Position numbers and translations under genes: made by a program | Part shown: piece after piece, positions 1 through 36,775 of the stretch | Numbering within the stretch: the stretch's first letter is position 1 | Layout of the letters: each line of letters begins with the position of its first letter | From: a virus | Length of the DNA: 36,775 nt | Virus record (IMG/VR): IMGVR_UViG_3300030060_003777 | Coordinates: 1-36,775 of that record | Direction: 5' to 3' (one strand) | Notes under the pieces: model-generated | The model's input: the letters and a program-made list of their open reading frames with translations, nothing else | Told to the model about the DNA's origin: nothing | The model's database searches: none

Positions 1-66
1 CTTCTGCATATAGGTAAGGTTATCATCCCTTAAAATACTTCCTGGTATTACTATATAATCGTTCAT
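1..66 (-). CDS. Replication initiator-like protein, 5' fragment (left-end copy)
   Basis: These are the first 22 codons, cut by the contig end. The encoded residues are identical to the start of the 227-residue protein at 35925-36608, beginning MNDYIVIPGSILRDD. The start codon follows the element AGGAGTAGCG. On the circular map this is the same gene as the complete copy at the right end, read from the left flank. Confidence 0.9.
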   Translation of the reverse strand, partial: MNDYIVIPGSILRDDNLTYMQK

Positions 67-74
67 CGCTACTC

Positions 75-218
75 CTAGTTAGGTTTATAAACTAATACAA
101 AACTACCACAATTATCACAACTTAAATTTGTTACTATGCCATCGCCTTCCATATCATAATCTTTATAGTCATGGTCGCCACCCCAAATTAATTCTTTTTT
201 ACAATGCCAACATTTCAT
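75..218 (-). CDS. Zinc-ribbon mini-protein (present in only one terminal copy)
   Basis: This 47-residue ORF begins MKCWHCKKELIWGGD and contains a second pair in the sequence LSCDNCGSF, so CxxC...CxxC would make one zinc-binding ribbon. Its ATG overlaps the TGA of the upstream nuclease gene (ATGA). Its own TAG stop is the first part of the TAGGAGTAGC ribosome-binding element of the downstream initiator gene. The equivalent position at the right end of the contig lacks this gene precisely, and there the nuclease gene borrows the same TAG as its stop. Function is unknown. Small zinc ribbons in phages often bind nucleic acid or a host protein, but nothing here shows a target. Confidence 0.8.
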   Translation of the reverse strand: MKCWHCKKELIWGGDHDYKDYDMEGDGIVTNLSCDNCGSFVLVYKPN

Positions 219-973
219 AGTTTAAATTCAGTCTGTAATTTAGCTTTTGTTTTTAGGTTCCCTTTACTATCAAAGGCTTCCTGATACCTGTAAAAGAATC
301 TTACTGCTGACTTTACAGACTTCTCATCAAACTTAACTTCTTTAAAAAGCTTTGTTCTGGCTGTAGGCTGTGCACCCATAAAGTTCTTTTTACAATGTAC
401 TAAAGCTAGTCTATCTATTGGTCTCTCTGGATGTCTAGCATCCCATAACATCTTATACATACTAAGCTGGATAACATAAGTATAGTCCTCTAAGCTCTTA
501 GATGTTTTTAGGTCTATCATCCACGTCTCATCATTCATCTCTGCTACTAAGTCACATCTACCAGCAAATGGATGTATAAGCTTTCCTCTCTTATGGTTCT
601 TGCAGTATAGTACCTCTTCTATTGCAATTACCTTTGGTAGGTAGTCTTGATACCACTTACAGAAACTTATTACACCCTTCTGTACCTCTGGGTCGTTCTC
701 AATGAGTAAGTCCTCACCTAACAAAAGCTTCTCACAGTTATCATGTACAGCAGTTCCTACTCTAAGTGCTTCAGAGTTAGTCTCTAGGTACTTATCATAG
801 TCACCCTTTGAGTTGTTCACGATGTACTTTAGAAGGTAGTTAGGTGTAGGGCATCCATATCTGGTAACTGTAGTAACACTGGGGACGTATATACCATCCC
901 CAATGTCATAGAACCTACCATATCGAGTTCCCTCAACGTGCTTAATCATTTGTTTTTCTTTTGTGGTACTCAC
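215..973 (-). CDS. PD-(D/E)XK exonuclease, Cas4/RecB-like
   Basis: This 252-residue protein carries the ordered motifs of the Cas4/RecB nuclease family: VGTAVHDN with His77, a glutamate in IAIEEVL (about 117-122), Asp141 in GRCDLVAE, Asp154-x-Lys156 in WMIDLKTSK, and QLSMY (Gln169 and Tyr173). These residues bind the two metal ions of an end-processing DNA nuclease. It lies directly downstream of the Rad52-like annealing protein, the usual exonuclease/annealase pairing for single-strand annealing recombination. The first possible start is GTG at 971-973, overlapping the annealase gene by 32 nt; an ATG nine codons later (protein MIKHVEG) is an alternative. A truncated second copy lies at the right end of the contig. 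The nuclease call is strong; the exact substrate is inference. Confidence 0.85.
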   Translation of the reverse strand: MSTTKEKQMIKHVEGTRYGRFYDIGDGIYVPSVTTVTRYGCPTPNYLLKYIVNNSKGDYDKYLETNSEALRVGTAVHDNCEKLLLGEDLLIENDPEVQKGVISFCKWYQDYLPKVIAIEEVLYCKNHKRGKLIHPFAGRCDLVAEMNDETWMIDLKTSKSLEDYTYVIQLSMYKMLWDARHPERPIDRLALVHCKKNFMGAQPTARTKLFKEVKFDEKSVKSAVRFFYRYQEAFDSKGNLKTKAKLQTEFKL

Positions 974-1523
974 TTAGAAATACATTATACTTTTTCTCAT
1001 CCTTCTTATTGTCCTTCTGGTTTAGAAACCATTTAAGATAATCAAGAGGAACATCTGAGATAAACTTGCCACTATGTTTACCAAAGTCTAGTATGTATTC
1101 TGATTGTTTTGCTGTTGGAGAGACTGGCTGGGGACCTGGGGCATTAGGAACCCCTTGTGGTTTCGGAGTAGCGTTCCCCCCAGCCTTTTTAGTGTCGTAT
1201 AAATCCCTTGCTATACCCCATTTAACACACGCTCGTTTAAATGAGTCGCTAACTATAGACTTTTCTCCTTCAAAGTTTGCTTCAGTTCCAGTGTCCCACT
1301 TTGTTACTTTAACTCCATTAACATTGATGGATACACCACACATCAACAAACCCTTTACTTCTTTATAATCATCACTCCAGTTTTCAGGACCTACCACATC
1401 ATCAAGTACATCCATGCAGTATCGTGCATCAACGTACGACAGCTTTACCCCTGCTTGGGTTCTGTGTTTAATCCTATCTTCTGGTGTTGGTTGCGTTAGT
1501 TTAGATAAATCTATCTTACTCAT
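942..1523 (-). CDS. Rad52/22-type single-strand annealing protein with DUF3820-like C-terminus
   Basis: This is a 193-residue protein. Residues 10-112 resemble the Rad52/22 annealing fold, with signatures VDARYCMDVLDDVVGPENW and the stretch SDSFKRACVKWGIARDLY that ends the domain. A proline- and glycine-rich linker (about 115-137) follows. The C-terminal segment, with DFGKHSGKFISDVPLDYLKW, resembles the small DUF3820 module. Such annealases pair complementary single strands for recombination-dependent replication and repair. The nuclease that would expose these strands is encoded immediately downstream with overlap. The start follows AGGAGTAGCGACT, the extended ribosome-binding element typical of the non-structural genes here. 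Confidence 0.85.
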   Translation of the reverse strand: MSKIDLSKLTQPTPEDRIKHRTQAGVKLSYVDARYCMDVLDDVVGPENWSDDYKEVKGLLMCGVSINVNGVKVTKWDTGTEANFEGEKSIVSDSFKRACVKWGIARDLYDTKKAGGNATPKPQGVPNAPGPQPVSPTAKQSEYILDFGKHSGKFISDVPLDYLKWFLNQKDNKKDEKKYNVFLSEYHKRKTND

Positions 1524-1583
1524 AGTCGCTACTCCTAAGTTAATTGTTATAGGAATTTACGACAGCTGTAGATTTATTCAAAA
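1524..1583 (-). promoter_or_regulatory. Possible leftward promoter region upstream of the recombination genes
   Basis: This 60-nt gap is one of the longer ones in the leftward series. Read on the minus strand it contains TATAAC about 15 nt before the AGGAGTAGC element and an 8-bp palindrome ACAGCTGT. No convincing -35 hexamer lies 17 nt upstream of TATAAC, so a promoter is only possible. The string AATTCCTATAAC resembles AATTCCTTAAAC in the rightward promoter region near 29.93 kb. Confidence 0.25.
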
Positions 1584-1760
1584 CTATTTTTTCTTAGCTA
1601 ATATACCCTCAAGTATTTCCATTAGTCCATCAAACAATGAATTTAATATGTCCTCTTCTTTTGCTTCTGATATAAGAGGTATGTTAACCTTCTTGTTGAT
1701 TTCATCTATAATTTCTTCTTTGTTTTCTTTAAGGTAATTAACTATTAGTCCAGCTATCAT
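1584..1760 (-). CDS. Small helical protein of unknown function
   Basis: This 58-residue ORF starts at ATG 1758-1760, beginning MIAGLIVNYLKENKE and ending GILAKKK. It is rich in Ile, Leu, Glu and Lys in an amphipathic pattern, with no cysteines and no clear membrane segment beyond the short N-terminal AGLIVNYL. It sits between the annealase gene and the small membrane proteins of the lysis region, with only 6 nt to the gene upstream of it. I do not recognise the family. A role in lysis or in a membrane complex is only suggested by position. Confidence 0.6.
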   Translation of the reverse strand: MIAGLIVNYLKENKEEIIDEINKKVNIPLISEAKEEDILNSLFDGLMEILEGILAKKK

Positions 1761-1766
1761 TTTATT

Positions 1767-1940
1767 TTATCCTTTCCAGATTTTCTTGAGTGTCATTAGA
1801 CCCACAATTAAACCAACGCAAACCGATGCGAAGTTTAAGTATGGACTTAACATCTCCATGTGATTAATTAGTGCCCCACTAAATGAGCAACACGCTCCTA
1901 CTACTGGTTTTTCTACTACTGATATAACTGCTTCTTTCAT
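1767..1940 (-). CDS. Small membrane protein, candidate holin
   Basis: This 57-residue ORF has a strong AGGAGG ribosome-binding site 4 nt before its ATG. A weakly hydrophobic segment follows the N-terminus (about residues 12-24), and a clear membrane helix with sequence SVCVGLIVGLMTL is followed by the basic tail KKIWKG. Size, membrane helix, positive C-terminus and position next to another membrane protein and a lysozyme-like gene fit a holin. That function is inferred, not shown. Confidence 0.6.
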   Translation of the reverse strand: MKEAVISVVEKPVVGACCSFSGALINHMEMLSPYLNFASVCVGLIVGLMTLKKIWKG

Positions 1941-1948
1941 CTATCCTC

Positions 1949-2233
1949 CTATGAATTTTTTTGTTTTAAGCTGCTTATTATTCTTACGATTGAATGGTAG
2001 CTACCTTCTAATCGTGCAAGCTCTTTATGTAAATCTGGGAACTCATCTGTTTGTAGACGCTTCTGCTGGTCTATAAGCTTGATAAGAATCCCCTCTGTAC
2101 GATTTTGACTCTCTTCTAGTTCTTGCATGAGAGTCTCCTGTATCCATTTGTTTTGCCTAGATACATAGAATCCTAGTGCTATAACGCCAGCCACTGGTAA
2201 GCCAAAGGTCTCAATTAAATTAACAAAGTCCAT
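1949..2233 (-). CDS. Membrane-anchored coiled-coil protein, lysis region
   Basis: This 94-residue protein has one N-terminal membrane helix (about residues 7-25, containing LPVAGVIALGFYVS) and then a charged, probably coiled-coil region to the C-terminus (QELEESQNRTEGILIKLIDQ onward). The pattern of one helix plus a cytoplasmic or periplasmic coil is seen in some phage holin or spanin-like components. It is immediately downstream of a small basic gene (stop and start within 1 nt). No signal-peptidase or lipobox motif is visible. The call of a lysis accessory protein rests on topology and neighbourhood. Confidence 0.6.
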   Translation of the reverse strand: MDFVNLIETFGLPVAGVIALGFYVSRQNKWIQETLMQELEESQNRTEGILIKLIDQQKRLQTDEFPDLHKELARLEGSYHSIVRIISSLKQKNS

Positions 2234-2497
2234 TTACTTTTTCTTTCTAAATGTAGGCACGTTTGTAGGCTTACCCCCTACACCTTGTGGTTTTGACCTT
2301 TTTCTAAGCACTGCACTTTTCTTTTGAGATTTTGTCATAGACTTAGCTTTTGCAAGTGGGACGCACTTAGGGTATCTGCGTGAATCTCCTTTAGCACTTA
2401 TCCTACCACATTCTTGGTACTTACCTTTCTTTTTAGGTGCTCCTATGTCTACCCACTTCTCCTTAAACCATTTTCTTAATCCACCCTTATATGCCAC
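2234..2497 (-). CDS. Small basic conserved phage protein
   Basis: This 87-residue protein is very rich in lysine and arginine, with the recognisable segments GGLRKWFKEKWVDIGAPKK, YQECGRISAKGD, YPKCVPLAKAKSMTKSQKK and KPQGVGGKPTNVPTF. I remember close look-alikes in many marine phages and large viruses, always without a known function. The start is GTG at 2495-2497, overlapping the TAG of the upstream gene (TAGTG). Two cysteines (in YQECG and PKCVP) could bind a metal or form a disulfide. DNA or RNA binding is plausible from charge alone. Confidence 0.8.
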   Translation of the reverse strand: MAYKGGLRKWFKEKWVDIGAPKKKGKYQECGRISAKGDSRRYPKCVPLAKAKSMTKSQKKSAVLRKRSKPQGVGGKPTNVPTFRKKK

Positions 2498-2673
2498 TAT
2501 CTATATCCACCACCACGTTTCTTATAGGTTTTTACTAGCCATGCGTTTGCATACGCTGATGGATATACATCAAACTTAGCTTTAGCCTCTGATTTTACTC
2601 TAGCGTATAGCTCTGGGTTTGTTGGTTTTGGTTTACTTGAGCTGCTTGATTTCTTTTTGAATTTGATTGCCAT
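2497..2673 (-). CDS. Small conserved basic protein ending in GGGYR
   Basis: This 58-residue ORF starts MAIKFKKKSSSSSKPKPT and contains FDVYPSAYANAWLVKTYKK followed by RGGGYR. The phrase with VYPSAYAN and a final glycine-rich tyrosine occurs in a small family shared by phages and large viruses; function is unknown. Its ATG directly abuts the stop of the lysozyme-like gene upstream, and its TAG overlaps the GTG of the next gene, so translation of the three genes is probably coupled. Confidence 0.75.
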   Translation of the reverse strand: MAIKFKKKSSSSSKPKPTNPELYARVKSEAKAKFDVYPSAYANAWLVKTYKKRGGGYR

Positions 2674-3108
2674 TTAGTCCTCGTTGTTTTCTACAAAATG
2701 TTCTATGGTGCCTTTACCTGGACCATTATATATTTCTTTCCAGTATTTAGCTTGTGCCACTACACCACTTGGTATAGGCTTTGGGCTTCTCCAGTATTTA
2801 TATCTGCAAAAAGCTACCTGTAGGTATATACTACAAAGCACGCTGTTCTCTGGGTCCGATAAGTCTAAGCCACGCTTAACAAGATGCTCTAATTTTTCTG
2901 GTCTGTACTTAAGGTAGTTATTGATAGTGTCATTAATGGTATCTGGTTCTACCTGAAAGAAACCTAGTGCTGGACCTTTAACTTGTTCTAGGTGTTTATA
3001 GTTACTCTCAGACATACCAGTCCTGTAGACTAGATTCTCTGCATCTTCACTATACATATTTAAATCCTTAAGCACATATCTTATTATTTTTTTAATTGAG
3101 TTTTTCAT
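2674..3108 (-). CDS. Lysozyme-like/transglycosylase-like virion or lysis protein
   Basis: This is a 144-residue protein. The signature TGMSESNYKHLEQ followed by GPALGFFQVEPDT (about residues 30-57) matches a small phage family whose Glu-Ser and GFFQ motifs resemble the catalytic glutamate and substrate loop of the lysozyme superfamily; Glu34 is the candidate acid. The C-terminal half has conserved CRYKYWRSPKPIP and GKGTIEHF. It could be the endolysin, acting beside the small membrane proteins downstream, or a cell-wall-opening virion enzyme, since the internal virion genes lie directly upstream and overlap it by 4 nt. I cannot choose between these. Confidence 0.6.
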   Translation of the reverse strand: MKNSIKKIIRYVLKDLNMYSEDAENLVYRTGMSESNYKHLEQVKGPALGFFQVEPDTINDTINNYLKYRPEKLEHLVKRGLDLSDPENSVLCSIYLQVAFCRYKYWRSPKPIPSGVVAQAKYWKEIYNGPGKGTIEHFVENNED

Positions 3109-6100
3109 TTCATTGATGCCCTTGCTTCACGTTGGTTTTCGTTAAATGTTGTCATAATCTTTTTAGCTTTTTTATTTTCTATAGCTCCATCTTTAACGCT
3201 ACTTGATAAATATTTTTTAAATTCTTTTATTTCATTTTTAGTATAAATTGTTCTAGCAGACTCTTCGTACATATCATACATTTTATATAGCATTGTATAT
3301 TTATTTGGCTCTGAAACAAATGTCCTAACAAATGGTATTTCTTTAAGTGGAGGAACATTACCTTGAAGGAGTTGTTTTCCTGTTCTGTAGCTTCTTTCTA
3401 TAAATCTTCCAGTACCACCTGTGAATGTATCTAGTAAATGTTCTAGCGTTTCTGGGCTTACATCTACTTTACCACTAACTTTCTCAGAACCACCTGTTAC
3501 TTTATTTACCCAAGTTGTTACTGCTTTTATATCAGGGTTAATTGAATTAAAATATAGTTGACTGTCTGGTTTTTTTGCCTCAAAATGTGGTTGGTCTGGT
3601 CTCTGCTTCCCACCCATAAAGTTTTCATTTAACCATATTTCTACCATAGGCTTTAATCCAAATACCGTTGGAACGTACTGCGAAAACCCTTCTCCGAAAC
3701 CTATTGGGCTAGCAGCGTGTAAAATAGACTCTAACACTCTTGTAAATGCTTTATCGTATGTTATCTTACCTGCTATAGCTTCTTCTGTTACGTTACCCAT
3801 CACATGAAATATATTATAGCCATATGGAACCTTCATTTTTACAACATTACCATTAGGTAATATGTATAGCCAGTGGAAATCTTTTTCATAATCGCTGTAC
3901 TTTTCCCAATCATCACCACCATTCATCCTGTTAAATATATTAAGTATTACTGTAGCTAGTATTATTCCTGCTGATGCTGCTTTAACTTTTCTGCTTTTCT
4001 TAAACGCTTTATATAAAAAGTAATTACCTTGGATGGTTGCATTTGAAAATAGGTATAGCGTATTTATTAGTGAACCCATCTCACCTTGTTGATTAAAGTT
4101 TACTGTAAGCTCCTTTGATATTTTAGCAGCTTCTGCTCTAGACAATCCAGACTTTCTAAGGTTAGCGTATGTTGCTAGTCTGACTGCTTGCTCTACAGTC
4201 ATATTCATATCTTCTACCCATTTACCTAAATATCTGAAAAATTGTTTTGGATTACGAGAGCTTTGTGCTCTTGCGATTACTTTCTTAAGGTCGTTAAGTT
4301 TATCCTCTACAGATTGTGTTGCTACCCATCCCATAGCACCACCTTCTTTTTTATACTCTGCGTAGTATTTTCTATACTCGTTAAGCTTTTCTTGATTTAT
4401 AGATAGTTTTGCATCGCCTTTTTCACGTCTGGTTCTGTATATAGCTCTCATAGGTGCACCACCCATAATATCTTTCATAATTTTAGACGTTACTTTTATA
4501 TCTGTAGATGCTTGCATATTTATCAAAGCTGTTTGTATATCTCTTTCAAAGTTTGTTATTAAAAACTCTGGGTTAAATGATGTGTAAATCGCTCTTAAAT
4601 ATGTATTAAATTTTTGTGCAAATCTAAATGTTGTTCCTGTACCAAGATTTTTCATTGCGTTTAATAAGCCTGTATCATTTATTGTTATTACTTTCAGCTT
4701 ACCATCTACAAACGCCTGCACTTGGTTTTCCTGTAATGTCATAGGGTCAAAGAATGCTACCTCACCGTCTTTGTCGTATCTAGGTAAATATCTTCTACCT
4801 CCAACTTCCCATAGGTTAGATGGGTTCTCTAATGTGAATAGATAAAACTTAGACGACACTTCATTTTTTTCTGCCCTAACTATAGCTAGCTCATAGTCAA
4901 CAAGTGCCTGTACAAATGGATTATCAGCTCTAGAGTTTCTACCTCTTTTTCTTTTAATGTCTTTGCCTACTATGCTAAACCCAGAGGTTCCTGTACCACC
5001 TTGTTTCTTTTCTGATGTTCCTTTTAATGGTACATAGTTTTCGTATGGGGACTCTTCAGTAAAGAAATCATATGTTTCCTGTGTTATTAATCCACCTTTT
5101 TTAAGGATGTTTAATCTTTCTTTAATTACTTTTCTATCAAACTCTCTTGCGAACCTTTGTATTTTTGTTCCTTCAAATCTTTTTAATATTGATTCATACC
5201 CCTCTACTACAGTACCATCTTCTAGGGTGGTGTCTTCCCTTGACATCCCAGAGCCTGTGCCTTCAAACGTAGGGTCATCTTCTTTAACTTTTGCATTACG
5301 TTCTTCTGCGTGTCTAGCGTATAGGTATTCTCCTATATCATCTACTGTAAAGCCAGCTTTTTTAAGACGCTTAATATAATCTTCTATGTATTTTTGGAAT
5401 CTATCTATTCTGTCTTCTGTTTTACCTTCATATAAAACAGCTGCGAGGTAGGCATTTGTTTGTTCGTCTACATCCCCTATTTCTGCTGTAACTTTTTCTA
5501 AACGACTTAACCTATTTACTACTTTACGTTTAAATATTTCTGACCATGTTTCGTCTGATAGTTCTGCAGGTTGGTCTAGTGGTTTAAGCTGGTAGCTTAC
5601 ATCTGGCTTCTTCTTTCTTGGCACAAATCCTTTACCACTAAGTAAATCTATAGTTTTTTTGCTAACATCCTTGCTGCTTTCTTTAGCGATGCTAGGCTGT
5701 TTTGCTCCCAAAACTCTTTGGATTCTTGAATCAGGGACGTTCCTCTGTCTTGCAAGTTTGGTTGCTTCAATTTCGTAATCTGTTTCATTTATCGATTCTC
5801 CTGTGATGCCAAATTTACCATAAAATCTTTTTTGAGGAAACCATAAAATTGCTTGTGCGTCTGCTATAGAAGAGGCTTGTGAGTTTTCTACAACATATTT
5901 CATAATTTCTCTAAATCTATTTCTTTCTTTTCCTCCCTGTGGTGCTTCTTTTGGCTTATTAATTCTTTCATCTAAATTTTTTGCTTTTTTATTTAAATTA
6001 GTTTTGTCTTTAAATCCACCAGATGAATACTTATTATGTAAATCTTTAGCGATTTCTGCAAGTCTTTTTTCATCTTTATAAGTATCTTTAGTTACATTAT

Positions 6101-9100
6101 ATGTATTTCTAGCTTTTTTACTTTTTCTTAACTCTGATTTAAATGCATCTAATTGCTTTTTAATATCTCTAGTTGGCAACAAATTGCCAATAATTCTTTC
6201 CATGTTTCTTGTAAAATGCAAATCCATAGTAAGCATATCGTAATTTCCCATAAGGTTTTGATAAAACGCCCCACCTACTTTAGGTCCAAATATACTACTT
6301 CCATATACTTTAGTATCAACTAATTCTCCTGATATTTTTTTAAGCCCTGTTTCTTCAATTTCTTTAACTGTAAATTCTGTATTTAAAAATTTATTTAGTT
6401 TATCTTCGCCCCACTCCTTTTTTAAATCATTGTGCAACTTCATAGCTTTTCTCATAGCTGCTTGCTCTTTTCCACCACCTTCTAAATTTTCATTAAACAC
6501 GCCATTTTCTTTAAAATATTCATAATTTTCTAATGCTAGTTTTAGATTTGGTCCAACAGCTTTTCCATTACTTGTGATAGCTAATGCAAACTTAAAAGCC
6601 ATTTCATTTTTTTCTTCAGCAATAGATGGGTCTATAAGCTTTATAATATCTACAGCATTTTTTGTTTTTGAAGAATACCAATCTGATGCATTCCAATCTC
6701 TTTTTAATTCCTCGTTAATTTCATCTATTAAAACTTCACCTATAAGCTTGTTATTTTCTGGTGTGTCTTCTGTTAGGTCTACTCCTAAATCTTCTTGTAT
6801 TTTCTTAGTTCTATTTGTTATAAAACGTGATAATTCTGATATATTTTTAAACTTTGGTGCTTTTTCTTTACCTGTAAAAAACACTGTGCTTGATAGTTTT
6901 TTTTCATTTCCTATTAACTGAAAACTTGTTTTACTTTTTTTCTTAGGCTTTTTAATTTTTGGAAGTTTATCTAACTTTGGCTTTGGTACATCATCGTAAG
7001 TTGCATCTTCAAATGCCTCATCTTCAGTTACCCTTGCTCCTGGCTTTTTAGGCTTCTTAAGGTCTCTAATAGGTTTGATTGTTTCTTTGCCTACCTTCTT
7101 CTCTACCTCTTTAAGTATTTGTTCTTGTTTCTTTTCTGGTATTACATCAAAGAAGTCTAGTGATTCATATGGTAGGGGTTCAAATTTCTCCTTTAGAGTC
7201 TCTATTATTCGTGGCTCTACAGTTTCTATTTGCTGTATTGGACCTGTATATATACCAGTTAAATCCTGGAACTGCTCATCACCAAGTATATCTCTTAGTA
7301 TTTCTAGTGGCTGTCTAGGGTCATCTGGTATTACCTGCTTAGGAGCTTGTTGCTCTAGCTTTATTTTTACCTCTCTAATTGCTACAGGAGATATTGTTTT
7401 AATTTTTTTACGAGCAAGCTTACTAGCTCTACGATTAAGAAAGTTAAATAATCTTGGCTTTGACTTAATTTTTTTAGCTTTTTCTTTTCTTTCCTTAATT
7501 TCTTTAGGCTTAGGTGGTACTATATCTGGTAGGTCTTCAAGCTCTGGCTCGGCAACCTCATCATATTGTGCGTCATCAAATCTTTCATCTAATGTAGGCT
7601 CAACTCCAGGTCTTAACCTTTTACGCTTTCTATCTTGTTTAGCTTCACGCTTCTCTTCTTTAGCAGTTTCTTTAGCTTCACGCTTTTCTTGTTTTTCTTC
7701 TTGACGCTCTTGTCTTTTTGCTCTTCTTTCTTCTAATTTTTGTGCACGCTCTGCTTTTATTTTAACTTTTCGTGCCCCTGCTTTTTCATATACATCTCTT
7801 ATTTTATCATCAAGAGTTATATTGCCAAATACTTTATTAAAATTATTTTTTATTCCATTAAATAATTTATCTACAAATGTTTTAGGTTTTTCCTGTGACT
7901 CATAAAATTTAGCCTTGCCTTCTTTTTCAAAAAGTTCTTGCTCAGATAAAGTTTGTGTTACATCTGATACAGAGTCTGGTATAAGCTCATTAATTTTTTC
8001 ATTTACTTTAGTTCTAAATTCTATATCTGTAGTATATCTATCATAATATTCTTCAAAAGCATCGCTTTGCTTATCTGTTAGTCCACCTCGATACGCTAAT
8101 CCAAAATATTCTTCTACAGCAGTATCAAGATTTGCTCCTCTTCTAAGCTCAAGTCCTAACTTTAAATTGTTCTTTAAAAATGTTTTTCCTAAAAATCGTG
8201 CTTTTTTTGTATCTTTTGGCAAGCCTTCTTCTTCCATTGAAGTTCCTTGCTCTTCTAGTTGCTCTGCAGTGACTTCGCCAACCTCATCAATAATCTCAAT
8301 ATCAGCTTCATTTTTTAGCTTAGGATTTTCTTTAACTATAGTCTCAATAACACTAATAGCCTCAGACATTCTCCTGTCTTCTATTAATTCTTCTTTTCTC
8401 TTCTTATCTTTTTTAGTTAGCTTTTTTTTGTTTTGTAATGTTTTTAATTCTTCTTCTGTTTCTTTATTTTTTTCTTTTAGCTCGTCTCTTTTTGTAGCAA
8501 TGCTTTCAAAATCTTTTTTAAATTTTCTTTCTTTAAGGTATGTTTTACTTCCTGCGTATGTACTTGCTCCTGCTACTGGTATGCTAAATGCAATTAATTC
8601 TACAGACATATTTTCTATAGCAGTTCCATAATCTCCTTTTTGCAAATCTCTAAATACATTTTCTCTATATTGTGGGTTGTCAAATCCTGGTAGTAGTGGT
8701 TCACCATCGATTCCTTTAGATTGAGACATTGCATAAATAAGCTCTCTTGTAGCATCGCCTATTCTTTCTTCACCCCATTCTGCTAATACTCCATCATATC
8801 CAGCAACTTGTAAATATTGTCTAATTTTAACTAAAGTTTCTTTAGTAATTTTTACATTAGGTGCATTTCTTCTTATTGCATCTGCTATTGTATTAGCTAC
8901 AGATTGACTAACAGCAGTTTCTGTTTGCCCAGGTGACAATTTATTGTATACTTTTTTAACTTTTGATGATACAAAAGGAAAAAATTTATTTAGTGCTTTT
9001 CCAAAAAATACCTCAGTTACAAATTCTATAGCTGCTTCTGTAGTTCCTTGTTTGTCTGCAGTATGTTTATCCATACCTTCTTCTGTAATTAATAAACCTT

Positions 9101-10310
9101 CGTTTGCAAATTCAAATTGTGGCAGTTGCTTTTCTAAAGAAATCTTATCATCCATTTTTCCTACTTTAAGCCACCCACCTGTAAGTAATGCAGTCTCTGT
9201 AACTGAGGTTGCTAATCTTGCAGCTTTTGATGACGTATCTATAAGTAAGCCTTTATTAATATATTCTTTAATTTCTTTTTTAACTTGCTTAGATAACGCC
9301 ATTTGACCACCTTTTTTTGCTATAGCTCCTACTCCATACGTTGCTGCTATTTCTCCTGCAAATGGTATCATTTGAGCTAAAACATCAAAAACCTGTGCTC
9401 CTACAGTTGAATTTTCAAACTTTCTATCTTCTGCAATTTCTTTTAAAAATTCTATTTGTTGGTCTGTTAATTCTTTTCCTGCTCTTATATCTGCTAAATA
9501 TTTCATAGCTGTCGCTAATTTTACTGCTTCTTTTGAACTTGAATAAAATGGCATAAAGTCTGACAATTCTTTTTGTGCCATTGCATCCCATACATTTCTT
9601 TCTCTTTGCTCAAACTTTGGCACTTCATCTTCTTCAGGTGTTTTAATATCAAAAAAATCTTTTTCTAAAGTACCCTTAGCTACTGAGTTTTGAAACTTTC
9701 TTAAAAGCTCTACATAGGCTACGCTTCCATCTTCTTTGATTTTAGGTGAACGCTCTATTACCTCATCAACTAATTCTGGATTATCAGACATCCATTTATC
9801 AAATGCTGCCCTACTATTTTGGAAGGGGTCTATACCTATAAGTTCTGTGTATTTTTGTCTTTTTTGTTCTTTTTCTTCGTTTATTTTATTTTCTAAAGCT
9901 TTTGCTGAATCTTCTTGGTCTATAACTGATTGTACATCTGTTAATGAATTTTTAGGTTCGTAGTCTTCTATTTGTCCATACAGGTATGATGTTTTAAGTT
10001 TTTTTCTTTCTTTAGCTTCTGCTGCTACTCTTAGTCTTTTATCCCCTACTGTTCTTCTTTGTTGGAATGCTCCTCTTCCTGTAGTATCATCTTCTATAGA
10101 TTCGTATGTTCTTAGGAGTGGGTCTGGGGTTCGTAAGCGATTCTCTAGCTCTGTAATAGCTGTTCCATACTGCTCATCAAACTGCTCTGGGTTTGCTTGA
10201 ATTTTAGCATACTCATCTCGTATGTATTTTTTTTGTTCTTCGTTTAAATCGTCTACTGAGTAAAAAGTAGTATATTTACTTTTAAATAAATTCTTAAATG
10301 GGTTAGCCAT
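3105..10310 (-). CDS. Giant polyvalent internal virion (ejection) protein
   Basis: This is a 2401-residue protein, about a fifth of the genome. Visible parts: an N-terminal helical region, a hydrophobic stretch around 303-333 (MIPFAGEIAATYGVGAIA), long Lys/Glu/Arg-rich coils (about 600-660 and 850-890), a duplicated acidic linker motif (near 897-935 and 1085-1123), a conserved block around 1210-1360 with DWYSSKTKNA and AFYQNLMGNYDMLTM, and a C-terminal block with NPEFLITNFERDIQTA (about 1915-1930) and FNQQGEMGSLINTLYLFSNA (about 2070-2092). The last block resembles domains of the large polyvalent phage proteins described by Iyer and colleagues (LPD38-like, from memory). A hydrophobic helix lies at about 2110-2128. 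Such proteins are packaged in the head and ejected with the DNA. Its position after two small Gln/Ala- or Lys-rich proteins and before a lysozyme-like gene matches the internal-core gene block of podoviruses. Confidence 0.8.
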   Translation of the reverse strand: MANPFKNLFKSKYTTFYSVDDLNEEQKKYIRDEYAKIQANPEQFDEQYGTAITELENRLRTPDPLLRTYESIEDDTTGRGAFQQRRTVGDKRLRVAAEAKERKKLKTSYLYGQIEDYEPKNSLTDVQSVIDQEDSAKALENKINEEKEQKRQKYTELIGIDPFQNSRAAFDKWMSDNPELVDEVIERSPKIKEDGSVAYVELLRKFQNSVAKGTLEKDFFDIKTPEEDEVPKFEQRERNVWDAMAQKELSDFMPFYSSSKEAVKLATAMKYLADIRAGKELTDQQIEFLKEIAEDRKFENSTVGAQVFDVLAQMIPFAGEIAATYGVGAIAKKGGQMALSKQVKKEIKEYINKGLLIDTSSKAARLATSVTETALLTGGWLKVGKMDDKISLEKQLPQFEFANEGLLITEEGMDKHTADKQGTTEAAIEFVTEVFFGKALNKFFPFVSSKVKKVYNKLSPGQTETAVSQSVANTIADAIRRNAPNVKITKETLVKIRQYLQVAGYDGVLAEWGEERIGDATRELIYAMSQSKGIDGEPLLPGFDNPQYRENVFRDLQKGDYGTAIENMSVELIAFSIPVAGASTYAGSKTYLKERKFKKDFESIATKRDELKEKNKETEEELKTLQNKKKLTKKDKKRKEELIEDRRMSEAISVIETIVKENPKLKNEADIEIIDEVGEVTAEQLEEQGTSMEEEGLPKDTKKARFLGKTFLKNNLKLGLELRRGANLDTAVEEYFGLAYRGGLTDKQSDAFEEYYDRYTTDIEFRTKVNEKINELIPDSVSDVTQTLSEQELFEKEGKAKFYESQEKPKTFVDKLFNGIKNNFNKVFGNITLDDKIRDVYEKAGARKVKIKAERAQKLEERRAKRQERQEEKQEKREAKETAKEEKREAKQDRKRKRLRPGVEPTLDERFDDAQYDEVAEPELEDLPDIVPPKPKEIKERKEKAKKIKSKPRLFNFLNRRASKLARKKIKTISPVAIREVKIKLEQQAPKQVIPDDPRQPLEILRDILGDEQFQDLTGIYTGPIQQIETVEPRIIETLKEKFEPLPYESLDFFDVIPEKKQEQILKEVEKKVGKETIKPIRDLKKPKKPGARVTEDEAFEDATYDDVPKPKLDKLPKIKKPKKKSKTSFQLIGNEKKLSSTVFFTGKEKAPKFKNISELSRFITNRTKKIQEDLGVDLTEDTPENNKLIGEVLIDEINEELKRDWNASDWYSSKTKNAVDIIKLIDPSIAEEKNEMAFKFALAITSNGKAVGPNLKLALENYEYFKENGVFNENLEGGGKEQAAMRKAMKLHNDLKKEWGEDKLNKFLNTEFTVKEIEETGLKKISGELVDTKVYGSSIFGPKVGGAFYQNLMGNYDMLTMDLHFTRNMERIIGNLLPTRDIKKQLDAFKSELRKSKKARNTYNVTKDTYKDEKRLAEIAKDLHNKYSSGGFKDKTNLNKKAKNLDERINKPKEAPQGGKERNRFREIMKYVVENSQASSIADAQAILWFPQKRFYGKFGITGESINETDYEIEATKLARQRNVPDSRIQRVLGAKQPSIAKESSKDVSKKTIDLLSGKGFVPRKKKPDVSYQLKPLDQPAELSDETWSEIFKRKVVNRLSRLEKVTAEIGDVDEQTNAYLAAVLYEGKTEDRIDRFQKYIEDYIKRLKKAGFTVDDIGEYLYARHAEERNAKVKEDDPTFEGTGSGMSREDTTLEDGTVVEGYESILKRFEGTKIQRFAREFDRKVIKERLNILKKGGLITQETYDFFTEESPYENYVPLKGTSEKKQGGTGTSGFSIVGKDIKRKRGRNSRADNPFVQALVDYELAIVRAEKNEVSSKFYLFTLENPSNLWEVGGRRYLPRYDKDGEVAFFDPMTLQENQVQAFVDGKLKVITINDTGLLNAMKNLGTGTTFRFAQKFNTYLRAIYTSFNPEFLITNFERDIQTALINMQASTDIKVTSKIMKDIMGGAPMRAIYRTRREKGDAKLSINQEKLNEYRKYYAEYKKEGGAMGWVATQSVEDKLNDLKKVIARAQSSRNPKQFFRYLGKWVEDMNMTVEQAVRLATYANLRKSGLSRAEAAKISKELTVNFNQQGEMGSLINTLYLFSNATIQGNYFLYKAFKKSRKVKAASAGIILATVILNIFNRMNGGDDWEKYSDYEKDFHWLYILPNGNVVKMKVPYGYNIFHVMGNVTEEAIAGKITYDKAFTRVLESILHAASPIGFGEGFSQYVPTVFGLKPMVEIWLNENFMGGKQRPDQPHFEAKKPDSQLYFNSINPDIKAVTTWVNKVTGGSEKVSGKVDVSPETLEHLLDTFTGGTGRFIERSYRTGKQLLQGNVPPLKEIPFVRTFVSEPNKYTMLYKMYDMYEESARTIYTKNEIKEFKKYLSSSVKDGAIENKKAKKIMTTFNENQREARASMK

Positions 10311-11098
10311 TATTTACCTGATATTATCCTTAGTAGTTCATTGTCACTGTATTTTTTCTTTTTTGGAATTTGGGATGGTATAGTCCTAGCTACTTCTTCT
10401 CTAGTTCTAGGTGGTGTTGAAAATGAGCCAGGCTGAACATCCATATTTTTTCTCATCATTTCTTCTTTAGCCATACTTGTATCTATTTTTTGTTCTCTTC
10501 TTTCTTTTGCATCAGAATATTCCCTAACTCCAGGTGATGCTGATGGAGTAAATTTACCAAAATCTTTTTGAGGTAAGGCACCAAAGGCATCTAAAGCTTC
10601 TTCTCTAAAATCTTCATCGCCAGACTGTGATAATGCCCACGCTTTTTTCATTGCTTTTATTTTATTTTTTTGCAAGTTTTTTAATCTTGGATTGTTGGAA
10701 ATAATATCTGCAACATCTACTTCATCCTCCATAAAGTTCGCTTTCATTAAATCATCAATTTCTTTTTGTAGCTTTGCATCTATTTTAAAGTATTCATCCA
10801 TAGAAGAATCATATTTTTCTCGTTGAATTTCAGAAGAACTTTTATATTTTTCAACTTGTTTATTTCTTTCTACTTTATCTTCCATGGTTTTAGTTTCTTC
10901 TTTTTTTACAGCTTTTTTAAATGCTTCTTCTTTTTCTGATTGTTTATTTTGATTTATTGCTTCTTCTTCAGATACAAACTTTAAAAACTTACCATCATCA
11001 TCTGTTATAAAATGTCGACCAGATGCGTCATTTTTATATCCTTTATTTGGAAGTAAAGATTTATCTCTATTTATTTTTCTGATTATTCTTTTTGACAT
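10310..11098 (-). CDS. Charged internal virion-region protein
   Basis: This 262-residue protein is dominated by Lys and Glu. An N-terminal basic segment (MSKRIIRKINRDKS) is followed by a short motif with GRHFITDDDGKFLKF, then helical charged sequence and a flexible Pro/Ser-containing C-terminus. It overlaps the giant gene downstream by one base (TAATG) and the Ala/Gln-rich gene upstream by one base. No enzyme motif is visible. Position suggests a component of the internal core or an accessory of the giant ejected protein. Confidence 0.65.
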   Translation of the reverse strand: MSKRIIRKINRDKSLLPNKGYKNDASGRHFITDDDGKFLKFVSEEEAINQNKQSEKEEAFKKAVKKEETKTMEDKVERNKQVEKYKSSSEIQREKYDSSMDEYFKIDAKLQKEIDDLMKANFMEDEVDVADIISNNPRLKNLQKNKIKAMKKAWALSQSGDEDFREEALDAFGALPQKDFGKFTPSASPGVREYSDAKERREQKIDTSMAKEEMMRKNMDVQPGSFSTPPRTREEVARTIPSQIPKKKKYSDNELLRIISGK

Positions 11099-11748
11099 TA
11101 ATTATTCTCTCCTGCTAATGTATTTCCTGAACCACTTGAAGTTGGGAAGTATTGTTCATTCAAATAATTGGTCGCACCTTGCCCAAACATTTCTAATCCT
11201 GTATCTAAAACCATACTTAGGCGACTACCTTGTGCTGCTCTTCCTGCTTTATAATTTGCCTCTACTTGTCCACGTTTCATTGCAATTTCTTTTAGTATCT
11301 GTGCTCTTCTCATTTGTGCTTGCGATAAATTTCTTGCTGCATCTGCTTTAGTTTTTTCATTATCCATAGCTATTTGACGTGCTTGCTGTGCTATAGACGC
11401 TCTTACATCTGAACCCACTCTACGAGAAACATCTTGTGCTATTATTGAACCTTCTAATCCCTGCTGAGTAATCCTTTGCATCGCCTGTGCCTCTTGTGCT
11501 TCTCCTTGCTGGTATAGAGGCTGTGCCATTTGTTGATTTAACTTTGCTACATCCATTGTACCTTGCTCTGCACCTTTACGCATTCTAGCCATTGCTTGTT
11601 GCTCTTCTGCAGTCATTCCCGAGGCTTGGTCTAATGCTTTAAGTTGTTCTTTTCTTTGTGCTTTTAATGCTTCAATATTACTTTTACGTTGCATTGATTT
11701 TTGTGCTAGTTTTGCTGCTGCTAATGCTGCTACTGCTACTAATGACAT
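11098..11748 (-). CDS. Ala/Gln-rich internal virion protein (T7 gp14-like position)
   Basis: This 216-residue protein starts with an apolar segment (LVAVAALAAAKLA) and continues as an Ala-, Gln-, Met- and Arg-rich helix. It ends in a Gly/Ser-rich tail with the sequence FPTSSGSGNTLAG. Composition and place between the tail genes and the giant protein match the small internal core/ejection proteins of podoviruses such as T7 gp14 or P22 gp7, although I see no direct sequence signature. It is translationally linked on both sides by one-base overlaps. Confidence 0.65.
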   Translation of the reverse strand: MSLVAVAALAAAKLAQKSMQRKSNIEALKAQRKEQLKALDQASGMTAEEQQAMARMRKGAEQGTMDVAKLNQQMAQPLYQQGEAQEAQAMQRITQQGLEGSIIAQDVSRRVGSDVRASIAQQARQIAMDNEKTKADAARNLSQAQMRRAQILKEIAMKRGQVEANYKAGRAAQGSRLSMVLDTGLEMFGQGATNYLNEQYFPTSSGSGNTLAGENN

Positions 11749-12761
11749 TAGATTTCCTCCTTAATACTATGCATAAGGTCTCTATCTAATGATTGGTTCA
11801 CATATTTATCCATATTTAAAGACCATTTCGTCCAATAGGTGTTATATAGTTCTGGTGAAGATTTAGCGTTTGCTAGTGCTACTGCATAATCGCATAAGCT
11901 TGCATGAAATCTGTTTGGTATTAATGGTGCCTTGCTTCTAAAATTTTTAATAATCATCATACTACCATTAATTGATGTAATTCCATTAGCGAGCCTAGAG
12001 CCTTCTGGATTAGCACCTGCATCTAAACCTAGTTTCTGCGTTACTTTATATATTGACAATCCATTGTTGCTATCTAGCTGACCTACTGATGCACCCATAT
12101 CATGTATATTATTTGTATCACCTTTGTCTGGCAAACCTGGTATTCCTGTAATAAAACCAAATGGCTGCCCTACTATTGACCCTGGTGCTGCTAGTGCTCC
12201 TGAAGTTTTTTCCCATCTATACTGCAATCCTGCTAGCTCTGTACTGTGCTCTGTATTTAACATCACAAAATCATTATCTGAGCCTGTTTCAACATAAGAT
12301 AAAATTGTTAAAACTCTATCTGCACTTCTATTTGTTAGTGATTCTTTGTAGTGTAGTAAAAATTTATCTGACTGCTTAGGTGCTCTATTAAATACAATAA
12401 ACTCACCTGCTATTGAATATCCTGTAGGGGTTCCACCTGGTACTGTATTGTCGTTACTTTGCCTGTATATTTCATCTTCTGTTAATTTTTTTAACCTTGT
12501 TCCTTCATGGTAAACAGCTACATCTCTTACATACTCTGGAGGCAAATGAAAGTAGTTCCTGTCAACGTACTGCTGAGATGTTGCATGAGTTGATATACCA
12601 CCACCAGTAAGCGTGTTTGATACCTGAATAGTGTACAATGCGTCATACAGCTCTAACTCATGAGACAGCTCTTGCTCTGCCTCTTTTAAAAGCTCCTTTA
12701 GCAAACCACCTGGTGCGTCTGTAAAGAGTAAACATCTATCTACTAATTTATCCCATGTCAT
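11748..12761 (-). CDS. Virion protein, tail adaptor-like
   Basis: This 337-residue protein has an N-terminal helical part (MTWDKLVDRCLLFTDAPGG, then a helix rich in Glu and Leu) resembling the start of head-tail adaptor proteins such as P22 gp4-like or gp6-like families. Beta-rich sequence with NYFHLPPEYVRDVAVYHEG and a C-terminal helical segment (SLCDYAVALANAKSS) follow. It comes directly after the tail nozzle gene and a 38-residue coiled-coil gene. A second adaptor-like protein of 204 residues lies just upstream of the nozzle, so one of the two may be a tail accessory or gatekeeper. Confidence 0.6.
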   Translation of the reverse strand: MTWDKLVDRCLLFTDAPGGLLKELLKEAEQELSHELELYDALYTIQVSNTLTGGGISTHATSQQYVDRNYFHLPPEYVRDVAVYHEGTRLKKLTEDEIYRQSNDNTVPGGTPTGYSIAGEFIVFNRAPKQSDKFLLHYKESLTNRSADRVLTILSYVETGSDNDFVMLNTEHSTELAGLQYRWEKTSGALAAPGSIVGQPFGFITGIPGLPDKGDTNNIHDMGASVGQLDSNNGLSIYKVTQKLGLDAGANPEGSRLANGITSINGSMMIIKNFRSKAPLIPNRFHASLCDYAVALANAKSSPELYNTYWTKWSLNMDKYVNQSLDRDLMHSIKEEI

Positions 12762-12762
12762 A

Positions 12763-12879
12763 TTAACTTCCTTGTTCTAATTTTTTTATTCTTGCCTCTA
12801 AGTCAGATATTATCTGCTGTAACCTTGCTATTAATTTATTTATTTCTTGGTCTGTTGACTTATATCCTATACTACTCAT
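12763..12879 (-). CDS. 38-residue coiled-coil micro-protein
   Basis: This ORF overlaps the end of the nozzle gene by 8 nt (its ATGAG is inside the last codons) and ends 1 nt before the ATG of the 337-residue gene (TAATATG). The sequence contains INKLIARLQQIISDLEARI followed by KKLEQGS, a clean heptad repeat with Leu/Ile every 3-4 residues, so it should form a short coiled coil. Its precise fit between two virion genes supports expression. Candidate roles are an oligomerising plug, a tail-tip peptide, or a chaperone; none is shown. Confidence 0.6.
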   Translation of the reverse strand: MSSIGYKSTDQEINKLIARLQQIISDLEARIKKLEQGS

Positions 12880-15800
12880 ATTCTATATCCACATATTTAA
12901 TTTCATAACTGTTATTGTCTTGAGAATCCCCATCGTTGTTTATTTCAATTTGAACGTGTTTGCCTGTGCTTTGAACTCTAGTTGATTGAGTCCCATTTAA
13001 ATATGAATTTTTAGATTGCGTTCCTTGGTCTGTAATTACATCTAAATCTAATGTTCTTGAGCCACCACTTCTTTCTGTAATAGTGTTTACTCTTCTAACT
13101 CTAGTTTTGTTATTTAATGTTGAAAGTATTTGCTTTCCTGTTTTCATTGTAACTTCAACAGGATTACTTGCACTATTGCAATCGTTATAATTGCTACCTT
13201 CAGCTAACTGTAATTTTGAATTTGTTCCCCTGTCAATAAATATTAGTTCATTGTTGTGATTTAAAGACATATGTTTTATTCCAGTGGTATTACCTCCATA
13301 TAAATATTGATACCATACTTGTCTTGTTATATCAAATACATACATAATAGTTGAAGGCTGTGGAAACCAACTAACATACAAGCGATTATATTTAGGGTCG
13401 TATTGTAAATTTAATTTTTCTTCGTTAAAGATTGCTGTTTGTGTTTGCCATGCTGATTTAATAGGCTCTGTTATTGACTGAACTGTAAATCCTGAATCTA
13501 AAAAGTAAATTGCATTTTTTGAACCAAAATAAATTCCATTAGGTCCTTTCGCTATTGTTCTGTCGTGTAAACACCCAATATTAGGATGAGATTCTACTAA
13601 ACTCCAGTTGGTTGGGTCGCCACTAGGTACATTAATTCTAAATATTCCTCTTGTCATAAACACAACAATATCGCTCATCAAAGTTTCTATTCCTACTATT
13701 TCTCCACCTTGAAGGTCATCGAGCTTTATAAAGTTGCTTGTAGGTATTACATCTGGAGAACCTGGGTTTGAAAACATAACAAAGTTAGGATATTCTTCTG
13801 AATTGTCATCTGCAGTAATTTTTACATTAGCTACAAACTGCCTACCATTAAGCATTGTAGCGTATTTAAATTTAACGTCTGTTGATGTAGATGTTTCATT
13901 TGAATGTCTAGCTCCGTCTGGTAGTCCAGGGTCAAAAAAGTCCATTTTAACATATGATGAAGTATTGTCGTTATCCCAATAAAATTGATAGTTTGAGCTA
14001 CCAAAAATAAAACTATCTTTATTATTGTCACTTATAGAATTTCCTGGGACACCATCTACACATTTTATAAAAGGTCCATAGTTGTCTGAAATGTAACTTC
14101 TGTCATCATCTACGTCAACTGGCATAAACGAACCTGGATTAGTAGAATCTTCTTGTATTCTGTTGCCTTTTAAAGTCCCAGGTGGGAATTGCAAATCTTT
14201 TATTTCTGAAGACGCTATAACATTTTCTCCCATAAAACCTCTTAATCCTTTAGATAATTCAAATCCTGGTATTTCCTCTCTTAAAGATACGCCCCAATAT
14301 TGCACACATCTTGATTGAGGTGCATTTGCAGAGGCTGTGTCATCAGGCATAGAATCTGGAATATTTATAAATGTTGCTAAAAATAAATCATCACTTGACA
14401 ATGTGACTTTATATTGAAAATATGTCCAAGGAATGTTTCCATTTTTTTCACCTTTTCCTCTAGCTACTATTTTTAAACCTGATGAATTAGGGTCTGCTGT
14501 GGAGTAGCCTACTGTGTTTAAATAACTATAAAAGTGAGCATCTGGTGCATCTAAACCTACTGCTCTTACCCATCCACTTATTATGAAATTTCCTGTTAAA
14601 TCCGTACCACCAGTATTTAATTGGTGTGATATACCTGCTAAATTTCTCGAGTCTCTTTGATTATATATTATTAAATCTAGTCCTGTTGAAGCAGCATCAG
14701 CTATAGGATGACCAAAAGGATTGCCTGTAGTATAAATTGCATCATCATTAACCATGTTACCATCGTAGTTAGTTATATCAAATGGTATTGGACTTCCTAA
14801 ACTATCATGTATTTTTTCATCTGTGCTTGCAAAATACCACCCTCCATTAGGGGAGCCTCCTGTACAGCTATCATCTCCTCCTAATATAGATTCTGTTTCT
14901 TCAGATATATGATTAAATTTGCACGTTTTCATTGCACCGTATTCAGACCTTGATAAACCATTGCCTAAATTTGCTGTGAATCCTGCTGCTAAATCCACAG
15001 ATTTAAATCCTGTAGATTGAAAGTTATTTGCTCCTGTTCCATTAGTTGTATTGTAAGCTATACCATCCATCATTAATACTGATGAATCTAATGATGTGTG
15101 AGTACCTTCGCTTCCTCCTGATAGCGTATTACCACCTGAAAACCATACTCTATCAGATTCCATATATCCATTTGTTATTTGATGCTGATTAGTATCGTTA
15201 TCTCCCATGTATATGGATTTTATTTTGTAGTACGTTCCATTGTTTGTGCTTCTGTATACATTTATTGCACTTGTTCTTGGATTTAATTTGCTTAAATCTA
15301 TTTTTGTAGTTGAAAGCATACATCCTTTTTTATTGCTTGTAACGCTGTTTTTATTATTTTTGTCAGGGATTCTATTTAGTATATTAGTTGAGCTTGATGT
15401 TAAAGCATTTTCTAATAGCTCTTCTTGGACTCCATCGTAAACTGGTATAAACTTATAAGTATACTCATTGTCTTCTAAATTTAATGTTCCATTAATATAT
15501 CTTATACTATCATTTGTGCCACCTACATCATCAATTTTGAATGTCTCTAATGTGTAAGTACCATCTTTAAGTAAAGGAACTGCTGTATCTAAATACCATG
15601 TAGGGTATAATGTGTGTGCGTTAGAATTATAAACAGGCTTTAGCAAGCCATTAAAATGATGTCTGTTAATATACTGAAAAAATAATGGTGAATGTTCTAA
15701 CCCACAAGCAAATCTTATTCCGTCTGTATATGTTCTTTGTCTAATAAAGGCTCCTGATAAAGCATTGTACGAAGAATCATCATCGTTTTGTGCTAATATA

Positions 15801-16708
15801 TCTAAATCTCCATAATCATTTGCATTTACTAATGCTATTCTTTTTTCATTTGGTGATACACTAGAATCATTATAGGTAATACATAATGCTTTTCCATCAT
15901 ATGAATCTGTACTTGTTATTTGTAAATTATTTGGAGTTGACTCATCGTCAAATCTATCAATAATGAACGTAAATGTAACTGTTGTTCCTGTGTCAAGAGT
16001 CTCATCTTGAAATGCTGTTGCTATAAATGTTATAACAGTTGACGAATCTACTCTTTTTATGGTCAACGCTCTATCTTTATTTGCACAAGCTACACCACCA
16101 TCAGTTGCACTTGTGCTTATAGTTATTGTGTCCCCTGCTTTAAAAACATTTCTAAAGTCAGCAGTTTGACCTGGAACTGTAAGCCCTAAAGTTCCATTCC
16201 CAAGACTCATTCTTATATGTGTTTTAACTATGCCTGAAATAAGGTCTGCTCCAATGTCTGATGCTGATATTCCTACTATGGTAAACGTATTTGCATCTGG
16301 GACTGTAGATACTTTATGTTCTCCATATATTGCTTGATATGCACCAAGTCCTGAGACTTCAAATCCTGATAAATGTACAGTATCTCCTACCGATAAGTTG
16401 TGTGAACTTTTTGTAAATACTCCATCGTCAGCTTCACAAGTTACTCCTGTTAAAACTCCTCCAAAGGTCAAATTATTTGAAGAAACTGGGGCTAATACAG
16501 CTCCTGCTAATTTTCTATGGGTTATTGCACCTAGTGTATCAATTTCTTTGCTTGAAAATGAAGTTAATGCTCCTGTTCCTTTTCTTCTAATTAATTTACC
16601 ATTTTCTTGACGTAAATTAATAAGCTCTGTAAACCCATCAAACCCTACATCAAATTCACTAGCCTCTGTATTTAAACTTCCATTTATATTTACAATCTTA
16701 GTCGGCAT
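12872..16708 (-). CDS. Tail nozzle / tail tubular protein B-like
   Basis: This is a 1278-residue, beta-rich protein. The opening, with NINGSLNTEASEFDVGFDG and ENGKLIRRKGTGALTSF, is the typical start of podoviral nozzle proteins (T7 gp12, P22 gp10). The last third has the nozzle phrases IVGIETLMSDIVVFMTRGIF, KGPNGIYFGSKNAIYFLD and SWFPQPSTIMYVFDITRQ. The middle (about 500-950) is Gly/Asn/Ser-rich and looks like inserted beta domains, making it longer than T7 gp12 (about 790 residues). It follows the 204-residue adaptor with a one-base overlap. It should form the hexameric channel below the adaptor, and inserted domains may carry receptor contacts. Confidence 0.8.
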   Translation of the reverse strand: MPTKIVNINGSLNTEASEFDVGFDGFTELINLRQENGKLIRRKGTGALTSFSSKEIDTLGAITHRKLAGAVLAPVSSNNLTFGGVLTGVTCEADDGVFTKSSHNLSVGDTVHLSGFEVSGLGAYQAIYGEHKVSTVPDANTFTIVGISASDIGADLISGIVKTHIRMSLGNGTLGLTVPGQTADFRNVFKAGDTITISTSATDGGVACANKDRALTIKRVDSSTVITFIATAFQDETLDTGTTVTFTFIIDRFDDESTPNNLQITSTDSYDGKALCITYNDSSVSPNEKRIALVNANDYGDLDILAQNDDDSSYNALSGAFIRQRTYTDGIRFACGLEHSPLFFQYINRHHFNGLLKPVYNSNAHTLYPTWYLDTAVPLLKDGTYTLETFKIDDVGGTNDSIRYINGTLNLEDNEYTYKFIPVYDGVQEELLENALTSSSTNILNRIPDKNNKNSVTSNKKGCMLSTTKIDLSKLNPRTSAINVYRSTNNGTYYKIKSIYMGDNDTNQHQITNGYMESDRVWFSGGNTLSGGSEGTHTSLDSSVLMMDGIAYNTTNGTGANNFQSTGFKSVDLAAGFTANLGNGLSRSEYGAMKTCKFNHISEETESILGGDDSCTGGSPNGGWYFASTDEKIHDSLGSPIPFDITNYDGNMVNDDAIYTTGNPFGHPIADAASTGLDLIIYNQRDSRNLAGISHQLNTGGTDLTGNFIISGWVRAVGLDAPDAHFYSYLNTVGYSTADPNSSGLKIVARGKGEKNGNIPWTYFQYKVTLSSDDLFLATFINIPDSMPDDTASANAPQSRCVQYWGVSLREEIPGFELSKGLRGFMGENVIASSEIKDLQFPPGTLKGNRIQEDSTNPGSFMPVDVDDDRSYISDNYGPFIKCVDGVPGNSISDNNKDSFIFGSSNYQFYWDNDNTSSYVKMDFFDPGLPDGARHSNETSTSTDVKFKYATMLNGRQFVANVKITADDNSEEYPNFVMFSNPGSPDVIPTSNFIKLDDLQGGEIVGIETLMSDIVVFMTRGIFRINVPSGDPTNWSLVESHPNIGCLHDRTIAKGPNGIYFGSKNAIYFLDSGFTVQSITEPIKSAWQTQTAIFNEEKLNLQYDPKYNRLYVSWFPQPSTIMYVFDITRQVWYQYLYGGNTTGIKHMSLNHNNELIFIDRGTNSKLQLAEGSNYNDCNSASNPVEVTMKTGKQILSTLNNKTRVRRVNTITERSGGSRTLDLDVITDQGTQSKNSYLNGTQSTRVQSTGKHVQIEINNDGDSQDNNSYEIKYVDIEYE

Positions 16709-17322
16709 TATACTCCTGAAGCGTTTATTGTTTGTATCATTGCTGCTGCGTTATTAGCTGCTGCAGTTGCTCTATTTTGCCTATTGTCTTGTCTCCATAA
16801 TAGTGCTTCTGCTAGCTCTACTATTACCTGTTGTACTGAGTCACTAAAATATTCAATTTCGTTTGAATTATCAGCTATATTTGCTGGGCTTCCTATATAA
16901 ATTATTTGACAACTAGTTACTGGGTCATCTTTAGTAGATACATATAATCTATTAGCCATTATCGTTCCTAATGTCCCATAGCTATAATTACCACCCTCTT
17001 TAAATCCTGCAGGGCTTACCATCTCTATAAATCTATTATTTGTATTATCATAGGCTTTTACTATTCTGTTCATTAATGGGTCTGATGCACCAGGTAGAGT
17101 AAAAAAATCATTTTGCCCAAAATTATCATCATCATTATCTGCATCTACTGTATCTAAATCTTCTTGTTGTTGCAAATGTACAAGTGCGTCATTTGTAAGC
17201 ATTGATACTGCTTGACGCTGTGCATCATTAAGTGCTACTAATTTTTGTGCTGAAGCAAAATTTACATGACCAGTATCCTCTAGTCTGTAACCTAAGCTTA
17301 TTATCATTTCATTGCCTGTCAT
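16708..17322 (-). CDS. Head-tail adaptor / tail tubular protein A-like
   Basis: This 204-residue protein has an N-terminal helical region (MTGNEMIISLGYRLEDTG, then FASAQKLVALNDAQRQAV), a central beta part with VKAYDNTNNRFIEMVSPAGF, and a long C-terminal helix starting at DSVQQVIVELAEALLW. This helix-beta-helix plan and the place between capsid and nozzle genes fit the dodecameric adaptor ring (T7 gp11-like). The TAATG-type overlap with the nozzle gene couples their translation. Confidence 0.7.
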   Translation of the reverse strand: MTGNEMIISLGYRLEDTGHVNFASAQKLVALNDAQRQAVSMLTNDALVHLQQQEDLDTVDADNDDDNFGQNDFFTLPGASDPLMNRIVKAYDNTNNRFIEMVSPAGFKEGGNYSYGTLGTIMANRLYVSTKDDPVTSCQIIYIGSPANIADNSNEIEYFSDSVQQVIVELAEALLWRQDNRQNRATAAANNAAAMIQTINASGV

Positions 17323-17323
17323 A

Positions 17324-17626
17324 CTAACTTCCTTTTTTCCATTTCATAGATGGGCTCTTTGTTTTACTTGGGCTCCACTTTACTTTGTCTGCCCAGTATG
17401 CTGCACTAAATATTCCCTTTAAAATATTTCTTTTATGTCTACTCTTAAATGCTTTTCTTTGTCCTGCTGTTTGATTTGTTTTAACTCCTTGCTGTCCAAA
17501 TCTAATTGTTTTAGTCTTGTCACCTTTTTTAGCTACTACTATATGTGATTTTTTAGGATGACCTGGGGTTCTCTTCGGTTTATTATATCCTGATACCCCT
17601 GCTTTTTTTAATTTACTATCTTTCAT
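17324..17626 (-). CDS. Small basic conserved virion-region protein
   Basis: This is a 100-residue, very basic protein. The segments GYNKPKRTPGHPKKSHIVVAK, KTIRFGQQGVKTNQTAG and ILKGIFSAAYWADKVKW recall a small family common in marine and environmental phages, of unknown function. It lies immediately after a strong hairpin downstream of the decoration gene and ends 1 nt before the adaptor start region. A DNA-neutralising or head-completion role is possible but unsupported. Confidence 0.75.
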   Translation of the reverse strand: MKDSKLKKAGVSGYNKPKRTPGHPKKSHIVVAKKGDKTKTIRFGQQGVKTNQTAGQRKAFKSRHKRNILKGIFSAAYWADKVKWSPSKTKSPSMKWKKGS

Positions 17627-17640
17627 TTATCTCCAAATAT

Positions 17641-17662
17641 GGGGGCAAGTTGCCCTGCCCCC
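17641..17662 (-). terminator. Hairpin after the capsid/decoration genes (attenuator or mRNA end)
   Basis: On the minus strand the stem is GGGGGCA paired with TGCCCCC around an 8-nt loop (GGGCAACT). It is perfectly paired and unusually GC-rich for this genome. It sits 35 nt after the decoration stop codon and 15 nt before the next start. No run of U follows, so it is not a classic intrinsic terminator. It may protect the 3' end of the abundant capsid mRNA or partly attenuate tail-gene expression. Confidence 0.6.
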
Positions 17663-17696
17663 AGTTTGTTACTCGTAAGTGTTGTCTAGCGTTTAT

Positions 17697-18125
17697 TTAG
17701 TATATTAATATTGAACCTGTAACACTGCAAGTTCCTAATACACCTGTGTCTGCATTTGTATTAGCAGCAGCTGCAGAAGTTATAGCTCCAGCATTTGAAA
17801 TAGCTGTAACTAATTGACCTGCTGTTCCACCACTTGCACAAACTGCAAGACCTCTAACAGTTACTTGACCATATTCTCCATCAGCAATAGCTGACTCTGA
17901 AATACCCCAATGCCCTGCAACAGTGTTTCCATCGCAAGCCACTTTAATTCCAGTTAGAACACCATCAGCAGAATAATATAATCCTACTGGTGCACCTGCA
18001 ACTAAGCCACCGTTAGATAATACTTTTACTGTAACTTTAGCTGTTGTACTTATAGTATCACAGCCATGAAGTTCAGAAGAAACGCCTTCCATTGACCCAC
18101 TATGAATTTGATTTAATACGCTCAT
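17697..18125 (-). CDS. Capsid decoration protein (DUF2190-like)
   Basis: This is a 142-residue, Gly/Ala/Val-rich beta protein. Key segments are KVTVKVLSNGGLVAGAPVGL (29-48), HWGISESAIADGEYGQVTVR (72-91) and the last strand GSILIY (137-142). The VxVRGxAxCxSGG region followed by AGQLV is typical of DUF2190-type small head proteins that trim the HK97 lattice. It follows the major capsid gene by 14 nt and has a strong AGGGGG-type ribosome-binding site, suiting a high-copy product. The same fold is repeated in the two long proteins encoded between terminase and portal (see findings). Confidence 0.7.
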   Translation of the reverse strand: MSVLNQIHSGSMEGVSSELHGCDTISTTAKVTVKVLSNGGLVAGAPVGLYYSADGVLTGIKVACDGNTVAGHWGISESAIADGEYGQVTVRGLAVCASGGTAGQLVTAISNAGAITSAAAANTNADTGVLGTCSVTGSILIY

Positions 18126-18139
18126 ATCAAACCCCCTTT

Positions 18140-19270
18140 CTAGTAGCCAGTAGGACCAGCAACAATCATTCCCTGCATTCTTGGGTTAGTACATACTAAC
18201 TGACCCATCCAGAAGATTTTGGCTGTCCTAGCGTCTTGGTTAATTGGTTTCTGGAAGTCTTGGAAAGAAAAGTTTCTCTTACTGTGAACTTTAAAGTCAA
18301 GATACTTTGTGTTTAAGAATAACATTACACCTGGAGGGCAATGTGAATCTGCAACAACATCTGCACCTTTAAACTTAAGAGTTGAGAAACCTGCATCTAC
18401 TAACATAGCGTCTGTTCCAACAAATCTCTTATTAGCTTGCAATGATGTTTCATACGCATCGTATAAAACCTGCGAGCAAACAATAAGGTCTGGTTGGTCA
18501 GCACCAATAGTTAGTGAACCATACATTCTAGTCATTCTAGCTGCAATTCTACTTACACCATTTGATGTATTTGTTAATTCATCAAAAGTTGCGTCATCAG
18601 TGTCATCAGTATCACTACCTGCAGTTATACCATCTAATGCAAATGATGCAAACTTAGATTCCCACCATGTGTTTGAATCAGAGTTAACACCACCTAGGCT
18701 TCTATTGTAACCAATAATACAGTTATCAATATTACCTTGAGCGTGTCTTGTTGAATTATCACCATCAATACAGGCTGATTCTGCAGCTGCGTCAATATTG
18801 CCTAGTGCACCTTGACCACAAAGTGCTGTGATTTCATTGCTTCCAGGAGATGCTGTACCTGAACCGAAAAGCTTTGTACCATACAAATCTTTAAGTGAAC
18901 GCTCTGCATTTCCCATTTTTGATTTAAGTAGTGATAGAATCATACTATCACCTGAGTTTTTAAGTTCTTCTTCTCCAGAAATTGATATATTAGCATACGC
19001 CTGTTTCCAATCCCATACTGCTGCAGTGATAGGGTCAGATGGTGTTGTATCTAATACGTCATAACCAGAGTAGAAGCCTTGTGCTGTGTTCTTAGCATAT
19101 TCTAGTGGAGTAATAATCTTTCTACCACCATCGAGCACTTCAGCATTTTTAAGCATCTTTACTGCGATAGGGTTAGAGTTAAATATATTATCTACTAGAA
19201 CAGGCAAGAACTTGTCTCTTGTTAACGAGGATAAAGCATCCCAGTTAATCGTCATTGAACTTGCTGACAT
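18140..19270 (-). CDS. Major capsid protein (HK97 fold)
   Basis: This is a 376-residue protein. The start, with SSLTRDKFLPVLVDNIFNSN, PIAVKMLKNAEVLDGGRKI and TPLEYAKNTA, and the E-loop/spine-helix-like phrase ISISGEEELKNSGDSMILSL followed by AERSLKDLYGTKLFGSG are typical of phage major capsid proteins. The C-terminal strand region has FSFQDFQKPINQDARTAKIF and GQLVCTNPRMQG. It lies between the scaffold and decoration genes with an AAAGGAG ribosome-binding site. Confidence 0.9.
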   Translation of the reverse strand: MSASSMTINWDALSSLTRDKFLPVLVDNIFNSNPIAVKMLKNAEVLDGGRKIITPLEYAKNTAQGFYSGYDVLDTTPSDPITAAVWDWKQAYANISISGEEELKNSGDSMILSLLKSKMGNAERSLKDLYGTKLFGSGTASPGSNEITALCGQGALGNIDAAAESACIDGDNSTRHAQGNIDNCIIGYNRSLGGVNSDSNTWWESKFASFALDGITAGSDTDDTDDATFDELTNTSNGVSRIAARMTRMYGSLTIGADQPDLIVCSQVLYDAYETSLQANKRFVGTDAMLVDAGFSTLKFKGADVVADSHCPPGVMLFLNTKYLDFKVHSKRNFSFQDFQKPINQDARTAKIFWMGQLVCTNPRMQGMIVAGPTGY

Positions 19271-19282
19271 TTTCTAGCTCCT

Positions 19283-20203
19283 TTACTTGTTAAAGTATTT
19301 TGCAATATCAGGGTCAGCCATATTTATTTCCTTCATACTCTTGTAGCTTTTAGGTGTTGATACATCCTTAACCACAGTCTCTGAATTGTGTATTACTTTC
19401 CCTTGATTGCGTTGTTTGTTTCCATCTATTTTCTTTTGATGGTCCATCTCTATTTGCATTTTGTCATAACTCCACAATTTAAATGCATCCTCAAGATTTG
19501 TCATTTGAGACTGTTCTATAAAACTTAGAAAGTCATCCTCTGCATCCTCTTCTTGGAACATATGTGTATTGTTATCAACTATGCTGTTAAGCTCTGACTC
19601 TAAGTCATCAACCATTCTCTCTAGCTCCATGTCGTTTAGCCTAGCTTCAACCTCATCTATTTTTGAGTTTTCATCTTCTGCTTTTTTTTCTTCTTTAGCT
19701 TGTACAACTTCTTCTAGTTCAAGTGGTTTTAGCTCTCCATTTAAACCAAGTTCTTTTAAGCCCTTTTCATCCTCGTAAAAATAATCTTTTACATAGTCTC
19801 TGAACTCATTATCTGAACTTAGTTTATTGGTTAGTTTGGACCATTTTGCGATTTCTTGAGACTTCTGAGTGTTGGACGCTTGCCAATTATCTTTATTAGC
19901 AGAGTCTTCTCTCCACTTAAGAATTTCAGCTCCATCAAAAGTTTCACCATCTATCTCGACTTCATAGTCTTCTAGATTGAACTCATCGCTCCCTAGCTCT
20001 TCACTTACTCCCTCGTCTTCCTCAACCTTTGCAGGTGTGGCTTCCTTTACAGGAGGTTCATCGCTATGGGGTTCATCACCGAATCCACTATCTTGTCCTA
20101 TCCCTTTTTCTTGAGGGTTTTGGTCCTCTTTCATTCCAGGGTTTTCATAGATAGCACCCTTTTCGGTATCTGTTAACTCCACATCATTATATGGACTTGG
20201 CAT
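19283..20203 (-). CDS. Capsid scaffolding protein
   Basis: This is a 306-residue, strongly acidic, highly helical protein. Disordered Glu/Asp/Pro-rich sequence fills the first 75 residues, a mixed region with NLEDYEVEIDGETFDGAEIL follows, then a coiled coil around 160-215 and a basic, Lys-rich C-terminus (residues 250-306). Acidic body with a basic capsid-binding tail, and position between portal and major capsid genes, are the usual signs of a scaffold. No protease gene is nearby, so maturation probably releases scaffold without cleavage. Confidence 0.8.
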   Translation of the reverse strand: MPSPYNDVELTDTEKGAIYENPGMKEDQNPQEKGIGQDSGFGDEPHSDEPPVKEATPAKVEEDEGVSEELGSDEFNLEDYEVEIDGETFDGAEILKWREDSANKDNWQASNTQKSQEIAKWSKLTNKLSSDNEFRDYVKDYFYEDEKGLKELGLNGELKPLELEEVVQAKEEKKAEDENSKIDEVEARLNDMELERMVDDLESELNSIVDNNTHMFQEEDAEDDFLSFIEQSQMTNLEDAFKLWSYDKMQIEMDHQKKIDGNKQRNQGKVIHNSETVVKDVSTPKSYKSMKEINMADPDIAKYFNK

Positions 20204-20253
20204 TTCAGACGCTCCTTTCAGCTCTCGCTTGTTTGGTGTTGGTCTTCAAATTT

Positions 20254-20628
20254 TTATTTTACTCTTCCAGGCTTATCATCTGCTGAAAATGTTGTATATA
20301 AAAAGTTTCTAAAGCTACCTGTACCTATTTTATACACTTGGTTATTAAATTTCATATACTTGCTTCCAGCTGCTCTTGCTGCGTTACCTGCTATCGCTCT
20401 TGCTTGCATATTACCTGTAAAGTTTCTTCCACCTTCATGTAAGTCAATTAACACATCTTGCTTAAATCCATTACTGTGCACTGGACTTTGAAATTTTCCT
20501 CTATTTTTTGATGCAAAGCTTTTAAGGGATTTTCTTGCTTTTGAGCTTCTACCCCTAGTGCTACGACCTTTTGAGGACTTTGATATTATTTTTTCTGCTA
20601 GTGATTTTTTCTTTTTTGGCTCTGCCAT
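20254..20628 (-). CDS. Basic protein between portal and scaffold
   Basis: This 124-residue protein has a Lys/Arg/Ser-rich first half (KKKKSLAEKIISKSSKGRS and on) and a folded-looking second half with FTGNMQARAIAGNAARAAG and YKIGTGSFRNFLYTTFSAD. It overlaps the portal stop by one base. I do not recognise the family. A small basic head protein, for example one lining the portal or neutralising DNA, is a guess from position and charge. Confidence 0.6.
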   Translation of the reverse strand: MAEPKKKKSLAEKIISKSSKGRSTRGRSSKARKSLKSFASKNRGKFQSPVHSNGFKQDVLIDLHEGGRNFTGNMQARAIAGNAARAAGSKYMKFNNQVYKIGTGSFRNFLYTTFSADDKPGRVK

Positions 20629-22424
20629 TACTGCTCCTTTTCCTCTCCAGGGACTGCTCCCATTTGAGCTTGCTTTCTTAATAATGCTTCCATAATCTCA
20701 TTTTCATCTGTAGAGTTATTAAGAATGTCCATATCAGCCTGTTGGGCTTCTTGTGCCATTCTCTTTTGGTCTATCATTTCTTCTAGGATGTCCCTAGATA
20801 TATCTTTCTCGTGCCATCTCCAGAACTGCTCTGGTGTGAGTAGTCCAAGTTGTACATATTCTAATGCTTGGTCAATACGCTGTGCTCTTGATTCTGGCAT
20901 ACTTGAGCCTGGTACATACTTGAAGTCCATATCTGCATCTAGCTCATATGGTTGTAATGTCTCAAACTCGTATCCTGACTCGTTGTTTCTTCTGATAACG
21001 ATGGCTTGTTCATAATTGTTCACTAGAATATTTAGTGAATGTCTAAATAAATCTATAATCGCATCTGTTCCTACCTCTCGCTCCTTTGCTCGGATGATTT
21101 GCTGTGATGCTTCTTGAAGTGCTGATATGGCTTTTGCTGCAGTTACTCCACTAGGGTTACGACCTTGAGTGATGTCGTGTACGCCACTAATAGTATCTGT
21201 TAACTGCATCATATACTGAGCCAAAGGTAGGTTAGATGATGAAATATTACCTGCTGGTAGCCTTTGTATGTTCTCATGAGGTCCATTAGTCCAAAATACT
21301 TGACCTGGCTTGTCACTCGGTCTGTTTCCTGGTGTTTTTGCTAGGGTTTTACTCATTACCCATGCTGGATTACCATGATATATTACGTTATCGAGGCTTT
21401 GGGAAAGCAGTATAGCTGTTCCTACTGCTAGAGGTTCAACAATCTCTGGTTCCCCTTTGCCCCAAAAGTGATGCTCATCAGCATAATTCTTAAAATGTAC
21501 TAGAGGAATAAAGTCTGTAGGTGACTCAACGTGCTGTAGTAGCACCTTACCTGCCCATGTGGTTAGGTATAGTGTGTCTCCAATGTAGTGAAATGCCTCT
21601 TTTAGTAGTACCTGACCCCCATACATTTCCTTATCATCGTACTCTGTTGTGGGTCCCAGTGGCATATAATCTGTTCTAACCTCAGATGACGATACACCTG
21701 TTTCAGAAGATGTGCCTGATTCACCACCAGATGCTGTGGTAGCTTGTCCGATACCACTAGAGTCTGATTTCATCTGCACAAAAGACTTATACTCGTCTAA
21801 TTTTCCTTCAGATTTAACAAATTTGCCATTTTCATACATATCGTGTAGGTCTCTAACGTAGGTAGGTGTTGCAAAAGTTACGCATTTAGCATTTTCTATA
21901 CTTGTTGCTAGGGGGTCTACAAAGACTGTGTATACACTGGGCGTAGAATACTTTAATGAGCCCTCAGAATAGCTTAATTTCATAAAACCATCACCATATA
22001 TGAGTCCATCTCGCTTCATTCCATTAACTGCCCTTAATGCCTTATTTTTACGCATTTCAGACTCTACAGCCTCTTGTGCTTTTTTAGCAGAATCTACCTG
22101 CTCTTCACGTTTAGGCATAATATCTACCTTAGGTGCTCTGTCTGTAAGGATAGAGTATACTGTTTCAACAATAGAGTGTATAGAGTTTGCTACTATTCTT
22201 GTTTTATACTTAGGCAACTTAAAGGGTTTAAAGAAATCTCCATTATAAAGCTCCTCATTACGTCTCCATCGTGGAACTTTATGTGCTCGTGCACGCTTTG
22301 CCTCTTGAAACATACGTTCCATATACTTTAAAAGCTTCTTATCTTCAAGCTTAGGCTCGTATCCCTGTGGAGTTACTACATCTCCCTTGTCTATCATTAC
22401 CTTATCGTAGTCTTTGTTAGCCAT
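20628..22424 (-). CDS. Portal protein
   Basis: This is a 598-residue protein. N-terminal segments ARAHKVPRWRRNEELYNGDF and ANSIHSIVETVYSILTDRAP, the wing-like beta region (SYSEGSLKYSTPSVYTVFVD), the central FWGKGEPEIVEPLAVGTAIL and the crown-helix phrase SGVHDITQGRNPSGVTAAKA are typical of podovirus and siphovirus portal proteins. The C-terminus is a Gln/Met/Glu-rich helix. It forms the dodecameric DNA entry ring. It starts 9 nt after the TAA of the small Lys-rich gene, whose stop lies inside its TAAGGAG ribosome-binding site. Confidence 0.9.
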   Translation of the reverse strand: MANKDYDKVMIDKGDVVTPQGYEPKLEDKKLLKYMERMFQEAKRARAHKVPRWRRNEELYNGDFFKPFKLPKYKTRIVANSIHSIVETVYSILTDRAPKVDIMPKREEQVDSAKKAQEAVESEMRKNKALRAVNGMKRDGLIYGDGFMKLSYSEGSLKYSTPSVYTVFVDPLATSIENAKCVTFATPTYVRDLHDMYENGKFVKSEGKLDEYKSFVQMKSDSSGIGQATTASGGESGTSSETGVSSSEVRTDYMPLGPTTEYDDKEMYGGQVLLKEAFHYIGDTLYLTTWAGKVLLQHVESPTDFIPLVHFKNYADEHHFWGKGEPEIVEPLAVGTAILLSQSLDNVIYHGNPAWVMSKTLAKTPGNRPSDKPGQVFWTNGPHENIQRLPAGNISSSNLPLAQYMMQLTDTISGVHDITQGRNPSGVTAAKAISALQEASQQIIRAKEREVGTDAIIDLFRHSLNILVNNYEQAIVIRRNNESGYEFETLQPYELDADMDFKYVPGSSMPESRAQRIDQALEYVQLGLLTPEQFWRWHEKDISRDILEEMIDQKRMAQEAQQADMDILNNSTDENEIMEALLRKQAQMGAVPGEEKEQ

Positions 22425-22433
22425 TAAAGCTCC

Positions 22434-22577
22434 TTAATTTCCACCTATTGGGTTCTCTGTTCCATCATTTGTAGGTATTTGACCATAATCTTTATCGCCA
22501 TTACCTTTTACTTTTAATTTTTTTTTCTTTTTATTTTTCTTTTTAAGTTTTACTTTTGTTTTGCTATGGTATGGCAT
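22434..22577 (-). CDS. 47-residue lysine-rich peptide upstream of portal
   Basis: The ORF starts MPYHSKTKVKLKKKNKKKKK and ends with a Gly/Asn/Pro-rich tail (TNDGTENPIGGN). Its ATG overlaps the TAA of the preceding small gene (TAATG) and its stop is part of the portal ribosome-binding site. The sequence is low complexity, so conservation is hard to judge, but the exact stop-start linkage on both sides supports a translated gene. Function is unknown. Confidence 0.6.
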   Translation of the reverse strand: MPYHSKTKVKLKKKNKKKKKLKVKGNGDKDYGQIPTNDGTENPIGGN

Positions 22578-22729
22578 TATTTACCTTCCTTTTTCATTGC
22601 TATGTTGTGAGATTCTTTAAAACTTTTTCCACGCATCATATTAATTAACATACTCTTGATATGCCCTTTGCTATGGTGCTTACCGTGTTCTTTTAACATT
22701 TTTTTATCTTTTTTACTTAATCCTGGCAT
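22577..22729 (-). CDS. 50-residue His/Lys-rich conserved phage peptide
   Basis: The ORF begins MPGLSKKDKKMLKEHGKHHS and continues with GHIKSMLINMMRGKSFKESH. Short proteins with the pattern H-x(2)-K-H...M-x(2)-M-x-G-x-S-F-x(2)-A/S-H occur next to structural genes in many marine phages; function is unknown. The ribosome-binding site AAGGAGA lies 5 nt before ATG and includes the stop of the 721-residue gene. Confidence 0.65.
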   Translation of the reverse strand: MPGLSKKDKKMLKEHGKHHSKGHIKSMLINMMRGKSFKESHNIAMKKEGK

Positions 22730-22738
22730 ATCTTCTCC

Positions 22739-24904
22739 TTAAAATATTATTATAACACCTGGTGGTCTATCACCAAATTTGATAGATTCTTTTTCTACTA
22801 TTCCTAGCATAGATAATTGATATCCACTAGAATCTGTTGCTGTTACTGAACCACCATGAGATATTTTTATAACATATTCTTCTCTATTAGCATAAGATAT
22901 AGAGTTAACAACATTTGTACGTCCTTGCACGATTATCTCTACATTTTCTCCATCAGCGACAGTTTCTTGAGCGATGCCCCATTTTCTAAAATCGCACCAA
23001 ATTCCATTTGCTATATTTGTGTTTACATTAGGTATGTCATCAGATATACATTTATAGTTGCCATATTGGTCCAAATACAAAGAAACTGGGCAGTATTGAG
23101 TTATAGCTCCATTTGCTTTTGCTGTTACCTTAATCGTCCGTTTCCAGTCTGTTATGGTTCCGATTGGAGTACCTTGGAATATTGTGATAGGGACATCTCC
23201 AGGACCATCTGCTAAATATGTTCCAAGTGCATTTGGCAATATACCATTTGATACTGATTGTTGGTAAGCCGAGCCATCTTCTTTTAATTGCTGTATAAGC
23301 CTTCCGTTTACAACTGAAGTGCTAGTATTTATATGAGTTTTTCCTGCTACTGTGACAGGGATTATGTCTCCACTTACGCCCCCTAGTTCAGATATTCCCC
23401 ATTTACCTGGGTCTGCACCTGTGTGGTCTGTGTCAGCATCAGGTCGTTCTTCTGGGATGTCATCGTGCCTACAAAGTAAATCTCCATTTGAATCAAGGAA
23501 CAGTGAGACTGGTCTAAACTTAGTTATTGTCTCATCACACTTAGCCATAACCTGTAGGGAGTTTTTGTGTACAAAATGCTCTGAAAACTCTACGCCTTGC
23601 CAAAGAATTATTGGCTGTGTGTTTGAAGATGATGTTGTTTCTGATGTTACTCCAAATGAATTTGGTAATGTATAATCTCCATCTGAACTTGATGCTACAA
23701 CAGTTACTAAAGATGATGTTGGTGTTATTCTAGTTATTAATCTATCTTTATTTAAGGTATAAGTTCCAGATTTACGCAGTGTACATTCTCCTTGGACTGT
23801 TACATCTACCTCATCTCCTGCAGCTCCTGAGGTTTTCATTGCTCCTGTAGATTGGTCGTATACGCTTGATACGATACCAAATTTGTACGCTGGTGCGTTG
23901 TAGTAGTCGTATCCATAAAGTTCTTTAACAACTACATCATCAACAGCTCCTCTAAATGCTCCTCCGTAAAACCTTATATCTTCTACGCCTGAACCTGCTA
24001 CTATGTCAACTGTTTTTACTCCATTTCCTGATTGAGCTGCACTTACATTCCCCCTACCAATATCAATATAAAAAACTCCAGATGTGTAATCCTCTATTTC
24101 AAATGTTACTCTATAAACTCTACTTGCTGTTATATCTATATTTTGAATTAAACTACTGTTACCAGATGAGCAAGTTGCTTTACCACTTCCTATTGCCCAC
24201 CCTGTTCCTAATGACCAATTAGAGCTATCATCAAAAGCTCCATTAGTTATAATATCACTTCCTACTGCCTCTGTGTTTACGCTTTGAGCTGGAATTCCGT
24301 CATTTACTGCCATTAGCTTGTAGGTATGGTCTACTACCTCATGAAGCTGTATATCGTCTATAAATATTTCTGCGTCATTATCATTACCAGACTCAGCTAT
24401 TCTGAATTCTAAAGTAGAATTAGTTGCTGTAAACATAAAAGATTCTCTAAAAACACCAGTTGTTGTATTACTTGTAAATGATATTATATCTGCATAAGCA
24501 TCTACATCGCCTGGAATACCTAGTCTAAATTTGCATTTAGAGTTACTATCGTGATTAGGGATTGTTCTGTTAAAGCTAAATTTATATGTTTTTCCTACGC
24601 TAACATTAAAATCTCCTTGAGCTACATCATTTGGGTCTCCTACTAGCAATCTAAGAGATGTTCTTCCAGATACTGGATTGGTTGCTAACTCTACTACATC
24701 CATCTGAACATCACCAGTACCTGTTGTAAATGGTGTTACAGTTCCATCTTGGAACTTGCCATTGGTAGCTAGATTTTTAGAAGAAAATTTAAGCTCATCC
24801 TCTTTAATATATAAGGCTACTGGCTCTCCTAGGTCTACTGCTCCTGCGAGCTCTGCTCTTACGTTTCTCTGTGCTTTATAGTTATTTATCAATGGATATA
24901 CCAC
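22739..24904 (-). CDS. Long decoration-domain/carbohydrate-binding-like virion protein (721 residues)
   Basis: This is an all-beta protein built from three copies of the fold seen in the 142-residue decoration protein. Copy 1 (8-437) is split by two inserted jelly-roll modules resembling carbohydrate-binding domains (about 44-190, ending AEIFIDDIQLHEV; about 207-320, starting DIITNGAFDDSSNWSLGTGW). Copies 2 (440-578) and 3 (585-721) are uninterrupted. Each copy shows a KWGIxE/KFGI strand, a GDxxxVxVxG strand and a closing I-I/L-x-Q-G or IIIF strand. It overlaps the sister 800-residue gene by 16 nt. Candidate roles are capsid-surface fibres or the receptor-binding protein; the genome has no other clear fibre gene. 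Confidence 0.65.
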   Translation of the reverse strand: MVYPLINNYKAQRNVRAELAGAVDLGEPVALYIKEDELKFSSKNLATNGKFQDGTVTPFTTGTGDVQMDVVELATNPVSGRTSLRLLVGDPNDVAQGDFNVSVGKTYKFSFNRTIPNHDSNSKCKFRLGIPGDVDAYADIISFTSNTTTGVFRESFMFTATNSTLEFRIAESGNDNDAEIFIDDIQLHEVVDHTYKLMAVNDGIPAQSVNTEAVGSDIITNGAFDDSSNWSLGTGWAIGSGKATCSSGNSSLIQNIDITASRVYRVTFEIEDYTSGVFYIDIGRGNVSAAQSGNGVKTVDIVAGSGVEDIRFYGGAFRGAVDDVVVKELYGYDYYNAPAYKFGIVSSVYDQSTGAMKTSGAAGDEVDVTVQGECTLRKSGTYTLNKDRLITRITPTSSLVTVVASSSDGDYTLPNSFGVTSETTSSSNTQPIILWQGVEFSEHFVHKNSLQVMAKCDETITKFRPVSLFLDSNGDLLCRHDDIPEERPDADTDHTGADPGKWGISELGGVSGDIIPVTVAGKTHINTSTSVVNGRLIQQLKEDGSAYQQSVSNGILPNALGTYLADGPGDVPITIFQGTPIGTITDWKRTIKVTAKANGAITQYCPVSLYLDQYGNYKCISDDIPNVNTNIANGIWCDFRKWGIAQETVADGENVEIIVQGRTNVVNSISYANREEYVIKISHGGSVTATDSSGYQLSMLGIVEKESIKFGDRPPGVIIIF

Positions 24905-27291
24905 TCCTTAATATTTGAGTTTAAACATACTGCTAAATGCTCTGCTGTAGAGTATGGCATATTTAATAGCTCTACATTTGTAAAGTACCATGTATCTGTT
25001 GTGTTGTTTGTTTGTGAAATAGTCATATAGTCATCATAGCCACTTACACTGTTTGTTATAGTTACAACAAAAGCATAAAAAGTTTTTTGTGTTGTTGTTA
25101 CAACGTGAGAGCCATCTGCATCACGAGGGATAAAACTTAAGTGACTAAAAGAAGTTCCCTGATTTATACCAAAGCAAATATTTGGGGCTGTTCCTCCAGA
25201 TGACCATACATCTGCCTTCATTAAGAAAGTTCTACGATATGGTAAATAAACATTGGTGCTAAAGGATGTATCAGAAGTGCTCATTTTTCTTAGGTAAGCT
25301 CTTCCTAGTATAGCCCCCTCTTTACCTGTACCACCATCGTTTTCAAAGTTACCATTCCCTGAGCCTGTAATCTCTACCCTACCAGATGATGTATTTACAT
25401 TAAAGCCACCTATGGTTGTGTTAGGAGAGTAATCTGCCCAGTTGGGAGAGCCTGTTATTGTTTTATCGTCATCGCTATTTATAAATGAGTATTTTTGACC
25501 TGTTAGCCTCTCTTTTTTACCATTTTTAGAAAATTGCCTACATAAATCTCCAGGCTCCCATGTAAGGTTGTCTGCAGAAGTATCTACATCTGAAATTCTA
25601 CCACTTACAAGAACCTTAATTACATCGCCTGGGCTTCCTGATTCTAGTGCAAGTCCCCACATATTACTTGGCACTCCATATTGACCATAAAGTTCACCCA
25701 CATGGCTTGGAATTTCATCACGTTTAGCCATTAACTTGCCAAATTTATTTACACAAAGTGCAACTGGGTGTTTTTTAGCTGTAACATCTGTAGTAGAAGT
25801 GCCCCCATAAAGCTCTGCTGTTACTATTTGTTGCTCTTTAAAATCTCTTATACTCGCTCTATTTATCCCTGGGAAAATACATATCTTTCCAGTAGTATTA
25901 ACTGTTGTTGCATAAGTGCGTGGAGTCCAATCATCTTCGGAAGATGGTGCATTCTCATCTACTGTGTTACCATATTTTTCATATACTAAAATATTATCTA
26001 TCTCTATATTTCTTGCTGTTGTTTCTGCCACGCTATAAATCCTAAGTGGTCCAGAGGCATCTGTGCACGTTACCTCAACCCTGTGATACCTATTATTAGT
26101 AGTGGCTGTTATGTCGCTAGATGTAGCCCCACCTAAATCAATTCTCATTGTTATATTTCCACTTCCTTTGTGGTCAATTTGTGCAGAGATTATATATTTT
26201 TTACCTACTACTAAAGTCTCCATATCTGAAACTGGTAATAGTGCACCCTCATCTTCATTGTCGGTTGTTGTTGTTATATACATTTTATTTGCAGTAGTAT
26301 CATCTACATTCACGCTTGCGTCTGCTATATTGTATCCTACCCAGTTACCTGAATCGTGTGCTAAGCCTCTGTCATTTGAAACTTTTATAATATCTTTCCC
26401 TAAACAAAAGAATTCACCATTTCCTTCAAAATGAGTCAAAAGAGAATTTTCAGTTACATCTGTTTGGTTGGTTTGCACATGACCAGCTACAACTATATCA
26501 ACTACGTCACCAGCGTTTCCTCCAGTCTCACATATTCCCCAATGACCAAAATTTACCCAGTATCCATTAAAGTTTGTATTAGAAATAAAATCAAGACTAT
26601 CAGCGTTTATAGGACCTATTTCTAGACCTCCTCTTGCTATTAAATCTCCATCGGTATTAATAAAAAGCTTTACTGGTACCCCAGCTGGAATGGATGCGTT
26701 ATCTCCCCCATCGTATGTCCCTACTAGCTTTGCTTGAACTCTGTGTGATTCTCCATGCGAGTAGTCTGATATCTGTGGGGTTTGTACGCCCTGCCATATT
26801 ATAAACTCTCCATCATCACCATTGCCAGTCACTACTCCAAGAGTATTTACCATACTTTGCCTTTCTTCAGTAGATTGATTAAAATGACTTGTATTAGCGT
26901 GACAAAATTGACGAGCGTGGTCATCTGGTGAGTTTGTGTGTACACCTTCGGTTGGTAGAAGACCTTTAATCCACCTCCCTACATCACTAGATGTATTAGA
27001 ATTAGGAAACTTTACCTTCCCTTGCAGGACAACCTCTACTATATCACCAGCATTTGCCTTTCTCTCTACGATACCCCATCTACCTTGCATTACTCTGTAT
27101 GCACTAAGATAAGTACTTGCAGTCGCTGCCATTAAAGAAGGGGTTGCTGTTAGTTTCATACTATTGTGAGAGGTTGCATCGTACTCAACATTTATATAGA
27201 CTGGACACGCACCATATATGCTCTCAGTGAGCTCTGCGTGAACTGCTTGTCTTGCACTAAAATTTGTTATATGTGGACTACCAGTGTACAT
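24889..27291 (-). CDS. Long decoration-domain/carbohydrate-binding-like virion protein (800 residues)
   Basis: This sister of the 721-residue protein has three decoration-like copies. Copy 1 spans 8-158, with GRWGIVERKANAGDIVEVVL and closing IIWQG. Copy 2 spans 175-475, with HWGICETGGNAGDVVDIVVA, an inserted jelly-roll module about 300-440 ending in NIEIDNILVYEKY, and closing ICIFPG. Copy 3 spans 482-575, with MWGLALESGSPGDVIKVLVS, followed by another jelly-roll-like region about 600-780 with YLPYRRTFLMKADVWSSGG. It starts one base before the terminase stop overlap. As with its sister, a surface-exposed, glycan-binding virion protein is the best inference. Confidence 0.65.
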   Translation of the reverse strand: MYTGSPHITNFSARQAVHAELTESIYGACPVYINVEYDATSHNSMKLTATPSLMAATASTYLSAYRVMQGRWGIVERKANAGDIVEVVLQGKVKFPNSNTSSDVGRWIKGLLPTEGVHTNSPDDHARQFCHANTSHFNQSTEERQSMVNTLGVVTGNGDDGEFIIWQGVQTPQISDYSHGESHRVQAKLVGTYDGGDNASIPAGVPVKLFINTDGDLIARGGLEIGPINADSLDFISNTNFNGYWVNFGHWGICETGGNAGDVVDIVVAGHVQTNQTDVTENSLLTHFEGNGEFFCLGKDIIKVSNDRGLAHDSGNWVGYNIADASVNVDDTTANKMYITTTTDNEDEGALLPVSDMETLVVGKKYIISAQIDHKGSGNITMRIDLGGATSSDITATTNNRYHRVEVTCTDASGPLRIYSVAETTARNIEIDNILVYEKYGNTVDENAPSSEDDWTPRTYATTVNTTGKICIFPGINRASIRDFKEQQIVTAELYGGTSTTDVTAKKHPVALCVNKFGKLMAKRDEIPSHVGELYGQYGVPSNMWGLALESGSPGDVIKVLVSGRISDVDTSADNLTWEPGDLCRQFSKNGKKERLTGQKYSFINSDDDKTITGSPNWADYSPNTTIGGFNVNTSSGRVEITGSGNGNFENDGGTGKEGAILGRAYLRKMSTSDTSFSTNVYLPYRRTFLMKADVWSSGGTAPNICFGINQGTSFSHLSFIPRDADGSHVVTTTQKTFYAFVVTITNSVSGYDDYMTISQTNNTTDTWYFTNVELLNMPYSTAEHLAVCLNSNIKEWYIH

Positions 27292-28717
27292 TAATTCATT
27301 CCCCTAAAATCTATTGTGTCATCGTTTTCTTCAAACTCTAATAATTTTTCTATCTGTTGCTGTAATATTGGCTTCTTAGCTGGTTGCTGTGGAGGTGCTT
27401 GTATATGTGTTAAACTGTACCTCACTGCATCACAGATATGGTCTTCAAGTGTAGTGTCTATATCCTCTGGGTTCTTATCGTCTCTTATCATCTCTGGTAG
27501 CGTCCTTGCTAAGTTTGGACACGTTCCATCTATAATGAAGAAATTAGGTAATACTCCCTTCTTATAGTGCATTAACTGAGCCATGTTGCTCCATCCTATT
27601 ACCCTCGAGTTGTTTGCTGGTACTAGGTTTGGTACAAACTGACCTAACGCCGTTGCTATAGACTTGTCTGTGTACATGGGTGTTGCTGGGTTGTTCCATC
27701 TCATGGGATTCTTTGCCCACATCGAGGGGTCACCTAGACTCATAAATATCTCTTCATCTCCAGTCATATTTAGTATCTCTTGTCCCCACTGGGAAGGGTG
27801 CTTCTCTGTTCCATATAGCTCCCTATAGCAGAATACTCTGTTGTCTGGTGTTACCTCTATCCATATACACGCAAATGGTGCACTAAAGCCCCAGTCAATA
27901 CCGATGTACTTTTTATTAAAGCTCTGACCATATCCGAACTTCTTAGCTACATCCTCTGGTATGACGTGCATCTTAGGGTTCCATTCAGTAAAATACTGAC
28001 CAGCAAATATGTCCCAGTCTCCATGTCTCCACGCTGAGCGTAGTGGCTCTGGTAGATTATCTAAGAAATCAACGTAATCTGGGTCATTCTCCATTAGGGT
28101 AGGGTTGTTGTCTACTGTTGCTGGTATATACATTCTATACCTAGAGTTACCCTCTTTAAACGCCACCTCTGGTTTATGACCTTGTATGAAACGTCTCTTT
28201 ACCCATTGATGACCTTTACCACCTGGATTTGCTGTGCAGAACACCTTAGGCTCTAGTCCCTTTACTGTGCTTCTACAACTTGATATCAATTTCAAATAGC
28301 TTTCTTCTGATGGTATCTGGGTGAGCTCCTCTATTAATATTCTCTGGTACTCATGTCCCTGATACTTTGTGTAGGCACTCTCATCTTTTAAATGCCCACA
28401 TCTTATTATTGCTCCTGAGGGAAACTTTATTGTTGCTGGTTTCCCAGTTACCTTTGCATGAGGGTACATCTTATGTGCTCTATCTACCCAGTCTGCAAGG
28501 TCATCAGCATTTCTTCTTATTACTAGCATTCTAGCTTCTGGATTGTCTGTAGCTCTTAACAGCCACGCCATTCCACAATCTGTCTTACCTCCACCTCTTG
28601 CAAATCAATCCCCCACCAACTTAATGATGGGGGCAATTAAGCTCCACCATAAAGGCATTCATATACATCACTAACCTGTAATGCAAACGTCTGAGCACCT
28701 TCATGGGGCTTCCAAAT
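27291..28717 (-). CDS. terL: Terminase large subunit, coding sequence interrupted inside Walker A
   Basis: The C-terminal frame (27291-28598) has Walker B YQRILIEEL, the coupling motif VFCTAN, and RNase H-like nuclease residues in IGIDWGFSAP, CYRELYG, SLGDPSMWA and DHICDAVRYS. The N-terminal frame (28637-28717) encodes WKPHEGAQTF then QVSDVYECLYGGA, immediately followed by TAA. Forty-one bases later the frame resumes as RGGGKTDCGMAWLL. Joined, this gives GGARGGGKT, the usual Walker A of this family, and a 461-residue protein. The first ATG of the downstream frame (28571) lies after the Walker A lysine, so two separate ORFs could not make the ATPase. The apparent start is ATT overlapping the small terminase stop. 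Either a recoding event skips 28599-28639 or this copy is dead. Confidence 0.9.
28599..28639 (-). other. 41-nt intervening element with stem-loop inside terL (candidate bypass element)
   Basis: On the minus strand the N-terminal frame ends GGT GGA GCT TAA, and the C-terminal frame resumes GCA AGA GGT GGA GGT AAG. The skipped stretch carries a hairpin at 28610-28633: CCCCCATCA pairs with TGGTGGGGG (one G-T wobble) around a 6-nt loop. The matching alanine codons GCT and GCA could be take-off and landing sites for one tRNA. The layout (stop codon directly after take-off, hairpin, matching landing codon, 41-nt hop) resembles the 50-nt bypass in phage T4 gene 60 and the short mitochondrial byp elements of Magnusiomyces. 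Recoding itself is not shown by sequence. Confidence 0.6.
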
Positions 28718-29079
28718 TACTCCTTCGGTGATGGTTCTTCCTTTGGTAATACAACAAAGCCAGTAACTGAGTCGGATTCTATTGATATATCTTGCGCCTT
28801 TAATGTCGGTATAATCTTATCTACTACAACCTTTGCACAGCTTGTTGCATCCTTATGCTCATCCTCTGAGCCTAGTGTTGATGCTATCTGTATTACCTTG
28901 TTTAAAATATCTAATGCCTTTGGATTGCTTCTAAACTGCTCAGCTGTAGACTTACCCTTCTTAGGTCTGCCATTAGGGTTCAATGTATGTCCCTTAGTTA
29001 TTTTGCCTTTAGCATCTCTGCCATCATTCCTTACTTCTTCTGGCTTATAGTCTGGTGCGTCTTCTGTGTAGTTTGGCAT
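28717..29079 (-). CDS. Terminase small subunit-like protein
   Basis: This protein is about 120 residues long. The N-terminal part is acidic. The segment GHTLNPNGRPKKGKSTAEQF is the NPNGRPxG signature seen in DUF5681-type proteins encoded next to large terminases. The middle helix has NPKALDILNKVIQIASTLG. The frame opens with two ATGs, at 29083-29085 and 29077-29079; the second has the better distance from AAGGA. The stop TAA overlaps the ATT start of the large terminase. A DNA-binding packaging subunit is inferred from place and motif. Confidence 0.7.
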   Translation of the reverse strand: MPNYTEDAPDYKPEEVRNDGRDAKGKITKGHTLNPNGRPKKGKSTAEQFRSNPKALDILNKVIQIASTLGSEDEHKDATSCAKVVVDKIIPTLKAQDISIESDSVTGFVVLPKEEPSPKE

Positions 29080-29213
29080 ATCCATTCCTTCTTAAAATAT
29101 TGTCTTATCTTATCTGCTATAGGTTCACTAGTCTCACTATAGTGGTAGTAACCTTTACAATCTATATTGTCCTTTGAGGGCTTTCTTGACCTTATTTGCA
29201 TACTTTTTTCCAT
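29031..29213 (-). CDS. Doubtful small ORF overlapping terminase small subunit
   Basis: This is a 60-residue frame with CKGYYHYSETSEPIADKIRQ in the middle. It overlaps genes on both sides by more than 50 nt, which is unusual here. It does fill the otherwise empty 29086-29154. Its middle third looks protein-like, whereas its two ends are low-complexity and out of frame with accepted genes. A shorter product starting inside is possible. I would not rely on it. Confidence 0.25.
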   Translation of the reverse strand: MEKSMQIRSRKPSKDNIDCKGYYHYSETSEPIADKIRQYFKKEWICQTTQKTHQTISQKK

Positions 29214-29379
29214 TAACCTTAGCTCCCTCTACCATCCCATTTTTAAAGCCTATTTCATACGCATTTCCACACGCATTTTCAATGATTGTACTAGTCCTTT
29301 TGAACTTTGTAAGGATGTTAATCAGTAATCTATCGATTTTATTTTCTTTCATAATGCTTGTATTTTTCCTGTTCTTCAC
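29155..29379 (-). CDS. Small Lys-rich protein of unknown function
   Basis: The ORF has 74 residues from a GTG start at 29377-29379 or 65 from an ATG at 29350-29352. It has a helical middle with IDRLLINILTKFKRTSTI and a basic C-terminus with GAKVNGKKYANKVKKALKG. The gene lies between the 43-residue basic gene and terminase small subunit. No motif is recognised. Confidence 0.5.
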   Translation of the reverse strand: MKNRKNTSIMKENKIDRLLINILTKFKRTSTIIENACGNAYEIGFKNGMVEGAKVNGKKYANKVKKALKGQYRL

Positions 29380-29401
29380 CTGTTTTTACAGGATTTACAG
29401 G

Positions 29402-29533
29402 CTAGTAATTAATTTCTTTCTTTTTAATCCTGGCACCCATAAGTCCAGCCATGCCACCCTTTCTAACTTTGTTCTGTAGCATTGTTAAAAGCTTCTTTCT
29501 TTTGTTTGCTTTACCCATCATTTTTTGTATCAT
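29402..29533 (-). CDS. 43-residue basic peptide
   Basis: The ORF starts MIQKMMGKANKRKKLLTMLQ and contains KGGMAGLMGARIKKKE. Its ATG overlaps the TAA of the upstream membrane-protein gene (TAATG). It is strongly basic with a Gly/Met-rich hinge. The stop-start overlap supports expression as part of the leftward series; function is unknown. Confidence 0.6.
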   Translation of the reverse strand: MIQKMMGKANKRKKLLTMLQNKVRKGGMAGLMGARIKKKEINY

Positions 29534-29811
29534 TAGTTTACCTCTTTGAACTCGCTATCATCTGGTATGTAGCTGTCTTTGGTTGTGGTGTCTGTACCTA
29601 TGTATTCTTTTAGTGTTTCTTCATATGTAGAGAAGTCATATATGGGGTTCACTTCTGTGTCGATAGAAGGCTCCTCTTCGGTCTGGATTGGTGCTGTGAA
29701 TTTCTGCACCATATTATCAGCCAGTTTGTTGCCCATATAAATAGAGAGCGTGGACAAGCCATAGCCAGTACCAACGCCCAGTGCAAATAAACATACTTCT
29801 ATCATACGCAT
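29533..29811 (-). CDS. First gene of the leftward series, small membrane protein
   Basis: The protein is about 92 residues from ATG 29809-29811 (a GTG 30 bases further upstream is less likely because it lies inside an inverted repeat). The N-terminal hydrophobic segment VCLFALGVGTGYGLSTLSIY should span the membrane. The remainder is acidic, with EEEPSIDTEVNPIYDFSTYE. It is the first leftward gene after the divergent control region. Function is unknown; a membrane or superinfection role would be speculation. Confidence 0.6.
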   Translation of the reverse strand: MRMIEVCLFALGVGTGYGLSTLSIYMGNKLADNMVQKFTAPIQTEEEPSIDTEVNPIYDFSTYEETLKEYIGTDTTTKDSYIPDDSEFKEVN

Positions 29812-29817
29812 AGTATA
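29812..29817 (-). promoter_or_regulatory. Possible -10 element of the leftward promoter
   Basis: The minus strand reads TATTATACT just upstream of the first leftward gene, giving a candidate -10 (TATACT, or TATTAT shifted by 3). No good -35 lies at 16-18 nt. Because it almost touches the ATG at 29811, the transcript would be leaderless or translation would begin at the next ATG (29803-29805). Weak evidence. Confidence 0.3.
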
Positions 29818-29827
29818 ATACAAAAAA

Positions 29828-29841
29828 GTGATACAAATCAC
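29828..29841. promoter_or_regulatory. Inverted repeat, candidate operator
   Basis: GTGATACAAATCAC is a perfect 5-bp dyad (GTGAT / ATCAC) with a 4-bp centre, lying between the divergent gene series and just upstream of the possible leftward -10. Its position suits a repressor site that controls the first leftward gene. The ribbon-helix-helix protein encoded at 31233-31367 is a candidate ligand, by inference only. Confidence 0.4.
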
Positions 29842-29906
29842 CTTATTTAAAAGTAAGTAAATAAACTTTTTTTATAAGGAGGATTAAAGAAACTTCTTTT
29901 TTTTTC

Positions 29907-29935
29907 TTGCATAGTTTTCTGGAATTCCTTAAACT
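29907..29935 (+). promoter_or_regulatory. Candidate rightward sigma-70-type promoter
   Basis: TTGCAT (29907-29912) and TAAACT (29930-29935) are separated by 17 bp and lie 37 nt before the first rightward ATG. The spacer contains the palindrome GGAATTCC, which could bind a regulator. The whole stretch 29842-29972 has no gene and also holds an A/T-rich run and a perfect TAAGGAGG with no start codon after it. Confidence 0.4.
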
Positions 29936-29972
29936 AGTGTAGCGTTTAACGATAACAAACAAAGGAGTGGCA

Positions 29973-30158
29973 ATGAAAAAGAAACTAAATAAACAAGCAG
30001 ATTGTAAAACTTGTGATGGACAAGGATATAAATTCTTCACAGATGCAGAATTAAGTAAATGGGTATCAATGGGTGGGGATTATTTCAATATTTCCCATAA
30101 GTGTCCAGATTGCGATAATGACTCGTATGATTGTGGGGGGGTATTTCCAAGAATATAA
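29973..30158 (+). CDS. Zinc-finger mini-protein, DnaJ-like CxxCxGxG
   Basis: This 61-residue protein starts at the ATG after AAAGGAGTGGCA; an in-frame GTG six bases earlier lies inside the ribosome-binding element and is not the start. The motifs CKTCDGQGYKF and HKCPDCDND form a CxxC-x(n)-CxxC zinc site like one repeat of the DnaJ cysteine-rich region. It is the first rightward (early-type) gene and is directly followed by the hammerhead-like RNA. Its target is unknown. Confidence 0.75.
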   Translation: MKKKLNKQADCKTCDGQGYKFFTDAELSKWVSMGGDYFNISHKCPDCDNDSYDCGGVFPRI

Positions 30159-30213
30159 TCCACTGATGAGGGGGGTCCACTTGGGTCCCCTAGAAACCCT
30201 AGGGTCTGGAAAC
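30159..30213 (+). ncRNA. Hammerhead ribozyme-like fold (type I arrangement)
   Basis: The core CTGATGA lies at 30163-30169, GAA at 30193-30195, and the cleavage triplet GTC at 30204-30206. Stem I is TCCA (30159-30162) with TGGA (30207-30210). Stem II runs from 30170 to 30192 with GGGG/CCCC, two further C-G pairs and a 5-nt loop ACTTG. Stem III is the self-complementary ACCCTAGGGT (30196-30205), with the expected A15.1-U16.1 closing pair. Cleavage would fall after C30206. One deviation is that the pair next to the core in stem II is G-A instead of G-C. There is no U-run, so it is not an intrinsic terminator. It starts directly after the stop codon of the zinc-finger gene. Confidence 0.6.
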
Positions 30214-30235
30214 AATTAACAAAAGGAGTAGCAAA

Positions 30236-30544
30236 ATGAAAAGAATAAAAAATATACATATGACAGAACATAGAAAAAATCACATCTTATTTGATGTAGT
30301 GTTTGAGTGTGAAAAAACTGAGGACTTGATAGTGTTCAGTATAGCTATGGGATATCCTAACGATTGGACTAGTAACGTCAAAACACCTAACGAGAATTTT
30401 GTTGACATAGACTCTATGGATGTAAATGTTGTGAAGAAATTCTGTGAACTTGTTGCCAATGGAGTTATCTCAGATACTGGAGACTTACATTATTTTGATG
30501 AGAAAGCAATTAACGTACTTAATATACCAACAGAAAAGGAGTAG
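30236..30544 (+). CDS. Small early-operon protein of unknown function
   Basis: This 102-residue protein starts MKRIKNIHMTEHRKN, with a possible mixed alpha/beta fold and no cysteine motif. It ends EKE-stop, where AAG GAG TAG is the ribosome-binding element of the next gene read as codons. It lies just after the hammerhead-like element, so cleavage would leave its mRNA with a short 5' leader beginning TGGAAAC. Confidence 0.6.
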   Translation: MKRIKNIHMTEHRKNHILFDVVFECEKTEDLIVFSIAMGYPNDWTSNVKTPNENFVDIDSMDVNVVKKFCELVANGVISDTGDLHYFDEKAINVLNIPTEKE

Positions 30545-30546
30545 CA

Positions 30547-30804
30547 ATGAAATATAAAATCGTAAGAATGTATAGAGATGACAGACCTAGTAAGATTATG
30601 TATACTGGGTTCACCTTAGAACAAGCTCAAGCACACTGCCAGAATCCAAATACAAGTGGTGATGGTTGGTTTGATGGGTATGAGGAGATAAGTGTAACCC
30701 AGACTGAACTAGAGTCAGCTCTGGAAGATGCTTTCATAGCAGAAAAAGACATTGTATCATTTTATAAAAAGAATGTTAATAAACTAAAAGGGAGTAGCAA
30801 ATAA
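30547..30804 (+). CDS. Small conserved phage protein, early operon
   Basis: This 85-residue protein has KYKIVRMYRDDRPSKIMYTG, FTLEQAQAHCQNPNTSGDG and WFDGYEEI. The pattern of a KIxRxYRD start, TLEQAQAHCxxP and a WFDGY ending is one I associate with short proteins found in many phages, of unknown function. It follows the GGAGTAGCA element and overlaps the next start by one base. Confidence 0.65.
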   Translation: MKYKIVRMYRDDRPSKIMYTGFTLEQAQAHCQNPNTSGDGWFDGYEEISVTQTELESALEDAFIAEKDIVSFYKKNVNKLKGSSK

Positions 30805-31040
30805 TGAAAGAAGGAATAAGAGATAGAGTATTAGGGGTAGTAGAAAGATATTTTGATGAATGGCTTATTGAAGAGGATTGGTGGCATGGTTTATGGGATT
30901 GTGATATAAACGTCTATATGGATGAAAAAGGTGCTATTGTCATATCTGTTTATGGATTGACACCCACATCAGACATTGACCTATATGAAACCAATACAAG
31001 TGACTTAAAGGCAACATTTAACATAAAGGGGGTAGCGTAA
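30804..31040 (+). CDS. Small acidic early-operon protein
   Basis: This 78-residue protein has ERYFDEWLIEEDWWHGLWDC and INVYMDEKGAIVISVYGLTP, is Trp-rich and acidic, and ends in KGVA. The KGVA tail is encoded by AAGGGGGTAGCG, which is also the ribosome-binding element of the following gene. No function is recognised; acidic early proteins of this size often bind host enzymes, but this is only a general expectation. Confidence 0.6.
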   Translation: MKEGIRDRVLGVVERYFDEWLIEEDWWHGLWDCDINVYMDEKGAIVISVYGLTPTSDIDLYETNTSDLKATFNIKGVA

Positions 31041-31240
31041 TGAGACTTAAAGACTATGCACAAGACTGGTTACTAGATGGAGGGTATGAGCTTGGTTATA
31101 CTATGGAGTTCTTACCAGAGATGGAAGACATGAGCTGGATAATAAGAGATAGGTTCAAAGCTGAGCACTATAGAGACTGCACACTAAGACAGTGCCACAT
31201 TGAATTTATCAAACTAACAAGGGGGTCAAAAAATGACTAA
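31040..31240 (+). CDS. Small early-operon protein of unknown function
   Basis: This 66-residue protein starts MRLKDYAQDWLLDGGYELGY and contains FKAEHYRDCTLRQCHIEF. It begins at the TAATG overlap with the preceding gene and its end overlaps the start of the ribbon-helix-helix gene by 8 nt. No family is recognised. Confidence 0.55.
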   Translation: MRLKDYAQDWLLDGGYELGYTMEFLPEMEDMSWIIRDRFKAEHYRDCTLRQCHIEFIKLTRGSKND

Positions 31241-31367
31241 AAACGTAAATGTAATGATGGATGTAGAACTTAAAAAAGCTCTTGATAAAGATGCTAAAAA
31301 GAACCATCGTAGTGTAGGTAAGCACATTAACTTTATAATAGATAATTACTTAAAGGGAGTAGCATAA
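31233..31367 (+). CDS. Ribbon-helix-helix (Arc/CopG-like) DNA-binding protein
   Basis: This is a 44-residue ORF. A beta-strand VNVMMDVEL is followed by a helix (KKALDKDAKKN), then the turn HRSVGKHINFIIDNYL, which is the strand-helix-turn-helix plan of Arc, Mnt and CopG repressors. It ends KGVA. Its length is typical of the minimal family. It probably acts as a dimeric repressor; the dyad at 29828-29841 or the palindrome at 29920-29927 are candidate sites. It follows GGGGGTCAAAAA, a weaker variant of the usual element. Confidence 0.7.
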   Translation: MTKNVNVMMDVELKKALDKDAKKNHRSVGKHINFIIDNYLKGVA

Positions 31368-31576
31368 TGACTATAGAACAAAGAATGTCTATGTTAAGCA
31401 AAGATGAACTTGAATTAATTTTATCAAAGTTACTTAGCATGAACAAAAAGAAATCTGTTCCAAGTAATGTAACAAAGTACCTAATTGAAAGGGAATATGA
31501 AAAGGCATTAGGTCTTATAGATAACTACACAGATAACTATTTAGATGGATTAACTATAAACAAAGGAGTGGCATAA
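31367..31576 (+). CDS. Small helical early-operon protein
   Basis: This is a 69-residue, mostly helical, charged protein. It starts MTIEQRMSMLSKDELELILS and ends in NKGVA. It begins at TAATG from the preceding gene and is preceded by AAAGGGAGTAGCA. No family is recognised. Confidence 0.55.
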   Translation: MTIEQRMSMLSKDELELILSKLLSMNKKKSVPSNVTKYLIEREYEKALGLIDNYTDNYLDGLTINKGVA

Positions 31577-31770
31577 TGAAATACGCAATACAAATACTAA
31601 GAAAAGAACCAACAAGTGGAGTTACAGAAATCACAATGGTACCAGATACTGATTATGATTTAGAGCAAATTAAACTATACAAGTTAGCCTTTGAACATGG
31701 CTTAGAGTTTGATACTCATAATCCAGAAAGTTGTAAGGTTAATATCATACTTGTGGAAGGGGGTGAGTAA
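31576..31770 (+). CDS. Small early-operon protein of unknown function
   Basis: This 64-residue protein starts MKYAIQILRKEPTSGVTEIT and ends VNIILVEGGE. The strand-helix-strand pattern suggests a compact alpha/beta fold. The start is linked by TAATG after AAAGGAGTGGCA. No function is recognised. Confidence 0.55.
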   Translation: MKYAIQILRKEPTSGVTEITMVPDTDYDLEQIKLYKLAFEHGLEFDTHNPESCKVNIILVEGGE

Positions 31771-31982
31771 TGAGTAGAATAGATGACATACTTGACAAAA
31801 TCTTTGTTTGGGATGAAGAACTTAACTATGGCGATAAGTTCTATCTTAAAAGTTATTCTGCAATAGAACTGTATGATTTGGTCTGTGAGATTGGATATGA
31901 TTGCACAGAAAAACACCTAAATATGTTGCATGATGATTTTAATGTAGATTACAATAAAACTCAAGATAAGGAGAACTTATAA
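31770..31982 (+). CDS. Small acidic early-operon protein
   Basis: This 70-residue, acidic, aromatic-rich protein starts MSRIDDILDKIFVWDEELN, with an AIELYDLVCEIGYD helix. Its start is linked by TAATG; the upstream sequence GAAGGGGGTGAGT is a diverged version of the usual element. No function is recognised. Confidence 0.55.
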   Translation: MSRIDDILDKIFVWDEELNYGDKFYLKSYSAIELYDLVCEIGYDCTEKHLNMLHDDFNVDYNKTQDKENL

Positions 31983-32128
31983 TGGCTTTAACTATATTCC
32001 CTGCTTTTGAAAGATGCTTTGATTGTGAAGAGCTTAAGGATGATGTTGAGTGGTATCCTATACTTGAAACTGAGGATGATGGTTTTGATTTACCTCTATG
32101 TGTTAAGTGTATAGATAAACGAGAATAA
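31982..32128 (+). CDS. Zinc-ribbon mini-protein, last rightward gene
   Basis: This 48-residue ORF starts MALTIFPAFERCFDCEELKD and ends with LPLCVKCIDKRE. CxxC (CFDC) and CxxC (CVKC) about 28 residues apart make a probable zinc ribbon. Its ATG overlaps the TAA of the preceding gene. The rightward operon ends 23 nt later at the UUCG hairpin. Confidence 0.7.
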   Translation: MALTIFPAFERCFDCEELKDDVEWYPILETEDDGFDLPLCVKCIDKRE

Positions 32129-32151
32129 CTAGGTTCACAAATCAGCAATAG

Positions 32152-32177
32152 AAAAGGGGGCTTCGGCTCCCTTTTTT
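32152..32177. terminator. Bidirectional intrinsic terminator between convergent operons
   Basis: On the plus strand a 10-bp stem (AAAAGGGGGC with GCTCCCTTTT, one G-T wobble) closes a cUUCGg tetraloop and runs into six T residues. Read on the minus strand it also forms a hairpin (one C-A mismatch) followed by TTTTC. It lies between the last rightward gene and the last leftward gene and overlaps the stop codon of the latter, so it should stop transcription from both sides. Confidence 0.85.
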
Positions 32178-32607
32178 ACATATACTCCAAAGCCTTCTCA
32201 ATCGGATAATCCTCAAAGTGTTCTGGTCTTAATATCTTTCTGTACTTTACATCAATCTGCTTAACGTGGAAAAATGCAATCTTATAAAGTCTAGGCTGAA
32301 CAAACGCAAATATATCACAATCAAAATCATTGTAGTGCTCGTAGTAGTGGAAGACTTTATTGTTCTTGGTAATCCTGCTACGTCTGTTAATGCTATAGCA
32401 GTACCCAGCATCATATCCTTTGTTCTCATGGTTCTTATAGGTACTGGTCTTTACTTGCACCTTGATAAGCTTTCCATCGTGTTCCATCGCTACATCGTAG
32501 GGTCTACGATTTGGAACTATCATTGCTGAGTAGTTGTGCAAGTTCAGATAAAAGACACAGAATAGCTCTCCTACATAACCTTTATCACTGGCTGATAGTT
32601 TTGTCAC
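32176..32607 (-). CDS. PD-(D/E)XK endonuclease-like protein
   Basis: This is a 143-residue protein. An N-terminal helix with GYVGELFCVFYLNL carries a conserved Glu, then PYDVAMEHDGKLIKVQVKTS gives Asp followed by Gln-x-Lys, the catalytic pattern of small PD-(D/E)XK proteins such as archaeal Holliday junction resolvases and PDDEXK_5/group I intron-type endonucleases. The C-terminal half has FAFVQPRLYKIAFFHVKQI. It is the last leftward gene, before the terminator. Junction resolution before packaging would fit, but the substrate is not determined. Confidence 0.7.
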   Translation of the reverse strand: MTKLSASDKGYVGELFCVFYLNLHNYSAMIVPNRRPYDVAMEHDGKLIKVQVKTSTYKNHENKGYDAGYCYSINRRSRITKNNKVFHYYEHYNDFDCDIFAFVQPRLYKIAFFHVKQIDVKYRKILRPEHFEDYPIEKALEYM

Positions 32608-32791
32608 TATACAATGCCTTCTCAGCAGTTTCTTTGCTTACGCTCCAGAATGACATAACGTACTCTAGCTTCTGCGTGTAGTTCATCTCTGTAGCCTTTA
32701 AACCGACCCAACAAGCCCTTATCTCTAGGTCTCTTAGGGTAGCGTCTAATGAATCAATTATCCTATCTTTATTGGTTAGTCTGGTTTTCAC
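32585..32791 (-). CDS. Small helical protein of unknown function
   Basis: This is a 68-residue protein with a GTG start at 32789-32791, 23 nt inside the NinG-like gene. It is helical, with TLRDLEIRACWVGLKATEM and LEYVMSFWSVSKETAEKAL. It overlaps the downstream nuclease gene by 23 nt. No motif is recognised. Confidence 0.5.
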   Translation of the reverse strand: MKTRLTNKDRIIDSLDATLRDLEIRACWVGLKATEMNYTQKLEYVMSFWSVSKETAEKALYSDKTISQ

Positions 32792-33167
32792 TTAGTAACT
32801 CCTTATATGCTAAGGTTAGTTCCTCATACAACTCCTCTAATTCTATTGTAGTATACTTCTTAGTCTCTTTGTATCTAAAGCGTAGGTTCTCAAACTTATC
32901 CTTAGAGAATGTATCTACATACCATTTAAAATAATCGTAGTTATCTTTAGAATGCTTAAAGTTGCAACCCCAGCACTGAGTATGACAATTACCATCCTTA
33001 GATATGTCCCACCTCGTTGAGTACGACCTTCTGGAAAAGACGTGCCCATTCGTGAGGTTTTCAGTGGTCTGGCATTGGACGCACTTTGCATCACGCTCTC
33101 TAATATATTTGGATGTAACATCATCCAGTCTTTTTACTACTCTCTGCCTAGCTGTTTTCTTTGCCAA
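32769..33167 (-). CDS. NinG-like HNH recombination protein
   Basis: This is a 132-residue protein. The sequence RERDAKCVQCQ, then NLTNGHVFSRRSYSTRWDIS, then CHTQCWGCNFKHSKDNYDYF gives the CxxC, GH and CxxC/N-x-x-H arrangement of NinG (Rap) and related HNH nucleases; His in NGHVFSRR is the likely catalytic base. Lambda NinG stimulates recombination of branched DNA. Neighbouring PD-(D/E)XK genes support a recombination or DNA-processing role. Confidence 0.75.
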   Translation of the reverse strand: MAKKTARQRVVKRLDDVTSKYIRERDAKCVQCQTTENLTNGHVFSRRSYSTRWDISKDGNCHTQCWGCNFKHSKDNYDYFKWYVDTFSKDKFENLRFRYKETKKYTTIELEELYEELTLAYKELLSENQTNQ

Positions 33168-33385
33168 TATTTTATCCTTGCTTTTCGTTTGAAGTAGTTA
33201 TCTGCTTTAGCCTTTAAGTATGGTCTATGAATACTATTTACATCTGCGTAAAAATCATCTGGCTCCCATTGTAGTAGGACGTAAGTACCTCTGGGGTCAA
33301 TTCTAGGGTTATTAAAATTATATAGTTCGTGTGTTGTGTGTAGCGTGAAAATCAGTGGGACGTATATGGATAACATTGTTATCAT
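33137..33385 (-). CDS. Small basic protein of unknown function
   Basis: This frame holds 82 residues. The first 30 look hydrophobic and less conserved (MITMLSIYVPLIFTLHTTHE). The rest (NPRIDPRGTYVLLQWEPDDF, then DNYFKRKARIKYWQRKQ) looks like a folded basic domain, so the true start may be inside the frame. It overlaps the NinG-like gene start by 31 nt. Confidence 0.5.
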   Translation of the reverse strand: MITMLSIYVPLIFTLHTTHELYNFNNPRIDPRGTYVLLQWEPDDFYADVNSIHRPYLKAKADNYFKRKARIKYWQRKQLGRE

Positions 33386-33474
33386 GGAGTCAAGAGGAAG
33401 GTTTGCACCAAATTATAACAAGCTCCTGTTAACAATTTGCCCTTCCTCGATTCTCCTTTTCGACTTGAAAGCAT
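33382..33474 (-). CDS. Doubtful 30-residue ORF in an otherwise empty gap
   Basis: The gap 33386-33484 on the minus strand contains an ORF starting MLSSRKGESRKGKLLTGACY, whose TGA overlaps the next ATG (ATGA). That linkage is the only support; the length and composition are not informative. Otherwise the gap shows nothing clear. Confidence 0.2.
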   Translation of the reverse strand: MLSSRKGESRKGKLLTGACYNLVQTFLLTP

Positions 33475-33484
33475 CTCTGCTTCC

Positions 33485-33670
33485 CTATAATTCTGGCAGT
33501 GGTCTTTTATTTCTACTTCCATGCTCTCTCTTTGCACATTTCTGGCATATTTTTATTGGCTCTGGGTCACCCCAAAACACATACTCGTAAACTGGCTTAC
33601 CAAGCGTGTAGGCTTTACACATCTTGCAAGTCAAAGGCTGGTTCTTTAGTCTTCTTATTACTCTTGACAT
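33485..33670 (-). CDS. Zinc-ribbon mini-protein
   Basis: This 61-residue protein starts MSRVIRRLKNQPLTCKMCKA and has KICQKCAKREHGSR further on. CKMC and CQKC, about 29 residues apart, form a probable zinc ribbon, with basic flanks suggesting nucleic acid binding. Its 5' end overlaps the preceding gene by 56 nt in another frame. Confidence 0.6.
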   Translation of the reverse strand: MSRVIRRLKNQPLTCKMCKAYTLGKPVYEYVFWGDPEPIKICQKCAKREHGSRNKRPLPEL

Positions 33671-33806
33671 TTCTTTTTGATGGTGATTGCTTACTTACTT
33701 CTGATACATACTCCTCACCTACCATATATGCTACTGCCCAGCCATTAGGTGTTGAGTTATATTTTTTTCTCCAGTATTGTATTAGCTTCCATGTTTTAGT
33801 GTTCAC
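33615..33806 (-). CDS. Small basic protein of unknown function
   Basis: This 63-residue protein has a GTG start at 33804-33806. The first half (WKLIQYWRKKYNSTPNGWAV) looks folded; the second half is Lys/Ser-rich and overlaps the zinc-ribbon gene. It begins 11 nt before the stop of the preceding gene. No family is recognised. Confidence 0.45.
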   Translation of the reverse strand: MNTKTWKLIQYWRKKYNSTPNGWAVAYMVGEEYVSEVSKQSPSKRNVKSNKKTKEPAFDLQDV

Positions 33807-34059
33807 AGAAATCCCATAGCTCTGTGAATATTATTGGAGCTCCCTTACCTCTGGATGTTTCTATAAACGTAGCCCATAAAAAATCAAAGTCCTCATCTTG
33901 TATGCCATCTACGTTTAAAATGCTAATGCATTCTTTTTGACTATATACTGCAACAAGGTCTCCATCAGCGTCATTTGCTACGCCTAGGATTGCTTGGTCA
34001 AAAGCATCATCCAGAAATATCGCTTCTGGATTTATCGTTGATATCGTTTGTCTGTTCAT
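33796..34059 (-). CDS. Small conserved-type phage protein
   Basis: This is an 87-residue acidic protein. The strand LVAVYSQKECISIL and the segment DFDFLWATFIETSRGKGAPI followed by FTEL resemble a short phage family with a DAxExxxxNxxGxxGxxTPxF-like ending, of unknown function. The start has GGAGAAGATTA before ATG and lies 53 nt inside the upstream gene. Confidence 0.6.
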   Translation of the reverse strand: MNRQTISTINPEAIFLDDAFDQAILGVANDADGDLVAVYSQKECISILNVDGIQDEDFDFLWATFIETSRGKGAPIIFTELWDFCEH

Positions 34060-34267
34060 TAATCTTCTCCAACTCTTCTTTAGTTTGTTCTGCTAGTTTC
34101 GGATTATATGACAGAAGTATGTTTAATGTTTGCTCCCATAATATAGACATTTCACTTATCTTTTTCAAGAGCTGTTTATTTTGCTCCATTATCTGGGAGT
34201 GTGCCTTTTCTAGTTCTTCTCTCTGTACATACACAACTTTACCTCTCGTGGTTGTCCCTGTCCACAT
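34007..34267 (-). CDS. Coiled-coil protein of unknown function
   Basis: This is an 86-residue protein. Residues 15-70 form a long charged helix (REELEKAHSQIMEQNKQLLK onward) with regular hydrophobic spacing. Its ATG overlaps the TAA of the SpoVG-like gene (TAATG). It is probably a dimer, perhaps a partner of the neighbouring DNA-processing proteins. Confidence 0.6.
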   Translation of the reverse strand: MWTGTTTRGKVVYVQREELEKAHSQIMEQNKQLLKKISEMSILWEQTLNILLSYNPKLAEQTKEELEKINEQTNDINDKSRSDISG

Positions 34268-34545
34268 TAAAATGGTACAGGGTTTGACTCTTGGTTCATG
34301 TCTACCTCATTAGCAACAAGGTCTACAAGCTGTTCATTTAGTTCTTTAGGAATCCACACCATATCATACCACTTCTCGTTTCCCTCTTTGTCAGTACCTT
34401 TCTGGCTAGGTGCACCAACAAATAAACCATTAGCTCCTTCAATCAGCTTAAAGTTCTTCATTTCAAAACCCTCGTTAGTTACGATAGTCATGAAACCCTT
34501 TACCTTGCCACCATTATCTAGTTTTCTAAAGTCTTTAATTGTCAT
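34267..34545 (-). CDS. SpoVG-like protein with SSB-like C-terminal tip
   Basis: This is a 92-residue protein. VKGFMTIVTNEGFEMKNFKL followed by IEGANGLFVGAPSQKG closely follows the pattern of SpoVG (strand, strand, K-I/L-IEG-NGLFVxMPSRK). SpoVG family members bind nucleic acid. The C-terminus is acidic and ends SNPVPF, similar to the acidic Pro-Phe tip by which SSB proteins recruit partners. Placed among replication and recombination genes, it may act as a single-strand-binding or regulatory protein. Confidence 0.65.
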   Translation of the reverse strand: MTIKDFRKLDNGGKVKGFMTIVTNEGFEMKNFKLIEGANGLFVGAPSQKGTDKEGNEKWYDMVWIPKELNEQLVDLVANEVDMNQESNPVPF

Positions 34546-34563
34546 TTTATTTCTCCTTGTTTT

Positions 34564-34818
34564 TTAATATTTAGTAATAAAGGCTTTAATCTCTGAAAGC
34601 TTTACTTTTAAAGTATCTCCATCTTTCAATATACATTTAAATCCAATTCCCATATCTGTTAGTAAAATATACTTTTGACTATCTGAGTTATAAGTTCCTA
34701 TTTCAAATGCGTCTTTTACACAATAAGTGTTTTCTTTGACCTCATACCACTTATTGTCGCTTAATAAAATTTTTTTAATAACAAAGTCATCTGATTCGTA
34801 GTCAATAAATATTCCCAT
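34564..34818 (-). CDS. Small beta-rich protein of unknown function
   Basis: This 84-residue protein is rich in Asp, Lys and Ile, with IKKILLSDNKWYEVKENTYC and LLTDMGIGFKCILKDGDTL. It could be a small beta barrel. It is one base from the Nmad1-like gene upstream. No family is recognised. Confidence 0.55.
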   Translation of the reverse strand: MGIFIDYESDDFVIKKILLSDNKWYEVKENTYCVKDAFEIGTYNSDSQKYILLTDMGIGFKCILKDGDTLKVKLSEIKAFITKY

Positions 34819-34819
34819 T

Positions 34820-35176
34820 TTATTTTCCCCACTTATTTTGACGCAATACCATCAGCATATTAGCGTAGTTCATTATATCAAGAGCTGTGTCTTCTATTGA
34901 TTCTGTTACAGCAGATGTATCTTCCATGTTTTTCTTATACAAGTTTATTAATCTGCTAATTTTATCATTCATTCTTATGACTACACCCAACTGGGCTAAC
35001 CTATTGTTTTGCGAACGCTCGGATGAGGAGGAGTTTAGGTCAAGCCCAAGTCGGATATTAGAGTCACCGTAGTCTGACTGTTTTCTCGCCCAAAGGTCGT
35101 ATGCTCTATCAAAGTTATTCATTAAGGCATCTGTACACTCTGGATATATCTCTTCAATTTTTTTCATTATATCCAT
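34820..35176 (-). CDS. DUF1599/Nmad1-like protein
   Basis: This 118-residue helical protein has WARKQSDYGDSNIRLGL, then RLAQLGVVIRMNDKISRLIN and ESIEDTALDIMNYANMLMVL. The DYG-x-x-N, RMNDKxxRL and EDTxxDxxNYxxM pattern is that of DUF1599, also called nucleotide modification associated domain 1, which is related to all-alpha NTP pyrophosphohydrolases. A role in nucleotide-pool control or DNA-base modification is plausible. Its start overlaps the end of a 32-residue membrane ORF. Confidence 0.75.
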   Translation of the reverse strand: MDIMKKIEEIYPECTDALMNNFDRAYDLWARKQSDYGDSNIRLGLDLNSSSSERSQNNRLAQLGVVIRMNDKISRLINLYKKNMEDTSAVTESIEDTALDIMNYANMLMVLRQNKWGK

Positions 35177-35265
35177 GCTGACCTCACTAACATTACAAGT
35201 GCAATAGTTCCTACTACTAGTATTCCTATCATTATTATTAGCTCTAATTCATCTCTGTATCTCAT
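35167..35265 (-). CDS. 32-residue single-span membrane peptide
   Basis: The ORF starts MRYRDELELIIMIGILVVGT and ends VRSAWI. A hydrophobic core of about 20 residues is flanked by charged ends. Its ATG overlaps the TGA of the upstream gene (ATGA), and AAAGGAGTAGC lies just before it. The close linkage and extended ribosome-binding element support translation. Function is unknown. Confidence 0.6.
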   Translation of the reverse strand: MRYRDELELIIMIGILVVGTIALVMLVRSAWI

Positions 35266-35531
35266 GCTACTCCTTTGTCTTTAAGTGATTCATTATACTC
35301 TTCTAAATGTTCAATAAAATCTACTCTTCTCATCGTGCTATTATTTAACAGAACTACTACTCCCTTTTTTGTTGTAGGAACATCTTCTATAACAAGTAAA
35401 GCAACGAATCCAACTAAATCAATGTACTTACTCTCTATTTCTTCTTTAGCTTTCTCTGCTTCTTTTAGGGTCATAAAATATTCATTGTAATGATGACCTC
35501 TAAAAGCATACGTTATTTGATAAATCTCCAC
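35262..35531 (-). CDS. Small protein of unknown function ending KGVA
   Basis: This 89-residue protein has a GTG start at 35529-35531, overlapping the preceding TAG. It has MEIYQITYAFRGHHYNEYF, a helix with KEAEKAKEEIESKY, and the strand FVALLVIEDVP. The last four residues, KGVA, are encoded by the ribosome-binding element of the next gene. No family is recognised. Confidence 0.6.
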   Translation of the reverse strand: MEIYQITYAFRGHHYNEYFMTLKEAEKAKEEIESKYIDLVGFVALLVIEDVPTTKKGVVVLLNNSTMRRVDFIEHLEEYNESLKDKGVA

Positions 35532-35938
35532 TATGCTACTCCTTTCAGTTTATCTAAGGGTACCAGTACGAGCTGTGACTTATTATTATCACCACCCATA
35601 ACTACCTTAGCTTCTTTTTTGTCTACTAGTTCCCTAACTATTCTTTTTAGTTCATCTATAGGGAATATTAATACCATTTTAATTTCATTTTTGTACGATA
35701 AAACATGACACCAGTGGTCTGCTTTAGTTACAGATAATCCAGATAGCTTTCCATTACATCTAATCTCTATAGCTATGTTACCTGTGTCTCTCCACTTATC
35801 TATTTCTGCTTTTACTTCTATCTTGGATATGGTTAATATCTGAGCAAGAGAGTCTTCATACTTCTCACCTAAGCTTAAATCAATATCAAACTTACTTGTA
35901 AGTGGTCGCATAGCATCACCTAGTTTAACCATTGGCAT
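35531..35938 (-). CDS. Nuclease-like protein (PD-(D/E)XK pattern)
   Basis: This 135-residue protein has DLSLGEKYEDSLAQIL followed by IEVKAEIDKWRDTGNIAIEI and CNGKLSGLSVTKADHWCHVL. The order Gly-Glu...Glu, then I-E-V-K, then TGN-x-x-I-E and SGxxxTxADxW matches a phage family with a PD-(D/E)XK-like active site (E-V-K as the D/E-x-K). It ends in LKGVA, whose codons are the next gene's GGAGTAGCA element. It overlaps the initiator gene by 14 nt. Probably DNA processing; the catalytic call is moderate. Confidence 0.6.
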   Translation of the reverse strand: MPMVKLGDAMRPLTSKFDIDLSLGEKYEDSLAQILTISKIEVKAEIDKWRDTGNIAIEIRCNGKLSGLSVTKADHWCHVLSYKNEIKMVLIFPIDELKRIVRELVDKKEAKVVMGGDNNKSQLVLVPLDKLKGVA

Positions 35939-36608
35939 GAGCTCTTGCTTCCTCTATTGATTGAAAGTCTGTATTGTTCATTTGATTGTATAGCCTTAAT
36001 CTTTTTTGGTCTTCTAGTGGATTTGACTTTACTTCCTCTACCTCGTTCATTATCTCATCTTCCCATGAACTATTAAACAGGTAAGTGTATGGATTCTTTC
36101 TAAACTGCTTATCAGTAGCTTTTACATAACGCTTGGTGTGGTTCATAATATCACTCACTAGAGACTGGTCAAGTTTCTTAGTCCAGAACTTAAGAGCCTT
36201 ATCCTTGCCAACTTTTTTGTCATATAATTTCCACCAATCAATAAAACTTTTATATATTTTATTATTATCTATATTACTATCTATATTAATAGTATCGGAA
36301 GACCCTACACTTTTAGGCGACCCCCCCTCCACTTTTACGACATCCCCCCTACACTTTTTGGCGAGGGTTATACTTCTGTCTGTATTGTTTGTTATTTCTA
36401 CTTCAATCAATCCCATACTTTTTAACTGGTTTATTGTCTTTGATACACTATTTATAGATGTGGATAATAGTCTTGCGAAGTATTTGTTGGTTGCAAAACA
36501 CCCCTTATCGTTATCTAAATTAGTGATTTTAGCCAGTATAAGCTTCTGCATATAGGTAAGGTTATCATCCCTTAAAATACTTCCTGGTATTACTATATAA
36601 TCGTTCAT
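35925..36608 (-). CDS. Winged-helix replication initiator-like protein
   Basis: This is a 227-residue protein. Residues 1-75 form a winged helix-turn-helix (LTYMQKLILAKITNL, FATNKYFARLLSTSINSVSK, then QLKSMGLIEVE), like HTH_36 domains of phage replication proteins. A Ser/Asn/Asp linker follows. The C-terminal part has FIDWWKLYDKKVGKDKALKF, then KRYVKATDKQFRKNPYTYLF, a pattern of phage replication initiators or helicase-loader recruiters. No helicase is encoded, so it may load the host helicase. The Asn/Asp-rich linker could contain the replication origin at the DNA level, but I see no clear iterons. Confidence 0.65.
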   Translation of the reverse strand: MNDYIVIPGSILRDDNLTYMQKLILAKITNLDNDKGCFATNKYFARLLSTSINSVSKTINQLKSMGLIEVEITNNTDRSITLAKKCRGDVVKVEGGSPKSVGSSDTINIDSNIDNNKIYKSFIDWWKLYDKKVGKDKALKFWTKKLDQSLVSDIMNHTKRYVKATDKQFRKNPYTYLFNSSWEDEIMNEVEEVKSNPLEDQKRLRLYNQMNNTDFQSIEEARAHANG

Positions 36609-36775
36609 CGCTACTCCTATAGTTTAAATTCAGTCTGTAATTTAGCTTTTGTTTTTAGGTTCCCTTTACTATCAAAGGCTTCCTGGTACCTGTAAAAAAA
36701 TCTTACTGCTGACTTTACAGACTTCTCATCAAACTTAACTTCTTTAAAAAGCTTTGTTCTGGCTGTAGGCTGTGC
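36543..36775. repeat. Right copy of the imperfect terminal direct repeat
   Basis: This is the counterpart of bases 1-373, lacking the 140-nt zinc-ribbon cassette. It holds the start of the initiator-like gene and the last part of a second copy of the PD-(D/E)XK nuclease gene. The contig ends inside that nuclease copy. The silent differences from the left copy show that the two copies come from different natural variants, or have diverged, and are not an exact assembly overlap. Confidence 0.95.
36617..36775 (-). CDS. PD-(D/E)XK nuclease, 3' fragment (right-end copy)
   Basis: The last 52 codons of the Cas4/RecB-like nuclease are cut by the contig end. The protein is identical to the left copy over the overlap because both base differences are silent. 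Here the stop is TAG, taken from the TAGGAGTAGC element of the initiator gene, instead of the TGA used in the left copy where the zinc-ribbon gene intervenes. Confidence 0.9.
   Translation of the reverse strand, partial: AQPTARTKLFKEVKFDEKSVKSAVRFFYRYQEAFDSKGNLKTKAKLQTEFKL

Follow-up and report, generated by a model that had tools for sequence, protein, structure and literature searches.

Interruption of the terL gene

How can a phage produce its terminase when the Walker A codons of the gene are split by a stop codon? The question arises from the terL gene of the virus record IMGVR_UViG_3300030060_003777, whose 36,775 bases are the window analysed here. All terL coordinates are window positions on the minus strand. 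The upstream reading, VIWKPHEGAQTFALQVSDVYECLYGGA, ends with TAT GGT GGA GCT, followed by TAA at 28639. A stretch of 41 nt, TAATTGCCCCCATCATTAAGTTGGTGGGGGATTGATTTGCA (28639-28599), separates this frame from AGA GGT GGA GGT AAG ACA, where reading resumes in another frame with RGGGKT and continues for 435 codons to the stop.

A preliminary description of this DNA had reported LYGGA before TAA, RGGGKT 41 nt later, a 9-bp hairpin at 28610-28633, the synonymous alanine codons GCT and GCA bordering the element, and a resumed frame with TGA before AGA and no start codon ahead of the Walker A lysine. All of these were confirmed by re-reading the minus strand. Nine pairs and a 6-nt loop make up the hairpin (28633-28610), the TGA lies directly ahead of TTT GCA AGA, and the first start codon of the resumed frame is the ATG of GMAW, downstream of the Walker A lysine. 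The gap is laid out as GCU/UAAUUG-CCCCCAUCA-UUAAGU-UGGUGGGGG-AUUGAUUU-GCA/AGA, with slashes marking the ends of the insert.

Without 28599-28639 the terL frame reads ...YECLYGGARGGGKTDCG..., stops at 27291 and restores the consensus GGARGGGKT exactly. The single terminase of 461 residues described previously was recovered as a joined frame, but its length hinges on an unusual start, as there is no ATG, GTG or TTG upstream. Terminase profiles match the downstream part, and in uninterrupted relatives the matches to phrog_979, phrog_2, PF04466 and PF03237 extend over the interruption site. With a terminase profile and a Walker A motif both present, the gene encodes the large subunit of the terminase. 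The features are given in Table 1.

Table 1. Features of the interrupted terL gene in the window
Feature	Position	Strand	Remark
terL downstream frame, from the Walker A Arg (RGGGKT) to the stop	27291..28598	-	435 aa; purifying selection among carriers
terL upstream frame ITEGVIWKPHEGAQTFALQVSDVYECLYGGA, ending in the putative take-off codon	28640..28732	-	Start inferred
Putative take-off codon GCU (Ala)	28640..28642	-	Identical in L002, L006, L016, L162 and L173
Candidate bypass element of 41 nt (stop, hairpin, linker and landing codon)	28599..28639	-	Traceless absence in 95-99% identical relatives
UAA adjoining the take-off codon	28637..28639	-	A stop begins all four insert designs
9-bp hairpin CCCCCAUCA-UUAAGU-UGGUGGGGG, beginning 6 nt past the take-off codon	28610..28633	-	z -3.1; covariation
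G-run that closes the 3' arm, 8 nt ahead of the landing codon; possible Shine-Dalgarno-like landing aid	28610..28614	-	Position only; T4 analogy
AU-rich linker AUUGAUUU	28602..28609	-	Counterparts AUUAUU in L162 and UGUAAU in L173
Putative landing codon GCA (Ala)	28599..28601	-	Retained in L002, L006, L016, L162 and L173
Resume codons AGA GGT GGA GGT AAG ACA (RGGGKT, remainder of Walker A)	28581..28598	-	Sequence

Carriers of the element among related phages

Of 80 relatives fetched with the downstream part, three share the element in its position; all three are IMG/VR contigs assembled from other metagenomes. In L002 and L016 the element has 41 nt and differs at one base; in L006 one additional G in the 3' arm brings it to 42 nt, and the loop is altered as well. 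It is absent from L001, L003 and L004, whose proteins are 95-99% identical and whose genes read GGT GCA AGA without interruption. The alternative allowed in the preliminary description, a lethal insertion in this one genome, is refuted by these carriers.

The insert of L006 is a multiple of three, yet the upstream frame still meets two stops, UAA and UGA, ahead of Walker A; readthrough by itself, or a single fixed frameshift, therefore does not suit all carriers. A hop would need just the two ends and fits all carriers, including both the 41-nt and the 42-nt forms. The haplotype peculiar to carriers covers only about 100 nt upstream of the element, and elsewhere L006 is nearer to the uninterrupted L003 and L004; recombination is therefore the probable route by which the element passes from genome to genome. 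An exact search of IMG/VR for the window's own hairpin with its TTG linker gave no match. Phage records in GenBank contained nothing near the window locus, the TerL relatives being below 60% identity, and a phmmer search of PDB sequences with an uninterrupted relative returned no match.

Other inserts at the same codons

L162 was found with a pattern that tolerated inserts of any kind between YGG and RGGGKT, and further designs with a profile-based search. Four insert designs were identified, of 41/42, 37, 26 and 8 nt, in the window plus three contigs, two contigs, one contig and four contigs, respectively. The 37-nt inserts read GCU/UGACUG-CUCCCUCUA-GAAA-UAGGGGGAG-AUUAUU-GCA in L162 and GCU/UGACUG-CUCCCAUCA-GUAA-UGGUGGGAG-UGUAAU-GCA in L173. 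The 26-nt design, known from the single contig L185, reads AGA GGU/UGACCCUUUGGGGUCAAUAAUUA-GGU, that is, AGA GGU/UGACCC-UUUG-GGGUCA-AUAAUUA-GGU/GGU GGA AAA. The 8-nt design is AGA GGU GGG GGC/UGACA-GGU/AAA in L211, L213, L214 and L215. L163-L167 were rejected as carriers, being ordinary terminases in which the pattern sits in another frame.

In all four designs a stop codon directly follows the take-off codon, and the take-off and landing codons are synonymous (GCU/GCA, GCU/GCA, GGU/GGU and GGC/GGU, respectively), being identical only in L185. Once the stop, the landing codon and all that lies between them are dropped, each design reads GGARGGGKT again. In L185, a plain excision of 23 nt between the GGU codons leaves four glycines, one too many, and a hop with the landing codon undecoded gives the correct three glycines and RGGGKT.

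Folding and covariation of the hairpin

The window insert alone folds at -17.4 kcal/mol with a z-score of -3.1 (-3.3 with flanks), and z-scores of the insert hairpins across designs range from -2.2 to -3.6. A 9-bp stem is common to the 37-42-nt forms, and all pairs are kept in the five distinct elements (100% of cells paired). Double-sided changes occur in three pairs, and the covariation score of 0.356 compares with 0.175 for shuffled sequences, 4 of 500 of which scored as high; every slid register scored worse. Coming from five related sequences, this covariation is supportive of the stem but not proof. The stem lies 6 nt past the take-off codon in the 37-42-nt forms, where its G-rich 3' arm ends 6-8 nt ahead of the landing codon. 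A stem that takes in the stop is present only in L185, and the 8-nt design has no stem.

The inner hairpin of the element, CCCATCATTAANNTGGTGGG, recurs with an identical loop in many other phage contigs (L082-L124), where it is intergenic, terminator-like and followed by a T-run. These copies are a possible source of the hairpin in terL. In bacterial genomes the hairpin core gave two stray matches only.

Chance, selection and phylogeny

At this base composition, a stop is expected as the first insert codon in 7% of cases, or 2.4e-5 jointly for four designs. Interruptions in the 158 fetched terL loci, which include some copies of one contig, are confined to the Walker A codons; the sole other stop, in L013, lies ahead of the gene. 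By rough arithmetic, the chance of four designs falling within about 7 of 462 codons is about (7/462)^3, or 3.5e-6. Across 27 genomes (810 kb, 864 ORFs), terL was the only clear interruption of this type. The same scan gave two split HSPs elsewhere, one in G014 near a contig end and one in a small ORF of G009. At 25959-25971 of G014 (the L215 contig), the giant ORF of G013 changes frame across an additional 14 nt close to the end of the contig, which may be an assembly error. An intact second terL, which the preliminary description had considered, was found in none of the 27 genomes checked, each having one terL.

Between carriers of the window group, the downstream part has a dN/dS of 0.05-0.14. 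Omega is 0.10 at a dS of 1.15 between L162 and L173 (37 nt) and 0.05-0.17, at a dS of up to 0.5, among the four contigs of the 8-nt group. These values resemble those of uninterrupted relatives. In the upstream part, carriers differ by 0-2 amino acids. Sequence comparison thus points to an interrupted gene that is selected as one protein, with purifying selection on both flanks.

In a maximum-likelihood tree of the downstream parts, the four designs stand in separate, well-supported parts with uninterrupted genes between them, and the distribution of inserts requires at least 8 changes. In several contigs (L012, L017, L033, L035, L036 and L223), of which two have genome length, one end falls no more than about 170 nt from the Walker A codons of terL; this may be coincidence, or the assembly may have broken where the site varies.

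Probable programmed bypassing and alternative explanations

We consider it likely that the terL inserts are programmed translational bypass elements of the T4 gene 60 type. The ribosome would translate as far as the Ala codon GCU, with the stop then in the A site. Peptidyl-tRNA-Ala would be released, the ribosome would cross the hairpin-bearing gap with no decoding, and the tRNA would re-pair with GCA 41 nt downstream. Decoding would restart at AGA and yield the continuous P-loop GGARGGGKT. tRNA-Ala(UGC) is able to read GCU and GCA, and tRNA-Gly(GCC) reads GGC and GGU; the former would read both the take-off GCU and the landing GCA. The hairpin and its G-rich 3' arm may aid take-off or landing. 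To our knowledge, UAA followed by U is not a leaky stop, and this counts against the hop reading, as does the lack of elements in many close relatives, for which TerL evidently does not need them. The upstream peptide is conserved because it is part of TerL itself.

The proposal of a new bypass element in the preliminary description gains support from an element that is both shared and varying, from other designs at the same site, from selection on both flanks and from the single terL in each of the 27 genomes checked. It understated the number, as these sequences suggest a family of elements and not one.

If the inserts instead inactivated terL, the carriers would be defective phages, population variants or assembly errors. 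An out-of-frame 41-nt insert that brings a stop codon into an essential P-loop should normally be fatal, and the nearest relatives are insert-free. However, the inserts occur in 11 contigs from separate assemblies, the 8-nt insert is identical in four diverged contigs, the two 37-nt carriers are still more diverged at low omega, the rest of the gene is uninterrupted across the 158 loci, and the stem has compensatory changes; we regard inactivation as very unlikely. The hairpin could also have reached terL as an intrinsic terminator or attenuator of transcription, given the frequent intergenic, T-run-followed copies of CCCATCATTAANNTGGTGGG in other phage contigs and a consensus scan that labels the window hairpin as terminator-like. 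By chance alone, however, the same scan gives 2.3 sites of this type over the stretch, and no T-run follows the hairpin in the window (AUUGAUUUGCA) or in L173 (UGUAAU). As a terminator would also leave the stop, the codon pairing and the hairpin-free 8-nt design unexplained, this explanation of the interruption is scarcely credible.

Removal of the insert, from RNA as an unknown mini-intron or from DNA by programmed excision, would regain the exact protein; the hairpins could bring the ends together, and spread by recombination would suit a mobile element. The inserts of 8 to 42 nt are nevertheless far below the size of any known self-splicing intron, 28500-28800 gave no Rfam match near the gathering threshold, and self-splicing introns were rejected on these grounds. 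Inteins were rejected because the stop comes first and the inserts are mostly out of frame. The excised ends have no fixed common sequence, splicing would not require a leading stop or synonymous take-off and landing codons, and excision of the L185 gap without the landing codon leaves the extra Gly. Removal is accordingly improbable. Stop readthrough, frameshifting or both would be an option for the 8-nt design, which a -1 shift on GGU GGG GGC turns into the P-loop-like RGGGLTGKT. Applied to the window this would add about 14 residues to the P-loop, and in L006 it would run into the two stops noted above; moreover, the frame relation varies (41, 42, 37, 26 and 8 nt) but the restored protein is constant. 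We give this explanation very little weight. The halves of TerL are probably joined by ribosomes and not by RNA or DNA processing.

Comparison with known systems

Efficient natural bypassing has been represented for decades by T4 gene 60, with few bacterial or phage candidates and a separate case in yeast mitochondria. The terL inserts resemble T4 gene 60 in being located in a phage gene, with a stop right after the take-off codon, a cognate landing codon, a possible counterpart of the stem-loop in three of the four designs, a G-rich, SD-like stretch some nucleotides ahead of landing, and an insert missing in relatives. The putative untranslated gap is also of similar size and below 56 nt; T4 processivity is constant below 56 nt and falls at 56 nt (PMC11194080). 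A minimal Shine-Dalgarno sequence is located 6 nt ahead of the T4 landing site, and the T4 insert has been proposed to protect against a homing nuclease (PMC5009743). Unlike T4 gene 60, which encodes a topoisomerase and uses GGA/GGA, the inserts described here lie in Walker A of terL between synonymous Ala or Gly codons, the hairpin starts 6 nt after the take-off codon, and several elements, known from sequence alone, occupy one site in one phage family. A further difference from T4 is that 28 genomes of the terL phages gave no homing endonuclease of the HNH_3 type above the cut-off and none of the GIY-YIG type.

A likely bypass has been described in the terminase of Streptomyces phage Hau3 and Strep C.1, which is UUA-linked and has a much shorter gap and an SD 5' of the gap (PMC5009743). 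This is likewise a proposed bypass in a phage terminase gene, but no insert is skipped there, whereas the terL phages have a stop in the A site and inserts in Walker A. The byp elements of Magnusiomyces capitatus mitochondria, with 81 instances in one genome, are context-independent and their codons are not always matched (PMC5009743). They share with the terL inserts the short skipped sequences and one logic for many elements, but the terL inserts occupy one site in one gene per phage. Synthetic stop-hops in E. coli are short hops over a stop between matched codons (PMC5009743). The 8-nt GGC-UGACA-GGU is of the same size and also lacks a hairpin, but it is natural and conserved over a dS of 0.5 in an essential gene.

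Bypassing in the terL Walker A, or a phage family of alternative bypass elements, was not described in the searched literature, which covered few subscription journals. Bypassing as such is already known, and the Hau3 terminase is an earlier, different candidate; what appears new is that alternative candidate bypass elements form a family and come up repeatedly at a single active site in an essential gene.

Origin and possible purpose of the elements

With almost even confidence, we suggest that the terL Walker A is a hot spot where stop-containing bypass elements arose at least three or four times and were exchanged by recombination, replaced or lost. Such elements may have been kept as a shield against a rival or host nuclease, or because the hop limits or times TerL. 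If the hot-spot reading is true, no family of interchangeable bypass elements would have been known from bacteriophages before.

By analogy with T4, an insert at Walker A could protect against a homing nuclease. In 28 genomes there was no HNH_3 match above the cut-off and no GIY-YIG gene, so nuclease protection stays a hypothesis. A small HNH-like ORF was rejected as a homing endonuclease for want of a Pfam match. A PDDEXK_5 endonuclease gene is present at 32176-32607 (minus strand) of the window, with close counterparts also in uninterrupted relatives. The element is possibly a regulatory brake on TerL, which fits the absent canonical start in the window's branch; this absence is also found in uninterrupted sisters of that branch.

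The approximately 11 natural constructs in four designs vary the gap from 8 to 42 nt, the presence of a hairpin, Ala or Gly tRNA, and UAA or UGA. One and the same essential protein serves as the readout for all of them, and uninterrupted sister genes provide the controls, so the requirements, origin and persistence of bypassing are directly testable. If the hop is true, a T4-centred textbook curiosity becomes a recurring, testable phenomenon. Gene callers will score such phages as lacking a functional terminase.

Start codon of terL

In the window, the 59 upstream-frame codons that follow the last stop include neither ATG nor GTG nor TTG, and terL probably starts at AUC (28732-28730), judging by the AAAGGA that precedes this codon in sister genomes. 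The upstream frame is without ATG, GTG and TTG in the window (28730-28816, minus strand) and in L001, L004, L007-L010, L013-L015 and L018. The candidate AUC start after AAAGGA or a similar sequence overlaps the end of the terS-like gene and is common to the sisters. L003, L005, L011 and L020 have ATG at the position of this AUC. G003 (the L003 contig; 7709-7855) and G010 (35997-36143) have a spacer of about 145 nt separating terL from the terS-like gene. This spacer is missing from the window's branch, and terL has its own ATG where the spacer is present.
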